Assembly (NCBI RefSeq): GCF_020781975.1
Contig: NZ_JAJGNI010000009.1
Coordinates: forward strand, 1 to 64,000
Direction of reading: 5' to 3'
DNA: 64,000 nt
Origin: Microbacterium schleiferi
GTDB taxonomy: Bacteria > Actinomycetota > Actinomycetes > Actinomycetales > Microbacteriaceae
This document shows, one piece after another, positions 1 through 64,000 of this stretch. Position numbers and translations under genes: made by a program. The notes beneath the pieces were generated by a model. It did no database searches. It was not told the DNA's origin and saw nothing but the letters and a program-made list of their open reading frames with translations. The first letter of the stretch is position 1. The number at the start of each line of letters is the position of its first letter.

Positions 1-64
1 CACGCAGGGCTTAACACCCTCCGCCTCCGATTAACAGCGTCCACGCCGCCCAAACCAAACGGAC

Positions 65-484
65 TCACTCATCTAGGTCGGTGTCGTGACCACGAGGGTT
101 ACGAATGGCTGACTGCGAGCCCGCGAAGATGAATCGGTAACCGAGCTGCTCGTCAATCTCACTCTGTTCGATCATGGGGGTCAGTGCGAGGGCAGCGTTG
201 TTCTCGTTGAACACGTCCATCATCATCGCGTGCCCGAATTTGTGGGAGCCCGAGAGGCGGCGAACCTCCTTGTCTACCCATTTAAAGGCCTCAAAAGTGG
301 CCTCGGCAAAGTAGCCGTCGTCGAATAGACGGCGCACTTTCCTCGGGAAGTCGGGGTGAATGTTCCGCGAGTCGAACGGGTGGATATCGGGTTGCGGCTC
401 CGATTCGTGCGCTGAAAAATCCGCCAATGCGGGTGCTGGCGACGCTCGCACAACCCGCTCGAAGAAGTCAAGAGAGCCCGTCAA
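65..484 (-). CDS. TIGR02391 (Ymh) family protein, C-terminally short
   Basis: The protein matches the TIGR02391 (Ymh) family, a group of unknown biochemical function often found in mobile or defence-associated DNA. Visible motifs are IHP (about residue 42), an LFDDGYFAEATFEAFKWVD helix, and the family hallmark FAGSQSAIRNPRGHD near residues 119-134. Family members normally continue for about 30 residues after this Arg-Asn-Pro-Arg-His block with a Leu-rich helix. Here the frame stops five residues later, so the gene is probably 3'-truncated. I chose a TTG start at 484 because AGGAAGA lies 7 bases upstream and it overlaps the end of the preceding DUF5343 gene by 17 bases, giving translational coupling. 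A longer in-frame start at 538 would lie deep inside the upstream gene. The family assignment is firm; function and completeness are not. Confidence 0.7.
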   Translation of the reverse strand: MTGSLDFFERVVRASPAPALADFSAHESEPQPDIHPFDSRNIHPDFPRKVRRLFDDGYFAEATFEAFKWVDKEVRRLSGSHKFGHAMMMDVFNENNAALALTPMIEQSEIDEQLGYRFIFAGSQSAIRNPRGHDTDLDE

Positions 485-1172
485 TGAGGTTCTTCCTGAT
501 GCTCTTGAATATCGCGTCGTAGGTCGACTGGTCGCCACCCGCAGGTAGGTTCACTTCGATCCGTACGGTCAGCCCGACATCGGCGCCTCCCGCGGTCACA
601 CTCGGCGTGTGCGAGTTCGCTGTGGCGCTCTTGCCCGCATCGGCGCTGTTGCTCTCGGGCTTGGGAGTCGGCTTAGCGTCGGTCTTGGGCTTCGGTTTGC
701 CACTCGACCCGTTGCCGGAGGTCGACGGAGCGCTCGGGATTGCAGGTGGCTCTCCATGGCCCGCCAACGCGGCCAGCGCAGTAAAGGTCGCTGCTTGTCG
801 ACCACCCACGATCTGGGAGGACTTGTCGGTCGCGCGGAACCAGGGCACGAGATCATCACGGCTCTTGTCCAGCGCGGTGTCTCCGAAGTCGTCGAAGAGT
901 GGCTTGTACGCCGCACGGAGCGTGGTCTCTAGCCCCTGCTGAAATGCAGCATCGGCACCATAGAAGAAGCCGACATTGTCGTCTCGCCGGTTGCCCTCCT
1001 CGTCAATGAACCCGAGGAATCGTAGGACCGCGATCACGTAGGACTCGTTGTTCGGCGCAATAGCAAACTTTTTGAGGGTGCTTGCGTTGACTATTGGCGG
1101 GAAGCTCTGACGGAATTGCGCGATCGCCTTAGCGATTGATCCGCCGGCGGCGTAAGGGAACGAAGTTGCCAC
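468..1172 (-). CDS. DUF5343 domain protein
   Basis: The N-terminal about 145 residues (FPYAAGGSIAKAI, LKKFAIAPNNESYVIAVLRFLGFIDEEG, then a long helical stretch) fit the DUF5343 family, whose function is not established. A Pro/Lys/Ser/Thr-rich linker follows at about residues 145-195. A C-terminal beta-alpha module (LTVRIEVNLP then TYDAIFKSIRKNLI) closes the 234-residue protein. The GTG start at 1172 is preferred because GGAGA sits 7 bases upstream; ATG at 1190 is the alternative. The gene overlaps the start of the downstream TIGR02391 gene, so the two are likely made together and may act together. The low-complexity linker and slightly lower GC than the core genes suggest accessory DNA. A defence or phage-response role is possible but is inference only. 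Confidence 0.7.
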   Translation of the reverse strand: MATSFPYAAGGSIAKAIAQFRQSFPPIVNASTLKKFAIAPNNESYVIAVLRFLGFIDEEGNRRDDNVGFFYGADAAFQQGLETTLRAAYKPLFDDFGDTALDKSRDDLVPWFRATDKSSQIVGGRQAATFTALAALAGHGEPPAIPSAPSTSGNGSSGKPKPKTDAKPTPKPESNSADAGKSATANSHTPSVTAGGADVGLTVRIEVNLPAGGDQSTYDAIFKSIRKNLIDGLS

Positions 1173-1221
1173 GTGGGAGTCTCCGATCATCCGGGCGCAG
1201 AATGGCGCAATCCATCGCTTA

Positions 1222-1335
1222 TCACGGATCTTGAGCCTTCGAAAGGAGGCGCACCGGGATGCCGACTCTTGGGGTTGTGTCAGCATCGTCAAAGTGCGTG
1301 ATGTGCACGTCATCCTCGCAAGGCTCATGAAGCAT
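1222..1335 (-). CDS. possible small ORF upstream of the DUF5343 gene
   Basis: A 37-codon ATG frame on the minus strand (starting MLHEPCEDDVHITHF, ending LLSKAQDP) lies about 50 bases upstream of the DUF5343 start and reads the same way. It is acidic in its first half and has a natural-looking residue mixture, unlike the Arg/Ser/Pro-rich shadow frames around it. A TAGCAA hexamer lies 6 bases before the ATG, an imperfect match to the TANNNT leaderless arrangement seen elsewhere in the window. There is no recognisable domain. It could be a real small protein, the remnant of an older gene, or chance. Confidence 0.25.
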   Translation of the reverse strand: MLHEPCEDDVHITHFDDADTTPRVGIPVRLLSKAQDP

Positions 1336-1491
1336 CGCCAGTTGCTAGTCCGGTGTTGCTCAACGCCCCCGAGCACCGGCGGGGGCTTCGCGCCCACACC
1401 GGGTCAGGCTTCAGGTCGTCATTGAGAGAGCTGCACGAGGCCGGATCAGGGCTCTGCTCGCGCGGTCGCGAGCCGGCAGCGATCAGACACG
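1336..1491. other. non-coding or decayed stretch
   Basis: Together with the weak small frame at 1222-1335 this makes about 320 bases without a confident gene. It holds GC-rich hairpin-prone sequence (around 1368-1400) but no frame with credible composition on either strand. Probably the 5' flank of the DUF5343 cassette plus decayed sequence. Confidence 0.4.
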
Positions 1492-1695
1492 CTAGTGCAG
1501 GATGCGGATGTCGCCCGTGTTACACAGAACGATGATCTGATCGCCGATCTGTACGACGTGCCACCCCTCGTCGTCAGCTCGTTCTAGGACCTCTTCGAGG
1601 GATGCGTACTTGTTGATGTCGTGGATGCTTCGCCGGACCACGCCGCCTGTGTGGGCCTGTTGAGCGCTGAACATCTGGTCGATCCATGAAGGCAT
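1492..1695 (-). CDS. small conserved-looking hypothetical protein (67 aa)
   Basis: The C-terminal part of a long minus-strand frame has protein-like composition from the ATG at 1695 onward. It starts MPSWIDQMFSAQQAHTGGVV, then RRSIHDINKYASLEEVLERA, then EGWHVVQIGDQIIVLCNTG. The second half looks like an alpha-helix followed by a beta-hairpin of the kind seen in small actinobacterial and phage proteins of unknown function. I recognise no catalytic motif. The sequence upstream in the same frame is Arg-rich and unlike real protein, so the ATG at 1695 is the best start even though no clear ribosome site precedes it. It is separate from the DUF5343 pair by about 320 bases. Confidence 0.5.
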   Translation of the reverse strand: MPSWIDQMFSAQQAHTGGVVRRSIHDINKYASLEEVLERADDEGWHVVQIGDQIIVLCNTGDIRILH

Positions 1696-2251
1696 GGGGA
1701 TAGCATGCCATAGGCTCCGCGGGCGCCGGATCGGACCTGTCCTCGTGTCCGAGGGGAGATTACGCGGCCCCATACGACGAGCGCTCCAAGCCGGTCGCCC
1801 AGCGTACGGATATCGGCCGGCTTGGGAGCGCGTCGCGATGAAGTCGCGATGAAGATGTCTATCAACTCGGCCCGCTGCAGACCGGCGGCGCGAGTAGCTA
1901 GTCACCGGACGCAATGCGGTGCACACCTGATATCTCCCAATCGTGCGGCGTCGCAAATGTGGTGTGTGAAATCCTCGGGCGTCTCGGCCACGAAGAGTCC
2001 GAGCGCGGCGGAGCGGGAGCGTCCTCGAATCCGCTCCTTGTTCTCTGATATCCTGAAGTGTCACTCGTGGGCTTCGTTCTGCATGCCTGGCCGCGGGAAC
2101 GCGGGGGAGTGACATCGAAAAACCCAATCCACCTGGCCTTGGTGCGGCATCCGTTCGCCCGCTGCGAAGCGCGTTTCGACTCGCTTCGCTCGCTCAACGA
2201 ACGGAAAGCACCTGGCCCCGACTACAACACCATCCAAGGACAACCCACTAC
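1696..2251. other. intergenic region upstream of rpsA, probably decayed sequence
   Basis: About 555 bases with no credible intact gene. Minus-strand fragments (for example LGLFVAETPEDFTHHICDAA around 1950-2010 and IDIFIATSSRRAPKPADIRT around 1800-1865) read as protein-like in different frames, suggesting the remains of a gene broken by frameshifts. A 33-bp dispersed repeat lies at 2172-2204. The last 40 bases carry the rpsA leader with AAGGA about 11 bases before its ATG. Confidence 0.4.
2172..2204. repeat. dispersed 33-bp repeat, copy 1
   Basis: This 33-base sequence (core CTCGCTTCGCTCGCTCAACG) recurs at 12542-12574 with 31 of 33 bases identical. Both copies are intergenic. Only part of the first ten bases recurs at about 45199. 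Confidence 0.75.
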
Positions 2252-3724
2252 ATGACTACTGCAACGACCGCCCCGGCCACCAAGCAGGTTGCGATCAACG
2301 ACATCGGATCTGCTGAGGACTTCCTGGCCGCGGTCGAAGAGACCCTCAAGGGCAAGGACTTCAACGACGGCTCGCTCATCGAGGGCACCGTCGTCAAGAT
2401 CGACCGCGACGAGGTCCTCCTCGACGTCGGATACAAGACCGAGGGCGTCATCCCCTCGCGCGAACTTTCCATCAAGCACGACGTCGACCCCAACGAGGTT
2501 GTCAACGTCGGCGACCAGGTCGAGGCGCTGGTTCTCCAGAAGGAGGACAAGGAAGGCCGCCTCATCCTCTCGAAGAAGCGTGCCCAGTACGAGCGTGCGT
2601 GGGGCGATGTCGAGAAGATCAAGGAGAACGACGGTGTTGTCACCGGTTCCGTGATCGAGGTCGTCAAGGGTGGACTCATCGTCGACATCGGCCTGCGTGG
2701 ATTCCTCCCCGCATCGCTGATCGAGCTGCGTCGCGTCCGCGACCTGACCCCCTACCTGGGTCAGGAGATCGAGGCGAAGATCCTCGAGCTCGACAAGAAC
2801 CGCAACAATGTCGTGCTCTCGCGCCGCGCGCTGCTCGAGCAGACCCAGTCGGAGTCGCGCTCGAACTTCCTCAACAACCTGCACAAGGGCCAGGTCCGCA
2901 AGGGCACCGTCTCGTCGATCGTCAACTTCGGCGCGTTCGTCGACCTCGGTGGCGTCGACGGTCTCGTGCACGTCTCGGAGCTCTCGTGGAAGCACATCGA
3001 GCACGCATCCGAGGTCGTCGAGGTCGGTCAGGAAGTCACCGTCGAGATCCTCGAGGTCGACCTCGACCGCGAGCGCGTGTCGCTCTCGCTCAAGGCCACC
3101 CAGGAAGACCCGTGGCAGGTGTTCGCCCGCACCCACGCGATCGGCCAGATCGCACCGGGTAAGGTCACCAAGCTCGTTCCGTTCGGTGCGTTCGTTCGCG
3201 TCGCAGACGGCATCGAGGGCCTTGTGCACATCTCCGAGCTCTCGGGCAAGCACGTCGAGCTCGCCGAGCAGGTCGTCTCGGTCGGCGAAGAGGTCTTCGT
3301 CAAGGTCATCGACATCGACCTCGAGCGTCGCCGCATCTCGCTCTCGCTGAAGCAGGCCAACGACTCGATCGACCCCTTCGGTGTCGAGTTCGACCCGGCC
3401 CTCTACGGCATGGTCACGGAGTACGACGAGAACGGGGAGTACAAGTACCCCGAGGGCTTCGACCCCGAGACCAACCAGTGGAAGGAAGGCTTCGACGAGC
3501 AGCGCGAGAAGTGGGAGCAGGAATACGCTGCAGCCCAGGCGCGCTGGGAAGCCCACAAGGCTACGGTTGCCAAGGCCGCCGAAGCCGAGGCCACCAAGGC
3601 CAAGGACGAGGACTACAGCGGTTCGGCATCCGGTTCGGGCTCGTACTCGAGCGAAAGCCCCGTGGGCACGCTCGCGGATGACGAGGCACTCGCGGCTCTT
3701 CGCGAGAAGCTCTCGGGCCGCTAA
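2252..3724 (+). CDS. rpsA: 30S ribosomal protein S1
   Basis: S1 of the small ribosomal subunit binds mRNA and helps initiation on leadered transcripts. Four S1 (OB-fold) repeats are visible: about residues 43-113 (GTVVKIDRDEVLLDVGYKTEGVIP), 130-195 (GSVIEVVKGGLIVDIGLRGFLP), 213-280 (GTVSSIVNFGAFVDLGGVDGLVH) and 300-368 (GKVTKLVPFGAFVRVADGIEGLVH). An acidic, Ala/Ser-rich C-terminal tail follows. The length of 490 residues with four repeats is typical of actinobacterial S1 and shorter than the six-repeat E. coli protein. The start at ATG 2252 is preceded by AAGGA. The gene stands alone and is followed by a strong hairpin at 3772. Codon use is highly biased, as expected for a ribosomal protein. 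Confidence 0.98.
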   Translation: MTTATTAPATKQVAINDIGSAEDFLAAVEETLKGKDFNDGSLIEGTVVKIDRDEVLLDVGYKTEGVIPSRELSIKHDVDPNEVVNVGDQVEALVLQKEDKEGRLILSKKRAQYERAWGDVEKIKENDGVVTGSVIEVVKGGLIVDIGLRGFLPASLIELRRVRDLTPYLGQEIEAKILELDKNRNNVVLSRRALLEQTQSESRSNFLNNLHKGQVRKGTVSSIVNFGAFVDLGGVDGLVHVSELSWKHIEHASEVVEVGQEVTVEILEVDLDRERVSLSLKATQEDPWQVFARTHAIGQIAPGKVTKLVPFGAFVRVADGIEGLVHISELSGKHVELAEQVVSVGEEVFVKVIDIDLERRRISLSLKQANDSIDPFGVEFDPALYGMVTEYDENGEYKYPEGFDPETNQWKEGFDEQREKWEQEYAAAQARWEAHKATVAKAAEAEATKAKDEDYSGSASGSGSYSSESPVGTLADDEALAALREKLSGR

Positions 3725-3771
3725 AACCCGGCACCACCCGCATCACAGCCGGTAGCACCACACAGCAACCG

Positions 3772-3806
3772 AAGGCCGGGATCCCTTATGGGGGTCCCGG
3801 CCTTTC
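3772..3806 (+). terminator. rho-independent terminator of rpsA
   Basis: A 10-bp perfect stem (AAGGCCGGGA paired with TCCCGGCCTT) with further C/G pairing inside, followed by a short T-containing tail. It lies about 50 bases after the rpsA stop and before the convergent FUSC gene. Confidence 0.8.
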
Positions 3807-3836
3807 AGCGTTCCCGGGGCGCGCGTTCGGTCCCGC

Positions 3837-4817
3837 TCAGCGGTCGGAGGCCGCCGGTCGCGCGGGAAGGAAACGTGCCACCACGACCGCAGCCGCCGCC
3901 GTCAGCAACGCCGCGCCCACGGTGATCCCCACCCGCATCGCATCACCGGCGAGCACCTCGCGCGGCGCGAACGACGTCAACACGATCGTCACCGTCAACG
4001 CCGCCGCATACGCCCAGTACGGCCGAGCCGTGAGCTTCAATACGGCTGTGACAAGCGCGGCCACACCGCCCACCAGCGTGACAGCCTCCGCCGGAACCCA
4101 CACCGCCACCGCATACGCGATAACCCCGCCGAGCACGGTGCCCGCCACGCGCGCCAGCACGCGAGAAGCGAGCTTCGCGCCCGTCGGCTGCAGCACGACC
4201 GCGACCGTCAGCACCGACCACCAGGCATTCGTCTCGCGGAACCACATCAGCGTCACGAACGTGAACAACCCCGCCAGAAAAGCCAACAGCAACGTGTAAG
4301 GAAGTGTCGGCGGAGGAACCTCGGACGCCGGAATCCGCACCCTCCGCAGCGCCAGCCATATGACAGCGCTCGCCCACGCGGTGGTGAAAGCCACAAGAGC
4401 GCCGAGGGCGACGGCGACGCCCAGCGGACCCATACTCGCGAACGGTGCGGATGCCGAATCCGGCACCGCCATGAGGTAGACCGCCAGCACAATGACCAGT
4501 GCGCCAGTGCTCTCTCGCCCGATCTTCACGAGCGGCGACGCGAGCACGGCGAGGCCGATGACCAGCGCCGTGCCGAGCCAGGGGAGAAGCGGTCCGGTCT
4601 GCACGAGCAGCAGTGACACGAGAACGGTCACCGCCGCCGCCGCGGACACGAGGACCATAGAACGGATGCCGCCCCGTGCCACACCGAGCACGGGCAGCAG
4701 TGACAGCACGAGAACGCTCGTCGCGCCCGCCCAGGGTGAGAAGGCCGACGCGATCACCGGCAGGGCAGCCAGCACCGCCACCAGCGTGAGCAGCAGCATC
4801 CGTGGTGGACGGGGCAT
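3837..4817 (-). CDS. FUSC-family inner-membrane protein
   Basis: A 326-residue integral membrane protein with about ten hydrophobic segments arranged as two similar halves. The second half holds FRETNAWWSVLTVAVVLQPTG, then RVLARVAGTVLGGVIAYAVA, matching the conserved core of the FUSC/aromatic-acid-exporter-like family (YccS/AaeB relatives). It is shorter than AaeB-type efflux proteins and lacks their large cytoplasmic domains. Family members are thought to export aromatic acids or other small compounds, but the substrate here is not evident. The ATG at 4817 has GAGGA 6 bases upstream; further upstream the frame loses membrane-protein character. It is convergent with rpsA and probably not co-transcribed with the DUF2807 lipoprotein, whose stop is 137 bases away. 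Confidence 0.75.
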   Translation of the reverse strand: MPRPPRMLLLTLVAVLAALPVIASAFSPWAGATSVLVLSLLPVLGVARGGIRSMVLVSAAAAVTVLVSLLLVQTGPLLPWLGTALVIGLAVLASPLVKIGRESTGALVIVLAVYLMAVPDSASAPFASMGPLGVAVALGALVAFTTAWASAVIWLALRRVRIPASEVPPPTLPYTLLLAFLAGLFTFVTLMWFRETNAWWSVLTVAVVLQPTGAKLASRVLARVAGTVLGGVIAYAVAVWVPAEAVTLVGGVAALVTAVLKLTARPYWAYAAALTVTIVLTSFAPREVLAGDAMRVGITVGAALLTAAAAVVVARFLPARPAASDR

Positions 4818-4954
4818 GGCCGGATCCTCTCGTCGTGGGGTCTGCCCCCAGCATCCCAGTGATCGGCGCCCCCGGTGGAGGTTCGACATCCGCCTCGGAC
4901 TTCGCGTGCGGCCACGGTGGCAGCAGCTCAGCCAAGCCGCGCCGCCCCTGCGGG

Positions 4955-5689
4955 TTACCGGGGCGCCGCGATCTCCACTGTGCCGCTGCCCGTGACATCC
5001 GTCGCGACCTGGGCGGGATCGCCGGCATAGGTGAGTCCGCCGCTGCCGCTCACGCTGGCACGGAGGGTGTCGGTGACGAACATCCACGCGGAACCGCTGC
5101 CCGCGATCGATGCTGACGCCTTCTGGGTGCGCAGATCCTCGCCCGAGAAGTCACCCGACCCGTCCATCATCAGGTCGAGCGACACACTCGAACCGTCGAG
5201 GGTGACGCTGCCCGATCCGTCGATCCTCACCGTCAGGCCCTGCGTGTGAGTGTCGGTCAGCGCGAGGCTGCCGGAGTCCGTGATCTCGACGACCCCCTCA
5301 GGTCCGAGCACGCCGGCGCCCGAGACGCTCCCCGAACCGCTGACCTGCACACGATCGAGGGAACGCACGGTGAGGTCATAGCTGATCCGGCTCACTCCGA
5401 ACGCGCCGCCGCCGTAGTCCAGCACCAGCGTGCCCTCGTCGACGTCGGAGGTCAGCGCCGAGATCGCGACAGCAGATGCGGTGATCGTCAGCGATTCCTC
5501 CTCCCCGATCGTGATGGTGAGATCGCCGCTGGTGCGAAGGTCCACGGCATCCACCTCGGCGAGCTCTCGCGTCTGGGTCGTCATGGGTCCTGAGAACGGG
5601 ATCTGTCCGCAGGCCGACAGCGGTGCGACAAGCAAGACTGCGGCGGCGAGAACCGCGGCGCGGGTGAACGGTTGGGTGCGGGTGTGCAT
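4955..5689 (-). CDS. DUF2807 (GIN domain) lipoprotein
   Basis: A 244-residue secreted lipoprotein. Residues 1-27 form a signal peptide with Arg residues, a hydrophobic core and a lipobox ending LSACGQ (Cys27 for acylation). The mature part is a Ser/Gly/Asp-rich right-handed beta repeat with recurring motifs such as VQVSGSGSVSG, RIDGSGSVTLDG and MDGSGDFSGEDL, typical of DUF2807, also called the putative auto-transporter adhesin head (GIN) domain. Its role is unknown; envelope-associated binding or sensing is usually suggested. ATG 5689 is preceded by CGGAG at 5 bases. A DUF6326 gene lies just upstream in the same orientation, 35 bases away, so the two may share a transcript. Confidence 0.85.
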   Translation of the reverse strand: MHTRTQPFTRAAVLAAAVLLVAPLSACGQIPFSGPMTTQTRELAEVDAVDLRTSGDLTITIGEEESLTITASAVAISALTSDVDEGTLVLDYGGGAFGVSRISYDLTVRSLDRVQVSGSGSVSGAGVLGPEGVVEITDSGSLALTDTHTQGLTVRIDGSGSVTLDGSSVSLDLMMDGSGDFSGEDLRTQKASASIAGSGSAWMFVTDTLRASVSGSGGLTYAGDPAQVATDVTGSGTVEIAAPR

Positions 5690-5724
5690 GGTGCTCCGTA
5701 GGAAGAGGGTGGGGAAGGGGGATG

Positions 5725-6180
5725 TTACGAGCGGGCGTTCTGTCGGCTGGCGGTGCGCGGCCACATCCAGACCGAGCGCAGGATGTACGCCAGAAGCGCC
5801 AGCTCGATGCCGATCGAGACGACATAGAAGGGCGCCCACTCCCAGGTCTCGCCGACGGCGTTGAACACCGTGACGGGCACGTACAGAACGCCCACGACAA
5901 GGTTCGTGATGCGGTTCGCGCGGGCGGGAAGGACCGCGGAGAGCACGACCATCACCGACGGGATCGCCGTGAGCGTGAGAAATCCCGTCATCAGCGCCGG
6001 CGTGATCGGGAACTCGAAGACCAGACCCGCCTGGATGTTGTCGATGACGTTCGGCTTGTGGAGGTGGTAGTAGTCGACATAGATGACCAGGAACATGAAG
6101 CTCGTCCAGGCGGCGGCGAGCTTGGCTTGCACGGGGACAAGCGCGGTGGCGAGCGGTTTCGTGGTGGGTGAGGTGGTCAT
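5725..6180 (-). CDS. DUF6326 family membrane protein
   Basis: A 151-residue protein with four predicted transmembrane helices (about residues 28-45, 58-82, 88-112 and 115-135). The features FMFLVIYVDYYHLHKPNVID and the helix containing GETWEWAPFYVV fit the DUF6326 family of small membrane proteins of unknown function. ATG 6180 is preceded by GAAGGACCC, a good ribosome site. It precedes the DUF2807 lipoprotein gene by 35 bases in the same direction. Nothing in the sequence suggests catalysis. Confidence 0.7.
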   Translation of the reverse strand: MTTSPTTKPLATALVPVQAKLAAAWTSFMFLVIYVDYYHLHKPNVIDNIQAGLVFEFPITPALMTGFLTLTAIPSVMVVLSAVLPARANRITNLVVGVLYVPVTVFNAVGETWEWAPFYVVSIGIELALLAYILRSVWMWPRTASRQNARS

Positions 6181-6269
6181 GGGTCCTTCTCGGTGTCAGG
6201 GGTGTTCCATCCGCCAGGGCGGCGGCAGGTCGGGGTGCGCGATGCGCGGTGTGAATGCCGTCAGCGACC

Positions 6270-7256
6270 TCAGATCGTGACGACGACCTTTCCTCGCGTA
6301 TGCCCGGTCGCGACGTGGCGAAGGGCATCGGCGGCGGCATCCAGCGGATAGACGCGGTCGATGACCGGCGTGAGCTGACCGCTGCTCGCGAGCGCGGCCA
6401 GAGCGAGCAGGTCTTCTCGGGTGCCGACGGAGGTGAACGGTCGCAGGCGTTGGCGGGTGAACAGGGACAGCACATGGGCGCGGATGACTCGTCCGATGGG
6501 TCCGAGCAGGCGGCCGCCCTTCCCGCTGTTGGGGATCAGGGTGCCGGCGGGGGTGAGGGCTCGACGGACGACGCTGAGCGGACGGGACTCGACATTGTCG
6601 AGGATGACGTCGTACTGCGATTCCCGCGCGGTGAAATCGGATGCCGCGTAGTCGATGACGTGGTCGGCGCCGAGCGAGGCGACAAGCGCACCGTTGCCGG
6701 CGCTGCACACGCCGGTGACCTCGGCACCCAGGGACGCGGCGATCTGCACGGCGAACGACCCGACGCCGCCGGATGCCCCGACGATGAGCACCTTCTGTCC
6801 CGATGCCACGCGCGCGACATTCCGCATCGCCTGCAGCGCCGTCATGCCGGAGGTCGGCACCGCGGCGGCCTCCGCGAGCGACAAGTTCTCGGGCACGGGC
6901 GCGAGGTTCTTCGCGGGAACGCGGGCGTATTCGGCAAGTGACCCGGTCGTGCACCACCCGAACACGTGGTCGCCGGGCTGGAAGCCCTCGACATCCTCAC
7001 CGACCGCCGCGACCACGCCCGCGAGGTCCATGCCGCGGATGGCATGGCGCGGCCGGCGCAGGCCGAAAGCGAGGCGCACGATGTACGGTTCGCCGGTCAT
7101 GACGAAGTAGTCGCCGGGGTGCACCGACGCCGCCCGCACCCGCACGAGCACATCGCTGCGGCCAGGAACCGGCGGTTCGACATCGGCGATCTCGAGGACG
7201 GAAGGCGGACCGTACTGGCGCTGCATGGCGGCGCGCATGGTCGTCGTGGTGTGCAT
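6270..7256 (-). CDS. NAD(P)-dependent alcohol dehydrogenase / quinone-oxidoreductase-like protein
   Basis: A medium-chain dehydrogenase/reductase of 328 residues. The N-terminal GroES-like catalytic domain includes VRVRAASVHPGDYFVMTG and GMDLAGVVAAVGEDVEGFQPGDHVFG. The Rossmann domain follows with the nucleotide loop VLIVGASGGVGSFAVQIA near residue 150. The structural-zinc cysteine cluster of classical alcohol dehydrogenases is absent, which places it with zinc-independent quinone oxidoreductases/enoyl reductases. The C-terminus (VYPLDAAADALRHVATGHTRGKVVVTI) is complete. The start is uncertain: ATG 7256 or ATG 7238; neither has a strong ribosome site. The gene is divergent from the DUF2306 gene at 7391. 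The true substrate cannot be told from sequence. Confidence 0.85.
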   Translation of the reverse strand: MHTTTTMRAAMQRQYGPPSVLEIADVEPPVPGRSDVLVRVRAASVHPGDYFVMTGEPYIVRLAFGLRRPRHAIRGMDLAGVVAAVGEDVEGFQPGDHVFGWCTTGSLAEYARVPAKNLAPVPENLSLAEAAAVPTSGMTALQAMRNVARVASGQKVLIVGASGGVGSFAVQIAASLGAEVTGVCSAGNGALVASLGADHVIDYAASDFTARESQYDVILDNVESRPLSVVRRALTPAGTLIPNSGKGGRLLGPIGRVIRAHVLSLFTRQRLRPFTSVGTREDLLALAALASSGQLTPVIDRVYPLDAAADALRHVATGHTRGKVVVTI

Positions 7257-7390
7257 GACATCGAGAATGCGCCGCGTGCGCGGCATCCGTCATCGGCCGG
7301 AAGGCCGCGATCTGATCGGCCGAAAGTACGGTCCTCAGTCCGTACCCCAGGCCGATGTGCGGGGTGATGCACCCGCGCGAGCATCGAGTC

Positions 7391-8086
7391 ATGCCTTCTC
7401 ACGTGAAAGACGCTCCGCCGCCGCAGGCGGAAACGGATGCCCGACCGCGAACGAGGTCCGGATGGCCCGCCATCAGCGGACTGCTGCTGCTGAGCGCGCT
7501 CCCGATCATCGGTGGCGCCCTCAGCCTGCGTGAGGCCAGTGCTCCCGCAGCCGATGCCCTCGCGTGGGCATCCACCGTGGCGATGGTCGCCCACATCGTC
7601 TCGATGAGCGTGTTCTGCGTGGCCGGTGCCTTCCAGTTCTCGCCCGCGCTGCGGGCACGGCGCCGGTGGCATCGAGCAGCCGGCCGAGTGCTGCTGCCGC
7701 TCGGATTCGTGGCGGCGGTGTCGGGAGCCTGGCTCGCGGTCTTCTTCGGCGGCCCCGACGAGGAGTTCCCGCTCGCGATGGTGCGACTGTTCTTCTCCGC
7801 GGTCATGCTCGTGTTCCTCACGATGTCGGCGATCGCCATCGTGCGCCGCGACTTCACCGCGCACGGCTCGTGGTCGACCCGTGCCTTCGCAATCGCCGTC
7901 TCGGGCGGCACGCAGGCGCTCGTCTCGATCCTGTGGACGATTCCGTTCGGCGAACCCGACGCATCCGGTGAGACCTGGGTGGTGGGCGCGGGGTTCGTCC
8001 TGAACTGCCTCGTGGCCGAGATCATCATCAGGCGCCGGGTCGCCGCCACGTCGCGGGCGGCGGAGCGTGGTGCGCTTGTATCCTGA
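7391..8086 (+). CDS. DUF2306-type membrane protein
   Basis: A 231-residue membrane protein with about six hydrophobic helices. The helices around residues 60-90 (VAHIVSMSVFCVAGAFQF) and RRRWHRAAGRVLLPLGFVAA carry the His/Arg pattern of DUF2306, a family that resembles small heme- or quinone-interacting membrane proteins but has no established activity. The start at ATG 7391 fits where credible sequence begins; an in-frame ATG at 7355 is less likely because the extra residues are Pro/Arg-rich. The stop overlaps the promoter region of the following histidine kinase: its last codons lie within the TATCCT hexamer 6 bases before that gene's GTG. It may be a target or partner of the two-component system that follows. 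Confidence 0.65.
   Translation: MPSHVKDAPPPQAETDARPRTRSGWPAISGLLLLSALPIIGGALSLREASAPAADALAWASTVAMVAHIVSMSVFCVAGAFQFSPALRARRRWHRAAGRVLLPLGFVAAVSGAWLAVFFGGPDEEFPLAMVRLFFSAVMLVFLTMSAIAIVRRDFTAHGSWSTRAFAIAVSGGTQALVSILWTIPFGEPDASGETWVVGAGFVLNCLVAEIIIRRRVAATSRAAERGALVS
8079..8084 (+). promoter_or_regulatory. -10 hexamer, leaderless start of histidine kinase
   Basis: TATCCT followed by exactly six bases and GTG 8091, the leaderless geometry repeated across this window. It overlaps the end of the DUF2306 gene. Confidence 0.5.
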
Positions 8087-8090
8087 CCCG

Positions 8091-9206
8091 GTGAGTGGGC
8101 TCTTGCGCTCAGCCTGGGAGGCGCCGAGCGCCGTGCCGCCGCCGCCACGTCGGGTATGGCGGGACTGGGTGCTGTTCGCCCTCGTCGCCGTGCTCGTGGT
8201 CGTGGAAGGCGTGTTCACCCCCGACCTCGTGAACCCACTTCTGTCGACGGCGGTGGTCCTCGCGGTCACGCCGACGCTGCTGTGGCGTCGCACTCAGCCG
8301 CTGTGGATGCTCTGCATCGTCCTACTGCCGATCGACATCGTGCTTCCGGTGGCGAGCCTCACGACCAGCCTGTTCCTGATGGTGATCGTCTACGCCCTGT
8401 TCCGCTGGGCGTCGGGGCGCGACCTCGTGATCGGCTCGGTGCTCGTGATCGCGAGCCTCAGTCTCACCTTCGTGCGAGGCGGGGGACTTCTCGAGCTGGT
8501 CGGCGGATTCGCCCTCCTGCTCGTGTCGGTCCTGCTCGGCATGGCGTTTCGCTACCGCGCCGGCGCCCGTCTGCGCCTGCTGGAACGCATCCGCATGCAC
8601 GAACGGGAGCAGCTCGCCCGTGACCTGCACGACACCGTCGCGCACCACGTCACGGCGATCGCGATCCGCGCGCAGGCGGGCACCGCGGTCGCACCGCACG
8701 ACCCGTCCGCGGCGCAGGACGCGCTCCGCGTGATCGAGACCGAGGCGGCCAAGACCCTGCGCGAGCTGCGGTCGATGGTGCGCGTGCTGCGAGACGGTGA
8801 GACGGCCGAGCTCGCCCCGAGTCCCGGCCTCGGCGACATCGCACAGCTCGCGACCACCACGCCCGGCGGCGTCGTGGTCGAGGTCGCTGTCAGCGAGACC
8901 GAGGTGAGCATCCCTCCGCCCGTTGCCGCCGCGGTGTTCCGCATCGCGCAGGAGTCAGTGACCAACGCCCTCCGTCACTCCCGTCACCTGACCCGGGTCG
9001 AGGTGGTCGCCGTGGCCGACGAGACCGGCGTGCGACTGAGCGTCGTCAACGACGGCGACCTGGCGGCGCCGCCCGCGCCCGGCTTCGGCCTCATCGGCAT
9101 GAGCGAGCGCGCGGCCCTGCTGGGCGGCACCTGCGAAGCCGGCCCGCGACCGGACGGCGGGTGGGCTGTGACCGCGACCCTCCCTCGTGTTGGATGGGCT
9201 CCGTGA
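8091..9206 (+). CDS. NarL-type sensor histidine kinase
   Basis: A 371-residue membrane sensor kinase. It has about six transmembrane helices in residues 25-155 and no large extracellular domain. A HisKA_3 dimerisation domain with the phospho-acceptor His180 in ARDLHDTVAHHVTAIAI follows. The HATPase domain shows FRIAQESVTNALRHS (N box), VNDGD and GFGLIGMSERAALLGG (G boxes). This is the DesK/NarX-like class that pairs with LuxR-type regulators, and the partner gene overlaps it by 4 bases. The GTG at 8091 is chosen because it lies six bases after TATCCT and no ribosome site is present. The sensed signal is unknown; a membrane stress is common for this class. Neighbouring DUF2306 and MFS exporter genes are candidate targets. 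Confidence 0.93.
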   Translation: MSGLLRSAWEAPSAVPPPPRRVWRDWVLFALVAVLVVVEGVFTPDLVNPLLSTAVVLAVTPTLLWRRTQPLWMLCIVLLPIDIVLPVASLTTSLFLMVIVYALFRWASGRDLVIGSVLVIASLSLTFVRGGGLLELVGGFALLLVSVLLGMAFRYRAGARLRLLERIRMHEREQLARDLHDTVAHHVTAIAIRAQAGTAVAPHDPSAAQDALRVIETEAAKTLRELRSMVRVLRDGETAELAPSPGLGDIAQLATTTPGGVVVEVAVSETEVSIPPPVAAAVFRIAQESVTNALRHSRHLTRVEVVAVADETGVRLSVVNDGDLAAPPAPGFGLIGMSERAALLGGTCEAGPRPDGGWAVTATLPRVGWAP

Positions 9207-9871
9207 CCATCCGCGTGCTCATCGCCGACGATCAGGAGCTCGTGCGCACGGGACTCAGCATGATCCTCGACGCACAGCCCGATATCGAGGTCGTCGGGCA
9301 GGCATCCGACGGCAACCAAGCTGTCGCGCTGGCGCGCCGGCTGCGTCCGGACGTGTGCCTCTTCGACATCCGGATGCCGGGCCTCGACGGCATCCAGGCG
9401 ACCCGCATTCTCGCCGGTCCCGACATCCAGGACCCGATGGCGGTGGTCATCATCACCACCTTCGACCTCGACGAATACGTGTTCGACGCGCTGCGGGCAG
9501 GAGCCAAGGGATTCCTCCTCAAGGATGCCGGGTCAGAACTGCTCGCCCAGGCGATCCGCGCCGCCGCGAACGGTGACGCCCTGATCGCCCCGAACGTCAC
9601 AGTGCGGCTGCTGCACGCCTTCAGCGGTGCCGCCCCGTCGCCGGTTCCGCAGCCGATCGAACCGCTCACCGAGCGTGAGGAGCAGGTGCTCGCCGACGTC
9701 GCGCGCGGGCTCAGCAACAGTGAGATCGCGACGAACCTCTACATCACCCTCAGCACCGTCAAGACGCACATCGCGAGCCTCATGACCAAGCTCGGTGCCC
9801 GCAACCGCGTCGAGATCGCGATCTGGGCACACCAGACGGGGCGGATGCGCGACCAGAGTCCCCGTCCGTAA
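9203..9871 (+). CDS. LuxR/NarL-family response regulator
   Basis: A 222-residue two-domain regulator. The receiver domain begins VTIRVLIADDQELVRTG, with acidic residues Asp9/Asp10, the phospho-acceptor Asp55 in VCLFDIRMPG and the conserved Lys in GFLLKDAG near 105. A linker of about 20 residues leads to a LuxR-type helix-turn-helix (LTEREEQVLADVARGLSNSE, then LSTVKTHIASLMTKLGARNR). The GTG at 9203 overlaps the kinase stop codon by 4 bases (GTGA), giving tight coupling; an ATG nine bases upstream is the alternative. It is the cognate regulator of the kinase just upstream. Likely targets are nearby, such as the MFS exporter at 10042, but this is inference. Confidence 0.95.
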   Translation: MTIRVLIADDQELVRTGLSMILDAQPDIEVVGQASDGNQAVALARRLRPDVCLFDIRMPGLDGIQATRILAGPDIQDPMAVVIITTFDLDEYVFDALRAGAKGFLLKDAGSELLAQAIRAAANGDALIAPNVTVRLLHAFSGAAPSPVPQPIEPLTEREEQVLADVARGLSNSEIATNLYITLSTVKTHIASLMTKLGARNRVEIAIWAHQTGRMRDQSPRP

Positions 9872-9914
9872 GGTCCCGACGACGTTCCTCCGCGCGAGGA
9901 GGCCTGCGGTACGT

Positions 9915-10000
9915 GTGGCCAACTCCTCACATCCGCGGGCGGCGCGGGAGTCCTGCGCGCCGGATGCCGTGCCGGGCCGCGGTATTGAGGAGTTGGCGAC
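9915..10000. repeat. 86-bp repeat with terminal inverted repeats, copy 1
   Basis: The left end GTGGCCAACTCCTCA and the right end TGAGGAGTTGGCGAC are inverted repeats matching at 14 of 15 positions. The centre carries CCGGATGC. The length of 86 bases and the same ends and centre recur at 16132-16217 and 16307-16393. It lies between the response regulator and the MFS gene. Such a structure suggests a REP-like or non-autonomous mobile sequence. Confidence 0.8.
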
Positions 10001-10029
10001 GGATGCCGATGCCGCCGACCGAGCATCGC

Positions 10030-10035
10030 TAGTGT
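10030..10035 (+). promoter_or_regulatory. -10 hexamer, leaderless start of MFS gene
   Basis: TAGTGT followed by six bases and GTG 10042. No ribosome site is present, so the transcript probably begins at the start codon. Confidence 0.5.
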
Positions 10036-10041
10036 TGTCGC

Positions 10042-11631
10042 GTGACCGACGCCGCAGCATCCGTGCCCGCCACCCCCGCCGCGCCGCCGCGGCCGAAACT
10101 CGTGCTGACGGCGCTGATCCTCGGCGCGCTGGTGTGCAACATCAACCTCGCCGCCGCGAACATCGCCCTCCCCGACATCGGGGATGCGTTCGGCGCGGGG
10201 CAGACCGCGCTCAACCTCGTCGCCGTGGGCTGCTCGCTGGGCCTCGCGATGTCGGTCCTCTACCTCGGCGCCGTCGCCGACCGGTACGGACGCAAGCAGC
10301 TGCTCGTCCTCGGCCTCGGCCTCACGGTGGTCATCAGCTTCGTCGCCGCGTTCTCGGCATCCGTCGAGATGCTCATCGTCGCGCGCATCCTCACCGGAAT
10401 CGCCGCCGGCATGGCCTACCCCGTGACCCTCTCGCTCATCACCGCCCTGTGGGGACCGGGCAAGCAGCGCACCCTCGCGATCGCGCTGTGGTCGGCGGTC
10501 AGCGCCACCGCGACCGTCGTCGGATCGGTGCTCGCCGGCGTACTGCTGCTGTGGTTCTGGTGGGGCTCGGCGTTCCTGCTCGCCGTCCCCTTCGCCCTCG
10601 CCGGATTCATCCTCGTGTGGATGTTCGTGCCCAGCCACGTCGCCGAGAACAACGAGAAGGTCGACCACCTCGGCGGTGTGATCTCGGTGTTCATGATCGG
10701 TTCGATCGTGCTCGGGCTCTCGACCGTGTTCGTGCCCGACACCGCCACGTTCGGGCTCATCCTGCTGATCGCCGCTGTCGTGCTGCTGGGTCTGTTCGGG
10801 TGGCGCCAGGCGACGGCATCCTCGCCCCTCTACGACCTGCGCGTCGCGCGGCGCCGAATGTTCTGGGCGCCCGCGACCGGCGGCATGATCGTCTTCGGAT
10901 CGCTCATGGGGGCGATGTTCGTCGGGCAGCAGTTCCAGCAGAACATCCTCGGGTACTCCACCCTGGATGCCTCCCTCTCGATCGTGCCCGCCGGTGTCGG
11001 CCTGCTGCTGGTCGCGCCGCAGTCCGCGAAGCTCGTCCTCACCCGCGGATCGCGCTTCACGATGATGATCGGCTACCTGTTCGTGCTGTTCGGGTTCATC
11101 ACGATGCTCTTCTGGAACGAGACCACCCCGTTCTGGTACGTCTCGATCGCCTACCTCGTGATCGGGATCGGCGCGGGGTTCGCGATGACCCCGGCATCCC
11201 GGGCGATCACCGAATCGACCCCGGTTCGCCGCGTCGGGATGGCCTCTGCCACCGCCGACCTGCAGCGAGACCTCGGCGGATCGATCATGCAGGGCGTGCT
11301 CGGCGCCATCCTCGCCGCCGGCTTCGCCCACCACTTCGGCAAGCTCATCTCCGAGTCCTCGCAGGCCTCGAGCATCAGCGACCAGGTCGTCGCGGCGCTG
11401 CAGGCCTCGTACGCTTCGGCGCTGCACGTGGCCGACCAGTACCCGCAGTACAAAGACCAGATCCTGACCGCCGCCCGCCAGTCGCTGGAGACCGGGTCGA
11501 TCGCGGCCTACGCCTTCGGCGCGATCGCCATCGCCATCGGCGCCGCGGTCGTCTGGTTCTTCCTCCCGAAGAAGCAGAAGGAACTCGAGCTCGTCGCCTC
11601 CTACGAGAAGGCCGACGCCGACAAGGCCTGA
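10042..11631 (+). CDS. MFS transporter, DHA2 (14-TM drug:H+ antiporter) family
   Basis: A 529-residue major facilitator with about 14 hydrophobic helices, as in the EmrB/QacA (DHA2) group that exports lipophilic drugs in exchange for protons. Motif A is seen as GAVADRYGRKQLLVLG after helix 2, and a motif-C-like segment LWSAVSATATVVGSVLAGVLL in helix 5. The extended C-terminal region includes an extracellular loop (about 425-490) before the last helix. The GTG start follows TAGTGT by six bases. It lies downstream of a two-component system and an 86-bp repeat, and is convergent with vapBC. The exported compound is unknown. Confidence 0.9.
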   Translation: MTDAAASVPATPAAPPRPKLVLTALILGALVCNINLAAANIALPDIGDAFGAGQTALNLVAVGCSLGLAMSVLYLGAVADRYGRKQLLVLGLGLTVVISFVAAFSASVEMLIVARILTGIAAGMAYPVTLSLITALWGPGKQRTLAIALWSAVSATATVVGSVLAGVLLLWFWWGSAFLLAVPFALAGFILVWMFVPSHVAENNEKVDHLGGVISVFMIGSIVLGLSTVFVPDTATFGLILLIAAVVLLGLFGWRQATASSPLYDLRVARRRMFWAPATGGMIVFGSLMGAMFVGQQFQQNILGYSTLDASLSIVPAGVGLLLVAPQSAKLVLTRGSRFTMMIGYLFVLFGFITMLFWNETTPFWYVSIAYLVIGIGAGFAMTPASRAITESTPVRRVGMASATADLQRDLGGSIMQGVLGAILAAGFAHHFGKLISESSQASSISDQVVAALQASYASALHVADQYPQYKDQILTAARQSLETGSIAAYAFGAIAIAIGAAVVWFFLPKKQKELELVASYEKADADKA

Positions 11632-11671
11632 GCCGGATGCGGCGGCGGGCGAGGCCACGGTACATTCATTT

Positions 11672-11711
11672 GCCGCAAACTGTGGGGCGAGCGGGCCAGT
11701 TGCGGCGTGTT
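11672..11711 (+). terminator. hairpin after the MFS gene
   Basis: Imperfect stem GCCGCAAACTG paired with CAGTTGCGGC around a 14-base loop, about 40 bases past the MFS stop. It has no clear T-run. A second TTGCGGCAA copy follows at about 11710-11720, offering an alternative pairing. Confidence 0.4.
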
Positions 11712-11726
11712 GCGGCAAGTGAGCGG

Positions 11727-11774
11727 AGCGGGGTGCGGTGGGAGCGGGGTGCGGTGGGAGCGGGGACCGGGCGG
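11727..11774. repeat. 16-bp tandem repeat, about 2.5 copies
   Basis: Two identical copies of GAGCGGGGTGCGGTGG (11727-11742, 11743-11758) and a partial third, in the gap between the convergent MFS and vapC genes. Confidence 0.7.
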
Positions 11775-11784
11775 GCGGGGGCGG

Positions 11785-12219
11785 TCAGGCCGGGATGATC
11801 GTCACGTGTCGGCGGTCCTCGGGGGCGAGGGAAGCGACCAATCGGGAGTCAAACGTTGCCAGCTGCGCACCTTTTCGGGCGACGAGGTCCACGAGGTGAT
11901 AGTCGGTGACCTGTCGGTGACCGACGAGTGCCGCCACATCGATATGGGGGGCTGCCAGGCTGGAGTCATCCGCAAGGAATCGGTGGAGCGGCAGGGCTCG
12001 CAGCCCTCGCAGGACCTCGAGCGCAGTTGCGGCGGTGAACGTCGCGCCCACGACGACCGGATTGAGCACGAGCCTCACCAGCCCTGCTTCGGTATAGGGC
12101 GTCGTGGCCCACTGTGTGGTGTCGGAGAACCACGCGTGGGCAGCCTGGTAATGGACGTGATCCGGGGAGATGAGCGCGAGCAGGACGTTCACGTCGGGTA
12201 CGGCAAGCGGAATGGTCAT
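11785..12219 (-). CDS. vapC: VapC-type PIN-domain toxin (ribonuclease)
   Basis: A 144-residue PIN domain protein. The four expected acidic residues of the Mg2+-dependent active site are visible: Asp9 (VPDVNVLLAL), Glu44 (YTEAGLVRL), Asp106 (TDYHLVDL) and Asp124 (ATFDSRLV). VapC toxins cleave RNA, often specific tRNAs, when released from their antitoxin. The ATG at 12219 overlaps the stop of the upstream RHH antitoxin by 4 bases (ATGA), the classical antitoxin-first arrangement. The residue pattern fits the TIGR00028 group of mycobacterial-type PIN toxins. All active-site residues are intact, so it is probably functional. Confidence 0.92.
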   Translation of the reverse strand: MTIPLAVPDVNVLLALISPDHVHYQAAHAWFSDTTQWATTPYTEAGLVRLVLNPVVVGATFTAATALEVLRGLRALPLHRFLADDSSLAAPHIDVAALVGHRQVTDYHLVDLVARKGAQLATFDSRLVASLAPEDRRHVTIIPA

Positions 12220-12440
12220 GCGACGTCGTCGCGGTGTTCGGCGACCAGCTCATCGGTGATGACGTGACTCCCGCCCGCCCGGGGAAGAGTCGGAAACCCC
12301 TGGGGAATACGGGGGGCTTCTGCGCCGAGGCCGCGTCGCGCCAGCTCCGAGACAGCTGCACCGAGCGACTGATCGGTCTGTGCAGCAAGCGCGCGTGCCG
12401 CACGGAGCACGGTGTCGTCGATGTCGAGAGTCGTGCGCAT
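12216..12440 (-). CDS. vapB: VapB-type ribbon-helix-helix antitoxin
   Basis: A 74-residue protein starting with a beta-strand and two helices (MRTTLDIDDTVLRAARALAA, then SLGAAVSELARRGL), the ribbon-helix-helix DNA-binding fold of VapB antitoxins. The C-terminal half, rich in Pro and charged residues, would wrap the toxin. It is coupled to vapC by a 4-base overlap. The start ATG lies six bases after TAGAAT (12447-12452), so the message is probably leaderless. An array of five octamers lies just upstream and may be the operator through which the VapBC complex represses itself. Confidence 0.88.
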   Translation of the reverse strand: MRTTLDIDDTVLRAARALAAQTDQSLGAAVSELARRGLGAEAPRIPQGFPTLPRAGGSHVITDELVAEHRDDVA

Positions 12441-12446
12441 GGCCCC

Positions 12447-12452
12447 ATTCTA
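12447..12452 (-). promoter_or_regulatory. -10 hexamer of vapBC
   Basis: On the minus strand TAGAAT, six bases, then ATG 12440. With a 17-base spacer the -35 region falls inside the octamer array at 12461-12500. Confidence 0.5.
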
Positions 12453-12460
12453 CGAGCAGC

Positions 12461-12500
12461 GCATCAGCGCATCAACGCATCAACGCATCAACGCATCGAT
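12461..12500 (-). repeat. octamer array (5 x 8 bp) over the vapBC promoter
   Basis: Five consecutive octamers read GCATCAGC, GCATCAAC three times, then GCATCGAT on the plus strand. They begin 21 bases upstream of the vapB start and cover the expected -35 region. Either a set of VapBC operator sites or a slippage-prone tract able to alter promoter spacing. Confidence 0.7.
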
Positions 12501-12541
12501 TCTGCGAACGTCGCGGGGAGGCGACCGGGATGCGGCGGGGG

Positions 12542-12574
12542 CGTTTCGTCTCGCTTCGCTCGCTCAACGACCGG
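12542..12574. repeat. dispersed 33-bp repeat, copy 2
   Basis: 31 of 33 bases match 2172-2204. It lies between the vapBC promoter and the end of the UvrA-like gene. Confidence 0.75.
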
Positions 12575-12592
12575 GGAGCGACCGGGCGGATC

Positions 12593-14953
<2,361 letters not shown>

Positions 14954-14959
14954 GAGCAC

Positions 14960-14965
14960 ACGCTA
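14960..14965 (-). promoter_or_regulatory. -10 hexamer of the UvrA-like gene, overlapping the IS target site
   Basis: Minus strand TAGCGT, six bases (GTGCTC), then ATG 14953. The first bases of this hexamer belong to the duplicated target GCTAGC (14962-14967), so the insertion left the -10 intact but replaced everything upstream, including the -35, with IS sequence. Confidence 0.45.
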
Positions 14966-14967
14966 GC
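14962..14967. repeat. 6-bp target-site duplication, left copy
   Basis: GCTAGC directly abutting the left end of the IS481 element; identical to 16068-16073 and matching the NCTAGN target known for IS481. Confidence 0.85.
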
Positions 14968-16067
14968 TGTGATGTCCAGGGACGTTGTTTCGGCGACACG
15001 GCCCTGAGCTGCTGAGAGGCGAAGACCTCCGGTTGTGAAGTGGAGCTGTTCAAGGAACCGCTTCACGAACCAGGAGGCCTTCGTGTCCCACGCTAACGCT
15101 GCTCTGACTCCTCGTGCTCGTCTTCGGTTGGCGCGCCTGATCGTCGATGACGGCTGGCCGCCGTCTGTAGCGGCGAAGATGTTCATGGTCTCGAGCGTCA
15201 CGGCCCGGAAGTGGGCGGCCCGGTTCCGCGCCGAGGGCGTGTCAGGGATGCAGGACCGGTCCAGTCGTCCGCGCTCGATGCCGTCGAAGACGCCGCTGCT
15301 CGTCGTCAAGCAGATCGTCAAAGCGCGCTGGCGGCGCCGGCTCGGGCCCGTCCAGATCGCCGGCGAGCTCGACCTGCCGCCGTCGACCGTTCACGCGGTG
15401 CTGGTGCGCTGCCGTATCAACCGGCTGTCGCGGATCGACCGGGTTACCGGGGAACCGATCCGACGCTACGAGCACGACCATCCCGGCTCCCTGATCCACG
15501 TCGACGTCACCAAGTTCGGCAACATCCCCGACGGCGGCGGACACCGCTTCCTCGGCCGCGCGCAGGGCACCCGGAACCGGCACGCGATGGCCCGCGTGAA
15601 CCGCAACACTCGTTACCAGCCTCGGCTCGGGATCGGTTACCTCCACACCGTCGTCGACGACCACTCCCGCGTCGCCTACGTCGAGATGCACGCCGACGAA
15701 CGATCCGACACCGCGATCGGTGTCCTGCGCCGCGCGGTCGCTTGGTTCGCTGAACGGGGCGTCGCCGTCGAGCGGGTGTTGTCCGATAACGGCCCCGCCT
15801 ACCGCTCCCACGCCTGGCGAGAGGCCTGCTCCGAGCTCCGCATCCGCCACAAACGCACCCGCCCTTACCGACCCCAGACAAACGGGAAGATCGAGCGCTT
15901 CCACCGCACCCTCGGCGACGGCTGGGCCTACGCGAAGCTCTACACGTCAGAGACCGAGCGGCGCGACGCCCTACCGGGCTGGATCCACTTCTACAATCAC
16001 CACAGGCGCCACTCCGCGATCGGCGGGACGCCGATCAGCAGGCTCAACAACCTGTCTGGACATCACA
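14968..16067 (+). mobile_element. IS481-family insertion sequence, complete, 1100 bp
   Basis: The left end TGTGATGTCCAG is matched in inverted orientation by the right end CTGGACATCACA; with a gap, similarity continues into GTTGTT/AACAAC, giving imperfect inverted repeats of about 25 bp. Both ends abut a GCTAGC direct repeat, so the boundaries are exact and the length is 1100 bp. The transposase is intact. The element sits in the promoter region of the UvrA-like gene, transcribed away from it. The perfect duplication and intact frame suggest a fairly recent insertion. Confidence 0.93.
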
Positions 16068-16072
16068 GCTAG
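15083..16072 (+). CDS. IS481-family DDE transposase
   Basis: A 329-residue transposase. Residues 1-60 form a helix-turn-helix region (LTPRARLRLARLIVDDGWPP, then VSSVTARKWAARFRAEG). A second HTH lies at about 70-115, and an rve-type integrase core carries the catalytic triad Asp141 (LIHVDVTKFG), Asp235 (VLSDNGPAY) and Glu271 (KIERFHRTL). The GTG start at 15083 has AGGAGG 5 bases upstream; an earlier in-frame ATG has no such site. The last sense codons read through the right inverted repeat, and the TAG stop (16070-16072) lies outside the element, in the target-site duplication. Thus the CTAG of the target supplies the stop codon. Confidence 0.95.
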   Translation: MSHANAALTPRARLRLARLIVDDGWPPSVAAKMFMVSSVTARKWAARFRAEGVSGMQDRSSRPRSMPSKTPLLVVKQIVKARWRRRLGPVQIAGELDLPPSTVHAVLVRCRINRLSRIDRVTGEPIRRYEHDHPGSLIHVDVTKFGNIPDGGGHRFLGRAQGTRNRHAMARVNRNTRYQPRLGIGYLHTVVDDHSRVAYVEMHADERSDTAIGVLRRAVAWFAERGVAVERVLSDNGPAYRSHAWREACSELRIRHKRTRPYRPQTNGKIERFHRTLGDGWAYAKLYTSETERRDALPGWIHFYNHHRRHSAIGGTPISRLNNLSGHHS

Positions 16073-16073
16073 C
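16068..16073. repeat. 6-bp target-site duplication, right copy
   Basis: GCTAGC abutting the right end of the IS481 element; includes the transposase stop codon TAG. Confidence 0.85.
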
Positions 16074-16131
16074 GGGATGCCGCGACATCCGTCTTCTCGA
16101 TTCGTGACGGCATCCGTGCGAGTCATCGGCT

Positions 16132-16217
16132 GTGGCCAACTCAGCAAGAACGGCGGGCGAGCCGGATGCCAGGCGTGGCGTCGCGCGAGCTCGGCCCGGA
16201 AATGAGGAGTTAGCGAC
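16132..16217. repeat. 86-bp repeat with terminal inverted repeats, copy 2
   Basis: Begins GTGGCCAACTC, has CCGGATGC in the middle and ends TGAGGAGTTAGCGAC. Exactly the length of copy 1 at 9915-10000. Confidence 0.78.
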
Positions 16218-16306
16218 ACCGGCGTGCCGGGCCGAACCGGTCAGGCGAGAGAGCCGGGCGGCATCCGACCTTGGGATTCGTGTCGGCTCGGCTCCGTCGT
16301 CGGCCG

Positions 16307-16393
16307 TCGCCAACTCAGTGAGAACGGCGGCAGGAACCGGATGCTGCGCACAGCCGCACAGCAATCCGCCCCGCGGGTGAGGAGTTAGCCACC
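16307..16393. repeat. 87-bp repeat with terminal inverted repeats, copy 3
   Basis: Begins GTCGCCAACTC, has CCGGATGC in the middle and ends TGAGGAGTTAGCCAC. Same orientation as copy 2, from which it is separated by 89 bases. Confidence 0.78.
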
Positions 16394-16415
16394 TCCTCGC
16401 GCCGAGCCGGCGATG

Positions 16416-17123
16416 TCAGAGGCGCGCGATCTCGACCCGAGGGCGCACGGCGATGTCGGTGAGGTGGACGTCGGGGGAGGCGTCCACGAGGAACCGGACC
16501 GTCGCCGCGACCGACGACGGCTTGATGTAACGCTCGGGCTCGTACGGGGTGCCCATTTCGGCCGACTGCGTGCGCAGCATCCCGGTGTCGGTCTGGCCCG
16601 GGGCGAGCGTCACGACCCGCACGCGATGGCGCTGTTCGTCGATGCGCAGCACGTCGGCAAAGCCCCGAAGTGCGTGTTTGGATGCCGTATAGATCGCGTG
16701 ACCGGGAACGGGGCGAGTCCCGGCGCCCGAGCCGATGAACACCACGGTTCCCCGGCTCTCGCGCAGCAACGGCAGCACCTGACGCGTGAGCTCTGCCGGG
16801 GCGAACACGTTGATGGCGAACTGGCGTTCCCAGTCCTCGGGCGTCGCCGATTCCGCCGTGTGGACCGCCGCGATCGCAGCCCCGTGCACCAGGACGTCCA
16901 GGCGCGTGAGCTCTGCCGTGCGGGCAGCGAGGGCTTCGGCATCCGTGATGTCGAGGACCCAGGGCGTGGCACCGGTCTGCCGAGCCAGTTCGCTCAGCGC
17001 ATCGGCGCTGCGTCCGACCGCGATCACGTCGTGGGTGCGCGAGAGCTCCCGCACGATCGCTCCGCCCATGCCGCCGGTGGCTCCCGTCACGAGGGCTTGG
17101 GGGCGAACACCGGATGCGGTCAT
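16416..17123 (-). CDS. short-chain dehydrogenase/reductase
   Basis: A 235-residue SDR oxidoreductase. The cofactor loop TGATGGMG lies at residues 14-21 and an acidic DITDAEA stretch near 58. The catalytic Ser132 (FIGSGAG), Tyr145 and Lys149 (HAIYTASKHAL) are all present, so it should be active with NAD(P)H. The length is slightly below the usual 250. The start ATG 17123 overlaps by 4 bases the stop of the large FAD/NAD(P)-binding gene upstream, so the pair is co-translated. The substrate is unknown; partnership with the flavoprotein suggests a shared oxidoreductive pathway, possibly linked to the divergent ABC importer. Confidence 0.92.
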   Translation of the reverse strand: MTASGVRPQALVTGATGGMGGAIVRELSRTHDVIAVGRSADALSELARQTGATPWVLDITDAEALAARTAELTRLDVLVHGAAIAAVHTAESATPEDWERQFAINVFAPAELTRQVLPLLRESRGTVVFIGSGAGTRPVPGHAIYTASKHALRGFADVLRIDEQRHRVRVVTLAPGQTDTGMLRTQSAEMGTPYEPERYIKPSSVAATVRFLVDASPDVHLTDIAVRPRVEIARL

Positions 17124-19141
17124 GCAGAACTCCTTGCGAGCGGAACGGTGGGTGAGACGGATGCCGCGTGCAGCGCGATCCGCACGGCGCTGCGCGCGAC
17201 CCTGTCGGTCTCACGCAGCATGGTGGGATTCGTGCCCGGCATGGGGCTGATGATCGTGTCGTGCACGACCTCGTCGACGGGGATCCCGGCCACGTGGACA
17301 GCAGGGTCGAGCGTACCGTCGCCACGGACGAGGAGGCCCGTGGCGGGGTCGATGTCGATCCCGCCCGTCGCTCCGAGCTCTCCGTCGCGGTCCGCGATCT
17401 GGAAGACGCGCAGGCGTCCGGCATCCGTCAACGACCGCACGAGCGGATCGGCGCTGGCGCCGGCGTCGTGCATGTGCATCCACGCGTCGATCAGGGTGCG
17501 GGCGGTGATGTCGGCATCCGGGATCTGCGCCGACACCACGCGGAAGCCGTCGTCGGTGATGGTGAGCGCGGGCCGCGGCCCGAGGAAGCGCACGATGCCC
17601 GCGGCGTGCAGGGCCAGCAGCTGCCGGTTGCGGAACGCGGGAGGCCCGGAACCGAACATCCCGCCGATCGAGAGGAGGCGGCCGAAGGCTCCGCGCCGGG
17701 TCGCTGCGTCGAAGCCGCCGAACGCTCCGGCGAGACTTACCGGCTGCCGGGCGGACCCGATCGACCACAGGGCAGCCTTCAGCGGGGAGTCGGCGCCGCG
17801 TTCGGCTTCGCGCAGATCGTCGGCGAGGAACTCCGCGACCCAGGTGTCGAACTCCTCACGATTCGCGAAGGATCGGCGGGACGGGTCGAGTGCGGCGCTC
17901 AGATCGAACAGATCCGAGGAGTTGGCGACGAACGGTGCGACAGCCGCGGCCAGGGACTCGGCGTCACCGGCATCCGCCGCGATCGCCGCCCGAACCTGGT
18001 CCCACGAGCCGGTCAGCGCCCCGGGACGGGTCCGGTGCAACGTCTCGTAGTACGCCTCGAACGCGTCCTTGCGGATCGCCGGCCACAGGAGCCCCTCGAC
18101 GTCGATCGGCCGCGACAGGCCGGCATCGAGCACGGCGCGCAGGTGCCGTTGCGGTGCGCGCGGCGGCAGGCTCCCGTACAGCGTCTTGGCGCGGTACGGC
18201 ACACCCCGGGGCGAGGTCGCCCACAGGATCGGCTCGGCGCCCGACGCCTCGTACCGAAGACCACCCGCCGCGCCGGCATCCATGACGAACCGTCCGCCGC
18301 GACCGAGAGTGAGCAGTGTGACGGTGTCGAAGAATCCCATCCCGAGGCCCCGGATGATGACGTCTTCGCCCGCGGGCACGCGTGAGAGATCCTGGTCGAC
18401 GGGGTTTCCGGGTGCCACCCACACGAGCTCGGGTCGAGCCGAGACGGATGCCGACAGCTGCCGCTCCTCGGCGGTCGGCAGGTTCGCCAGCCACCCTGTC
18501 GCCAACACCACGGCATCGACGGTGATCTCGGTCGCGCCGCCCTCGGCATCCGTGATCTGCAGCTCCTGACGTCCGCCGCGTTCGACGATCGCCCTCACGC
18601 GCCCGGTGTGCGTGTGCACCCGGACACCGTCCGGCGCCACACGGATGACGCGCGCGAGCGCCCAGGCGATGTACTCGCCGTACAGCGACCGGCTGGGATG
18701 CGACTCTGGGCGCAGCGCCCCGAGTTCGCCCGCGTAGTCCGACGCGAAACCGGCGCGCACCGGCGCCTCGGCGAATCCCGCCCGACGCGGCGCAGGAATG
18801 GCCGCCACGATCTCGGCCGTCCGCGCATCCGGCGCCTCGGCGTGGGCAGCGAGGATCGCCCACTCGTACAGCGTCGGACCGGGTCGCACGGTGCCGACCA
18901 TCTGCACCGAGTCGTCGGTGAAGAGCGTCACGGCATCCGCGAGGGTGTTCATGCACAGCTCGCGCGTTTGGTCTGTGCGCCACACTCGGCCCGCGCCCAC
19001 CTCGACATCGTCGATCAGGTACACGTCGATGCGGGTCGCGTCGGGGTCCGCGAGTTCGGCGAGCGCCGAGACGACGCGCTCGAGCAGCGAGACGCCGCGC
19101 GGCCCCCCGCCGACGAGCGCGATCGCGGAGGTGGCAGACAT
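17120..19141 (-). CDS. FAD/NAD(P)-binding protein (NAD_binding_9-type)
   Basis: A 673-residue cytoplasmic flavoprotein. The N-terminal FAD-binding loop ALVGGGPRGVSLLERVV lies at residues 7-23. A further Rossmann element is seen at AVVLATGWLANLPT near 230 and VIIRGLGMGFFDTVTLL near 275. The residue pattern fits the FAD-NAD(P)-binding (PF13454) family, relatives of HpyO/adrenodoxin-reductase-like proteins of unknown reaction found next to transporters in actinobacteria and plant-associated bacteria. ATG 19141 is the start where similarity begins. The stop overlaps the SDR start by 4 bases. It is divergent from the ABC importer receptor gene, with about 250 bases between that could hold a shared control region. 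Bases 17844-17929 resemble the 86-bp repeat. Confidence 0.82.
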   Translation of the reverse strand: MSATSAIALVGGGPRGVSLLERVVSALAELADPDATRIDVYLIDDVEVGAGRVWRTDQTRELCMNTLADAVTLFTDDSVQMVGTVRPGPTLYEWAILAAHAEAPDARTAEIVAAIPAPRRAGFAEAPVRAGFASDYAGELGALRPESHPSRSLYGEYIAWALARVIRVAPDGVRVHTHTGRVRAIVERGGRQELQITDAEGGATEITVDAVVLATGWLANLPTAEERQLSASVSARPELVWVAPGNPVDQDLSRVPAGEDVIIRGLGMGFFDTVTLLTLGRGGRFVMDAGAAGGLRYEASGAEPILWATSPRGVPYRAKTLYGSLPPRAPQRHLRAVLDAGLSRPIDVEGLLWPAIRKDAFEAYYETLHRTRPGALTGSWDQVRAAIAADAGDAESLAAAVAPFVANSSDLFDLSAALDPSRRSFANREEFDTWVAEFLADDLREAERGADSPLKAALWSIGSARQPVSLAGAFGGFDAATRRGAFGRLLSIGGMFGSGPPAFRNRQLLALHAAGIVRFLGPRPALTITDDGFRVVSAQIPDADITARTLIDAWMHMHDAGASADPLVRSLTDAGRLRVFQIADRDGELGATGGIDIDPATGLLVRGDGTLDPAVHVAGIPVDEVVHDTIISPMPGTNPTMLRETDRVARSAVRIALHAASVSPTVPLARSSA

Positions 19142-19388
19142 ACCTTCGTGTCTAGGCAACTCCGGGCCGAAACGCGAATTCGGCTGTCACAAACGGTCGT
19201 CTGGACGCCGCATGAAGCGCGATCTGTGACAGTCGAATCGGATGAATGTGACGAAATGCTTCGCTTCATGACGGCCCGACTGCGTGATCTCGGCGGCCGG
19301 AGCGCAAGATAGCCAGGCCGCTTCACGACGAAAGCGGCAGTGTCCGTATTCCACGGCGCCACAGCATCCCTTCTCACCAGGAGTCAGC

Positions 19389-20546
19389 ATGAATCTGCGC
19401 ACGCGCACCCTTGCGGCAGCCGCCGCCCTCACCGCGACAGCACTCGTCGCGGCAGGCTGCGCCTCCAGCAGCGGAGGTACGGATGCCGACAGCACCGAAC
19501 CGATCGTCTTCGGCGTCTCGGGTCCCCTGACCGGCAACCAGGCCGAGTACGGCGAGAACTGGCAGGAAGGCTTTGCGATCGCCCTCGACGAGATCAACGG
19601 CGCCGGCGGCGTCAACGGCCGCGAGGTGCAGATCGACTTCCAAGACAGCCAGGGCGAGGCGAGCCAGGCCACCACGATCGCGCAGCGCTTCGTCAGCGAC
19701 GACTCGGTCCTCGCGGTGCTGGGTGACTTCTCGTCGGCCACCTCGATGGTCGCGAGCCCGATTTACCAGCGCGCGGGTCTGCTGCAGCTGGGCATCACCA
19801 ACTCGCATCCCGAGTTCACCGCGACCGGCGATTACATCTTCAGCCCGTCCGTCACGCAGGCAGTCGAGGCCCGGGTCATCGAGGATGCCGCTCACGAGAT
19901 CGGTTCGAACATCGCCGTCTTCTACCTCAACACCGACTGGGGCAACACGGCGTTCGAGGTGCTGCAGGATCAGGCTGAGCAGAACGGCGACACGATCGTC
20001 TACAGCTCGCCCGTCGAAGAGACCTCGACCGACTTCCGCCCGCAGCTCGTGCAGGCCCGCGACGCGGCCCCCGACGTCGTGATCTTCTACACGTACTACG
20101 GCACCACCGCCCTCCTCGTGCAGCAGGCCGAGCGGACGGGCCTGGACGTTCCGTTCCTCGCCGTGGGGTCCAACTACTCCGCCGAGTTCCTCGATCTGGC
20201 CCAGGGTGCCGCCGAGGGTGTGTACGTCGACACGACGTTCTACCCCGAGTCCGACGACCCGGCGGTCGAGAGCTTCGTGACCGCCTACACCGAGGAGTTC
20301 GGGCACGCGCCCAACCTGTTCGCCGCGTACGCCTACGACGGTCTGAAGCAACTGGCGTGGGCGGCCGAGAACGCCGAGACCCTCGACCGTGAGGGCATCC
20401 GCAACGCCCTGCGCGACGGCACCGATATCCCGTCCATCATCTATGGCACCGCCACCTACAACGACGAGCGTCGTATCGACCGCCCGCGCTTCCAGTGGCT
20501 GGTCGTCGAGGACGGACAGTTCGTGCTTACCGACCAGGTCGGCTGA
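19389..20546 (+). CDS. ABC importer substrate-binding lipoprotein (LivJ/HAAT type)
   Basis: A 385-residue extracytoplasmic receptor. The signal peptide has an Arg-rich start, an Ala-rich core and the lipobox LVAAGC with Cys24 as the acylated residue. The mature protein matches type I periplasmic binding proteins of the branched-chain amino acid/amide family: VFGVSGPLTGNQAEYGENW, ALDEINGAGGVNGREV, then VLAVLGDFSSATSMVASPIY and VFYLNTDWGNTAFEV. ATG 19389 has AGGAG 7 bases upstream. It is the first gene of the importer cluster and is separated from the permease by a 17-bp-stem hairpin. HAAT receptors also bind amides, urea or aromatic acids, so leucine transport should not be assumed. Confidence 0.93.
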   Translation: MNLRTRTLAAAAALTATALVAAGCASSSGGTDADSTEPIVFGVSGPLTGNQAEYGENWQEGFAIALDEINGAGGVNGREVQIDFQDSQGEASQATTIAQRFVSDDSVLAVLGDFSSATSMVASPIYQRAGLLQLGITNSHPEFTATGDYIFSPSVTQAVEARVIEDAAHEIGSNIAVFYLNTDWGNTAFEVLQDQAEQNGDTIVYSSPVEETSTDFRPQLVQARDAAPDVVIFYTYYGTTALLVQQAERTGLDVPFLAVGSNYSAEFLDLAQGAAEGVYVDTTFYPESDDPAVESFVTAYTEEFGHAPNLFAAYAYDGLKQLAWAAENAETLDREGIRNALRDGTDIPSIIYGTATYNDERRIDRPRFQWLVVEDGQFVLTDQVG

Positions 20547-20553
20547 GCCCACA

Positions 20554-20603
20554 CCGGATGACCGGGGCCCTACTCCCTAAGCACTAGGGCCTCGGTCATC
20601 CGG
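20554..20603 (+). terminator. hairpin between receptor and permease genes
   Basis: Stem of 18 bp with one G-T pairing (CCGGATGACC.. against ..GGTCATCCGG) and a loop of about 14 bases, starting 8 bases after the receptor stop. No T-run follows, so it may act as an attenuator or mRNA stabiliser that keeps receptor levels above permease levels. Confidence 0.6.
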
Positions 20604-20667
20604 TCGTCCGCATTTCGGCATCAGCCCCTCCCGACTCGCACCGACCCGTCCCGACCTCTGGAGCCCC

Positions 20668-22644
20668 GTGTTCGACCTGCTCATCGCCGGCCTCATCAAC
20701 GGAAACGCCTACGCCCTGGTGGCGTTGGGCCTTTCGCTCGTGATCGGCGTCGCGAACGTCGTGAACTTCGCGCACGGGTCGCTGTTCGCCGTGGGAGCCA
20801 TGGTCGGGTGGGTCGTCACGTCGAACCTCGGGATGCCGCTGTGGCTCGGCGCCCTCGCGGCGATCGCCGTCACCGCGGCCCTCGGGTGGCTCATCAACCT
20901 CGTCGCGGTCCGCCCCTTCGCGGGCAAGGCGCCGATCGCGGCGGTGCTCGCCACGATCGCGGTGATGATCATCCTCGACAACCTCACCCAGATCGTCTTC
21001 GGGCCCGAGGTGCGCCGGTTCGACTCGGGTCTTCCCGACATCACGTGGCAGATCGGCGGCATCACGCTGCGGCTCATCGACGTCGTCATCCTGGTCACGA
21101 GCGTGACGCTCATGCTCGTGCTCGCCGGCGTGCTGCGCTACTCAAAGATCGGACGCGCGATCCGGGCCACCTCTCAAGACCGCGAGGCCGCGGCGCAGAT
21201 GGGCGTGCCGGTCGCGCGCGTGCAGTCGATCGCGTTCATGGTCTCGGCTGCCCTCGGCGGGCTCGCGGGTGTGCTCGTTGCCGCGTACTTCACCACGATC
21301 GCCCCGACGCAGGGCTTCCAGATCGGACTCGCCGGTATCGCCGCCGCCGCGATCGGCGGGCTCGGATCGCTCCTCGGAGCCGTCATCGGCGGACTCGTGC
21401 TCGGTGTTGCCGAAGCCTTCGGCGTGGGCCTGTGGGGTGACTCGGCCCGCCAGCTCATCACGTTCGGCGCACTGCTTCTCGTGCTGTGGATCCGACCGGA
21501 AGGCATCCTCGGCAAGAAGACCGTGCGCCGCGAACCGCTCACCGGGACCTTCTTCGCCCAGGCCCGTCCCGTCGTCATGCGGCGCTGGCAGGTCGCGGTG
21601 CTGATCGCACTCGCGCTCATCCCGACGATCCCGGGCGTCTTCGACGGCTACGCCGTGCAGATCGGCGTGCAGATCCTCGCCTTCGCGATGATCGCCCTGT
21701 CGATGACGGTGATCGGCGGCGCTGCCGGGCAGCTCTCGCTCGGCCAGGCGGGACCGGTAGCCCTGGGAGCGTATGCGGCGGCGATGCTGACGAAGGATGC
21801 CGGGATCCCGTTCCTTATCGCGGCCCCACTCGCGGGACTCGTCTCCGCGGTGCTCATCGCCGTGCTCAACGCCCCCTCGTGGCGGTTGTCGGGGCACTAT
21901 CCCGCCATCGCGACCCTCGCCACGGGCGCTGCCATTTCGGCGGTGCTGCTGGTCGCGACCCCGATCACCGGTGGCGGCAGCGGCATCGCGCAGATCCCCC
22001 TGCCCGACATCTTCGGCATCCAGATCTCCTCGACCACCCAGTTCTATGCGCTCGGCCTCGGCATCCTGCTCGTGCTCATCCTGCTCGTCCACCGCCTCGG
22101 ACGATCGCACCTGGGCCTGACGTGGCGCGCGATCCGCGACGACGAGGTTGCCGCACGATCCGCGGGAATCGCGACCCCGCAGTACAAGTCCCTCGCGTTC
22201 GGGATCGGCGGGTTCATCGCCGGTGTCGCCGGCGCGTTCTGGGCGGCGCAATTCGGGTTCGTCGAGCCCAAGATCTTCAACCCGAACCTGTCGTTCCAGA
22301 TCGTCATCATCGCCGTGCTGGGCTCCATGCTGCGCCCGTTCGGAGCGGTGCTCGGCTCGATCGTTCTGGTCGGCGGCCTCGAACTGTTCCGGGTCGCGAG
22401 CGAGACGCGGCTGCTCATCTACGGCGTCGTGCTGCTGTTGCTGATCTGGTTCCGCCCCCAGGGCATCTGGACCCTTCCGCTGCCGTTCGCGCGGCTCTTT
22501 CGTCGCGCGGATGCCGGCACCCCGGTGGTCGCCGAGCAGTCGGCGTCCGCGGGGCTCGTGGGAACCCTCACGCCCGCCGGTCGCGCACGAACCGGCCCTG
22601 CCGACCGAACCGGTACCGACGGGGGAGAGGAGACCCGCTCATGA
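20668..22644 (+). CDS. fused LivH-LivM permease of an HAAT-family ABC importer
   Basis: A 658-residue membrane protein uniting the two permease subunits that are usually separate. Residues 1-290 are LivH-like: GNAYALVALGLSLVIGVANV, VNFAHGSLFAVGA and the EAA-like loop FMVSAALGGLAGVLVA near 190. Residues about 305-620 are LivM-like: GGAAGQLSLGQAGPVALGAY, LTWRAIRDDEVAARSAG and FGIGGFIAGVAGAFWA. GTG 20668 has GGAG 5 bases before it. The stop overlaps the ATPase start by 4 bases. Fusion fixes the 1:1 stoichiometry of the channel halves. The C-terminal 40 residues are an Ala/Thr/Gly-rich cytoplasmic tail. The substrate is unknown. Confidence 0.93.
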   Translation: MFDLLIAGLINGNAYALVALGLSLVIGVANVVNFAHGSLFAVGAMVGWVVTSNLGMPLWLGALAAIAVTAALGWLINLVAVRPFAGKAPIAAVLATIAVMIILDNLTQIVFGPEVRRFDSGLPDITWQIGGITLRLIDVVILVTSVTLMLVLAGVLRYSKIGRAIRATSQDREAAAQMGVPVARVQSIAFMVSAALGGLAGVLVAAYFTTIAPTQGFQIGLAGIAAAAIGGLGSLLGAVIGGLVLGVAEAFGVGLWGDSARQLITFGALLLVLWIRPEGILGKKTVRREPLTGTFFAQARPVVMRRWQVAVLIALALIPTIPGVFDGYAVQIGVQILAFAMIALSMTVIGGAAGQLSLGQAGPVALGAYAAAMLTKDAGIPFLIAAPLAGLVSAVLIAVLNAPSWRLSGHYPAIATLATGAAISAVLLVATPITGGGSGIAQIPLPDIFGIQISSTTQFYALGLGILLVLILLVHRLGRSHLGLTWRAIRDDEVAARSAGIATPQYKSLAFGIGGFIAGVAGAFWAAQFGFVEPKIFNPNLSFQIVIIAVLGSMLRPFGAVLGSIVLVGGLELFRVASETRLLIYGVVLLLLIWFRPQGIWTLPLPFARLFRRADAGTPVVAEQSASAGLVGTLTPAGRARTGPADRTGTDGGEETRS

Positions 22645-23603
22645 GCGCGGCCACGACACCGCTCGTGCGGGTCACCGACCTCGCGAAGTCGTTCGGCGCC
22701 CTCGCCGCCGTCGACGGGATCTCGTTCCACGTCGCGCCCGGGGAGGTCGTCAGCATCATCGGACCCAACGGTTCCGGCAAGACGACCACGATCAACCTGC
22801 TCGCGGGTGAGCTGCGCCCCGACCGCGGCGACGTTGTGCTCGGCCAGACCGACATCGCGGGACGCACCCCCGACGTCATCGCGCGCGCCGGCCTGCGCCG
22901 TACCTTCCAGAACGGCCGCGTCTTCGGCAACGCCACCGTCGAAGAGAACGTGCTCGTCGGTCAGACTCCGCTCGTGCGGGCATCCGCACCGCTGCCGCGG
23001 CTGCGCCGCATCCCCGTGCTGCGGTGGATCGCGCTGATCGTCGAGACGGTGCTCGCGATCGTCGGCACCCCTGCGCAGCGGCGCGAGGCTGCCGACCTCG
23101 ATGCCCGCGTCACGGCGCAGCTCGAACGGTTCGCGACGCGGCTCACCGCCCGCCGCAACGACCCCGCCGCGACCCTGTCGTACGCGAACCGTCGGCGCAC
23201 CGAGATCGCGCGTGCCCTCGCATCCGACCCTCGCCTGCTGCTGCTGGACGAACCGACCGCCGGGATGAACGTCTCCGAGACCAAGGAAGTCATGCACCAA
23301 CTGCTCGAGCTCAAGGCGCAGGGGCAGACGATGGTCGTCGTCGAGCACAAGCTCGAGCTCGTGATGACGATCTCGGACCGCGTGATCGTGATGGACGGCG
23401 GCCGCATCATCGCGGAGGGAACGCCGCACCAGGTGCAGAACGACCCCGCCGTAATCGCCGCGTACCTCGGGTCGCGCCGCGGCACGGTGGTCGCCCGCAC
23501 TCACCACATCGAGGACGCGATCGAGGATCCCGCCCCGACCACCGTCGAACCCGCGCAGACCGGGGACGAACCGACCCCGCCCACGGAAGGAGACGCGCGA
23601 TGA
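22641..23603 (+). CDS. ABC importer ATPase, LivG type
   Basis: A 320-residue ATPase. Walker A is GPNGSGKTT (residues about 39-47), a Q-loop region follows at GLRRTFQNGRVF, the degenerate signature is LSYANRRRTEIARALA, Walker B is LLLLDEPTAGMN, and the switch His is in VVVEHKLELVM. An insertion after the Q-loop (RASAPLPRLRRIPVLRWIAL) and a C-terminal tail rich in acidic residues and proline make it longer than the usual 255 residues of LivG. The signature Tyr-Ala-Asn instead of Gly-Gln is common in LivG proteins. It overlaps the permease and LivF genes by 4 bases on each side. Confidence 0.93.
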   Translation: MSAATTPLVRVTDLAKSFGALAAVDGISFHVAPGEVVSIIGPNGSGKTTTINLLAGELRPDRGDVVLGQTDIAGRTPDVIARAGLRRTFQNGRVFGNATVEENVLVGQTPLVRASAPLPRLRRIPVLRWIALIVETVLAIVGTPAQRREAADLDARVTAQLERFATRLTARRNDPAATLSYANRRRTEIARALASDPRLLLLDEPTAGMNVSETKEVMHQLLELKAQGQTMVVVEHKLELVMTISDRVIVMDGGRIIAEGTPHQVQNDPAVIAAYLGSRRGTVVARTHHIEDAIEDPAPTTVEPAQTGDEPTPPTEGDAR

Positions 23604-24352
23604 GCGCCGAGAACGCGCCGTCGGCGGCGCCCCTCCTGGACGTACAGAGCGTCAACGTCTACTACGGCGAGTTCCACGCACTGCAGGACGTCAGCTACCG
23701 CATCCACGAGGGCGAGATCGTGTCGCTGCTCGGCGGCAACGCCTCGGGCAAGTCCACGACGATGAAGACGATCCTGCGCCTCGTGAAGCCCCGCAGCGGC
23801 GAGATCCGGTTCGACGGACGCAGCATCCTGGGCGACACGACAGCCGATGTCGTGCGTGCCGGGATCGCGAGCGTGCCTGAGGCACGCCGCGTCTTTCCCG
23901 AGATGACGATCGAAGAGAACCTTCTCGTCGGAGCCCACACCCGCCGCGGCGGCGCGCGCGCCCTGCGCGAAGACCTCGACAACCAGTACGACCTGTTCCC
24001 GCGCCTCGCCGAGCGGCGCACGCAGGAGGCCGGCACGATGTCGGGCGGCGAGCAGCAGATGCTCGCGTTCGCGCGCGCCCTCATGTCGCGCCCGCGCCTG
24101 ATCTGCATGGACGAACCCACCATGGGGCTCGCGCCGATCATCGTTGACCAGGTGCTCGACACGATCCAGCGCATCAACACCGAGCGCGGCGTCGCCGTCT
24201 TCATGGTCGAGCAGGCCGCAGAGCTCGCCCTCTCGATCGCCCATCGCGGCTACGTGCTCGCCGGGGGCACCGTGCGCCTCGAGGGTGCCGCATCCGAACT
24301 GATCGCCAACCCGCAGGTACGTGAGGCCTACCTCGGCCAAACTACCGCCTGA
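23600..24352 (+). CDS. ABC importer ATPase, LivF type
   Basis: A 250-residue ATPase. Walker A is GGNASGKST (about residues 43-51), where most LivF proteins have GxNGAGKTT. Then come VPEARRVFPEMTIEENLLVG, signature MSGGEQQMLAFARALM, Walker B LICMDEPTMGLAP and switch His replaced by Gln in FMVEQAAELAL, as is normal for LivF. It forms the second ATPase with LivG under the fused permease. The 4-base overlap with livG indicates coupling, and 18 bases separate its stop from the next gene, so the two downstream CMD-like genes belong to the same operon. Confidence 0.93.
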   Translation: MSAENAPSAAPLLDVQSVNVYYGEFHALQDVSYRIHEGEIVSLLGGNASGKSTTMKTILRLVKPRSGEIRFDGRSILGDTTADVVRAGIASVPEARRVFPEMTIEENLLVGAHTRRGGARALREDLDNQYDLFPRLAERRTQEAGTMSGGEQQMLAFARALMSRPRLICMDEPTMGLAPIIVDQVLDTIQRINTERGVAVFMVEQAAELALSIAHRGYVLAGGTVRLEGAASELIANPQVREAYLGQTTA

Positions 24353-24370
24353 CCGCACGAAAGGACACGC

Positions 24371-25003
24371 ATGTCGACCACCGACGTCATCGACACCCTC
24401 GCGGGCATCGCGCCGGGTTCCCCCCTCGACGAGCTGCGGGCCCGCCGTCCCGAATCGCGCACGCATGCGCAGGGGAGCTACGACGCGCTCTTCGCGCCCG
24501 CGGATGCGTCGCACGCGAGCATCCCGGAGCGCGCCGCGATCGCGACCTTCGTCGCGTCTTTGCACCGGCAGGAATCCGCTGTGGCCCACTACCGCGCGCG
24601 GCTCGAGGGGGAGGACGACGAGCGCATCGCCGCCACCGTCCTCGAGCTCGCAGCATCCGCCCAGGAGCTTGCCCCCGTCGGCCCCTACGGGAACTTCACC
24701 GCCGACAACGCCCCCGAGAGCGTCCCGGGCCCGCGCTTCGAGATCACCGACGTCGCCGCCAGTTACGTGCTCGGCGACCGACTCGCCGCCGCCCTCGAAC
24801 ACGCACATCTACTGACGCTGCACCCGCGCGATGCCGCCCCCGACGACCTGCGTCGCCTCGAGGATGCCGGGTGGAGCGCCACCGGCATCGTCACCCTGTC
24901 TCAGTTGGTCGCATTCCTCGCGTTCCAGCTGCGGGTCGTCGCGGGGCTCACTGCCCTGCAGGCGACGCGTGCCGCATCCGTCACGGAAGGAGCCGGCCGA
25001 TGA
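24371..25003 (+). CDS. CMD-domain protein, Avi_7170 family
   Basis: A 210-residue protein resembling TIGR04029 (CMD domain protein, Avi_7170 family), a carboxymuconolactone-decarboxylase-like helical protein. It lacks the CxxC pair of peroxidase-active members but keeps the helix pattern (AAIATFVASLHRQESAVAHY and the TGIVTLSQLVAFLAFQLRVV segment that ends the CMD fold). In the family it always occurs with the Avi_7169-type partner, which follows here with a 4-base overlap, so the two may form one complex. ATG 24371 has AAAGGA upstream. Its location after an ABC importer is characteristic of the family. The reaction is unknown. Confidence 0.75.
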   Translation: MSTTDVIDTLAGIAPGSPLDELRARRPESRTHAQGSYDALFAPADASHASIPERAAIATFVASLHRQESAVAHYRARLEGEDDERIAATVLELAASAQELAPVGPYGNFTADNAPESVPGPRFEITDVAASYVLGDRLAAALEHAHLLTLHPRDAAPDDLRRLEDAGWSATGIVTLSQLVAFLAFQLRVVAGLTALQATRAASVTEGAGR

Positions 25004-25608
25004 GCGCCATCATCCCCGCCCCCGCCGATCTCGTCGCGCCCACCCGTTTCACGCAGGACACCCTCGACTGGGTGCCGTGGGTCGAGCCGCTGCCGATCGA
25101 CGAGGTCACCGACCACCACTACGAAGCGCTCGTCCAGCGCTCGCGCGTCAAGAACCCGTACTTCCGGCTGCTCGTGCGCGACCCCGACATCCTGCGGGAG
25201 CGCACCAAGACTGACCTCGACATCTTCTTGAACACGGATGCCGGGCTGCCCCGTGCCGAGCGGGAGCTCGCCGCGACCGCGGCATCCCGCCTCAACGGCT
25301 GCGTCTACTGCGCATCAGTGCACTCGGCGTTTACGACGCAGTACTCCGGCAGGCGCGAAGACGTGCAGCGTCTGCTCGACGAGGGTGTCTCGACGCGGAT
25401 CGACCCGCGCTGGGATGCGATCGTCGACGCCACGGTCGCGCTCACGGCCACGCCCGCCGAGTTCGGGGCCGATGAGATCGCGGGCCTCGAGGCTGCGGGA
25501 CTCGACGACCTGGAGGTGCTCGACACGATCCTGTCGGGCGCCTTCTTCAACTGGGCGAACCGTCTCATGCTCTCGATCGGCGAACCGGGGGTTCCGCCGG
25601 CGGAGTGA
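25000..25608 (+). CDS. alkylhydroperoxidase-domain protein, Avi_7169 family
   Basis: A 202-residue protein with an AhpD/CMD core. ELAATAASRLNGCVYCASVH carries the redox-type CxxC plus His motif (Cys-Val-Tyr-Cys then His), as in AhpD, near residues 100-107. It matches TIGR04030 (alkylhydroperoxidase domain protein, Avi_7169 family), the obligate partner of the gene just upstream. ATG 25000 overlaps the upstream stop by 4 bases. A role in detoxifying peroxides or in thiol-linked oxidation of the imported compound is plausible but unproven. It is the last gene of the importer operon; 82 bases follow before the next gene. Confidence 0.8.
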   Translation: MSAIIPAPADLVAPTRFTQDTLDWVPWVEPLPIDEVTDHHYEALVQRSRVKNPYFRLLVRDPDILRERTKTDLDIFLNTDAGLPRAERELAATAASRLNGCVYCASVHSAFTTQYSGRREDVQRLLDEGVSTRIDPRWDAIVDATVALTATPAEFGADEIAGLEAAGLDDLEVLDTILSGAFFNWANRLMLSIGEPGVPPAE

Positions 25609-25690
25609 GGACGCCCCCCACCTCACAGCGGTCGCAAAGCTGCCCTCGATAACGTCAAGAGTCCCCGAACCCGACACCACGGAGGACACC

Positions 25691-26311
25691 ATGGGATTCC
25701 TTGACCGACTCTTCGGCACCGAGCCCCAGCACCGGCAGCCATACGCTCAGCAGCCCGCCTCGCCGCGCGCCGCCGGCTATCCGTCCACCACGCCGCCCAA
25801 GAGCGAAGACGAGCTCGCGATCGAGCGCTACCGGTACCTGCTGCGCACCGCGCCGCCCGAGACGATCGAGCAGGTCCACGCCGAAGCCTTCGCGAAGCTC
25901 ACCGAGCCGCAGCGCCAGCAGGTTCTGGCCGACATGACCGCGACGCTCCCGGCATCCGAGCGGCCGCGGTCAGCCGACCCGAACGACATGGCCCGAGCCG
26001 CCACCCGCGCGGAATACATGAACCCGGGCGCTATGGAGCGCACTCTCGGTGGCCAGCGCCAGGGCCCATCTTTCGGCTCCATGGTGGGCTCGTCTCTGCT
26101 GGGCACCGTCGCGGGGTACGTCATCGGCTCCGCGCTCGTGTCGGCGTTCATGGCTCCCATGTTCGCCGCCGACGCGGGGGCCGCGGATGCCGCACCCGCC
26201 GATACCGCTGCCGACACCGGGGCCGATACCGGGTGGAGCGATGCCGCCGGAGGCGGGGACGCGGGCTTCGCCGACGGTGGATTCGGGGACTTCGGCGACT
26301 TCGGTTTCTGA
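25691..26311 (+). CDS. hypothetical protein with Gly/Asp-rich C-terminus
   Basis: A 206-residue protein of no family I recognise. It has three parts. Residues 1-45 are Pro/Gln-rich (MGFLDRLFGTEPQHRQPY). Residues 45-130 are helical and charged (DELAIERYRYLLRTAPPE, LTEPQRQQVLADMTATLP, ARAATRAEYMNPGAMERTL). Then comes a hydrophobic segment SSLLGTVAGYVIGSALVSAF near 140-160 followed by an Ala/Asp/Gly tail that ends in repeated GFGDFGDFGF. The hydrophobic stretch and Gly-rich tail resemble small membrane-associated or aggregation-prone proteins. The start has GGAGGA upstream. It stands between the importer operon and a histidine kinase, apparently with its own transcript. Confidence 0.7.
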   Translation: MGFLDRLFGTEPQHRQPYAQQPASPRAAGYPSTTPPKSEDELAIERYRYLLRTAPPETIEQVHAEAFAKLTEPQRQQVLADMTATLPASERPRSADPNDMARAATRAEYMNPGAMERTLGGQRQGPSFGSMVGSSLLGTVAGYVIGSALVSAFMAPMFAADAGAADAAPADTAADTGADTGWSDAAGGGDAGFADGGFGDFGDFGF

Positions 26312-26352
26312 TCGAGCGGCGCGCGGAGGACTTCGTGCCCGCGCCCGCGCGA

Positions 26353-26358
26353 TAACGT
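26353..26358 (+). promoter_or_regulatory. -10 hexamer, leaderless start of sensor kinase
   Basis: TAACGT followed by six bases and ATG 26365; no ribosome site is present. Confidence 0.55.
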
Positions 26359-26364
26359 TCATTC

Positions 26365-28137
26365 ATGGGGAAGGTGGACACCAGCTCTGTGCGCCGAGGC
26401 GAGAGCCGCTCTGGACGACGCAACACGCTGTGGGGTGCACTCGCGGCGGAGCTGACCCTGAAGCACGACGGGACGCAGGCCCGCGTGGCAGTGCTGCAGC
26501 AACTGATGCTCACCGTCGTTGCGTTGGCGGTCACGGCCTTCGCGGTGATCGCCCGCATCCCCGGAGACCTCACGATGTTCTTCACCGGCGTCGGGATGGT
26601 GTTCGTCCTCGCGGTCGTGACGATGCTCGTTCCCTGGAACCGGCTCTCCCCGTGGGCAGTCGGCGTCATCCCGGTGCTGGACATCGTCGCGATCATGCTG
26701 ATGCGGGTCGCCTTCCCCGAGTCGGGACTCGCGCTGCTGTGGCTGTTCCCCGTCATGTGGCTCTCGGCGTCCCTGGGCTTGGCCGGCTACGTCGCAGCGA
26801 ACCTCTTCGTCTGGGTCGCGTACTGGTGGGTGATCGTCTCGGGGAACGAGTCGGCGTTCAGCTTCGCGCTGCTGCTCATGCCGATCGTGGTTCTGGCAGT
26901 CTCCACCGGCGCGTACCTCAGCGTGCGCCGATTCGCCGCCCAACGCTCGCTCCTGGACAAGCAGGCGCTCGTGCTGGGCCAGAGTCTGGAGCGCACGCAG
27001 CACCAAGAGCAACTGCTGACCCAGGTGCTGGACTCGGTCGATTTCGGTGTGATTCTCATATCCGCTGATGACCGGGTCACGATCGTCAACGAGGCCAATG
27101 AGCGCATGCAGCATGCGCTCATTGACCTCGACGGTCGTGACCGCCTGCCCGCATTCGACGCTGACGGACAGACGCCCCTCGACGCGGAAAGAAGCCCTGT
27201 TGCCCGTGCCCGGCGTGGCGATGTGTTCGACAACCAGATCGTGTGGTTCGGCGCTCCAGACACCACGCGGCGTGCGCTCAGCGTCACGGCTCGGCGTCTT
27301 CGCGATACCCAGGGCGGCGACGCCGGGGCGGTCGTGATTTCTCGCGAAGTCACCTCCGAGCGCACTGCCCTGCAGGCGCGTGACAACGTCGTGGCGTCGG
27401 TCTCGCATGAGCTTCGCGCGCCGCTGACCGCCATCATCGGCTATCTCGACCTCGCTCTGGAGACTGACGGCATCCCCGAGAAGGTCCGCGGTGACCTGGA
27501 TGTGGCCACGCAGAACGCGGAACGGATGATCCAGATCATCTCCGACATCCTCTCGGCGACGTCGTCGTCGAAGTCGACGGTGGATGTGACGGTCTCCCCC
27601 CAGAACGTCGACCTGCAGCATCTGGTGCTCGCGGCGGCAGCCGCGTGGGAGCCGAGCGCGCTGGAGCGGCGGATCACGATCTTCACCGACGACGTGCAGC
27701 CCACCGACGCGTACGTCGACCCGGCGCGGATGCGGCAGGTCGCCGACAACCTCATCAGCAACGCCATCAAGTACGGGCGTGAAGGCGGCTCCGTGCAGCT
27801 GGCCGTCTACGGCGATGACGTGGCGTCCTATCTCCTCGTCCGCGATGACGGCATCGGACTGACGCCGGATGACCAGAATCGTCTGTTCCGGCGCTTCTTC
27901 CGGGCCCGAACCGACGTCGGCGGCACAGGCCTGGGCCTCGCGATCTGCCGCGACATCGTTCGTGCGCACGGCGGCGAGATCATCGTGGGCAGCGAGCAGG
28001 GCGTCGGGTCGGCGTTCCTGGTCCGTCTCCCCGCGAAGGTCGATGTCATGCTGCCACCGATCGACCCCGAAGAAGCACTCGACATGTCGGGTGCGGTCAC
28101 GACCGCGGGACGCTCCGACATGGAGGCAACGGGATGA
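26365..28137 (+). CDS. membrane sensor histidine kinase with PAS-like domain
   Basis: A 590-residue kinase. About six transmembrane helices lie between residues 45 and 200. A short coiled segment leads to a PAS-like domain at about 215-330 (LDSVDFGVILISADDRVTIV). The HisKA domain carries the acceptor His in VVASVSHELRAPLTAIIGYL near 355. The HATPase domain shows VADNLISNAIKYGREGG (N), VRDDGIGLTPDDQNRLFRRF (G1/F) and GGTGLGLAICRDIV (G2). It has no adjacent response regulator; instead it overlaps by 4 bases a degenerate GGDEF membrane protein, so the phosphate partner is elsewhere. ATG 26365 follows TAACGT by six bases, a leaderless arrangement. The signal is unknown. Confidence 0.92.
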   Translation: MGKVDTSSVRRGESRSGRRNTLWGALAAELTLKHDGTQARVAVLQQLMLTVVALAVTAFAVIARIPGDLTMFFTGVGMVFVLAVVTMLVPWNRLSPWAVGVIPVLDIVAIMLMRVAFPESGLALLWLFPVMWLSASLGLAGYVAANLFVWVAYWWVIVSGNESAFSFALLLMPIVVLAVSTGAYLSVRRFAAQRSLLDKQALVLGQSLERTQHQEQLLTQVLDSVDFGVILISADDRVTIVNEANERMQHALIDLDGRDRLPAFDADGQTPLDAERSPVARARRGDVFDNQIVWFGAPDTTRRALSVTARRLRDTQGGDAGAVVISREVTSERTALQARDNVVASVSHELRAPLTAIIGYLDLALETDGIPEKVRGDLDVATQNAERMIQIISDILSATSSSKSTVDVTVSPQNVDLQHLVLAAAAAWEPSALERRITIFTDDVQPTDAYVDPARMRQVADNLISNAIKYGREGGSVQLAVYGDDVASYLLVRDDGIGLTPDDQNRLFRRFFRARTDVGGTGLGLAICRDIVRAHGGEIIVGSEQGVGSAFLVRLPAKVDVMLPPIDPEEALDMSGAVTTAGRSDMEATG

Positions 28138-29402
28138 CCCTCGACCTCTTCTCGGTGAGCGTCATGACGGCGGCAGTGGTGCTGATCGTCGGAGTCATCT
28201 ACGTGTCGGAGACGCTCATCCGCCGCGACGAGGTGTCGGGGCGGCACTGGTCGATCGCGTTTCTTGCCGGCATCCTGACCACCGTCGCCTACGCGGTCTG
28301 GGCAGCCGGGGGCGGGTGGATCGCGGTCGCCGCGGGTAACGCCGCGTTCGTCGCCGCCACCGGGTTCATCTGGATCGGCTGCCGCAGCTACAACGGGCAC
28401 CGCATCGGCTGGGCGTACGTGACCGTCGGTGTCGGCATGACGATCGCCTTCGTCGCGGTCGCCGCGGCCGGTCCGGACGGCGGGGACTGGGCCGGCGTCG
28501 TCTGGATGTACGCGGCGCTCACCGTGCTCGCGTCACTCGCGGTATGGGAAACAGGTCGTGCCCGCTTGGCCCAGACCCGTACGACGATCGCGCTCGGGGT
28601 CGTGCTGGCTGTCGAGGCCGTCTACACGGCGGTGAGGGCCATCGCCTTCCTCATGCTCGGCCCCGACGACCCGGTCTTCCAGGCGTGGTTCTCGACCATC
28701 CCGTCCAGCTTCGTGACGATCGCGCTCGTGATCACCGCCGCGATCGTCACCTCCATCCTGCGAGCCGGACGCGCCGGCACCCGCGGGTACACGAACCTCG
28801 TCGGAGCCGATGGAGCGGACCGCATCCTCACCGAGCCGCAGTTCCGAGCGACGATCACCGACGTGCTCGAACGCGCCTCCGAGAAGGGCATCGGCGTCGG
28901 TGTCATCGCGATGCGCATCGACGACCTTCCCTTCATCGCGAAAGCCTTCGGCAACGAGGTCGGACGCAATGTCGCCGTCGCCGCACGCGACGCGGTACGA
29001 CGAACCGTCGAACCCCTCGCGGTCATCGGCGACGACGGGGCCACGCTGCTGTGGGTGTGCGACACGGCCTGGGACGCGAATGAAGCGCGCCGTCAGGCAT
29101 CCCGACTCGCCTCCGCCGTGTTCGAGGCCCTCCGGACCGTTCCGGACTCCGTCGTGCCCGTCGTCGGAATCGGCGTCGCGGTCACTCACGACTTCGGCTA
29201 CGACGCCTGCACCCTCATCGACGCGGCCGATGCGGCATCCACCCGTTCAGCCAAGTCGGGAGACATTTCGGTGCTGATCGCCGAACCCTCGCAGGCGAAC
29301 CCGACCGGCGCGATCGCCCTTGTCTCTCCCGGATCCACCACCCCTGTGGTTCCCGGATCCACCACTCCCGACACGCCGACAGTGGCGCCGGCGGGGAGCT
29401 GA
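28134..29402 (+). CDS. membrane protein with degenerate GGDEF domain
   Basis: A 422-residue protein with about seven transmembrane helices in residues 5-225 (7TM pattern) followed by a GGDEF-like cytosolic domain at about 235-385 (LTEPQFRATITDVLERASEKG, VGVIAMRIDDLPFIAKAFGN). At the signature position the sequence is IGDDGATLLWV rather than GG[D/E]EF, so cyclic-di-GMP synthesis is unlikely. A nucleotide-binding or scaffolding role is more plausible. The C-terminal 40 residues are Pro/Ser/Thr-rich with an imperfect repeat (SPGSTTPVV, then PGSTTPDT). ATG overlaps the kinase stop by 4 bases, and coaE follows after 2 bases. The coupling suggests a shared signalling unit with the kinase. Confidence 0.85.
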   Translation: MTLDLFSVSVMTAAVVLIVGVIYVSETLIRRDEVSGRHWSIAFLAGILTTVAYAVWAAGGGWIAVAAGNAAFVAATGFIWIGCRSYNGHRIGWAYVTVGVGMTIAFVAVAAAGPDGGDWAGVVWMYAALTVLASLAVWETGRARLAQTRTTIALGVVLAVEAVYTAVRAIAFLMLGPDDPVFQAWFSTIPSSFVTIALVITAAIVTSILRAGRAGTRGYTNLVGADGADRILTEPQFRATITDVLERASEKGIGVGVIAMRIDDLPFIAKAFGNEVGRNVAVAARDAVRRTVEPLAVIGDDGATLLWVCDTAWDANEARRQASRLASAVFEALRTVPDSVVPVVGIGVAVTHDFGYDACTLIDAADAASTRSAKSGDISVLIAEPSQANPTGAIALVSPGSTTPVVPGSTTPDTPTVAPAGS

Positions 29403-29404
29403 TC

Positions 29405-30025
29405 GTGCCGCTGATCGCCCTGACCGGAGGGATCGCCGCAGGCAAATCCACGGTCGCGGCCCGTCTTGCCGAGCTCGGCGCCGTGATCGTCGACGCCGAT
29501 CAGATCGTGCGGGACGTGCAGAGACCCGGGTCGCCGGTGCTCTACAGCATCGCCGACGAGTTCGGTGACGGCATCCTCTCTGATGACGGATCGCTGAACC
29601 GTCCGGCGCTGGGTGCCCTCGTGTTCGGCGACCCCGATCGACTTGCCGCACTCAATGCGATAGTCCACCCGGCGGTGCGGGACGAGTCTGCCCGCCGCTT
29701 CGGGGAGGCCTTCGCGGCGGACCCCGACGCCGTCGTCGTGTACGACGTGCCGCTGCTGGTGGAGGCGCGGGTCGACGATCCGTGGGAGCTCGTCGTCGTC
29801 GCCCATGCTCCCGCCGAGGTGCGCGAACAACGCCTCGTCGACCTGCGCGGCATGAGCCGGCAGGATGCTGCATCCCGGATCGCCTCACAGGTGCCCGACG
29901 AGGCGCGGCTCGCGATCGCCGACGTCGTGATCGACACCGCGGGGACCCTCGCGCAGACCCGCGATCAGGTCGACGTGCTCTGGGAGGCGTTGCCGTTGCG
30001 GATCGCCGCCCGTCGGTCGCGCTGA
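29405..30025 (+). CDS. coaE: dephospho-CoA kinase
   Basis: CoaE performs the last step of coenzyme A synthesis, phosphorylating the 3'-hydroxyl of dephospho-CoA with ATP. The 206-residue protein has the P-loop LTGGIAAGKSTVAARLAELG (residues 6-16), then VIVDADQIVRDVQRPGSPV, the family block LNAIVHPAVR, YDVPLLVEA (Walker-B-like) and RMSRQDAASRIASQ-type lid region (here GMSRQDAASRIASQVP). GTG 29405 is two bases after the GGDEF gene stop and depends on coupling. Its last 61 bases overlap the end of the convergent DUF4126 gene. In Microbacteriaceae coaE is typically close to uvrB, as here. Confidence 0.96.
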   Translation: MPLIALTGGIAAGKSTVAARLAELGAVIVDADQIVRDVQRPGSPVLYSIADEFGDGILSDDGSLNRPALGALVFGDPDRLAALNAIVHPAVRDESARRFGEAFAADPDAVVVYDVPLLVEARVDDPWELVVVAHAPAEVREQRLVDLRGMSRQDAASRIASQVPDEARLAIADVVIDTAGTLAQTRDQVDVLWEALPLRIAARRSR

Positions 30026-30594
30026 CGTCGCCAGCGCGGGATCCACACGATCGCCGTCACGATCACGCCGATCAGCAAGAGGAACCCGACGATCGGCAGC
30101 ACGATCGCGAAGACCGAGAGTGCGAGGCTCGACACGTCCTCGGCGGTGCTCACGATCGGGGCCGCGACGCCCGCCGTCGCCGCGTTCGCGACGGGCCGAA
30201 CGGATGCCTTCACCACGTGGATGGCGAGCGCTATCGCGACGCCGATGCCGATCGCCACCCAGTTCTGATTCGCGAAGAACGCGCTCGGATCATCCACCCG
30301 CACGGTCTCGGCGCTCGCTCCGGCACCGAAAGCGATCCCGCCGGAGGCGGGCCGGATGACCGTCTGCACCGCGTCGTTGATGGAATCGACCACCGGGACC
30401 TTGTCGGCGACGATCTCCAGAACGAGCAGGGCGCCGATGATCCAGAGGGCGAGATCGCTGGATAGCCACGCCCATGAGGCCGGGAGCTCGATCGCGTCGA
30501 AGAAGCGGTTGGCGAGCCCGAGCACCAGGAGCGGCATCCACGCGTTCAGGCCTGCCGCTGCGGCAAGACCGGATCCCACGAAGAACTCGAGCAC
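29965..30594 (-). CDS. DUF4126 family membrane protein
   Basis: A 209-residue membrane protein. [20 protein letters not shown] at the N-terminus, then [20 protein letters not shown] and ASAGI-like [13 protein letters not shown], are hallmarks of DUF4126, a family of unknown function with four to six helices. A hydrophobic hairpin and a basic tail ([16 protein letters not shown]) end the protein. GTG 30594 lies six bases after TACCCT on the minus strand; the adjacent GGAGG is too close to serve as ribosome site, favouring a leaderless message. The 3' end overlaps coaE by 61 bases in the opposite direction, so the two transcripts form a convergent overlap. Confidence 0.82.
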
Positions 30595-30600
30595 CCCTCC

Positions 30601-30606
30601 AGGGTA
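30601..30606 (-). promoter_or_regulatory. -10 hexamer, leaderless start of DUF4126 gene
   Basis: Minus strand TACCCT, six bases, GTG 30594. The same TACCCTGGAG block, with one base changed downstream, precedes uvrB on the other strand. Confidence 0.5.
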
Positions 30607-30690
30607 GGCATCCTTCCTCCTGCCTGCACCGTCCTCGTCCCGAACTCGGATCCGGGACGTGGGCACGGTCCCGATGTCCGAGGGCGCGCC

Positions 30691-30696
30691 TACCCT
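30691..30696 (+). promoter_or_regulatory. -10 hexamer, leaderless start of uvrB
   Basis: TACCCT followed by six bases and GTG 30703. No LexA-type box was found in the 100 bases upstream by eye. Confidence 0.5.
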
Positions 30697-30702
30697 GGAG
30701 AG

Positions 30703-32784
30703 GTGCAGACCACGCGATCCGTCAGGCCCTTCGAAGTCGTCAGCGAGTACGCGCCCTCGGGTGACCAGCCGCAGGCGATCGCCGAGCTCGCAGCGCGCAT
30801 CAATGCGGGCGAGACGGATGTCGTGCTGCTGGGCGCGACGGGAACGGGTAAGTCCGCGACCACGGCCTGGCTCGTGGAGCAGGTGCAGCGACCGACTCTC
30901 GTGCTCGCCCACAACAAGACCCTCGCCGCGCAGCTGGCCAACGAGTTCCGCGAACTCATGCCGAACAACGCCGTCGAGTACTTCGTGTCGTACTACGACT
31001 ACTACCAACCCGAGGCGTACGTGCCGCAGACCGACACGTTCATCGAGAAGGACTCGTCGATCAACGCCGAGGTCGAGCGCCTTCGTCACTCGACGACCAA
31101 CTCGCTGCTCTCACGCCGCGACGTCGTCGTGGTCTCGACAGTGTCGTGCATCTACGGTCTCGGTGCTCCCGAGGAGTATCTGCGGGCGATGGTCGCGCTG
31201 CAGGTGGGGGAGCGGTATGACCGCGACGCCCTCATCCGCAAGTTCATCGCGATGCAGTACAACCGCAACGACGTCGACTTCTCCCGCGGCAACTTCCGCG
31301 TCCGTGGTGACACGATCGAGATCATCCCGGTGTACGAGGAGTACGCCATCCGCATCGAGCTGTTCGGCGACGAGATCGAGGCGCTCTACCTGCTGCATCC
31401 GCTCACCGGCGATGTCATCCAGAAGATGGATTCGGTGCCGATCTTCCCGGCCTCGCACTACGTGGCAGGAACCGAGACCGTGCAGCGTGCGATCGGCACG
31501 ATCGAAGACGAGCTCGCATCGCGTCTGAAAGAACTCGAGTCCCAGCAGAAGCTGCTCGAGGCCCAGCGCTTGCGGATGCGCACCACCTTCGATCTCGAGA
31601 TGCTGCAACAACTGGGCTTCTGTTCGGGCATCGAGAACTATTCGCGGCACCTCGACGGTCGCCAGCCGGGGGAGCCGCCCCACACGCTGCTCGACTTCTT
31701 CCCCGACGACTTCCTGCTCGTGATCGACGAGTCGCACGTCACCGTGCCGCAGATAGGCGCAATGTACGAGGGGGATGCCTCCCGCAAGCGCACCCTCGTC
31801 GACCACGGCTTTCGGCTGCCGTCAGCGCTCGACAACCGCCCGTTGCGCTTCGATGAGTTCAAGAACCGCGTCGGGCAGACCGTCTATCTGTCTGCGACTC
31901 CCGGGCGGTACGAGATGGGGATCGCTGACGGGGTCGTCGAGCAGATCATCCGTCCTACCGGCCTCGTCGACCCCGAGATCGTCGTCAAGCCGTCCAAGGG
32001 ACAGATCGACGACCTCCTCGAAGAGATCCGCGTCCGCGTCGAGCGCGACGAGCGAGTCCTCGTGACGACCCTCACCAAGAAGATGGCCGAGGAACTCACC
32101 GACTTCCTCGGCGAGCACGGCGTGCGCGTGCGGTATCTGCACTCGGACGTCGACACCCTCCGCCGCGTCGAACTGCTCAGTGAGCTCCGCGCCGGCGTCT
32201 ACGACGTGCTGGTCGGCATCAACCTGCTTCGCGAGGGACTGGACCTTCCCGAGGTCTCACTCGTGTCGATCCTGGATGCCGACAAAGAGGGGTTCCTGCG
32301 ATCGGGCACGTCCCTCATCCAGACGATCGGTCGCGCCGCCCGAAACGTGTCCGGCCAGGTGCACATGTACGCCGACACGGTCACCGACTCGATGCGCGCA
32401 GCGATCGATGAGACCGACCGCCGGCGCGAGAGGCAGATCGCGTACAACAAAGAGCACGGCATCGACCCGCAGCCGCTTCGCAAGAAGATCGCCGACATCA
32501 CCGATGCACTGATCCGCGAGGGCGCCGACACGAAGGCGATGCTGAACCGCAAGGATGCCGCCGCATCCAAGAACGGCAAGGGCAAGAGCCCCACCCCGAA
32601 CCTGCGTCGCGAGGGGATCGCCGCCGAGGGTGCGACGCAGCTCGAAGCGATGATCAGCGACCTCTCCGACCAGATGCTGGCCGCGGCCGGGGAACTGAAG
32701 TTCGAGCTCGCGGCCCGCCTGCGTGATGAACTGCAAGACCTGAAGAAGGAACTGCGAGCCATGGAGCGGGCAGGTCACGCCTGA
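30703..32784 (+). CDS. uvrB: UvrABC excinuclease subunit B
   Basis: UvrB verifies damage delivered by UvrA and recruits UvrC for nucleotide excision repair. The 693-residue protein has the Walker [19 protein letters not shown] near residue 45, and the Tyr-rich beta-hairpin [20 protein letters not shown] near 95. Helicase motifs follow: [12 protein letters not shown] (Walker B/DEAD-like), YLSATPG, and [17 protein letters not shown] with [20 protein letters not shown]. The C-terminal UVR domain (about 650-685) ends the protein. The start is GTG 30703. It is separated from uvrA/uvrC by 1.5 kb containing a broken VOC gene and a MarR regulator. Confidence 0.98.
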
Positions 32785-32829
32785 CGCCGCCGAGCTGGCC
32801 GCGAGCTCACGGATAGAAACGGAGCGGAT

Positions 32830-33254
32830 GTGGAGCAACGACTGAGCCTGATCACCCTCGGGGTTTCGGACCTCGAGCGCGCGATCGCGTTCTATCGCGG
32901 GCTCGGGTGGGAGCCGCATCCCGGGTCGGTTCCCGGGAGGTTGTGTTCTTCCAGCTCGACGGCATGGCCTTCGCCATCTGGAGCCGGGCGAAGCTCGCCG
33001 CAGACTCTGCGGTCACCGACGGCGGTGGATGGGGCGGCGTGACCCTCGCTCACAATGTGCGATCACCCGAGGAGGTCGATGCGACTCTCACGGATGCCGC
33101 GGCGGCCGGCGCGCGCGTCACACGTGCCGGTGCGCCGACGCCCTGGGGTGGCTACTCGGGAGTGTTCATCGATCCCGACGGCCACCCGTGGGAGGTCGCG
33201 CACAACCCCGCCTGGCCACTAGATGCTGCCGGTCGCGTCACGATCGGATCGTGA
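32830..33254 (+). pseudogene. VOC (glyoxalase/bleomycin-resistance) family gene with a frameshift
   Basis: Two overlapping frames together spell one VOC-fold protein of about 140 residues. The first (from GTG 32830) gives LITLGVSDLERAIAFYRGLG, a typical N-terminal VOC strand-helix. The second gives EVVFFQLDGMAFAIWSRAKL and, later, GGYSGVFIDPDGHPWEVAHN with the C-terminal metal-ligand Glu region. The switch occurs at CCCGGGAGG (32932-32940): adding one G after 32937 would restore a continuous protein. So either a base was lost in a G-run or the sequence has an error there. The GTG start has GGAG 7 bases before it. VOC proteins bind metals or small toxic molecules; the substrate here is unknown. 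Confidence 0.75.
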
Positions 33255-33343
33255 TGAGGTTCGTCGACCCATAGGTCATCCTCTTCGTGCGCCGTTGCGA
33301 CCGCGTATGGGGGCACGGCACGCCAAGCCGTCCGACGGATGCC

Positions 33344-33790
33344 CTAACCGGCCAGGTTCGGCATCCGGCCTGCGAACGGCTGAAGTCCGTCGCGCAGCTC
33401 CTTGAGCTGTTCGACCCCCAGCCCGGTGACGGCCATGATGCGGCGCGGAACCTCGAGGGCATCCTCGCGCAACGCGCGGCCTTCAGCTGTCAGCCCGATG
33501 TCGAGCACCCGCTCGTCCTCCGGTCGCCGGGTGCGTGTCACACGGCCCTGCGCTTCGAGGCGCTTGACGAGGGGGGAGAGGGTCGCGGGCTCCATCGCGA
33601 GTTCCTCGGCGAGCTCGCCCAGTGATCTGGGTGATTGCTCCCACAATGCGAGCATGACGAGGTACTGCGGATGCGTCAGCCCGAGCGGTTCGAGGATCGG
33701 ACGGTAGATCGACACGACGTTTCGTGCGGCCGTCACCAGTGCGAAGCACACCTGGTTGTCGAGCTTCAGCAGATCTTCCTCGTCGGACAT
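33344..33790 (-). CDS. MarR-family regulator, OhrR-like
   Basis: A 148-residue winged-helix repressor. The N-terminus LDNQVCFALVTAARNVVSIY retains the Cys (about residue 15) that senses organic peroxides in OhrR. The sequence continues LEPLGLTHPQYLVMLALWE and LGELAEELAMEPATLSPLVK, the DNA-recognition helix, followed by the wing RRPEDERVLDIGLT. OhrR normally has LTPLLKRLE; here it is LSPLVKRLE. It lies divergently from a small Cys-rich protein gene, and the short interval holds an inverted repeat TTAGT-AC-ACTAA that probably is its operator. The start ATG 33790 follows TAGACT by six bases (leaderless). It likely represses itself and its neighbour. Confidence 0.88.
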   Translation of the reverse strand: MSDEEDLLKLDNQVCFALVTAARNVVSIYRPILEPLGLTHPQYLVMLALWEQSPRSLGELAEELAMEPATLSPLVKRLEAQGRVTRTRRPEDERVLDIGLTAEGRALREDALEVPRRIMAVTGLGVEQLKELRDGLQPFAGRMPNLAG

Positions 33791-33796
33791 GTGGCC

Positions 33797-33802
33797 AGTC
33801 TA
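33797..33802 (-). promoter_or_regulatory. -10 hexamer of the marR-type gene
   Basis: Minus strand TAGACT, six bases, ATG 33790. It lies 9 bases from the palindrome at 33811-33822. Confidence 0.5.
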
Positions 33803-33810
33803 GCAATCCG

Positions 33811-33822
33811 TTAGTACACTAA
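33811..33822. promoter_or_regulatory. probable OhrR/MarR operator
   Basis: Inverted repeat TTAGT, AC, ACTAA in the 37-base interval between the divergent regulator and the small Cys-rich gene. It overlaps TACACT (33815-33820), the likely -10 of the rightward gene, so bound repressor would block it. AT-rich palindromes of this kind are typical MarR sites. Confidence 0.5.
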
Positions 33823-33827
33823 ACATC

Positions 33828-34070
33828 ATGACACGAACGAATGAGGCGCCGAAGCGACCGCTCCGTGAGCGAGTGCGCGAGGCAGGCGGTTGGTACACCT
33901 GGTTCAACACCAACCTCATCCGCGTGGCCGGCCCGCCTCAGGTGAGCCCGCTGGAACCGGGGCCGAGCGCCGAGGAGCGTGCCGAGCGCGCGTGCCCGCT
34001 CTGCCACCAGCCGATGAATCGCCACACGTTCGACAGGTCAGGCGACAAGCCCCTCATGCACTGCCCCTGA
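33828..34070 (+). CDS. small Cys-rich hypothetical protein
   Basis: An 80-residue hydrophilic protein. The N-terminus is basic (MTRTNEAPKRPLRERVREAG), then a Trp/aromatic patch WYTWFNTNLIRVAGPPQV. The C-terminal part carries CPLCHQPMNRHTF then HCP, a possible zinc-binding cluster of three Cys and several His. I do not recognise a named family. ATG 33828 lies seven bases after TACACT. It is divergent from the OhrR-like regulator and probably controlled by it through the palindrome in between, which would make it a peroxide- or thiol-stress gene. This is inference. Confidence 0.6.
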   Translation: MTRTNEAPKRPLRERVREAGGWYTWFNTNLIRVAGPPQVSPLEPGPSAEERAERACPLCHQPMNRHTFDRSGDKPLMHCP

Positions 34071-34144
34071 GTTCCAACTCCAGCTCCCATCTAGGTTCGG
34101 TGGCGCCGTTTTGCGGATGATAAGGCGACCGACCCGCAAGAAGG

Positions 34145-34228
34145 CGCGACCGAAAGTCGGGATTCCACGTTCGGTCGCGTCGTGATGCGTGTCACACGGC
34201 ACGGAGGCGACACAAAGACGCGACCGAA
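34145..34228. repeat. nested inverted repeats upstream of uvrA
   Basis: Three copies of CGCGACCGAA: 34145-34154 (plus), 34170-34179 (inverted) and 34219-34228 (plus). The first two form a 10-bp stem with a 15-base loop; the second and third form a 12-bp stem (GACGCGACCGAA). The two hairpins exclude each other. They could end the upstream small gene or control uvrA. Confidence 0.65.
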
Positions 34229-34286
34229 ATGCCGGGGTCGCGGTACGCCTGAAGCGCGCTCCGGAGCCGATGTCGGAGGCCACACC

Positions 34287-34292
34287 TACACT
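34287..34292 (+). promoter_or_regulatory. -10 hexamer, leaderless start of uvrA
   Basis: TACACT followed by six bases and GTG 34299. It lies 58 bases after the nested inverted repeats. Confidence 0.5.
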
Positions 34293-34298
34293 TGACGG

Positions 34299-37201
<2,903 letters not shown>

Positions 37202-37205
<4 letters not shown>

Positions 37206-39184
37206 GCGTGGCCCGCGCCACCCACCCCCAGCTCGCCTACCGGCCGGCGCCGGGGGAGATCCCGACCAATCCGGGCGTGTATCGGTTCCGCGACGACGCC
37301 GGCCGCATCCTCTACGTCGGCAAGGCGAAGAACCTGCGGGCCAGGCTCTCGAACTACTTCGCGCCGTTACACACTCTCCACGAGCGCACCAGACGGATGG
37401 TCACCACGGCCACCGGCGTCGAGTGGACGGTGGTCGGCAGCGACGTCGAGGCCCTGCAACTGGAGTACATGTGGATCCAGGAGTTCTCGCCGCCGTTCAA
37501 CGTGCGGTACAAGGATGACAAGTCCTATCCGTACATGGCGGTGACTCTCGCCGATGAGGCTCCGAGGGTCATGGTGACGCGAAACCACAAGATCCGCGGC
37601 GCGAAGTATTTCGGTCCCTATCCCAAGGTGTGGGCGGTGCACGAGGTCATCGATCTCATGATCAAGGTGTTCCCGATCCGCACCTGCAGCGACTCATCGT
37701 ACAAGCGGGCGATGGCCACCGGTCGACCCTGCTTCCCCGGCCAGATCGGCCGCTGCGGCGGACCGTGTTCGGGTCGTGTCACCATCGAGGAGCACCGCGC
37801 GATCGTTGACGACTTCGTCGCGTTCATGTCCGGTGGTGATCAGCGCTTCACCCGGCAGCTGACGGCCCGGATGAAGGAAGCGTCAGCAGCAATGGATTAC
37901 GAGTCGGCTGCGGTCTTCCGCGACCGGCTTCAGGCGATCGAGGCGGTCCTCAACAAGAGCGCGCTCGTGTTGCCCGATGACACGGATGCCGACCTGTTCG
38001 GCATCGCGGAGGACGAACTCGCCGCCGCCGTGCAGCACTTCGTCATCCGCGGCGGTCGTGTGCGCGGGGTGCGGGCGACGACGCTCGAGAAGGAACTGGA
38101 TATCAGCGGGGGAGAGCTCGTCGACCAGATCCTGCAGCGGACGTACGGTCCGTCGGGCAGCGCCGAGATTCCCCGTCAGGTGCTCGTTCCTGCGCTCCCC
38201 GACGATGCCGCAGAACTGGAGGCCTGGCTTCGCGAGAAGCGCGGTACCAACGTCACGATTCAGATCGCGCAGCGCGGCGCGAAGGCCGAACTCATGAAGA
38301 ACGCGGCACTGAATGCGCAGCAAGCGCTGCTGCTGCACAAGACGCGCCGAACGAGCGACTATGTCGCTCGTTCTCAGGCGCTGACCGACCTGCAGGAGGC
38401 CTTGGGTCTCGACGAGGCGCCGCTGCGGATCGAGTGCTATGACGTCTCGCACCTCAGCGGCACGAACGTGGTCGCCTCCATGGTCGTGTTCGAGGACGGG
38501 TTGCCGCGCAAAGATCAGTACCGCACGTTCGGTGTCGCCGAGACCACCGACGACACCGATTCGCTCTATCAGGTGCTCATGCGCCGACTCGCATATATCG
38601 ACAATGCGCGCGATGGGGCAGCGCCGATGGCCGTTGACGCCGCGACCGTTGCTGGCGGCGCCAGCGAGACTGACGCCGATGAGATCGCCGTCAGCTCTGA
38701 CCCGACCGCCGAGGGCACCGTCGTGACGGAGCGCAGCCGCCCGCGCTTTGCCTACCGCCCGCAGCTGCTCGTGGTCGATGGCGGCAGGCCGCAGGTCAAC
38801 GCCGCAGCACGGGCGCTGGCAGACGCCGGGCACTCCGACATCGCGCTGTGCGGCATCGCCAAACGTCTGGAAGAGGTGTGGCTGCCCGGCGAGGACTACC
38901 CGGTGATCCTGCCGCGCACCAGCGAGGCGCTCTATCTGTTGCAGCGACTGCGTGACGAAGCGCATCGATTTGCCATCACCAAGCAGCGCGGCAAGCGCAA
39001 ACGGGACATCCAGACCGTGCTCGCCGAGATTCCGGGTCTCGGTGAGGCCCGCATCCGGGCGCTGCTTCGCCACTTCGGATCGGTGACCGCGCTCAGGAAC
39101 GCGACTCCCGAGGAGATTCAAGAGCTTCCCGGGGTCGGCCCCAAGCTTGCCGCCACGATCCACGCGCACCTGGCAAGTCGATAG
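37202..39184 (+). CDS. uvrC: UvrABC excinuclease subunit C
   Basis: UvrC makes both incisions around the lesion held by UvrB. The 660-residue protein has the GIY-YIG domain ([20 protein letters not shown], residues about 25-45), and a Cys cluster (C in [22 protein letters not shown]). The UVR segment that meets UvrB is at about 215-250. The RNase-H-like endonuclease core is [20 protein letters not shown] with a later [11 protein letters not shown], and two helix-hairpin-helix motifs end the protein ([22 protein letters not shown]). A variable Ala/Asp/Glu-rich insertion lies at about 480-515. The TTG at 37202 overlaps the uvrA stop by 4 bases; GTG 37208 is an alternative start. Confidence 0.97.
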
Positions 39185-39187
39185 GCT
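39182..39187 (+). promoter_or_regulatory. probable -10 hexamer for rapZ
   Basis: TAGGCT overlapping the uvrC stop codon, about 100 bases before the rapZ ATG. It would give a leadered message with a ribosome site. Confidence 0.35.
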
Positions 39188-39288
39188 GGCGGGGCGCGGA
39201 ACCCGCTGGCAGGCGGCACACCGTGCACCCGACGACCGCGGGGCCGCAAGGCCGCGCCACAAGCGCCACCGGAGGGCAAGGGGACGCG

Positions 39289-40167
39289 ATGGATGAGACG
39301 ACAGCCGCCAGCAGCGACGTGCTCATCCTGACCGGAATGTCCGGCGCCGGACGCTCGACAGCGGCTAACGCCCTCGAAGACCTCGGCTGGTACGTCGTCG
39401 ACAACCTGCCGCCGCAGATGCTCAAGCCGATGCTCGAGCTGTCGGAGATCGCGGCATCCGCGCTGCCGAAGGTCGCCGCTGTCGTCGATGTGCGCGGCCG
39501 AGATCTGTTCACGGCGCTCCCCGCGGAAGTGGGGGAGTTGCGCTCGCGCCGCAACGTGCGCATCGTCTTCCTCGACGCCTCAGACGATGTTCTCGTCCGG
39601 CGGTTCGAGGCAGTGCGGCGCCCGCATCCGCTGCAGGGCGAGGGCACCCTCATCGACGGCATCCGCACCGAGCGAGAGCGGCTCTCGGAGATTCGAGAGC
39701 GCGCCGACATCGTCGTGGACACGACGTCGTTGAACGTGCATCAACTCGCGACACGGATCTTCGAGCTCTTCTCGGATGAGGGTGCGGCTCGCCACATGCT
39801 CACGATCATGAGCTTCGGGTTCAAGTACGGTCTGCCGACGGATGCCGACATGGTCGCCGATATGCGTTTTCTGCCCAACCCCTACTGGGACCCCTCGCTG
39901 CGTGCGTTCACGGGGCAGGACCCGCAGGTGCGCGACTACGTGCTCGCCCAGCCCGGGGCCCGCGAGTTCGTGGACGCTTACGCTGCAGCCTTGCAGCCGG
40001 TGCTTCAGGGCTATCAGCGCGAGAACAAGCGGCATTCGGTCGTCGCTGTCGGCTGCACCGGCGGCAAGCACCGTTCGGTGGTCGTGGTCGAAGAGCTTGC
40101 CCGACGGCTGAGCGATGAGGCTGGGGTCGCCGTTCGCATCAAGCACCGCGACCTCGGTCGGGAGTAG
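39289..40167 (+). CDS. rapZ: RapZ-family nucleotide-binding protein (RNase adapter / YvcJ)
   Basis: A 292-residue P-loop protein. Walker A is LILTGMSGAGRSTAANALED (residues about 12-25), where Arg replaces the usual Lys (GAGRST), a feature of many RapZ/YvcJ proteins. The family blocks YVVDNLPPQML, VDVRGRDLF, RRFEAVRRPHPL, MSFGFKYGLP, FLPNPYW and VGCTGGKHRSVVVVEEL are all present. The family binds ATP/GTP and UDP-GlcNAc-like ligands and influences RNA or cell-envelope regulation. ATG 39289 with AAGGGGA 5 bases upstream is preferred over GTG 39223. whiA follows after 95 bases. The yvcK gene usually between these two in Gram-positives is absent here. Confidence 0.95.
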   Translation: MDETTAASSDVLILTGMSGAGRSTAANALEDLGWYVVDNLPPQMLKPMLELSEIAASALPKVAAVVDVRGRDLFTALPAEVGELRSRRNVRIVFLDASDDVLVRRFEAVRRPHPLQGEGTLIDGIRTERERLSEIRERADIVVDTTSLNVHQLATRIFELFSDEGAARHMLTIMSFGFKYGLPTDADMVADMRFLPNPYWDPSLRAFTGQDPQVRDYVLAQPGAREFVDAYAAALQPVLQGYQRENKRHSVVAVGCTGGKHRSVVVVEELARRLSDEAGVAVRIKHRDLGRE

Positions 40168-40211
40168 CGCCGGACCGGGAGACCGCCGAGAATTCGAGGT
40201 GCCCGCCCGAG

Positions 40212-40217
40212 TAGGCT
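40212..40217 (+). promoter_or_regulatory. probable -10 hexamer for whiA
   Basis: TAGGCT about 45 bases before the whiA GTG, allowing a short leader with the AAAGGAG ribosome site. Confidence 0.4.
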
Positions 40218-40262
40218 AGAGCGTCATCCGCCGGCCGTGCCGGCACCCTCGAAAGGAGCCTC

Positions 40263-41240
40263 GTGTCGCTGACGGCCGATGTCAAAGCAGAACTCATTGC
40301 GGTCCGGGACCCGCTTCCGAACGCCCGGATCGCCGAGTTGACATCACTGCTCCGTTTCGCCGGCGGCCTGCACTCCATCGCCAACCGTGTCGCGGTCGAG
40401 GCTGAGGTCGACTCCGAGGCCCTTGCCCGCCGCGTCGCCCGAGAGCTCATGGAAATCTACGGTGTGAGGCCCGAGATCGTCCAGACGCAGGGATCCGGCT
40501 CACGAGCGGGGGCGCTGTTCGCGGTGCGGGTCATCGACGGGGGAGAGACGCTGGCACGTCAGACGGGCCTGCTCGACCAGCGGCGCCGGCCGGTGCGGGG
40601 GCTGCCGAACAAGCTCACGACCGGGTCCCGGGGAGACCTCGCTGCCGTGTGGCGCGGGGCGTTCCTCGGTGCTGGTGCTCTCACCGATCCTGGCCGATCC
40701 GCCTCACTGGACGTGCTGTGCCCGTCGTCTGAAGCCGCCATGGCGCTCGTTGGGGCAGCGCACCGGCTCGGCATCGGGGCGAAGGCGCGCGAGGTCCGTG
40801 GGGCGCCCCGCGTCGTCGTGCGCGAGGGGGATGCCATCCGCACGGCTCTGGCCGTCATGGGAGCCCGCCAGGTCGCCGCGCACTGGGATGAGATGCGACA
40901 GCGCCGCGAGGTTCGCGCCGGCGTCAACCGGCTCGTGAACTTCGATGACGCCAACCTGCGTCGTTCTGCCCAGGCCGCGGTTGCGGCGTGTGCCCGCGTC
41001 GAGCGTGCCCTCGAGATCCTCGGCGATGACATCCCCGATCACCTGCGCGAGGCCGGTGACCTGCGGCTCGCCCACCGTGACGCGAGTCTCGATGAGCTCG
41101 GCCACCACGCCGATCCGCCGCTGACGAAGGATGCCGTTGCCGGCCGCATCCGTCGCCTTCTCGCGATGGCCGACAAGAAGGCTGCAGCCGAGGGTATTCC
41201 CGGAACGGAATCAGCGGTTCCGGCCAGCGCCCTGGACTGA
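40263..41240 (+). CDS. whiA: WhiA sporulation/cell-division regulator
   Basis: A 325-residue DNA-binding protein unique to Gram-positive bacteria. The N-terminal LAGLIDADG-like domain, degenerate as in all WhiA, spans about residues 10-200 ([40 protein letters not shown]). A C-terminal helix-turn-helix contains [20 protein letters not shown] and [19 protein letters not shown]. In Streptomyces WhiA works with WhiB to turn on division genes; in non-sporulating relatives it regulates growth and division. GTG 40263 has AAAGGAG 5 bases before it. It follows rapZ, as in most actinobacteria, but with no yvcK in between. Confidence 0.97.
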
Positions 41241-41317
41241 CCATCCCGGCGGGGCCAGCCCCCTTAACGCGTGTTCTCTTCTCGCGCAAGACCCGCCGAG
41301 CGGGTGCCGCGCCTCAC

Positions 41318-41323
41318 TAGGAT
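41318..41323 (+). promoter_or_regulatory. probable -10 hexamer for sodA
   Basis: TAGGAT about 65 bases before the sodA ATG, giving a short leader with a purine-rich ribosome site (GAAGAGAAGAGAGA). Confidence 0.4.
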
Positions 41324-41388
41324 GACAACTGTCACCCCAGCGACGCCGGGGCATTCCTGGCGCCGCGACGACAGGAAGAGAAGAGAGA

Positions 41389-42015
41389 ATGGCCACCTAC
41401 ACCCTGCCCGACCTCCCCTACGACTACGCTGCGCTCGAGCCGCACATCAGCGCCACGATCATGCAGCTGCACCACGACAAGCACCACCAGGCATACGTGA
41501 CGGGTGCCAACACGGCGCTCGAGCAGCTGGCCGAGGCGCGTGACTCGGGCAACCTCGCCAACGTCAACAAGCTCGAGAAGGACCTCTCGTTCAACCTGGG
41601 TGGTCACACCAACCACTCGATCTTCTGGACGAACATGTCGCCGGATGGCGGCGACAAGCCCACCGGCGAGCTCGCATCCGCCATCGACGAGTACTTCGGC
41701 TCGTTCGACAAATTCCAGGCGCACTTCACCGCTGCAGCTCTCGGCGTGCAGGGCTCGGGTTGGGCGGCGCTGTTCTGGGACTCGATCGGTGAGCGCCTCG
41801 TCATTCAGCAGATCTTCGATCAGCAGGGCCAGCTCGCCGCTGCGAGCGTTCCGCTGCTCATGCTTGACGTGTGGGAGCACGCGTACTACCTCGATTACAA
41901 GAACGTCCGCGCTGACTACGTGAAGGCGTTCTGGAACATCGTGAACTGGCAGAACGTCCAGGACCGCTTTGTCACGGCTCGTGAGAAGACGGCAGGTCTG
42001 CTGCTAGGGTCATGA
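41389..42015 (+). CDS. sodA: superoxide dismutase (Mn/Fe type)
   Basis: The enzyme converts superoxide to oxygen and hydrogen peroxide. The 208-residue protein shows the metal ligands His28 (TIMQLHHDKHHQAYV), His near 82 (NLGGHTNHSIFW), and Asp/His in LMLDVWEHAYYLDYKN near 166-170. The Gly-Gln pattern around LGVQGSGWAALFW agrees with the Mn/cambialistic group, but Mn and Fe forms cannot be told apart with certainty. It lies between whiA and gap, followed by its own hairpin, so it is an independent unit. Codon bias is strong, which suggests high expression. Confidence 0.97.
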   Translation: MATYTLPDLPYDYAALEPHISATIMQLHHDKHHQAYVTGANTALEQLAEARDSGNLANVNKLEKDLSFNLGGHTNHSIFWTNMSPDGGDKPTGELASAIDEYFGSFDKFQAHFTAAALGVQGSGWAALFWDSIGERLVIQQIFDQQGQLAAASVPLLMLDVWEHAYYLDYKNVRADYVKAFWNIVNWQNVQDRFVTAREKTAGLLLGS

Positions 42016-42030
42016 TCAGGTGAGGATGCC

Positions 42031-42060
42031 GCGGAGCCCTCGCCCGCTCGGGGGCTCCGG
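42031..42060 (+). terminator. hairpin after sodA
   Basis: Stem of 8-9 bp (CGGAGCCC against GGGCTCCG) with a 12-base loop, starting 16 bases after the stop. No strong T-run. Confidence 0.55.
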
Positions 42061-42128
42061 CAGCCTCATTTGTCTGCTGTAACACACCACAAATGACACC
42101 CCTCTCCGGGTCGTCGATCCGGAGCTGA

Positions 42129-43178
<1,050 letters not shown>

Positions 43179-43200
43179 GCCGCGGCATCCGGTAACAGAC

Positions 43201-44418
43201 ATGGCTCTGCGCACCCTCGATTCGCTGGGTTCGCTGGCTGGCAAGCGCGTCATCGTCCGTTGTGACCTCAACGTTCCGTTGAAGGACGGGGTCATAACGG
43301 ACGATGGCCGCGTGCGGGCCTCCGTTCCCACGCTCAACGCCCTCATCAACCAGGGAGCGCGCCTCGTCGTGTGCTCGCACCTGGGACGCCCCGACGGGGC
43401 ACCCGACCCGAAGTACAGCCTCGAGCCTGTCGCTCAGCGCCTGTCCGAGCTGCTCGGCAAGCCTGTCGCGTTCGCCCGCGACACCGTGGGTGAGTCTGCT
43501 CACGACGCCGTCGCCGCGCTGGAGGACGGCGACGTCGCGGTGATCGAGAACCTGCGGTTCAATGCGGGGGAGACCGCGAAGGATGCCGAGGTCCGCGGCG
43601 CGTTCGCTCGGGAGCTCTCAGCTCTCGGTGACGCTCTCGTGTCGGATGGCTTCGGTGTCGTGCACCGCAAGCAGGCGAGCGTGTACGACCTCGCGGAGAT
43701 CCTGCCGTCGGCGGCGGGATTCCTGATCGAGAAGGAGGTCGACGTCCTCGACCGCCTCACTGAGAAGCCGGAACGGCCCTACACTGTCGTGCTCGGCGGT
43801 TCGAAGGTCAGCGACAAGCTCGGTGTGATCGAGCACCTGCTCCCGCGTGTCGACCGCATCCTCGTCGGCGGCGGCATGCTGTTCACGTTCCTCAAGGCCA
43901 AGGGCTACGAGGTCGGCAAGAGCCTGCTTGAAGAGGACCAGATCGACACCGTCACCCGGTACATGACCACGGCGCAGGAGAGCGGCGTTGAGATCGTGCT
44001 TCCGGTGGATGCTGTGATGGCTGCATCCTTCAGCGCCGACGCGGAGCACGTTGTCGCTCCCGCTGACTCGCTCGAGGAGACCCCGTTCGGCGCGACGGGG
44101 CTGGGCCTGGACATCGGCCCCGACACGGCGAAGATCTTCGGCGATGCGATCCGCGCGAGCAAGACCGTGTTCTGGAACGGCCCGATGGGTGTGTTCGAGA
44201 TGCCCGCCTTCGCCGCAGGGACCAAGGCCGTTGCGCAGGCACTGACCGAGGTGGACGGCCTGAGCGTCGTCGGCGGTGGCGACTCGGCAGCCGCGGTGCG
44301 CCAGCTCGGATTCACGGATGACCAGTTCGGCCACATCTCCACCGGCGGTGGGGCAAGCCTCGAGTTCCTCGAGGGCAAGAAGCTACCCGGACTGGAGGTC
44401 CTCGGATGGGAGCAGTGA
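43201..44418 (+). CDS. pgk: phosphoglycerate kinase
   Basis: PGK transfers phosphate from 1,3-bisphosphoglycerate to ADP. The 405-residue protein shows the substrate-binding N-domain motifs VIVRCDLNVPLKDG and VVCSHLGRPDGAPD. Further blocks are LRFNAGE, DGFGVVHRKQASV, VLGGSKVSDKLGVIEHLL and, at the C-terminus, VFWNGPMGVFEMPAFAAGT with VVGGGDSAAAV for nucleotide binding. It follows gap by 22 bases and overlaps tpiA, so the three are translated from one message. Confidence 0.98.
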   Translation: MALRTLDSLGSLAGKRVIVRCDLNVPLKDGVITDDGRVRASVPTLNALINQGARLVVCSHLGRPDGAPDPKYSLEPVAQRLSELLGKPVAFARDTVGESAHDAVAALEDGDVAVIENLRFNAGETAKDAEVRGAFARELSALGDALVSDGFGVVHRKQASVYDLAEILPSAAGFLIEKEVDVLDRLTEKPERPYTVVLGGSKVSDKLGVIEHLLPRVDRILVGGGMLFTFLKAKGYEVGKSLLEEDQIDTVTRYMTTAQESGVEIVLPVDAVMAASFSADAEHVVAPADSLEETPFGATGLGLDIGPDTAKIFGDAIRASKTVFWNGPMGVFEMPAFAAGTKAVAQALTEVDGLSVVGGGDSAAAVRQLGFTDDQFGHISTGGGASLEFLEGKKLPGLEVLGWEQ

Positions 44419-45194
44419 GAACACCGCTCATCGCCGGCAACTGGAAGATGAACCTCGACCACCTGCAGGCTGTCGCGTTCGTCCAGAAGCTGCACTGGAC
44501 CCTCAAGGACGCCAGGCACGAGGACGGGTCGGTCGAGGTCGCGGTCTTCCCGCCCTTCACCGATCTGCGTACCGTGCAGACGCTGCTGGATGCCGACAAG
44601 ATCCCCTTCGCCCTCGGCGCGCAGGACCTGTCGCCGAAGGACTCCGGCGCGTACACCGGTGATGTCTCGGGGGCGTTTCTGGCAAAGCTGGACGCTCGCT
44701 ACGTCATCATCGGTCACTCCGAGCGCCGCGAATACCACCACGAAACCGACGAGGTCGTCGCCAGCAAGGTTCAGGCTGCGCTGCGTCACGGTCTCGTGCC
44801 GGTCATCTGCGTGGGTGAGACCGCGGAAGACCTCGAGAAGTACGGCGCGAGCGCTGTGCCGGTGGGGCAGCTGAAGACCGCTCTGGCTGATGTGCCGGCT
44901 GATGCCGACATCGTTGTGGCGTACGAGCCGGTCTGGGCCATCGGGTCCGGTCAGGCCGCCACTCCCGATCAGGCTCAGGATGTCTGCGCCAAGCTGCGCG
45001 GGGTGGTCGCCGACACGCTTGGCGCGGATGCCGCGGAGCGCACACGTGTGCTCTACGGCGGCTCGGTGAAGGCCGCGAACATTGCGAGCTTCATGCGTGA
45101 GCCGGATGTCGACGGTGCTCTGGTCGGCGGTGCGAGCCTCATCGTGGATGAGTTCGCTGCCATCATCCGTTACCAGAAGCACGTCGGCGTCTAA
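44406..45194 (+). CDS. tpiA: triosephosphate isomerase
   Basis: TIM interconverts dihydroxyacetone phosphate and glyceraldehyde 3-phosphate. The 262-residue (beta/alpha)8 barrel shows LIAGNWKMNLDHLQ (catalytic Lys), VIIGHSERREYHHE (catalytic His), VAYEPVWAIGSGQAA (catalytic Glu) and VLYGGSVKAANI (phosphate loop). ATG 44406 overlaps pgk by 13 bases; GTG 44415, overlapping by 4, is an alternative that would remove three residues. It ends the glycolytic operon, followed by a strong hairpin. Confidence 0.98.
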   Translation: MGAVRTPLIAGNWKMNLDHLQAVAFVQKLHWTLKDARHEDGSVEVAVFPPFTDLRTVQTLLDADKIPFALGAQDLSPKDSGAYTGDVSGAFLAKLDARYVIIGHSERREYHHETDEVVASKVQAALRHGLVPVICVGETAEDLEKYGASAVPVGQLKTALADVPADADIVVAYEPVWAIGSGQAATPDQAQDVCAKLRGVVADTLGADAAERTRVLYGGSVKAANIASFMREPDVDGALVGGASLIVDEFAAIIRYQKHVGV

Positions 45195-45211
45195 GGGCGT
45201 TTCGACTCGCA

Positions 45212-45254
45212 GCTGTCGCTGGGTCGCCGGATGACCCGGTCACCCAGCGACAGC
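45212..45254 (+). terminator. hairpin after tpiA
   Basis: Perfect 13-bp stem (GCTGTCGCTGGGT against ACCCAGCGACAGC) with a 17-base loop, 17 bases after the tpiA stop. It lacks a T-run. Confidence 0.7.
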
Positions 45255-45291
45255 GCGGCGGGCCGAAACGAAACGCGCGCGCCTCTTTCCG

Positions 45292-45297
45292 TATACT
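45292..45297 (+). promoter_or_regulatory. -10 hexamer of secG-rbpA
   Basis: TATACT, a strong -10 consensus, about 45 bases before the secG TTG; it lies after the tpiA hairpin, so secG-rbpA has its own promoter. Confidence 0.6.
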
Positions 45298-45343
45298 GGA
45301 CGCTTGTGCGACGAGACACCGTCGCGACGAAAGGTTTCACGTC

Positions 45344-45592
45344 TTGGCGATTCTCGAACTGATCCTGCAGGTGATTCTGGGCATCACGAGCCTGCTGCTC
45401 ACGCTGCTGATCCTGCTGCACAAGGGCCGAGGTGGTGGCCTCTCCGACATGTTCGGCGGCGGAATGACCTCAGCTCTGGGATCGTCGGGTCTTGCTGAGC
45501 GAAACCTGAACCGATTCACCATCGTGCTGGCTCTCGTATGGTTCATCACCATCGTCGGACTCGGCCTCGTTACGAAGTTCCAGGTGATCTGA
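45344..45592 (+). CDS. secG: preprotein translocase subunit SecG
   Basis: SecG stabilises the SecYEG channel for protein export. The 82-residue protein has two transmembrane helices (residues 4-24 and about 58-78) and the intervening cytosolic loop LLHKGRGGGLSDMFGGGMTS with the Gly-rich block typical of SecG. The TTG at 45344 is the start that keeps the first helix whole; AAAGG lies 10 bases upstream. The stop overlaps the rbpA ATG by one base (TGATG). The gene lies between tpiA and rbpA, as is usual in Microbacteriaceae. Confidence 0.94.
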   Translation: MAILELILQVILGITSLLLTLLILLHKGRGGGLSDMFGGGMTSALGSSGLAERNLNRFTIVLALVWFITIVGLGLVTKFQVI

Positions 45593-45945
45593 TGGCAACC
45601 GGCGGCAACGCAATCCGCGGCACCCGGGTGGGTGCCGGTCCCATGGGCGAACAGGACCACGGCTATCACGCCGACCGCGTCGCCGTCTCGTACTGGGATG
45701 CTCTCGGCAACGAAACCGTCCGCTACTTCGCGGCGGGTATTCCCGATGAGGAGATCCCCGAGACTATCGACTCGCCGCACTCCGGTCTCCCGGCCGGGCG
45801 TGACAAGGACAACCCGCCGCAGATGGCGAAGGCCGAGCCCTATAAGACGCACCTCGCGTACGTGAAGGAGCGTCGCACCGAAGAGGAAGCCGACGCGCTC
45901 CTGGATGACGCGCTGAAGTCGCTGCGCGAGCGCCGCGGTCTCTGA
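45592..45945 (+). CDS. rbpA: RNA polymerase-binding protein RbpA
   Basis: RbpA is an actinobacterial general transcription activator that helps group 1/2 sigma factors open promoters. The 117-residue protein has the N-terminal basic segment GNAIRGTRVGAG, then a core of VSYWDALGNETVRYFAAG, and a C-terminal sigma-interaction helix (KTHLAYVKERRTEEEADALL) with AGRDKDNPPQMAKAEPYKT in between. The Cys residues of the M. tuberculosis zinc site are absent, as in other Microbacteriaceae. ATG 45592 overlaps the secG stop (TGATG). A bidirectional terminator follows. Confidence 0.93.
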   Translation: MATGGNAIRGTRVGAGPMGEQDHGYHADRVAVSYWDALGNETVRYFAAGIPDEEIPETIDSPHSGLPAGRDKDNPPQMAKAEPYKTHLAYVKERRTEEEADALLDDALKSLRERRGL

Positions 45946-45969
45946 GACTTTCCGCAGGGGCTCCCTGCA

Positions 45970-46010
45970 CGAGAAACGCCCGGTCTCCCTGAGGGGCCGG
46001 GCGTTTCTCG
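45970..46010. terminator. bidirectional terminator between rbpA and pgl
   Basis: Perfect 14-bp stem (CGAGAAACGCCCGG against CCGGGCGTTTCTCG) with a 13-base loop. It has A-rich and T-rich ends on both sides and lies between convergent genes. Confidence 0.85.
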
Positions 46011-46024
46011 TCAATCGACTCGGC

Positions 46025-46804
46025 TCAGTACTCCTGGTCGATCAGGTCGGGCGGGACCTGTTCGGCAGCCTCCCGGTCGACGAAGAAGACGGTGCGTCGC
46101 CGTCCCTTCGCCCCGCCGGCAGGGACGCTCGTGTAGTTGGCGCCGGCAAGCGCGAGCCCGAGGGCTGCGGCCTTGTCGGGGCCGGACATGACCAGCCATA
46201 CGCGCTGCGACCCGTTGATCACCGGCCGCGTGAAGGTCACGCGCTCCGGCGGCGGCTTAGGCGAGTTCCGGACCGGAAGCACGGCGTTCTCGGTGTCGCG
46301 GATCTCGGGGTGGTCGGGAAAGAGCGAGGCGATGTGTGCGTCGGGCCCCACCCCCAGAAAGCACATGTCGAAGGACGGCCAGGCGGGCCCGCCGGGCTGG
46401 GCGAAGCGAGCGAGCTCGGCAGCATAGGCGCGAGCCGCCTCATCCAGGTCGACACCCTCGTCGCTGGCGGCGACGCTGTGGATGTTGCCAGCGGGGATGT
46501 CCAGCCGATCGAGCAGCGCCTCGCGCGCCTGCTTGTCGTTGCGCTCGGCATCCTGACGCGGAACGAATCGTTCGTCGCTCCACCAGAAGTGAACATTGTC
46601 GAAGCGAAGGCCCGCCAGCCGCGGGCTTGCTGCAGCAGCCTCGAGCACCGCGATGCCCATAGTTCCGCCAGTGAGCGAGACATGAACGGCGGGTCCATCA
46701 GCCTGCTTCTCGATGCGGCGCAGGAACCGGTTCGCCACGTAATCGGCGAGCGTGGCCCGGTCGGGGCTGATGAGCACCCGCTTCTCGTTCGTGATCTCAG
46801 CCAT
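46025..46804 (-). CDS. pgl: 6-phosphogluconolactonase
   Basis: Pgl hydrolyses 6-phosphogluconolactone, the second step of the oxidative pentose phosphate pathway. The 259-residue protein of the SugarP_isomerase type shows the family blocks HVSLTGGTMGIAVLEA (where most have LSGGSTP), FWWSDERFVPRQDAERN, FDMCFLGVGPDAHIASLFPD, and RVTFTRPVIN. ATG 46804 has AGGAG 5 bases upstream and overlaps the end of opcA by 8 bases. It is the last gene of the tkt-tal-pgi-zwf-opcA-pgl operon. Confidence 0.95.
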   Translation of the reverse strand: MAEITNEKRVLISPDRATLADYVANRFLRRIEKQADGPAVHVSLTGGTMGIAVLEAAAASPRLAGLRFDNVHFWWSDERFVPRQDAERNDKQAREALLDRLDIPAGNIHSVAASDEGVDLDEAARAYAAELARFAQPGGPAWPSFDMCFLGVGPDAHIASLFPDHPEIRDTENAVLPVRNSPKPPPERVTFTRPVINGSQRVWLVMSGPDKAAALGLALAGANYTSVPAGGAKGRRRTVFFVDREAAEQVPPDLIDQEY

Positions 46805-47744
46805 GGGTCTCCTGCGACTGTGGCGGGTCGAGCAGTGCCCAGCCCTCGGTGATCACTCGACCATACAAGAGGTCGGCGTCGAGCCGGCGGAGCTCCTCGG
46901 CGAGGCACTCGCGCAGCGTCCGGCGGGGGAGCACGAGATCATGCTGCGGCTGTCCGGGCTGCGTCAGGCAGGCGATCGCGGTGCTCGAACGTTCCAGAAC
47001 GATGTCGCCGCTGGCACGCGTGAGGCGGACCGACTTGATGCCGTCGCTCCATTCATCGGGGGAGAGGTAGTGCCAGTCCACCGGCACACCGAGAGTCAGG
47101 CGCAGCCACGCAGCCAACAGTGCTGTCGACGGCGACGTTTCAGCGCCGCGAACCTCCACCGCGGTGATCGGCTCGTACGGCGGCTGGTCGAGCACAGCGG
47201 CGAGCTGTTCGCGCCAATGCGTGAGGCGCGTCCAGGCGAGGTCGGTGTCACCCGGCGAGTAGCAGTCACCCAGGTGAGCAACACGCGTGGCCTCGAACGG
47301 CACGGTCGAGGCATCGGTGATGCGGCGCTGAGCGATCCGACCGAGGGGGGACTGCGAGGGAGTGGCCGGCGGATTGTCGGGCCACCACACCACGACCGGT
47401 GCGTCGGGCAGCAGCAGGCCCGTGACAAGGCTCTCGACGTTGGATGCCGCGTCGCCGGAAGCCCTGAGCACGACGACCTCGCTCGCGCCCGCGTCGCCGC
47501 CCACGCGGATCTCGGCATCCAGCTTCGGCTCGCCCTCAGGGTCGAGTCGGAGGCTGATGACTCGCATCGGATGCTCGCGAGACGCGTCGTTGGCAGCCTC
47601 GATACCGTCTTCGGTGCCGCCGTTGGTGGTCACGATGATGAGCGTGAGCACACGTCCGAGCGCAACGGCGCCGCCCTCCTCACGCACATCGATGAGCGCG
47701 CGCGAGATCTTGCTGACTGTCGTGTCGGGAAGATCGACGATCAT
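46797..47744 (-). CDS. opcA: glucose-6-phosphate dehydrogenase assembly protein OpcA
   Basis: OpcA is required for active glucose-6-phosphate dehydrogenase in actinobacteria and cyanobacteria and responds to redox. The 315-residue protein begins MIVDLPDTTVSKISRALIDV, and continues with VLTLIIVTTN, MRVISLRLDPEG, PVVVWWPDNPP, and AWTRLTHWREQLAAVLDQPP, all family features. ATG 47744 overlaps the zwf stop by 4 bases and has GGAGG upstream; sequence upstream of this Met is Arg/Pro-rich shadow. The zwf-opcA-pgl order is the actinobacterial norm. Confidence 0.96.
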   Translation of the reverse strand: MIVDLPDTTVSKISRALIDVREEGGAVALGRVLTLIIVTTNGGTEDGIEAANDASREHPMRVISLRLDPEGEPKLDAEIRVGGDAGASEVVVLRASGDAASNVESLVTGLLLPDAPVVVWWPDNPPATPSQSPLGRIAQRRITDASTVPFEATRVAHLGDCYSPGDTDLAWTRLTHWREQLAAVLDQPPYEPITAVEVRGAETSPSTALLAAWLRLTLGVPVDWHYLSPDEWSDGIKSVRLTRASGDIVLERSSTAIACLTQPGQPQHDLVLPRRTLRECLAEELRRLDADLLYGRVITEGWALLDPPQSQETHG

Positions 47745-49291
47745 GGCCGCCTCCAGGTGCGTCCGTCGCGGGCGAGGAGCTGGTCGGCTGACTTCGGCCC
47801 CCACGACCCCGGTTCGTATTGGTCGAGCGGCCCGCCCTGCTGCGCCCAGAACTCTTCGACGGGGTCGAGGATCTTCCACGAGAGCTCGACCTCTTCGTGG
47901 CGGGGGAACAGCGGGGGATCCCCGAGCAGGACGTCGAGAATGAGCCGCTCGTAGGCTTCGGGACTGGCCTCGGTGAACGCGTGTCCGTAGCCGAAGTCCA
48001 TCGTGACGTCTCGCACGTGCGTGCTTGCACCGGGGACCTTGGAGCCGAAGCGGATCGTGACACCCTCATCCGGTTGCACGCGGATGACGAGCGCGTTCTC
48101 ACCGAGTCCGGATGTCTGGGAACGCGTGAACAGGTGCTCGGGTGCGCGCTTGAACACCACGGCGATCTCGGTCACGCGGCGTCCGAGTCGCTTTCCGGTG
48201 CGGAGGTAGAAGGGGACATCCGCCCAGCGGCGCGTGTTGATCTCGAGCTTGAGGGCCGCGTAGGTCTCGGTCGTCGAGTCCGGCTTCATCCCGTCTTCGT
48301 CGAGGAATCCGGTGACGTGTTCGCCACCCTGCCACCCTCCGGCGTACTGGCCGCGCGCTGTCGCGAGCGACAGGTCTGCGGGCAGCGTGACGGCAGCGAG
48401 CACCTTCTCTTTCTCGGCACGCAGGTGGCTCGCGTCGAAGCTGATGGGCTCCTCCATGGCCGTCAGTGCCAGAAGCTGCAGCAGGTGGTTCTGAATGACG
48501 TCGCGCGCTGCCCCGATGCCGTCGTAGTAGCCGGCGCGGCCGCCCACGCCGATGTCCTCGGCCATCGTGATCTGGACGTGGTCGACGTAGTTGCGGTTCC
48601 AGATCGGCTCGAAGAGCTCGTTCGCGAACCGCAGCGCGAGGATGTTCTGGACCGTCTCTTTGCCGAGGTAGTGATCGATCCGGAAGATCGAGTCGGCCGG
48701 GAAGGTCGAGCGCAGCGCGTCGTTGAGCTCGCGGGCCGACGCGAGATCGTGACCGAACGGCTTCTCGATGACGACTCGTCGCCACCGCTCGGGCTGGTCG
48801 GCGGTGTCATCCACGAGACCTGACGTTCGCAGCTGCCGTGCGACAACCGGGAAGTCCTTCGGAGGGATGGACAGGTAGAACGCGTGGTTGCCCATGGTGC
48901 CACGCTCTTCGTCAAGGCTCTGCACGGTCTCGCGCAGCCGCGCAAAGGCGTCGTCGTCGCCGAACTCGCCGGGAACGAAGCGGATGCCCTGCAGCAGCTG
49001 CTGCCAGGTCTCCTCGCGAAACGCGGTTCGCGCATGCTGGCGGACCGCGTCGTGCACAACCTGCGCGAAGTCCTGATCCTCCCAGTCGCGGCGGGCGAAC
49101 CCGACCAGTCCGAACCCCGGCGGGAGCAACCCGCGATTGGCGAGGTCATACACGGCCGGCATGAGCTTCTTGCGAGAGAGGTCGCCGGTCACGCCGAAGA
49201 TCACGAGGGCACTGGGGCCCGCGATCCGATTCAGGCGTGCGTCTTCGGGGTCGCGCAGCGGATTGTGCCCGCGAGAGATCTCGACTGTCAT
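47741..49291 (-). CDS. zwf: glucose-6-phosphate 1-dehydrogenase
   Basis: Catalyses NADP-dependent oxidation of glucose 6-phosphate, the committed step of the oxidative pentose phosphate pathway. The 516-residue protein has the dinucleotide loop ALVIFGVTGDLSRKKLMPAV (residues about 30-48), the catalytic/substrate motif FRIDHYLGKETVQNI (His/Lys), and EKPFGHDLASARELN. The C-terminal region includes RLILDVLLGDPPLF and the family end region. It is coupled to opcA by a 4-base overlap and follows pgi by 13 bases. Confidence 0.98.
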   Translation of the reverse strand: MTVEISRGHNPLRDPEDARLNRIAGPSALVIFGVTGDLSRKKLMPAVYDLANRGLLPPGFGLVGFARRDWEDQDFAQVVHDAVRQHARTAFREETWQQLLQGIRFVPGEFGDDDAFARLRETVQSLDEERGTMGNHAFYLSIPPKDFPVVARQLRTSGLVDDTADQPERWRRVVIEKPFGHDLASARELNDALRSTFPADSIFRIDHYLGKETVQNILALRFANELFEPIWNRNYVDHVQITMAEDIGVGGRAGYYDGIGAARDVIQNHLLQLLALTAMEEPISFDASHLRAEKEKVLAAVTLPADLSLATARGQYAGGWQGGEHVTGFLDEDGMKPDSTTETYAALKLEINTRRWADVPFYLRTGKRLGRRVTEIAVVFKRAPEHLFTRSQTSGLGENALVIRVQPDEGVTIRFGSKVPGASTHVRDVTMDFGYGHAFTEASPEAYERLILDVLLGDPPLFPRHEEVELSWKILDPVEEFWAQQGGPLDQYEPGSWGPKSADQLLARDGRTWRRP

Positions 49292-49304
49292 CGGATGGGA
49301 TGCC

Positions 49305-50924
49305 TTACTGAGCAGCTTCGAACAGGGAAAGAACCTCGACCTGGGGGTCGGTGAGGGTCAGCGTGACGACGGGACGCCCGTGCGCGGCCAAGACTTCGGC
49401 ATCTCCCGCGGCCTGCGCGGCGATCAACTGACCGAAGGTGAACGGCCGGCCGGGGATCTCGACATCCGTATCGGTGCGCTCCACGATCTGCAAGAACACC
49501 CCGTTCGCGGGTCCGCCCTTGTGGTACTGCCCCGTCGAGTGCAGGAACCGGGGGCCCCAGCCGAACGTGGCGGGCCTGCCCGAATCTGCAGCGACGAGTT
49601 CGCGCAGGCCCTGGAGCTGGGGGATCGCGAGGCGGTTGACGTAGGCCTGCACCGAGACGTATCCGTCGGCAGGCAGCTGCGCCCACAGTGCGTCGAGGAC
49701 GCCGGCGATCGTGCCGGATGCCGCAAGCGCGGCATCCGTGACCCGCACCTGGACGCCATCGACGACGAACGCCGGCGCGGTCGGCTCCGGCGTGCGCTCG
49801 AGGAGTCCCCGCGTGGCTTCCTTGGCTGACTCGACATCGGGCTGGTCGAACGGGTTGATACCGAGCATCCGTCCCGCGATCGCGGTCGCGTACTCCCACA
49901 CGACGAACTGGGCCCCGAGGGAACCACTGACCAGGATCTCGCCCTGGTGATGTTCGAACAGGTGGAATTCGTTTGCCTCGTCGACCAGGCGCAGCACCTG
50001 CAGGTCTGCGGGTGTGGATTCGAGCTCGGGTGAGACGGGCAGCATGACAACGGGCAGGATGCCGGTGCCGTTCTTTCCCGTCGACTCCGCGATCAGCTGC
50101 TCGATCCAGTCGGGGAGCCCCACGATGTGCGTGCCATCGCTGATGAGAGCGAGCTTGTCGCGGCGCGGCTCGCCGCCGGCGATTGCGGCAGCAAGCACCA
50201 GTGCTGGGTTCTCGGGGCTGTCGATGGCGACCTCAAGGAGGGTCGCATCGGCTTCGGCGAGCAGCTCCTGGATGTCGGCGCCGGCAAGGCCCGCGGGGAC
50301 CAGCCCGAAAGCCGTCAGCGCTGAGTATCGGCCACCCACGCTCGGATCGGCGTTGAACACTCGGTACCCGTCGGCACGTGCCGACTCGTCCAGGGGCGAA
50401 CCGGGGTCGGTGACCACGATGATCCGCTCGGTGGGGTCGATACCCAAGTCCCGGAATGCCGCCTCGAAGGCACGCTTCGCGGAATCCGTCTCGACCGTCG
50501 ATCCGGACTTGGATGCCACCACGAGAACCGTGCGCTCAAGACCGCCAGCTTCGGGGTCGCCGTCGAGGGCTGCGAGCACCTGACCGGGCGACGTCGAGTC
50601 CAGGATGACCAGCGGAACTCCGGCGGTTTGCGCGATCACCTCGGGAGCGAGCGAGGACCCGCCCATGCCGGCTAGGACGATCCGCGTGAGCCCCTTCGCG
50701 ACGAGCTCCTCACGCAGCGCAACGATCTGCGGCACCAGCGGCAGGGAGACCGTGACAGCCTCGAGCCACCCGAGCCGGCGTGATGCCTCGGCCTCGGCAT
50801 CCGGACCCCACAGCGAGCTGTCGCCCGCGGTGAGGCCCGACGCGACGAGATCGCCGACGAGACCGGGCAGCGTCGCCTCGACGACCGACTTGACGTGCCC
50901 GGTCAGGTGGATGTCGAATGCCAT
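49305..50924 (-). CDS. pgi: glucose-6-phosphate isomerase
   Basis: PGI interconverts glucose 6-phosphate and fructose 6-phosphate. The 539-residue protein shows two SIS-type sugar-phosphate domains: VLAGMGGSSLAPEVIAQTAG near 84 and VVASKSGSTVETDSAKRAFE near 135. ISDGTHIVGLPDWIEQLIAE follows, and later GWGPRFLHSTGQYHKGGPAN. It belongs to the shorter, diverged actinobacterial PGI group often fused or adjacent to transaldolase. It lies 7 bases after tal, in the PPP operon, which links glycolysis and the pentose phosphate cycle. Confidence 0.94.
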   Translation of the reverse strand: MAFDIHLTGHVKSVVEATLPGLVGDLVASGLTAGDSSLWGPDAEAEASRRLGWLEAVTVSLPLVPQIVALREELVAKGLTRIVLAGMGGSSLAPEVIAQTAGVPLVILDSTSPGQVLAALDGDPEAGGLERTVLVVASKSGSTVETDSAKRAFEAAFRDLGIDPTERIIVVTDPGSPLDESARADGYRVFNADPSVGGRYSALTAFGLVPAGLAGADIQELLAEADATLLEVAIDSPENPALVLAAAIAGGEPRRDKLALISDGTHIVGLPDWIEQLIAESTGKNGTGILPVVMLPVSPELESTPADLQVLRLVDEANEFHLFEHHQGEILVSGSLGAQFVVWEYATAIAGRMLGINPFDQPDVESAKEATRGLLERTPEPTAPAFVVDGVQVRVTDAALAASGTIAGVLDALWAQLPADGYVSVQAYVNRLAIPQLQGLRELVAADSGRPATFGWGPRFLHSTGQYHKGGPANGVFLQIVERTDTDVEIPGRPFTFGQLIAAQAAGDAEVLAAHGRPVVTLTLTDPQVEVLSLFEAAQ

Positions 50925-50931
50925 CGCCGGC

Positions 50932-52041
50932 TCAGACGTCCGCGTTCTCGAGGGCTGTCGTCACCGTCGCCTGTAACTCGTGCCACGAGGCGATGAACTT
51001 GTCGACGCCCTCGTCTTCGAGAACCTGCGTGACATCGGCCAAGTCGATCCCCACCGATGCGAGGCCGTCGAACACGGCGTGAGCATCGCCATAGTTGCCG
51101 GTGATCGTGTCGCCGACGACGTCGGCGTGATCGAAGGTCGCCTCGAGCGTCTTCTCAGGCATCGTGTTCACGGTGCCCCGCGCGACGAGCTCGGTGACGT
51201 ACAGCGTGTCGGGAAGAGCGGGGTCCTTGACGCCGGTCGACGCCCATAGCGGACGCTGCACGGTGGCACCTGCGGCGACCAGTGCCGTTGCGCGCTCGGT
51301 AGCGAACTCCTTCTCGAAGAGCTCGAACGCGAGGCGCGCGTTGGCGATGCCGGCGCGGGACTTCAGTGCCGTCGCGGCATCCGACCCGATAGCGGTGAGG
51401 CGCTTATCGACCTCGGTGTCCACGCGCGACACGAAGAACGAGGCGACCGAGTGGATCGTGCTGATGTCGTGGCCAGCAGCCTTGGCCCGCTCGATACCGG
51501 TGAGGTAGGCGTCGATGACAGCCGCGTAGCGCTCGAGGCTGAAGATGAGCGTGACGTTCACCGAGATGCCCGACGCGATCGCCTCGGTGATCGCGGGGAG
51601 TCCGGCCTTGGTCGCGGGGATCTTGATGAGCGCGTTCGGTCGGTCGACGACCTTCCACAGCTCCTTGGCCTGAGCGATCGTCGCCTCGGTGTCGTGTGCG
51701 AGCTCGGGCGAGACCTCGATGGATACGCGGCCGTCCACGCCGCCGGTCGCGTCGTAGACCGGGCGGAAGATGTCGGCGGCGTCGCGCACGTCGGTCGTCG
51801 TGATCGTGAAGATCGACGTCTCGGTGTCAGCCCCCTGAGACTTCAGGTCGCGGATGGTCTGGTCGTAGGCGTTACCCTTCGCCAGGGCGCCGGCGAAGAT
51901 CGTCGGGTTGGTCGTGACGCCGGTGACGTTGCGGTCGACGATCAGCGCGGCGAGGTTGCCGGAGCTGATCCGCTCGCGCGACAGGTCATCAAGCCAGATG
52001 CTGACGCCCTCGGCGACGAGCTTCTCGGTGGGGGTGGTCAT
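50932..52041 (-). CDS. tal: transaldolase
   Basis: Transaldolase moves a three-carbon dihydroxyacetone unit between sugar phosphates through a Schiff base. The 369-residue protein has [19 protein letters not shown] and [16 protein letters not shown]. The active-site Lys is in [20 protein letters not shown] near 140, followed by [20 protein letters not shown] and [20 protein letters not shown]. The ATG 52041 has AGGAG 7 bases upstream. It lies between tkt and pgi in the same operon. Confidence 0.97.
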
Positions 52042-52068
52042 GGGTTCTCCTTCGTGTGCAGCCGCGGC

Positions 52069-54168
52069 TCAGGCGCCGGCGGCAGCGATGGTCTCGTGGG
52101 CGGCGGTCACGACGGCTTCGGTCGTGATGCCGAACTTCTGGAAGAGCGTCTTGTAGTCAGCCGATGCACCGAAGTGCTCGATCGACACGGACCGGCCGGC
52201 GTCGCCGACGATCCCGCGCCACGGCATCGCCAGGCCTGCCTCGACCGAGACCCGCGCCTTGACGGATGCCGGCAGCACGCTCTCGCGGTATGCGTCGTCT
52301 TGCTCGGCGAACCACTCGAGCGACGGGGCTGACACAACCCGTGCGCCGATGCCCTGTTCGGCAAGCTGCTCGCGAGCAGCCACGGCGAGTTGAACCTCGG
52401 AGCCTGTCCCGATCAGGATCACATCGACGGCGCCGGTCGGCGAGTCGGCGAGCACGTACGCGCCCTTGGCGGCGAGGTCGGCCGAAGCGAACTCGTCGCC
52501 GGATGCCTCACCCTCGCCACGGGGGAACGTCGGAACGTTCTGGCGGGTCAATGCGATTCCCGCGGGGCCCCCGTGGCGGCGCACGAGCTCGAGCCAGACG
52601 GCTGCTGTCTCGTTCGCGTCGGCCGGGCGCACAACAGCAAAGTTCGGGATCGCGCGGAGAGCGGCGAGCTGCTCGATCGGCTGGTGCGTCGGCCCATCTT
52701 CACCCAGGGCAACGGAGTCGTGCGTCCACACGAACAGCGTCGGGATGTTCATCAGCGCAGCAAGGCGCACCGGCGGGCGCATGTAGTCGCTGAAGATCAG
52801 GAACGTGCCACCGAACGGACGGGTCGGACCGTGCAGCACGATGCCGTTGAGGATCGACCCCATCGCGTGCTCGCGGATGCCGAAGTGCAGCACGCGGCCG
52901 TACGGGTTGCCCGACCACTCGTGCGTGGACCACTCCTCGGGGATGAACGACGCCGCATTCTTGATGGTCGTCAGGTTCGACTCCGCGAGGTCGGCTGAGC
53001 CGCCCCAGAGCTCCGGCAGCTCAGCGGCCAGCGCGTTGATGACCTGACCCGATGCGGCGCGGGTCGAGACATCCTTGCCTGCCTCGAACTGGGGGAGTGC
53101 GTCAGCGATGTCCGCGGGAAGTTCGCGAGCGTGAAGCCGGTCCCACAGCGCCTTGCGCTCGGGGTTAGCTGCGGCCCACGCGTCGAACTTCTCCTGCCAT
53201 GCAGCCTTTTCGGCCTCGCCGCGCTCGACGAGCGAGCGGGTGTGGGCGATGACCTCGTCGGGAACGTCGAACGTCGTGTCGGGGTCCCAGCCGAGGACCT
53301 TCTTGGTCGCGGCGAGCTCTTCGCCGCCGAGCGCGGCGCCGTGGATCTTGCCGCTGTTCTGCTTGCCGGGGGAAGGCCAGCCGATGATCGTCTTGAGGAT
53401 GATGATCGAGGGCTTGTCGGTGACGCCCTTGGCTTTCTCGATGGCGTCGTACAGCTCCTGCACGTCCTCGACGTACTCGCCCGACTTCTTCCAGTCGACG
53501 GTCTGCACGTGCCAGTCGTAGGCCTCGTAGCGCTTCGCGACATCCTCGGTCAGAGCGACGTTCGTGTCGTCTTCGATCGAGATCTGGTTCGAGTCATAGA
53601 TGACGACGAGGTTGCCCAGCTGTTGGTGTCCAGCGAGCGAGGATGCCTCGCTCGTCACACCCTCTTCAAGGTCGCCGTCGGAGGCGATGACGTAGATGAA
53701 GTGGTCGAAGGGCGACTCGCCGGCCGGTGCCTCAGGGTCGAACAGACCTCGCTCGTACCGTGCGGCGTAGGCGAAACCAACCGAGGATGCCAGGCCCTGG
53801 CCGAGCGGTCCCGTCGTGATCTCCACACCCTTCGTGTGGCCGTACTCGGGGTGACCGGGGGTGAGAGATCCCCACGTGCGGAGCGCCTTCAGGTCATCGA
53901 GCTCGAGACCGAATCCGCCGAGGTAGAGCTGAATGTACTGCGTGAGCGAGGAGTGACCGCACGAGAGGATGAAACGGTCGCGGCCGGGCCAGTGCGTGTC
54001 AGCCGGGTCATGCTTCATGACGCGCTGATACAGCAGATACGCCGCGGGAGCGAGGCTCATCGCCGTCCCGGGGTGTCCGTTGCCGACTTTCTCCACGGCA
54101 TCCGCCGCGAGAACGCGAGCGGTGTCCACCGCGCGCTTGTCGATCTCATCCCAACGCAGTTCCGTCAC
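52069..54168 (-). CDS. tkt: transketolase
   Basis: Transketolase is a thiamine-diphosphate enzyme of the non-oxidative pentose phosphate pathway. The 699-residue protein shows VEKVGNGHPGTAMSLAPAAY at the N-terminus, FILSCGHSSLTQYIQLYLGG, and the thiamine motif IASDGDLEEGVTSEASSLAG ending in Asn (NLVVIYDSNQISI). The pyrimidine domain has FVWTHDSVALGEDGPTHQPI, and the C-terminal domain follows. GTG 54168 is the start. It is the first gene of the PPP operon and divergent from ctaB; the 249 bases between hold both promoters. Confidence 0.98.
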   Translation of the reverse strand: MTELRWDEIDKRAVDTARVLAADAVEKVGNGHPGTAMSLAPAAYLLYQRVMKHDPADTHWPGRDRFILSCGHSSLTQYIQLYLGGFGLELDDLKALRTWGSLTPGHPEYGHTKGVEITTGPLGQGLASSVGFAYAARYERGLFDPEAPAGESPFDHFIYVIASDGDLEEGVTSEASSLAGHQQLGNLVVIYDSNQISIEDDTNVALTEDVAKRYEAYDWHVQTVDWKKSGEYVEDVQELYDAIEKAKGVTDKPSIIILKTIIGWPSPGKQNSGKIHGAALGGEELAATKKVLGWDPDTTFDVPDEVIAHTRSLVERGEAEKAAWQEKFDAWAAANPERKALWDRLHARELPADIADALPQFEAGKDVSTRAASGQVINALAAELPELWGGSADLAESNLTTIKNAASFIPEEWSTHEWSGNPYGRVLHFGIREHAMGSILNGIVLHGPTRPFGGTFLIFSDYMRPPVRLAALMNIPTLFVWTHDSVALGEDGPTHQPIEQLAALRAIPNFAVVRPADANETAAVWLELVRRHGGPAGIALTRQNVPTFPRGEGEASGDEFASADLAAKGAYVLADSPTGAVDVILIGTGSEVQLAVAAREQLAEQGIGARVVSAPSLEWFAEQDDAYRESVLPASVKARVSVEAGLAMPWRGIVGDAGRSVSIEHFGASADYKTLFQKFGITTEAVVTAAHETIAAAGA

Positions 54169-54377
54169 CGGATTGCCTTCCGTTCGAGAGGGGTGCGCCC
54201 TGAGACCACCGGTCCGCAGACCGCGTCACCACGGGAAGAGCAGCCGGCGCAGAGCGCGCGTGTGTTTTCAGCATAGCGATTCCGGTTCCCCCAGTGGGCC
54301 GTGTTTCGACGCCCCGCACCCCGGCCGCCGCGTGCCGTGCATGCTCCGCCGGCGCCTACCTCGCGTGGGGGATGCCA

Positions 54378-54383
54378 TAGACT
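54378..54383 (+). promoter_or_regulatory. -10 hexamer of ctaB
   Basis: TAGACT about 35 bases before the ctaB ATG, with a GAGGG ribosome site in the leader. Confidence 0.45.
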
Positions 54384-54417
54384 GGAAACCCCGGGTTGAC
54401 GGCCGATAGTGAGGGCA

Positions 54418-55338
54418 ATGGACATTTCCACGACGACGCGTGCGCAGCTCGCACCCGCCTCGTTCGGCCGCACCGTCCGCGCCTATATCGCCCTGACCAA
54501 GCCGCGCGTTCTCGAGCTGTTGCTGGTGACGACGGTTCCGGTCATGATCCTCGCGCAGCAGGGATTCCCGCCGCTGTGGCTGGTCGTCGCCACCGTGATC
54601 GGCGGCTCGGCAAGCGCCGGCTCGGCTGCCGCGTTCAACATGTACCTCGACCGCGATATCGACGCGCACATGCAGCGCACCGAGAATCGCCCGCTCGTCA
54701 CCGGCGAGGTCTCGCCCCGGGGTGCACTGATCTTCGCCTGGTCGCTTGCTGTCGCCTCGACGCTGTGGCTCGGCTTCACGACGAACTGGCTCGCCGCGGC
54801 GCTGTCGGCGGGTGCGATCTTCTTCTACGTCGTCATCTACACGATGATCCTCAAGCGCCGGACCGAGCAAAACATCGTGTGGGGCGGCATCGCCGGATGC
54901 TTCCCGGTGCTGATCGGCTGGAGTGCGGTCACCGGGACGCTTGCCTGGCCCGCGCTCATCCTGTTCTTGCTCGTGTTCCTGTGGACCCCGCCTCACTATT
55001 GGCCGCTCTCGATGAAGTACCGCGACCAGTACGACGAGGTCGAGGTTCCGATGCTGGGCGCCACGCGCTCTGGCTCGCAGGTCGGCCTTCAGGTCATCCT
55101 CTACGCATGGGCGACTGTCGTGACCTCGCTCCTCCTGGTTCCTGTCGCCTCGATGGGGCTCGTCTACACGGCATCGGCGCTGGTGTTCGGTGGGTGGTTC
55201 ATCTACGAGTCACACGTTCTCTACGCTCGCGCGGTGCGGGGCACGGAGCCACGGCCGATGCGTGTGTTCCACGCATCCATCACCTACTTGACGCTGCTGT
55301 TCGTCGCGATCGCTGTCGATCCGCTGCTCCCGTTCTGA
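54418..55338 (+). CDS. ctaB: protoheme IX farnesyltransferase (heme O synthase)
   Basis: CtaB attaches a farnesyl chain to heme B to make heme O for cytochrome oxidases. The 306-residue protein has about nine helices; the first Asp-rich motif is [20 protein letters not shown] (NxxxDxxxD, near 75) and [20 protein letters not shown] the second polar loop. ATG 54418 has GAGGG 4 bases before it and is preferred over GTG 54409. It is divergent from tkt. The partner ctaA lies 0.6 kb downstream on the other strand. Confidence 0.96.
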
Positions 55339-55367
55339 GCGCGCCATCCCCGGGTGGCCCGCGGATA

Positions 55368-55414
55368 AGCGAAGGCCCTCTCGTCGAACGATGTTCGGCG
55401 GGAGGGCCTTCGCT
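55368..55414. terminator. bidirectional terminator between ctaB and the downstream convergent gene
   Basis: Perfect 13-bp stem (AGCGAAGGCCCTC against GAGGGCCTTCGCT) with a 21-base loop, 30 bases after ctaB. Confidence 0.75.
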
Positions 55415-55431
55415 ATGAGCCGGCGCTAAGG

Positions 55432-55872
55432 TCAGCGGTTCTCGGGTGCGCCAGTGTCGCTCTGCGCTGCGGCCTCTGCCGCGGCACCGGGCGGGGCGGT
55501 GTCGGTCGTCGAGGTCTCGACGTCGGCATCCTCGAAGACAGGAGCCTGCTCGGCGACCGGAGCCGCCTCCTCGACGATGACGGTTTCTTCCACGATGGCG
55601 GTCTCGGCCGCGGGGGCGGGCAGAGCGGAGCGGAGGGCGGCGAGGGTCAGCACGAGCAGCAGACCGAGGATGCCGGCGCCCACCAGGACACCGCCGAATC
55701 CGATCCACGCAGGGCTCACGTAGACCTGCTCGTACGTCGCCGAACCATCCGCGAGCGTTGCGCTCATCTCGCTCACTTTGGTCAGCACGAGCCAGAGCCC
55801 GACGCCGATGCTGGCGAGGGAGGCGAGAAGCAGCACCCAGAAGGGAACGCTGCGGGCGAGACGATTGGTCAT
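55432..55872 (-). CDS. hypothetical membrane protein
   Basis: A 146-residue protein with two transmembrane helices: residues about 9-32 (VPFWVLLLASLASIGVGLWL) and 55-80 (AWIGFGGVLVGAGILGLLLV). A short extracellular loop joins them, and a long Ala/Glu/Thr/Pro-rich acidic cytosolic tail of about 60 residues follows (repeats of IVEE). Similar small proteins occur in Microbacteriaceae next to the heme genes; no function is established. ATG 55872 has AGGAG 7 bases upstream. It follows ctaA by 90 bases in the same orientation and may share its transcript. Confidence 0.75.
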   Translation of the reverse strand: MTNRLARSVPFWVLLLASLASIGVGLWLVLTKVSEMSATLADGSATYEQVYVSPAWIGFGGVLVGAGILGLLLVLTLAALRSALPAPAAETAIVEETVIVEEAAPVAEQAPVFEDADVETSTTDTAPPGAAAEAAAQSDTGAPENR

Positions 55873-55962
55873 AGGGAAACTCCTGCGAAGGGATCGATGT
55901 CAGTCACGCCGAAGAGATCGGCGCGACCAGTCTGGTCCCTCGACGCGTGCCGTGTCGATGCG

Positions 55963-56952
55963 TCAGCTATGGATCGCCTGTGCGCCGACCGGGTCCGACG
56001 GCGTGAACTCGGCGACACGCGGCTGCTTGAGATTGAGGATGAGCGCCGTCATCGCGGCGGCCAGCAGCGATGCCAGCACCATGTGGATGCCCACGGCGAT
56101 CGGGGGAAGTCCGTTACGGGCCTGGAAGAGGCCCACGGCGATCTGGATGATCTCGACCCCGAGCACCGTGAGGGTCCAACCGAACACGCGTGGCAGTTCC
56201 TGGCGCCGCCGGTAGGCGAAGCCCAGCAGCACCAGCGTCAGCGCGAACAGTGCGTACGACGGCCAGGCGTGGATGTGTTCGAGCAGCTCCGCATCGAAGC
56301 CGCTGCGAATGGCATCCTCGTCGCCCGAGTGGGGGCCGGCACCGGTGGTCAGGATGCCGAAGAAGATCGTCAGGGCCAGCACAGCCGTGGCCACGTGGGC
56401 CCACAGTGCGTGAGCACGCGTCACAGCGCGAGCGCGCGGGCCCCCCGGCGTGCGCATGAGCACGAGGAACGCGGCACACACGGCCACGAGGATGACCGAG
56501 GCGACATAGTGGAAGCCGACGATGAACGGGTTGAGCCCGGTGAGCACGGTGATGCCGCCGACAAGAGCCTGCGCGACCACGCCCAGCACCACCACCAGGG
56601 CAAGAACGAAAAGGTCGCGGCGCTCCCGGCGCATCTTCAGCACGAAGACCAACACGATGATCGCGAGGATGCCGACAAGACCTGTCAGGGTGCGGTTGCC
56701 GAATTCGATGAACCCGTGAATACCCATTTCCGGCGTGTTGACGATCGACTCCGCGGTGCAGGTGGGCCAGGTCGGGCACCCCAGGCCCGAGCCGGTCAGA
56801 CGCACCGCGCCCCCGGTCCCGATGATCAGCACCTCGGCGAGAAACGACAACCACGCGGCGACCCGGACGCGCCGATCGACGTGGTCAGGCAACCATGCCC
56901 AGAACCTCCCGAATAGCGAAACGCGGGCGGGGGACGGGGACGGTGCGGACAC
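55963..56952 (-). CDS. ctaA: heme A synthase
   Basis: CtaA oxidises the C8 methyl of heme O to a formyl group, giving heme A for aa3 oxidase. The 329-residue protein has eight transmembrane helices; visible motifs are GTGGAVRLTGSGLGCPTWPT (near 50), HGFIEFGNRTLTG (heme-ligand His), VGFHYVASVILV, HIHAWPSYALFALTL and GIHMVLASL (second-half His). GTG 56952 has AGGAG 8 bases upstream and is preferred to GTG 56961, whose ribosome site would be too close. Divergent from the suf operon. Confidence 0.95.
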   Translation of the reverse strand: MSAPSPSPARVSLFGRFWAWLPDHVDRRVRVAAWLSFLAEVLIIGTGGAVRLTGSGLGCPTWPTCTAESIVNTPEMGIHGFIEFGNRTLTGLVGILAIIVLVFVLKMRRERRDLFVLALVVVLGVVAQALVGGITVLTGLNPFIVGFHYVASVILVAVCAAFLVLMRTPGGPRARAVTRAHALWAHVATAVLALTIFFGILTTGAGPHSGDEDAIRSGFDAELLEHIHAWPSYALFALTLVLLGFAYRRRQELPRVFGWTLTVLGVEIIQIAVGLFQARNGLPPIAVGIHMVLASLLAAAMTALILNLKQPRVAEFTPSDPVGAQAIHS

Positions 56953-57019
56953 GGTCTTCACTCCTGGGATCGCCCTGTGGGGGCGCGGCGTGCTCGGCCC
57001 GGGGCTGGGTCGATGCCTG

Positions 57020-57025
57020 TAGACT
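57020..57025 (+). promoter_or_regulatory. probable -10 hexamer of the suf operon
   Basis: TAGACT about 170 bases before the sufB ATG; if used, it gives a leader of about 160 bases in which regulation could occur. No sufR-type repressor gene is adjacent. Confidence 0.4.
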
Positions 57026-57193
57026 CGAAGGGTCTGATTCCGCGGAGAAATGCCGCAGGATCATCACCAGTCTAGGCGCGAGAATTCGCCGAAGACGTGA
57101 AAGGGCCCGTAAGCGACATCCCCTCCGGTACTCCGCCGGGGGCGACGGATGTCGGTGCGGATGACACCGCAATGGCCGCGAAGGAGAAAACCG

Positions 57194-58612
57194 ATGTCCG
57201 ATGTGCTGATCGAGCGTCCCGAACTCGAAAGCCTGGGAGTCTACGAGTTCGGCTGGCACGACACCGACGCCGCCGGCGCGGTGGCTCAGCGCGGAATCAA
57301 CGAGGACGTGGTCCGTGGGATCTCCTCGTTGAAATCCGAGCCGGAGTGGATGCTGAAGACCCGGCTGAAGGGCCTGCAGCTCTTCGGCCGCAAACCCATG
57401 CCCACCTGGGGTGCCGACCTCAGCGCGATCGACTTCGACAACATCAAGTACTTCGTGCGCTCCACCGAGAAGCAGGCGCAGAGCTGGGAAGACCTCCCCG
57501 AAGAGATCCGGAACACCTACGAGAAGCTGGGTATCCCCGAGGCCGAGCGCCAGCGCCTTGTGGCGGGCGTCGCGGCGCAGTACGAGTCCGAGGTCGTCTA
57601 CCACCAGATCCGCGAGGACCTCGAGGCGCAGGGTGTCATCTTCATGGACACCGACACGGCGCTGCGCGAGCACCCCGAGTTCTTCGAGGAGTACTTCGGC
57701 ACCGTCATCCCCGCCGGTGACAACAAGTTCGCGGCTCTCAACACCGCCGTGTGGTCGGGCGGGTCATTCGTCTACGTGCCGCCCGGGGTGCACGTCGAGA
57801 TTCCGCTGCAGGCCTACTTCCGGATCAACACCGAGAACATGGGCCAGTTCGAGCGGACGCTGATCATCGCCGACGAGGGCTCATACGTCCACTACATCGA
57901 GGGCTGCACGGCCCCGATCTACAAGAGCGACTCCCTGCACTCGGCAGTCGTCGAGATCATCGTGAAGAAGAACGCCCGCGTGCGCTACACGACGATCCAG
58001 AACTGGTCGAACAACGTCTACAACTTGGTCACCAAGCGCGCCGTCGCCCACGAGGGCGCCACGATGGAATGGATCGACGGCAACATCGGCTCCAAGGTGA
58101 CGATGAAGTACCCGTCGGTCTTCCTGATGGGGGAGCACGCGAAGGGCGAGACCCTCTCGGTCGCCTTCGCCGGCCCCGGGCAGCACCAGGATGCCGGCGC
58201 GAAGATGATCCACATGGCGCCGTACACGACGTCCTCGATCGTCTCGAAGTCCATCGCCCGAGGCGGCGGTCGCGCGGGGTACCGGGGCGAGGTCCGGGTC
58301 GACCCGAATGCCCACCACTCCGCCAACACGGTTCGCTGTGACGCGCTGCTGGTCGATACCGTTTCCCGCTCCGACACCTACCCGGCTATCGACATCCGCG
58401 TCGACGACGTGCAGTTGGGACACGAGGCGACAGTCTCGCGGGTCAGTGAAGAGCAGCTCTTCTACCTGCAGTCCCGGGGGCTTCCCGAGGACGAGGCGAT
58501 GGCAATGATCGTTCGTGGATTCATCGAGCCCATCGCGCGCGAACTGCCCATGGAGTACGCCCTCGAACTGAACAAGCTCATCGAGATGAGCATGGAAGGC
58601 AGCGTCGGCTGA
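57194..58612 (+). CDS. sufB: Fe-S cluster assembly protein SufB
   Basis: SufB is the core scaffold of the SUF Fe-S assembly complex SufBC2D. The 472-residue protein starts with a helical region ([20 protein letters not shown], then [20 protein letters not shown]) and continues with the beta-helix core. There, [40 protein letters not shown] (with a likely ligand Cys) and the later RCDALLVDT region are seen, and [20 protein letters not shown] ends it. ATG 57194 has AAGGAG 8 bases upstream. The sequence is intein-free, unlike mycobacterial SufB. It opens the sufB-sufD-ferredoxin-sufC-sufT operon. Confidence 0.97.
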
Positions 58613-58613
58613 G

Positions 58614-59804
58614 ATGACGACTACCGCACAGGCGTCGGCGACGGCGCCCGGATCAACCGTGCACACCGACGGGGGCTGGGACCTCGTTCCCGTCCAGACC
58701 CGCTCCGAACGCCCGCGCTCGTACGAGCCCTCGGCGTTCGGTGCACCGACCGGGCGCGAAGTCAACTGGAAGCACAGCCCCATCGCGGCTGTCGCTCCGC
58801 TGTTCGCCGACGAGCCCGGCGACGAAGGCGCTGTCGGCATCACGGTGACGGGCCCGCTCGCGGCAGCCGGCCTCGCTGTCGGCGAGTCACCGCGCGGCGA
58901 AGCCTTCGTGCCCGAGGATCTGCCGAGCGCAATCGCCTGGCAGCGCTCCGCGCAAGCGCTCTATCTGAAGGTGCCGGCCGATGCCGAACTCGATGAGCCC
59001 GTCGAAGTAGTCTTCACGGGCTCCGGCGCCCAACTCCGCACCCACTCCCACGTAGTGATCGAAGCTGCCCCGCACTCGCGTGCGACTGTCGTGCTTCGCC
59101 ACGAAGGGTCGGCCCAGTTCGCGCAGAACGTCGAGATCATCGTCCGTGACGGTGCCAGCCTCACGCTGGTCTCGCTGCAGCGGTGGGACGACGATGCGGT
59201 GCACGTCGCCGCGCACCAGGCTGTCGTGGGACGCGACGCGACCCTCCGGCACACCGTCGTGAGCCTCGGTGGCGCGGTAGTGCGGGTGAACCCCTCCGTC
59301 GATCTCGCCGGCGCCGGATCCGAGGGCAAGGTCTACGGTCTGTCGTTCGCTGACTCCGGTCAGCACCTTGAGAGCCAGGTGTACGTCCACCACCGCGGCC
59401 CGAACACGAGTGCCGACGTGCTCTACAAGGGAGCCCTGCAGGGCTCGAGCGCACGCAGCGTCTGGGTCGGGGACGTGCTCATCGGGCGCGAGGCCGTCGG
59501 CACCGATTCCTACGAAGCCAACCGCAACCTCGTGCTCACCGACGGTGCCCGCGCCGACTCGATCCCGAATCTCGAGATCGAGACCGGCGACATCCAGGGT
59601 GCCGGACACGCCAGCGCCACCGGTCGTTTCGACGACGAGCAGCTCTTCTACCTGCAGGCGCGAGGTATCCCCGAAGACGAAGCCCGCCGGCTCGTGGTGA
59701 TCGGATTCCTCAGCGACATCATCCAGCGCCTCGGCATCCCCGAGCTCGAGGCTGAACTCACCGAGGCGGTCACCGCCGAACTCGAACAGGAGGCGGCTGC
59801 GTGA
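58614..59804 (+). CDS. sufD: Fe-S cluster assembly protein SufD
   Basis: SufD pairs with SufB in the scaffold complex. The 396-residue protein has a variable N-terminal domain, then the beta-helix of the SufBD family. Visible elements are THSHVVIEAAPHSRATVVLR, QNVEIIVRDGASLTLVSLQR and TDSYEANRNLVLTDGARADS. The closing block FDDEQLFYLQARGIPEDEAR is shared with SufB. The start is one base after the sufB stop. The end overlaps the ferredoxin gene by 4 bases. Confidence 0.95.
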   Translation: MTTTAQASATAPGSTVHTDGGWDLVPVQTRSERPRSYEPSAFGAPTGREVNWKHSPIAAVAPLFADEPGDEGAVGITVTGPLAAAGLAVGESPRGEAFVPEDLPSAIAWQRSAQALYLKVPADAELDEPVEVVFTGSGAQLRTHSHVVIEAAPHSRATVVLRHEGSAQFAQNVEIIVRDGASLTLVSLQRWDDDAVHVAAHQAVVGRDATLRHTVVSLGGAVVRVNPSVDLAGAGSEGKVYGLSFADSGQHLESQVYVHHRGPNTSADVLYKGALQGSSARSVWVGDVLIGREAVGTDSYEANRNLVLTDGARADSIPNLEIETGDIQGAGHASATGRFDDEQLFYLQARGIPEDEARRLVVIGFLSDIIQRLGIPELEAELTEAVTAELEQEAAA

Positions 59805-60142
59805 GCGCCACCCGCGTGTGCTCGCTGAGCGAGCTGGAACAGGACGCTGCCAAGCGCGTCGTGATCGACGGTGTTGCGATCGCTGTCGTCAAAGACTCCA
59901 ACGGTGACGTGCACGCCATCGGCGATACCTGCACACACGGTGACATTTCGCTCTCCGACGGCTTCGTCGAGGGCGAGACATTGGAATGCTGGGCCCACGG
60001 CTCAGCGTTCTCGCTTCTGACGGGCCGCCCCCTGAACCTTCCCGCGTACGAGCCGGTGCCGGTGTACGAGGTCACGATCGAGGGCGACGACGTCCTGATC
60101 GACCCGGCCGTCACCAAGGCCGTCACCCCAGACATCCACTGA
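59801..60142 (+). CDS. Rieske-type [2Fe-2S] ferredoxin
   Basis: A 113-residue small soluble Rieske protein. The cluster-binding motifs are CTHGDISLSDG (Cys-x-His) and LECWAHGSAFSL (Cys-x-x-His), at residues about 47-49 and 64-67. This is the non-heme/bphF-type ferredoxin fold rather than the membrane Rieske of bc1. The GTG start overlaps sufD by 4 bases, and sufC follows 11 bases later. Its location suggests that it supplies electrons to, or receives clusters from, the SUF machinery. The arrangement is common in actinobacteria. Confidence 0.94.
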   Translation: MSATRVCSLSELEQDAAKRVVIDGVAIAVVKDSNGDVHAIGDTCTHGDISLSDGFVEGETLECWAHGSAFSLLTGRPLNLPAYEPVPVYEVTIEGDDVLIDPAVTKAVTPDIH

Positions 60143-60153
60143 AAAGGAACCCC

Positions 60154-60924
60154 ATGGCTGTTCTCGAGATCCGCGACCTGCACGTCACGGTCGACACGGA
60201 TGCCGGAGAGACCGAGATCCTCAACGGCATGACCCTCACGATTCGGACGGGGGAGACCCACGCGATTATGGGCCCCAACGGGTCGGGCAAGTCGACCCTC
60301 GCGTACACGATCGCCGGGCACCCCAAGTACACCGTGACAAGCGGCTCGATCACGCTCGACGGTGAAGACGTCCTCGAGATGTCGGTCGACGAGCGCGCGC
60401 GCGCCGGTCTCTTCCTCGCGATGCAGTACCCCGTCGAGATCCCCGGCGTGACGGTGACGAACTTCCTGCGCACGGCGAAGTCCGCCATCGACGGGCAGGC
60501 GCCCTCGATCCGCACGTGGACCAAGGACGTCAAGAAGGCCATGGCGGACCTCCGTATGGACGAGAAGTTCGCGCAGCGAAACGTCAACGAGGGCTTCTCG
60601 GGCGGCGAGAAGAAGCGCCACGAGATCCTGCAGCTCGAGCTGCTGAAGCCGAAGATCGCTGTGCTCGATGAGACCGACTCGGGTCTCGACGTCGATGCCC
60701 TGAAGGTCGTCTCGGAGGGCGTCAACCGTGCCAAGGCCGAGACCGACATGGGCGTGCTACTGATCACGCACTACACCCGCATCCTTCGTTACATCCACCC
60801 CGACTTCGTGCACGTCGTCGTCGGCGGACGCATCGTCGAAGAGGGCGGGCCGGAGCTTGCCGACCGGCTCGAGGCCGAGGGATACGATCGCTTTCTCGAG
60901 CCCGCCGCCGGATCCGGCGCCTAG
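60154..60924 (+). CDS. sufC: Fe-S cluster assembly ATPase SufC
   Basis: SufC is the ABC-type ATPase that drives conformational change in SufBC2D. The 256-residue protein has Walker A IMGPNGSGKSTLAYTIAGHP near residue 37, Q-loop LAMQYPVEIPGV, signature FSGGEKKRHEILQLELLKPK, Walker B IAVLDETDSGLDVDALK and switch His in LLITHYTRIL. These sub-motifs (SGGEKKR, DETDSGLD) are SufC hallmarks. ATG 60154 has AAAAGGAA 8 bases upstream. Confidence 0.98.
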   Translation: MAVLEIRDLHVTVDTDAGETEILNGMTLTIRTGETHAIMGPNGSGKSTLAYTIAGHPKYTVTSGSITLDGEDVLEMSVDERARAGLFLAMQYPVEIPGVTVTNFLRTAKSAIDGQAPSIRTWTKDVKKAMADLRMDEKFAQRNVNEGFSGGEKKRHEILQLELLKPKIAVLDETDSGLDVDALKVVSEGVNRAKAETDMGVLLITHYTRILRYIHPDFVHVVVGGRIVEEGGPELADRLEAEGYDRFLEPAAGSGA

Positions 60925-60933
60925 GATCAAGTC

Positions 60934-61263
60934 ATGACCGCGACTCTCAGCCCTGAGAAGTTCGACGAGGTCACCGAGGCCCTCAAGGACGTCATGGATC
61001 CCGAACTCGGGATCAATGTCGTCGACCTCGGACTGATCTACGACCTCAGCTGGGATGACGAGAACGACGCTCTCGTCATCCACATGACGCTGACCTCCGC
61101 CGGGTGCCCGCTCACCGACGTCCTCGAAGAGCAGACGGCGCAGGCCCTCGACGATGTCGTGGAACGCTTCCGTATCAACTGGGTGTGGATGCCGCCGTGG
61201 GGCCCCGAGCGCATCACCGACGATGGTCGCGACATGATGCGTGCCCTCGGCTTCGCCATCTGA
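60934..61263 (+). CDS. sufT: SufT-like MIP18-family Fe-S assembly factor
   Basis: A 109-residue MIP18/DUF59 (PaaD-like) protein. The conserved motifs are VMDPELGINVVDLGLIYDLS and HMTLTSAGCPLTDVLEEQ with the conserved Cys near 58. Family members assist Fe-S maturation of target proteins. It closes the suf operon 9 bases after sufC. The cysteine desulfurase sufS and scaffold sufU, which usually stand before it in actinobacteria, are not in this window, so sulfur for cluster assembly must come from genes elsewhere. Confidence 0.92.
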   Translation: MTATLSPEKFDEVTEALKDVMDPELGINVVDLGLIYDLSWDDENDALVIHMTLTSAGCPLTDVLEEQTAQALDDVVERFRINWVWMPPWGPERITDDGRDMMRALGFAI

Positions 61264-61310
61264 TCGGCTCCTCCTTCAGGGCGTGCCATCACGCCGTGTT
61301 CTGCCGCCGA

Positions 61311-61316
61311 TAGGGT
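61311..61316 (+). promoter_or_regulatory. -10 hexamer, leaderless start of plsC-type gene
   Basis: TAGGGT, six bases, GTG 61323. Confidence 0.5.
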
Positions 61317-61322
61317 GGCGGG

Positions 61323-62027
61323 GTGACAGATCCCGCTCCGCCCCGCCGTGTCTCCCGGCCAGGATTCATCTACTTCCTCGGGCGGGTCGTCCTCCGCCCG
61401 CTGTTCTGGATCCTGTACCGGCCGCGCATCGTCGGTCGGGGAAACGTGCCCCCGCGCGGACCCGTCCTGCTCGCGAGCAATCACCTCTCCTCTCTCGACA
61501 CCGTCATCATCCCTACGTCCGCCGCGCGACCTGTCCAGTTCCTCATCAAGTCGTCGTACTTCACCGGGTCCGGGCTGCTCGGACGGTTCATGCGCTGGTT
61601 CTTCACGTCGATCGGCGGGGTGCCGGTGTACCGCGCAACGGGACGCGATGCGCGCGCGGCACTCGAGGCCGGTGCCAGCATCCTTCGAGCCGGCAGCGTC
61701 TTCGCCGTTTTCCCCGAGGGCACCCGCTCGCGCGACGGCAGACTGCACGAGGGGCACGGGGGAGCGGCATGGATGGCGTACGACACCGGCGCGACGGTCG
61801 TCCCCGTGGGGTTGATCGGTACCGGCACCGTCAAGCCCTTCAGCCACCTGGTGCCGGGAAGGTCTCGAATCGAGGTGCATTTCGGTGAGCCGCTCGACCT
61901 CTCCGATCTCGATGGCGTTCCGGCAGGCAAAGCCCGGCGGCAGATCACCGAGCGCACGATGAACGCGATCGCAGCCCTCAGCGGTCAAGAGCGTTCCGGC
62001 GAGGTGAACGCGAGCTCGCGCGACTGA
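61323..62027 (+). CDS. 1-acyl-sn-glycerol-3-phosphate acyltransferase (PlsC family)
   Basis: A membrane-associated acyltransferase of phospholipid synthesis. The 234-residue protein has an N-terminal hydrophobic patch, then the acyltransferase motif I LLASNHLSSLDTVIIP (HxxxxD), VPVYRATGRDARAA (motif II) and VFAVFPEGTRSRDGRLHEGH (motif III). Motif IV is GATVVPVGLIGTG. GTG 61323 follows TAGGGT by six bases, so it is probably leaderless. It stands between the suf operon and a DUF5993-dsbB pair. Actinobacteria carry several PlsC paralogues, so the exact acceptor is uncertain. Confidence 0.92.
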   Translation: MTDPAPPRRVSRPGFIYFLGRVVLRPLFWILYRPRIVGRGNVPPRGPVLLASNHLSSLDTVIIPTSAARPVQFLIKSSYFTGSGLLGRFMRWFFTSIGGVPVYRATGRDARAALEAGASILRAGSVFAVFPEGTRSRDGRLHEGHGGAAWMAYDTGATVVPVGLIGTGTVKPFSHLVPGRSRIEVHFGEPLDLSDLDGVPAGKARRQITERTMNAIAALSGQERSGEVNASSRD

Positions 62028-62082
62028 ACGTCGGACGGCTCGCCGGCTCCGCGCGCTATGGCTCCCGAGCTGGAGCCCCCGC

Positions 62083-62088
62083 TACGTT
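62083..62088 (+). promoter_or_regulatory. -10 hexamer, leaderless start of DUF5993 gene
   Basis: TACGTT, six bases, GTG 62095. Confidence 0.5.
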
Positions 62089-62094
62089 GAGGGC

Positions 62095-62253
62095 GTGGAC
62101 ACCCTCATCTTCGGCGTGCTGCTCGCGGTAGCCCTCATCATCATCTTCTCCAAGAGTCGGTGGCTGGTCATCGGCTCCTGGGCCGTCGCCGCGCTTGCCG
62201 TGATCGGGCTGTTCGCCTACCACGCGAACGACGTGTTGGAGTTGAGCTTCTGA
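62095..62253 (+). CDS. DUF5993 family small membrane protein
   Basis: A 52-residue protein of two transmembrane helices (about residues 2-18 and 24-41), starting VDTLIFGVLLAVALIIIFSK and ending YHANDVLELSF. The pattern fits DUF5993, a family of tiny membrane proteins encoded just before dsbB-like genes. GTG 62095 lies six bases after TACGTT, and the stop overlaps the dsbB ATG by one base (TGATG). The strict pairing suggests it is a subunit or helper of the DsbB-like protein. Confidence 0.75.
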   Translation: MDTLIFGVLLAVALIIIFSKSRWLVIGSWAVAALAVIGLFAYHANDVLELSF

Positions 62254-62843
62254 TGTCCGCCTCGATCGTGGTTCGCAAACTTTCGTTCTGGGCCTTCGTG
62301 GCCTTCCTCGTGGCCTATGTCGGCATCCTGTCGATGGCGATGTTCGTCTTCCAATTCGGGCTCGGCGAACTGCCGTGCCCGCTGTGCATCCTGCAGCGGA
62401 TGGGCATGATGTTGGCGAGCCTCGGAGCGCTGTACGTCGTGGTGAGGGCGCTGCGCGGCGAGCTTCTGCTGCGCGAACTCGCGACCGGCCTGGGGCTAGC
62501 GATCCTCGGTGCCGTCGTGGGCGCGGCGATCTCCATACGGCAGATCCTGCTCCACATCCTGCCCGGTGATCCCGGCTACGGCGAGGCGGTTCTGGGCCTG
62601 CACCTGTACACCTGGGCGCTGATCACGTTCGTCGTCGTTATCGTGTTCGCCGGGGTTGTCGCGCTGTTCGCGCGGGATCTGCTGCCGATCGCTCCCGCCA
62701 CTGGCTGGCTGCGCATTCTCGCCTGGGTCGTCGTGTGGTTGTTCGTCGCGACCATTGCGATCAACCTCGTGGTCGTGTTCGCCGAGGAGGGCTTCAACTG
62801 GGTTCTTCCCGACGACCCCACGCGTTATCTCCTGTTCGGCTGA
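62253..62843 (+). CDS. DsbB-family disulfide bond formation protein
   Basis: A membrane quinone-linked oxidoreductase that reoxidises a DsbA-type partner. The 196-residue protein has five to six hydrophobic helices. The redox motif ELPCPLCILQRMGMM (CxxC plus the conserved Gln-Arg) follows the first helix at about residues 44-47, as in DsbB. The second Cys pair of E. coli DsbB is not evident: no further Cys was seen in the translated sequence, so it resembles short DsbB or DsbI variants. ATG 62253 overlaps the DUF5993 stop. Its stop codon lies in the first unit of a 27-bp tandem repeat. Confidence 0.85.
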   Translation: MSASIVVRKLSFWAFVAFLVAYVGILSMAMFVFQFGLGELPCPLCILQRMGMMLASLGALYVVVRALRGELLLRELATGLGLAILGAVVGAAISIRQILLHILPGDPGYGEAVLGLHLYTWALITFVVVIVFAGVVALFARDLLPIAPATGWLRILAWVVVWLFVATIAINLVVVFAEEGFNWVLPDDPTRYLLFG

Positions 62844-62944
62844 GTCTGATGTGTGCCGCTACGCGGCTGAGTCTGATGTGTGCCGCTATGCGGCTGAGTC
62901 TGATGTGTGCCGCTATGCGGCTGGGTCTGATGTCCGCCGCTCCG
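62837..62944 (+). repeat. 27-bp tandem repeat, four copies
   Basis: Units begin CGGCTGAGTCTGATGTG; the second and third (62864-62890, 62891-62917) are identical, the first differs by one to two bases and the fourth by several. The first unit contains the dsbB stop codon, and each of the first three units repeats that TGA in frame. Confidence 0.85.
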
Positions 62945-63029
62945 CGGGGTGCCGTCCTCGGGGACATGCCCTCGCGGGCTGCGCCCGCTCCCGCCAGACC
63001 CGGTGCCAGCCCCGAGGACGGCACCCCGC
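62944..63029. repeat. 20-bp perfect inverted repeat with 46-base loop
   Basis: 62944-62963 (GCGGGGTGCCGTCCTCGGGG) is exactly complementary to 63010-63029. The loop contains a smaller palindrome (GCGGGCTGCGCCCGC). It probably ends dsbB transcription or marks a small mobile sequence; it follows the tandem repeat without a gap. Confidence 0.8.
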
Positions 63030-63067
63030 TGCGCGGCTGCGCCCGGACAGGTTCGGGCTCGCACGGC

Positions 63068-63073
63068 TAGGCT
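63068..63073 (+). promoter_or_regulatory. -10 hexamer, leaderless start of patB-like gene
   Basis: TAGGCT, six bases, ATG 63080. Confidence 0.5.
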
Positions 63074-63079
63074 CGGAGA

Positions 63080-64000
63080 ATGACCGTGAGTCCCCTCCAG
63101 GCCCTCCCGATCGAGCGACTGCGTGAACGGACCAGCACGAAATGGCGCGCCTACCCGGCCGATGTGCTGCCGCTGTTCGTTGCAGAGACCGACTTCCCGC
63201 TCGCGCCGGCGATCACAGCGCGTTTGCGCGCAGCGGTGGAGATCGGTGACACGGGGTATACGCCGCCGAAGCCGGGGATCGCTGAGGCTTACGCCGGTTT
63301 TGCGCGGCGGCGCTACGGCTGGGAGATCGACCCCGCGCACGTTCGCTCGACGGGCGACGTCGTCATGGGTCTCGTCGAGATCCTCAGAGCCACAATCTCA
63401 CCCGGGGACCGCGTCGTGATCACGCCCCCGGTGTATCCGCCGTTCTACGACCTCATCCCGGAAGCGGGGGGAGTCGTCGAGACAGTGCCGCTGCTCGCGG
63501 ATGCCGGATACACGCTTGATCTGGCCGGCATCGAGGCGGCACTGGCCGGAGGCGCCCGCGCGGTTCTGCTGTGCAACCCGCACAACCCGACGGGAACAGT
63601 GCACTCCCGCGAGACGCTTGCAGAACTCGCCGAGATCGCCGCACGCCACGGCGCGATCGTCGTCAGTGACGAAATTCATGCACCCCTGGTGCATGCGCCG
63701 GCGACGTTCACACCGTTCCTCAGCGCATCTCCGGTTGCGGCATCCGTCGGATACGCCGTGGCGAGCGCAAGCAAAGCCTTCAATCTCGCTGGTCTGAAGT
63801 GCGCGCTGATGTCGACCGCCGCTGACCACACGCGCCGGGTCGTGCAGGGGCTCCCGAAGGAAGTCGAGTGGCGAACTGGTCACTTCGGCGCACTGGCAGG
63901 CGTTGCGGCCTTCTCGCCCGAGAGCGATGAGTGGCTGGATGCGTTACTCGCCGCGCTCGACGCGAACCGGCACCTCCTCGCCGACCTGCTCGCCGAGCAC
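63080..64000 (+). CDS. PatB/MalY-type aminotransferase / C-S lyase (partial, cut by window end)
   Basis: The first 307 residues of a PLP-dependent fold-type-I enzyme. Visible features are WRAYPADVLPLFVAETDFPL (where PatB/MalY have the MWVADMDFP block), DTGYTPPKPGIAEAYAGFAR, and GDVVMGLVEILRATISPGDR. Further on are VVITPPVYPPFY, LLCNPHNPTGTVHSRETLAE, VVSDEIHAPLVH and the PLP-binding Lys in ASASKAFNLAGLKCAL. MalY/PatB proteins cleave cystathionine-type C-S bonds or act as aminotransferases. ATG 63080 follows TAGGCT by six bases. The remaining about 80 residues lie beyond the window, so the C-terminal domain cannot be judged. Confidence 0.9.
   Translation, partial: MTVSPLQALPIERLRERTSTKWRAYPADVLPLFVAETDFPLAPAITARLRAAVEIGDTGYTPPKPGIAEAYAGFARRRYGWEIDPAHVRSTGDVVMGLVEILRATISPGDRVVITPPVYPPFYDLIPEAGGVVETVPLLADAGYTLDLAGIEAALAGGARAVLLCNPHNPTGTVHSRETLAELAEIAARHGAIVVSDEIHAPLVHAPATFTPFLSASPVAASVGYAVASASKAFNLAGLKCALMSTAADHTRRVVQGLPKEVEWRTGHFGALAGVAAFSPESDEWLDALLAALDANRHLLADLLAEH

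Follow-up and report, generated by a model that had tools for sequence, protein, structure and literature searches.

How can a complete insertion sequence lie inside the -10 hexamer of a gene and leave that hexamer in place, and does its family seek out such sites? The question is raised by an IS481-family element immediately upstream of a UvrA-like gene in a stretch of 64,000 nucleotides (the window, meaning the whole stretch analysed) from a Microbacterium schleiferi genome of 3.02 Mb in 34 contigs. The original prediction held that the element had entered a leaderless promoter and preserved its -10, and that members of the family may preferentially strike promoters of this kind. We consider it likely that the event was a chance, tolerated IS481 hit in a leaderless -10, which the target duplication retained, and not a case of targeting.

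The element comprises the following features:

14968..16067, plus strand: IS481-family insertion sequence, 1100 bp, recognised by termini, direct repeats and transposase
14968..14989, plus strand: left inverted repeat, matching the right repeat at 19 of 22 bases
16046..16067, minus strand: right inverted repeat, pairing with the left repeat
15083..16072, plus strand: transposase, 329 aa, with a GTG start preceded by AGGAGG (15072-15077)
14962..14967, no strand: target duplication GCTAGC on the UvrA-like side, the hexamer as read and its nature as a duplication from other copies
16068..16073, no strand: far copy of the target duplication GCTAGC, within which the transposase ends on its TAG stop codon (16070-16072)

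The element is complete, ending in TGTGATGTCCAG at 14968 and CTGGACATCACA at 16067, with TGTGATGTCCAG as the start of the inverted repeat at both ends. Inverted repeats of the IS481 family begin with TGT, as they do here, and the family rule of a D-D-E triad in which 35 residues separate the second D from the E also holds for the transposase, where D235 and E271 form this pair. The protein reaches 330 bits against the NCBIfam model transpos_IS481 (NF033577; cutoff 224, E 1.1e-98), with Pfam rve and LZ_Tnp_IS481 both above their cutoffs, and the family assignment made from the letters alone is thus confirmed. The same genome holds one other relative spanning the full 1100 bases (78% identical, flanked by TCTAGA on both sides), a 71% relative over bases 72-1095 and several partial matches; in addition, the flanks of four contig ends allow these to be joined into two further copies, lying between CCTAGG/CCTAGG and CTTAGG/CTTAGG, where the pairing is inferred from matching contig ends. 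Because other copies carry different flanking hexamers, GCTAGC is a target duplication and not a part of the inverted repeat, as had been proposed. Among two-ended loci the 6-bp flanks were identical in 43 of 53 and differed in 10, and the 153 related ends adjoin NCTAGN (134), NYTARN (16 more) or another word (3), which agrees with the 6-bp NCTAGN duplication of the family.

On its left side the element adjoins a gene on the minus strand, with the following features around it:

12593..14953, minus strand: UvrA-like gene, 786 aa, Ecm16-like (PDB 7sh1 over residues 7-786, E 0)
14951..14953, minus strand: ATG start codon and predicted leaderless transcription start, six bases from the -10
14960..14965, minus strand: rebuilt -10 hexamer TAGCGT, TAGC from the duplication and GT native; TAACGT in three relatives
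16074..16115, minus strand: native block from in front of the UvrA-like gene, 1.1 kb from the -10 since the insertion
16416..17123, minus strand: SDR oxidoreductase, the upstream neighbour; by eye, a like gene lies upstream in the relative G246 too

The gene encodes a putative class II UvrA (Ecm16/DrrC/UvrA2-like). The similarity to a solved member of that class is full-length, the best solved relative being Ecm16 (7sh1, 1246 bits), and the score against TIGR00630 is 679 bits, under the cutoff of 730 for UvrA proper. A further mark of the class is the lack of the UvrB-binding domain; residue 164 of the window protein aligns to residue 286 of 2r6f, about 120 residues being absent before it. Ecm16 of Streptomyces lasalocidi, the closest solved relative, is a UvrA-resembling echinomycin-resistance protein (PMC10192343). 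Elsewhere in the window, a second UvrA homologue at 35130-37163 is probably the housekeeping uvrA, and 11785-12219 encodes a PIN-domain protein of the VapC toxin subfamily (TIGR00028). The gap between the SDR gene and the element (16133-16400) contains a repeat with GAGGAGTTAGC and GCCAACTCAG in two copies; each of the two words occurs twice in the 164 kb sampled of this genome and is absent from 300 kb of others.

In leaderless promoters of actinobacteria, TANNNT stands six or seven bases ahead of an RTG start. On the minus strand of the window, six bases separate TAGCGT (14965-14960) from the ATG at 14953, as had been noted; the hexamer is composed of TAGC from the duplicate plus GT, and not of the duplicated bases plus CGT. 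The same geometry does precede many genes: within the 64-kb window N6-RTG follows 14 of 97 TANNNT words, against 1-4 at spacings 3-5 and 7-10, and in nine genomes of the genus (463 kb, window included) it follows 91 of 669, where the other spacings examined (2-5 and 7-13) give 11-37. Across the genus, TANNNT-N6-RTG is a genuine signal. Among 67 leaderless promoters with a coding frame, TAGCGT occurs five times and TAACGT four times. For the UvrA-like gene itself, TANNNT-N5..8-RTG was found in five of 46 distinct N-termini of relatives, window included, many of the others having SD-like leaders by eye (58 loci were given and 46 kept, loci without the N-terminal motif or with a repeated upstream region being dropped). 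The predicted leaderless start of the gene is a trait of this clade.

The UvrA-like gene was searched as DNA in 366 genus genomes, 28 of which were not scored. The three closest species scored (G246, G329 and G247; 86% nucleotide identity in the gene) have no element at the site. They carry a single GCTAAC or GATAAC and then TAACGT-N6-ATG, aligned base for base with the window: the empty site reads GGCATCCGGCTAACGTGTGCTCATG in G246 and GGCATCCGGATAACGTGTGCTCATG in G329 and G247, and the window has GGCATCCC-GCTAGC at the junction ahead of the element and GCTAGC-GTGTGCTCATG at the one following it. The joined site of close relatives had been expected to be a single GCTAGC; it is single, with a different spelling. 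The hexamer before the insertion was very probably TAGCGT, one base from the TAACGT of the relatives. Since these relatives have one uninterrupted site of the same geometry, all three agree with an insertion that split a leaderless -10 and a duplication that preserved it. In G247, two IS481-type ends TGTGATGCCCAG lie 2.8 kb apart (L183, G247:C1:1456667-1459458), about 440 bp upstream of its UvrA-like gene.

The region that precedes the -10 in the relatives is conserved as well. Over about 43 bp, 42 of 43 columns are invariant in the three species, and beyond this block G246 differs from G329 and G247. In each of four genomes a 21-base core of the block is matched perfectly once, and every time before the UvrA-like gene. 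The insertion has moved the block 1.1 kb away from the -10. A regulon for the block was sought and rejected: with up to three mismatches, the core gave seven matches in four of five genomes, of which four were the block itself and the rest lay at unrelated places. The octamer GGATGCCG/CGGCATCC, of which one near-palindromic pair lies inside the block, occurs 380 times in 464 kb (window plus L210-L229), against 37 expected from base composition.

We propose that a complete IS481-family element transposed into the CTAG within the -10 hexamer of the leaderless UvrA-like gene and that repair duplicated the 6-bp target. Because the element duplicates 6 bp, the gene side kept -10, spacer and start as a whole (TAGCGT-N6-ATG), and the conserved region formerly in front of the -10 was pushed upstream. 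The rebuilt -10 probably continues to drive the gene, with transcription beginning at 14953 and the left end of the element upstream. With this end in place and without any regulation that the displaced block may have exerted, the level of transcription has probably changed.

What the left end contributes is harder to judge. The native -35 had been thought to be separated from the -10 and to be replaced by the end of the element; the displacement holds for the conserved block, and a -35 consensus was detectable neither in the native context nor at the IS end. No usable -35 consensus emerged from the 67 leaderless promoters, in which the EM motif was weak and TTGAC occurred once (spacings 12-25). 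Against TTGACA, the IS end matches at most two of six bases at spacings 15-19 and three of six at spacing 20; TGGACA, a five-of-six match, lies merely seven bases from the -10. By the EM motif its best hexamer is ACAACG at spacing 17, scoring 4.57 against 5.25 for the native block, and these values say little, both falling in the upper part of the range for promoters as for random DNA. A role for the left end as a promoter part is a possibility suggested by its position. The lack of a good -35 at the IS end, together with the displacement of a conserved block, would suit an insertion that silenced the gene, with the rebuilt -10 too weak without its native block and the gene a dormant relic. 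We hold this to be unlikely, as the 786-aa reading frame is intact, the geometry is complete and the 67 leaderless promoters of the genus reveal no -35 requirement.

Alternatively, an outward promoter inside the element might drive the gene and make the rebuilt -10 irrelevant. There is precedent in Bordetella pertussis, where katA uses an outward promoter near the left repeat of IS481 and bteA a start inside IS481a (PMC3053399). The left 433 bases of the window element contain one TANNNT directed toward the gene, TAGCGT at 15095-15090, 122 bases inside; as it faces the gene, another, element-borne start is conceivable. It is the sole candidate there, however, no more than two of six bases agree with TTGACA at spacings 15-20, and its transcript would cross a hairpin region before reaching the gene. 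We regard an outward promoter as improbable here and retain transcription from the rebuilt -10 as the preferred reading. The hairpin is the following feature:

15019..15084, plus strand: hairpin in which the transposase ribosome-binding site is paired (-38.9 kcal/mol, z -6.06)

The ribosome-binding site is paired in all 32 distinct copies with recognisable ends and a transposase motif (copies without the motif were dropped), and three of the 16 pairs of the consensus are changed on both sides. The structure could block translation of the transposase from read-through transcripts. At another locus (L250, G600), the hairpin loop of an IS481 copy contains a CTAG into which the end of a different IS481 has inserted; the window copy has no CTAG in its hairpin loop.

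To what extent the family chooses leaderless promoters can be counted. Of 366 genus genomes, 51 had matches to an end pattern with a degenerate target; a longer end pattern matched in 20 out of 398 genomes sampled from the family. We read the flanks of 80 regions selected among the matches listed, together with those of other loci fetched, and obtained 184 distinct ends from 125 insertions, 59 of them two-ended. Duplicates sharing their first 40 bases were dropped before counting, and only ends and insertions with CTAG throughout were counted, namely 160 ends and 105 insertions (24 of 184 ends and 20 of 125 insertions without CTAG were dropped); 54 of the 105 insertions are single-ended, so that a single event may in some cases have been counted as two halves. 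In place of a gene caller, a simple codon model, trained on 215 long ORFs, decided which frames were coding. The background consisted of 92 CTAG sites in 463 kb from nine IS-bearing genus genomes, window included. CTAG itself is scarce: a Markov estimate predicts 307 where 97 were observed.

Three insertions were found in leaderless -10s, and two of them have empty-site relatives. Besides the window insertion, L143 (G344) has a CCTAGG duplication with TAGGCT-N6-ATG before a 118-aa protein of the Glyoxalase superfamily; its flanks matched in four of 57 other genomes, of which G028 alone reached near the start and shows the empty site as TAGGCT-N7-ATG. The third, L013 (G089), has GCTAGC with TAGCGT-N6-GTG ahead of a frame whose product, counted from this start, is 305 aa long and has no Pfam match; its empty site had no match in the other 57 genomes searched. 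CTAG is indeed common in leaderless -10s, as had been stated: 17 of the 67 promoters contain it, and 17 of the 92 background CTAG sites lie in a leaderless -10 with a coding frame, which makes it not improbable that a CTAG-targeting element should strike such a promoter. These figures and the three insertions are what would speak for a family that preferentially strikes leaderless promoters because its target word is part of the -10. The standing insertions contradict it or, at best, give it no support. Leaderless -10s account for 3 of 105 CTAG insertions against 17 of 92 sites (p 0.0003) and, for two-ended insertions only, for 3 of 51 where about 9 were expected (p 0.045 against 17 of 92); compared with CTAG in the insertions' own flanks, there was no significant difference (3/158 versus 6/177, p 0.51). 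Enrichment is absent in either comparison, and we consider a preference for leaderless promoters very improbable. IS481 insertions at leaderless -10s are probably avoided or lost; the family would be, if anything, under-represented there, perhaps through selection against insertions in the -10.

The shortage is centred on one flank base. We denote as f2 the second base beyond the duplication, which is the last base of TAGNNT. T stands at f2 in 7 of 158 ends against 51 of 187 background site-orientations (p 5e-9) and against 33 of 177 when the CTAG orientations are taken from the flanks of the insertions themselves (p 7e-5), and among 80 position and base tests (20 flank positions by four bases) it alone passes p<0.000625. 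In ends from other genera, partly also among the 184, T at f2 or N6-RTG was found in 0 of 38, which is again contrary to a preference for promoters. T at f2 is likewise depleted where no start codon lies behind (3/160 versus 24/184), so that an intrinsic target preference of the transposase, unrelated to promoters, could explain the depletion instead of selection, and the G+C content of 85% at f2 points the same way. Against such a preference, A at f2 is barely depleted (0.10 versus 0.13) and T shows no significant depletion at f1, f3 or f4. We see it as a possibility to be taken seriously, if one that we would sooner doubt than adopt.

Stop codons show the opposite trend to the -10s. The target TAG is the in-frame stop of a coding frame at 36 of 158 ends, against 17 of 187 background orientations (p 0.0005). 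Fewer frames run toward the site and are cut (10 ends versus 24 background, p 0.047), and fewer open frames run away from it (25 versus 55, p 0.003), with the remaining classes alike (87 versus 91; n=158 and 187 throughout). The window event is real yet ordinary; what is new, in a modest way, is that a depletion is seen at a single flank base and a relative excess at stop codons, for both of which selection, occupancy or transposase preference may be the cause. A more speculative reading, which we hold to be less likely than not, is that IS481 of this bacterial family uses a rare word marking the seams of genes, TAG stops and TAGNNT -10s, and that the duplication rebuilds the signal on the gene side in both. 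Standing insertions would be biased to stops and away from -10s, either through exclusion from active promoters by RNA polymerase or by flank reading of the transposase, or through purging of such hits; in this view the -10 hit in the window would be a rare survivor, spared by the rebuilding of its -10.

The locus provides a clean example, checked against element-free relatives, of a short target duplication that lets a transposon enter a promoter core without erasing it. It also leads to a countable test of where IS481 insertions survive, and the depletion of T at f2 turns an anecdote into a hypothesis. In open-licence PMC papers, we found no account linking the target site duplication of an insertion sequence with a leaderless promoter, nor of a hairpin at the ribosome-binding site of an IS481-family transposase; IS481 and leaderless were mentioned together solely in a Shigella genome paper, as far as its available text goes.

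One of the closest known systems comes from Leifsonia xyli, a member of the Microbacteriaceae. Its ISLxc2 resembles the window element in length (1105 bp), transposase (332 aa), TGTG...CAGGGACGTTGGT ends and NCTAGN target, and its transposase stop codon likewise lies in the target; the available part of that report differs in describing no insertion into a -10 (PMC2516522). ISRe46/TnRErm46 of Rhodococcus equi shares the IS481 transposase and the CTAG target, and the TAG of its duplication provides the stop codons of the transposase and of some target genes. It differs in being a 6.9-kb resistance transposon for which the accessible text notes stop-codon sites and leaves promoters unmentioned (PMC6794481). 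In Bordetella, IS481 changes the transcription of neighbouring genes via its own promoters (PMC3053399, PMC11774165). At katA and bteA, the B. pertussis element is like that of the window in family, in its 6-bp duplication of NCTAGN (or CCTAAC) and in its upstream insertion (PMC3053399, PMC11774165); whereas it supplies a promoter of its own (PMC3053399), the window element sits in a predicted leaderless -10 that has been preserved.
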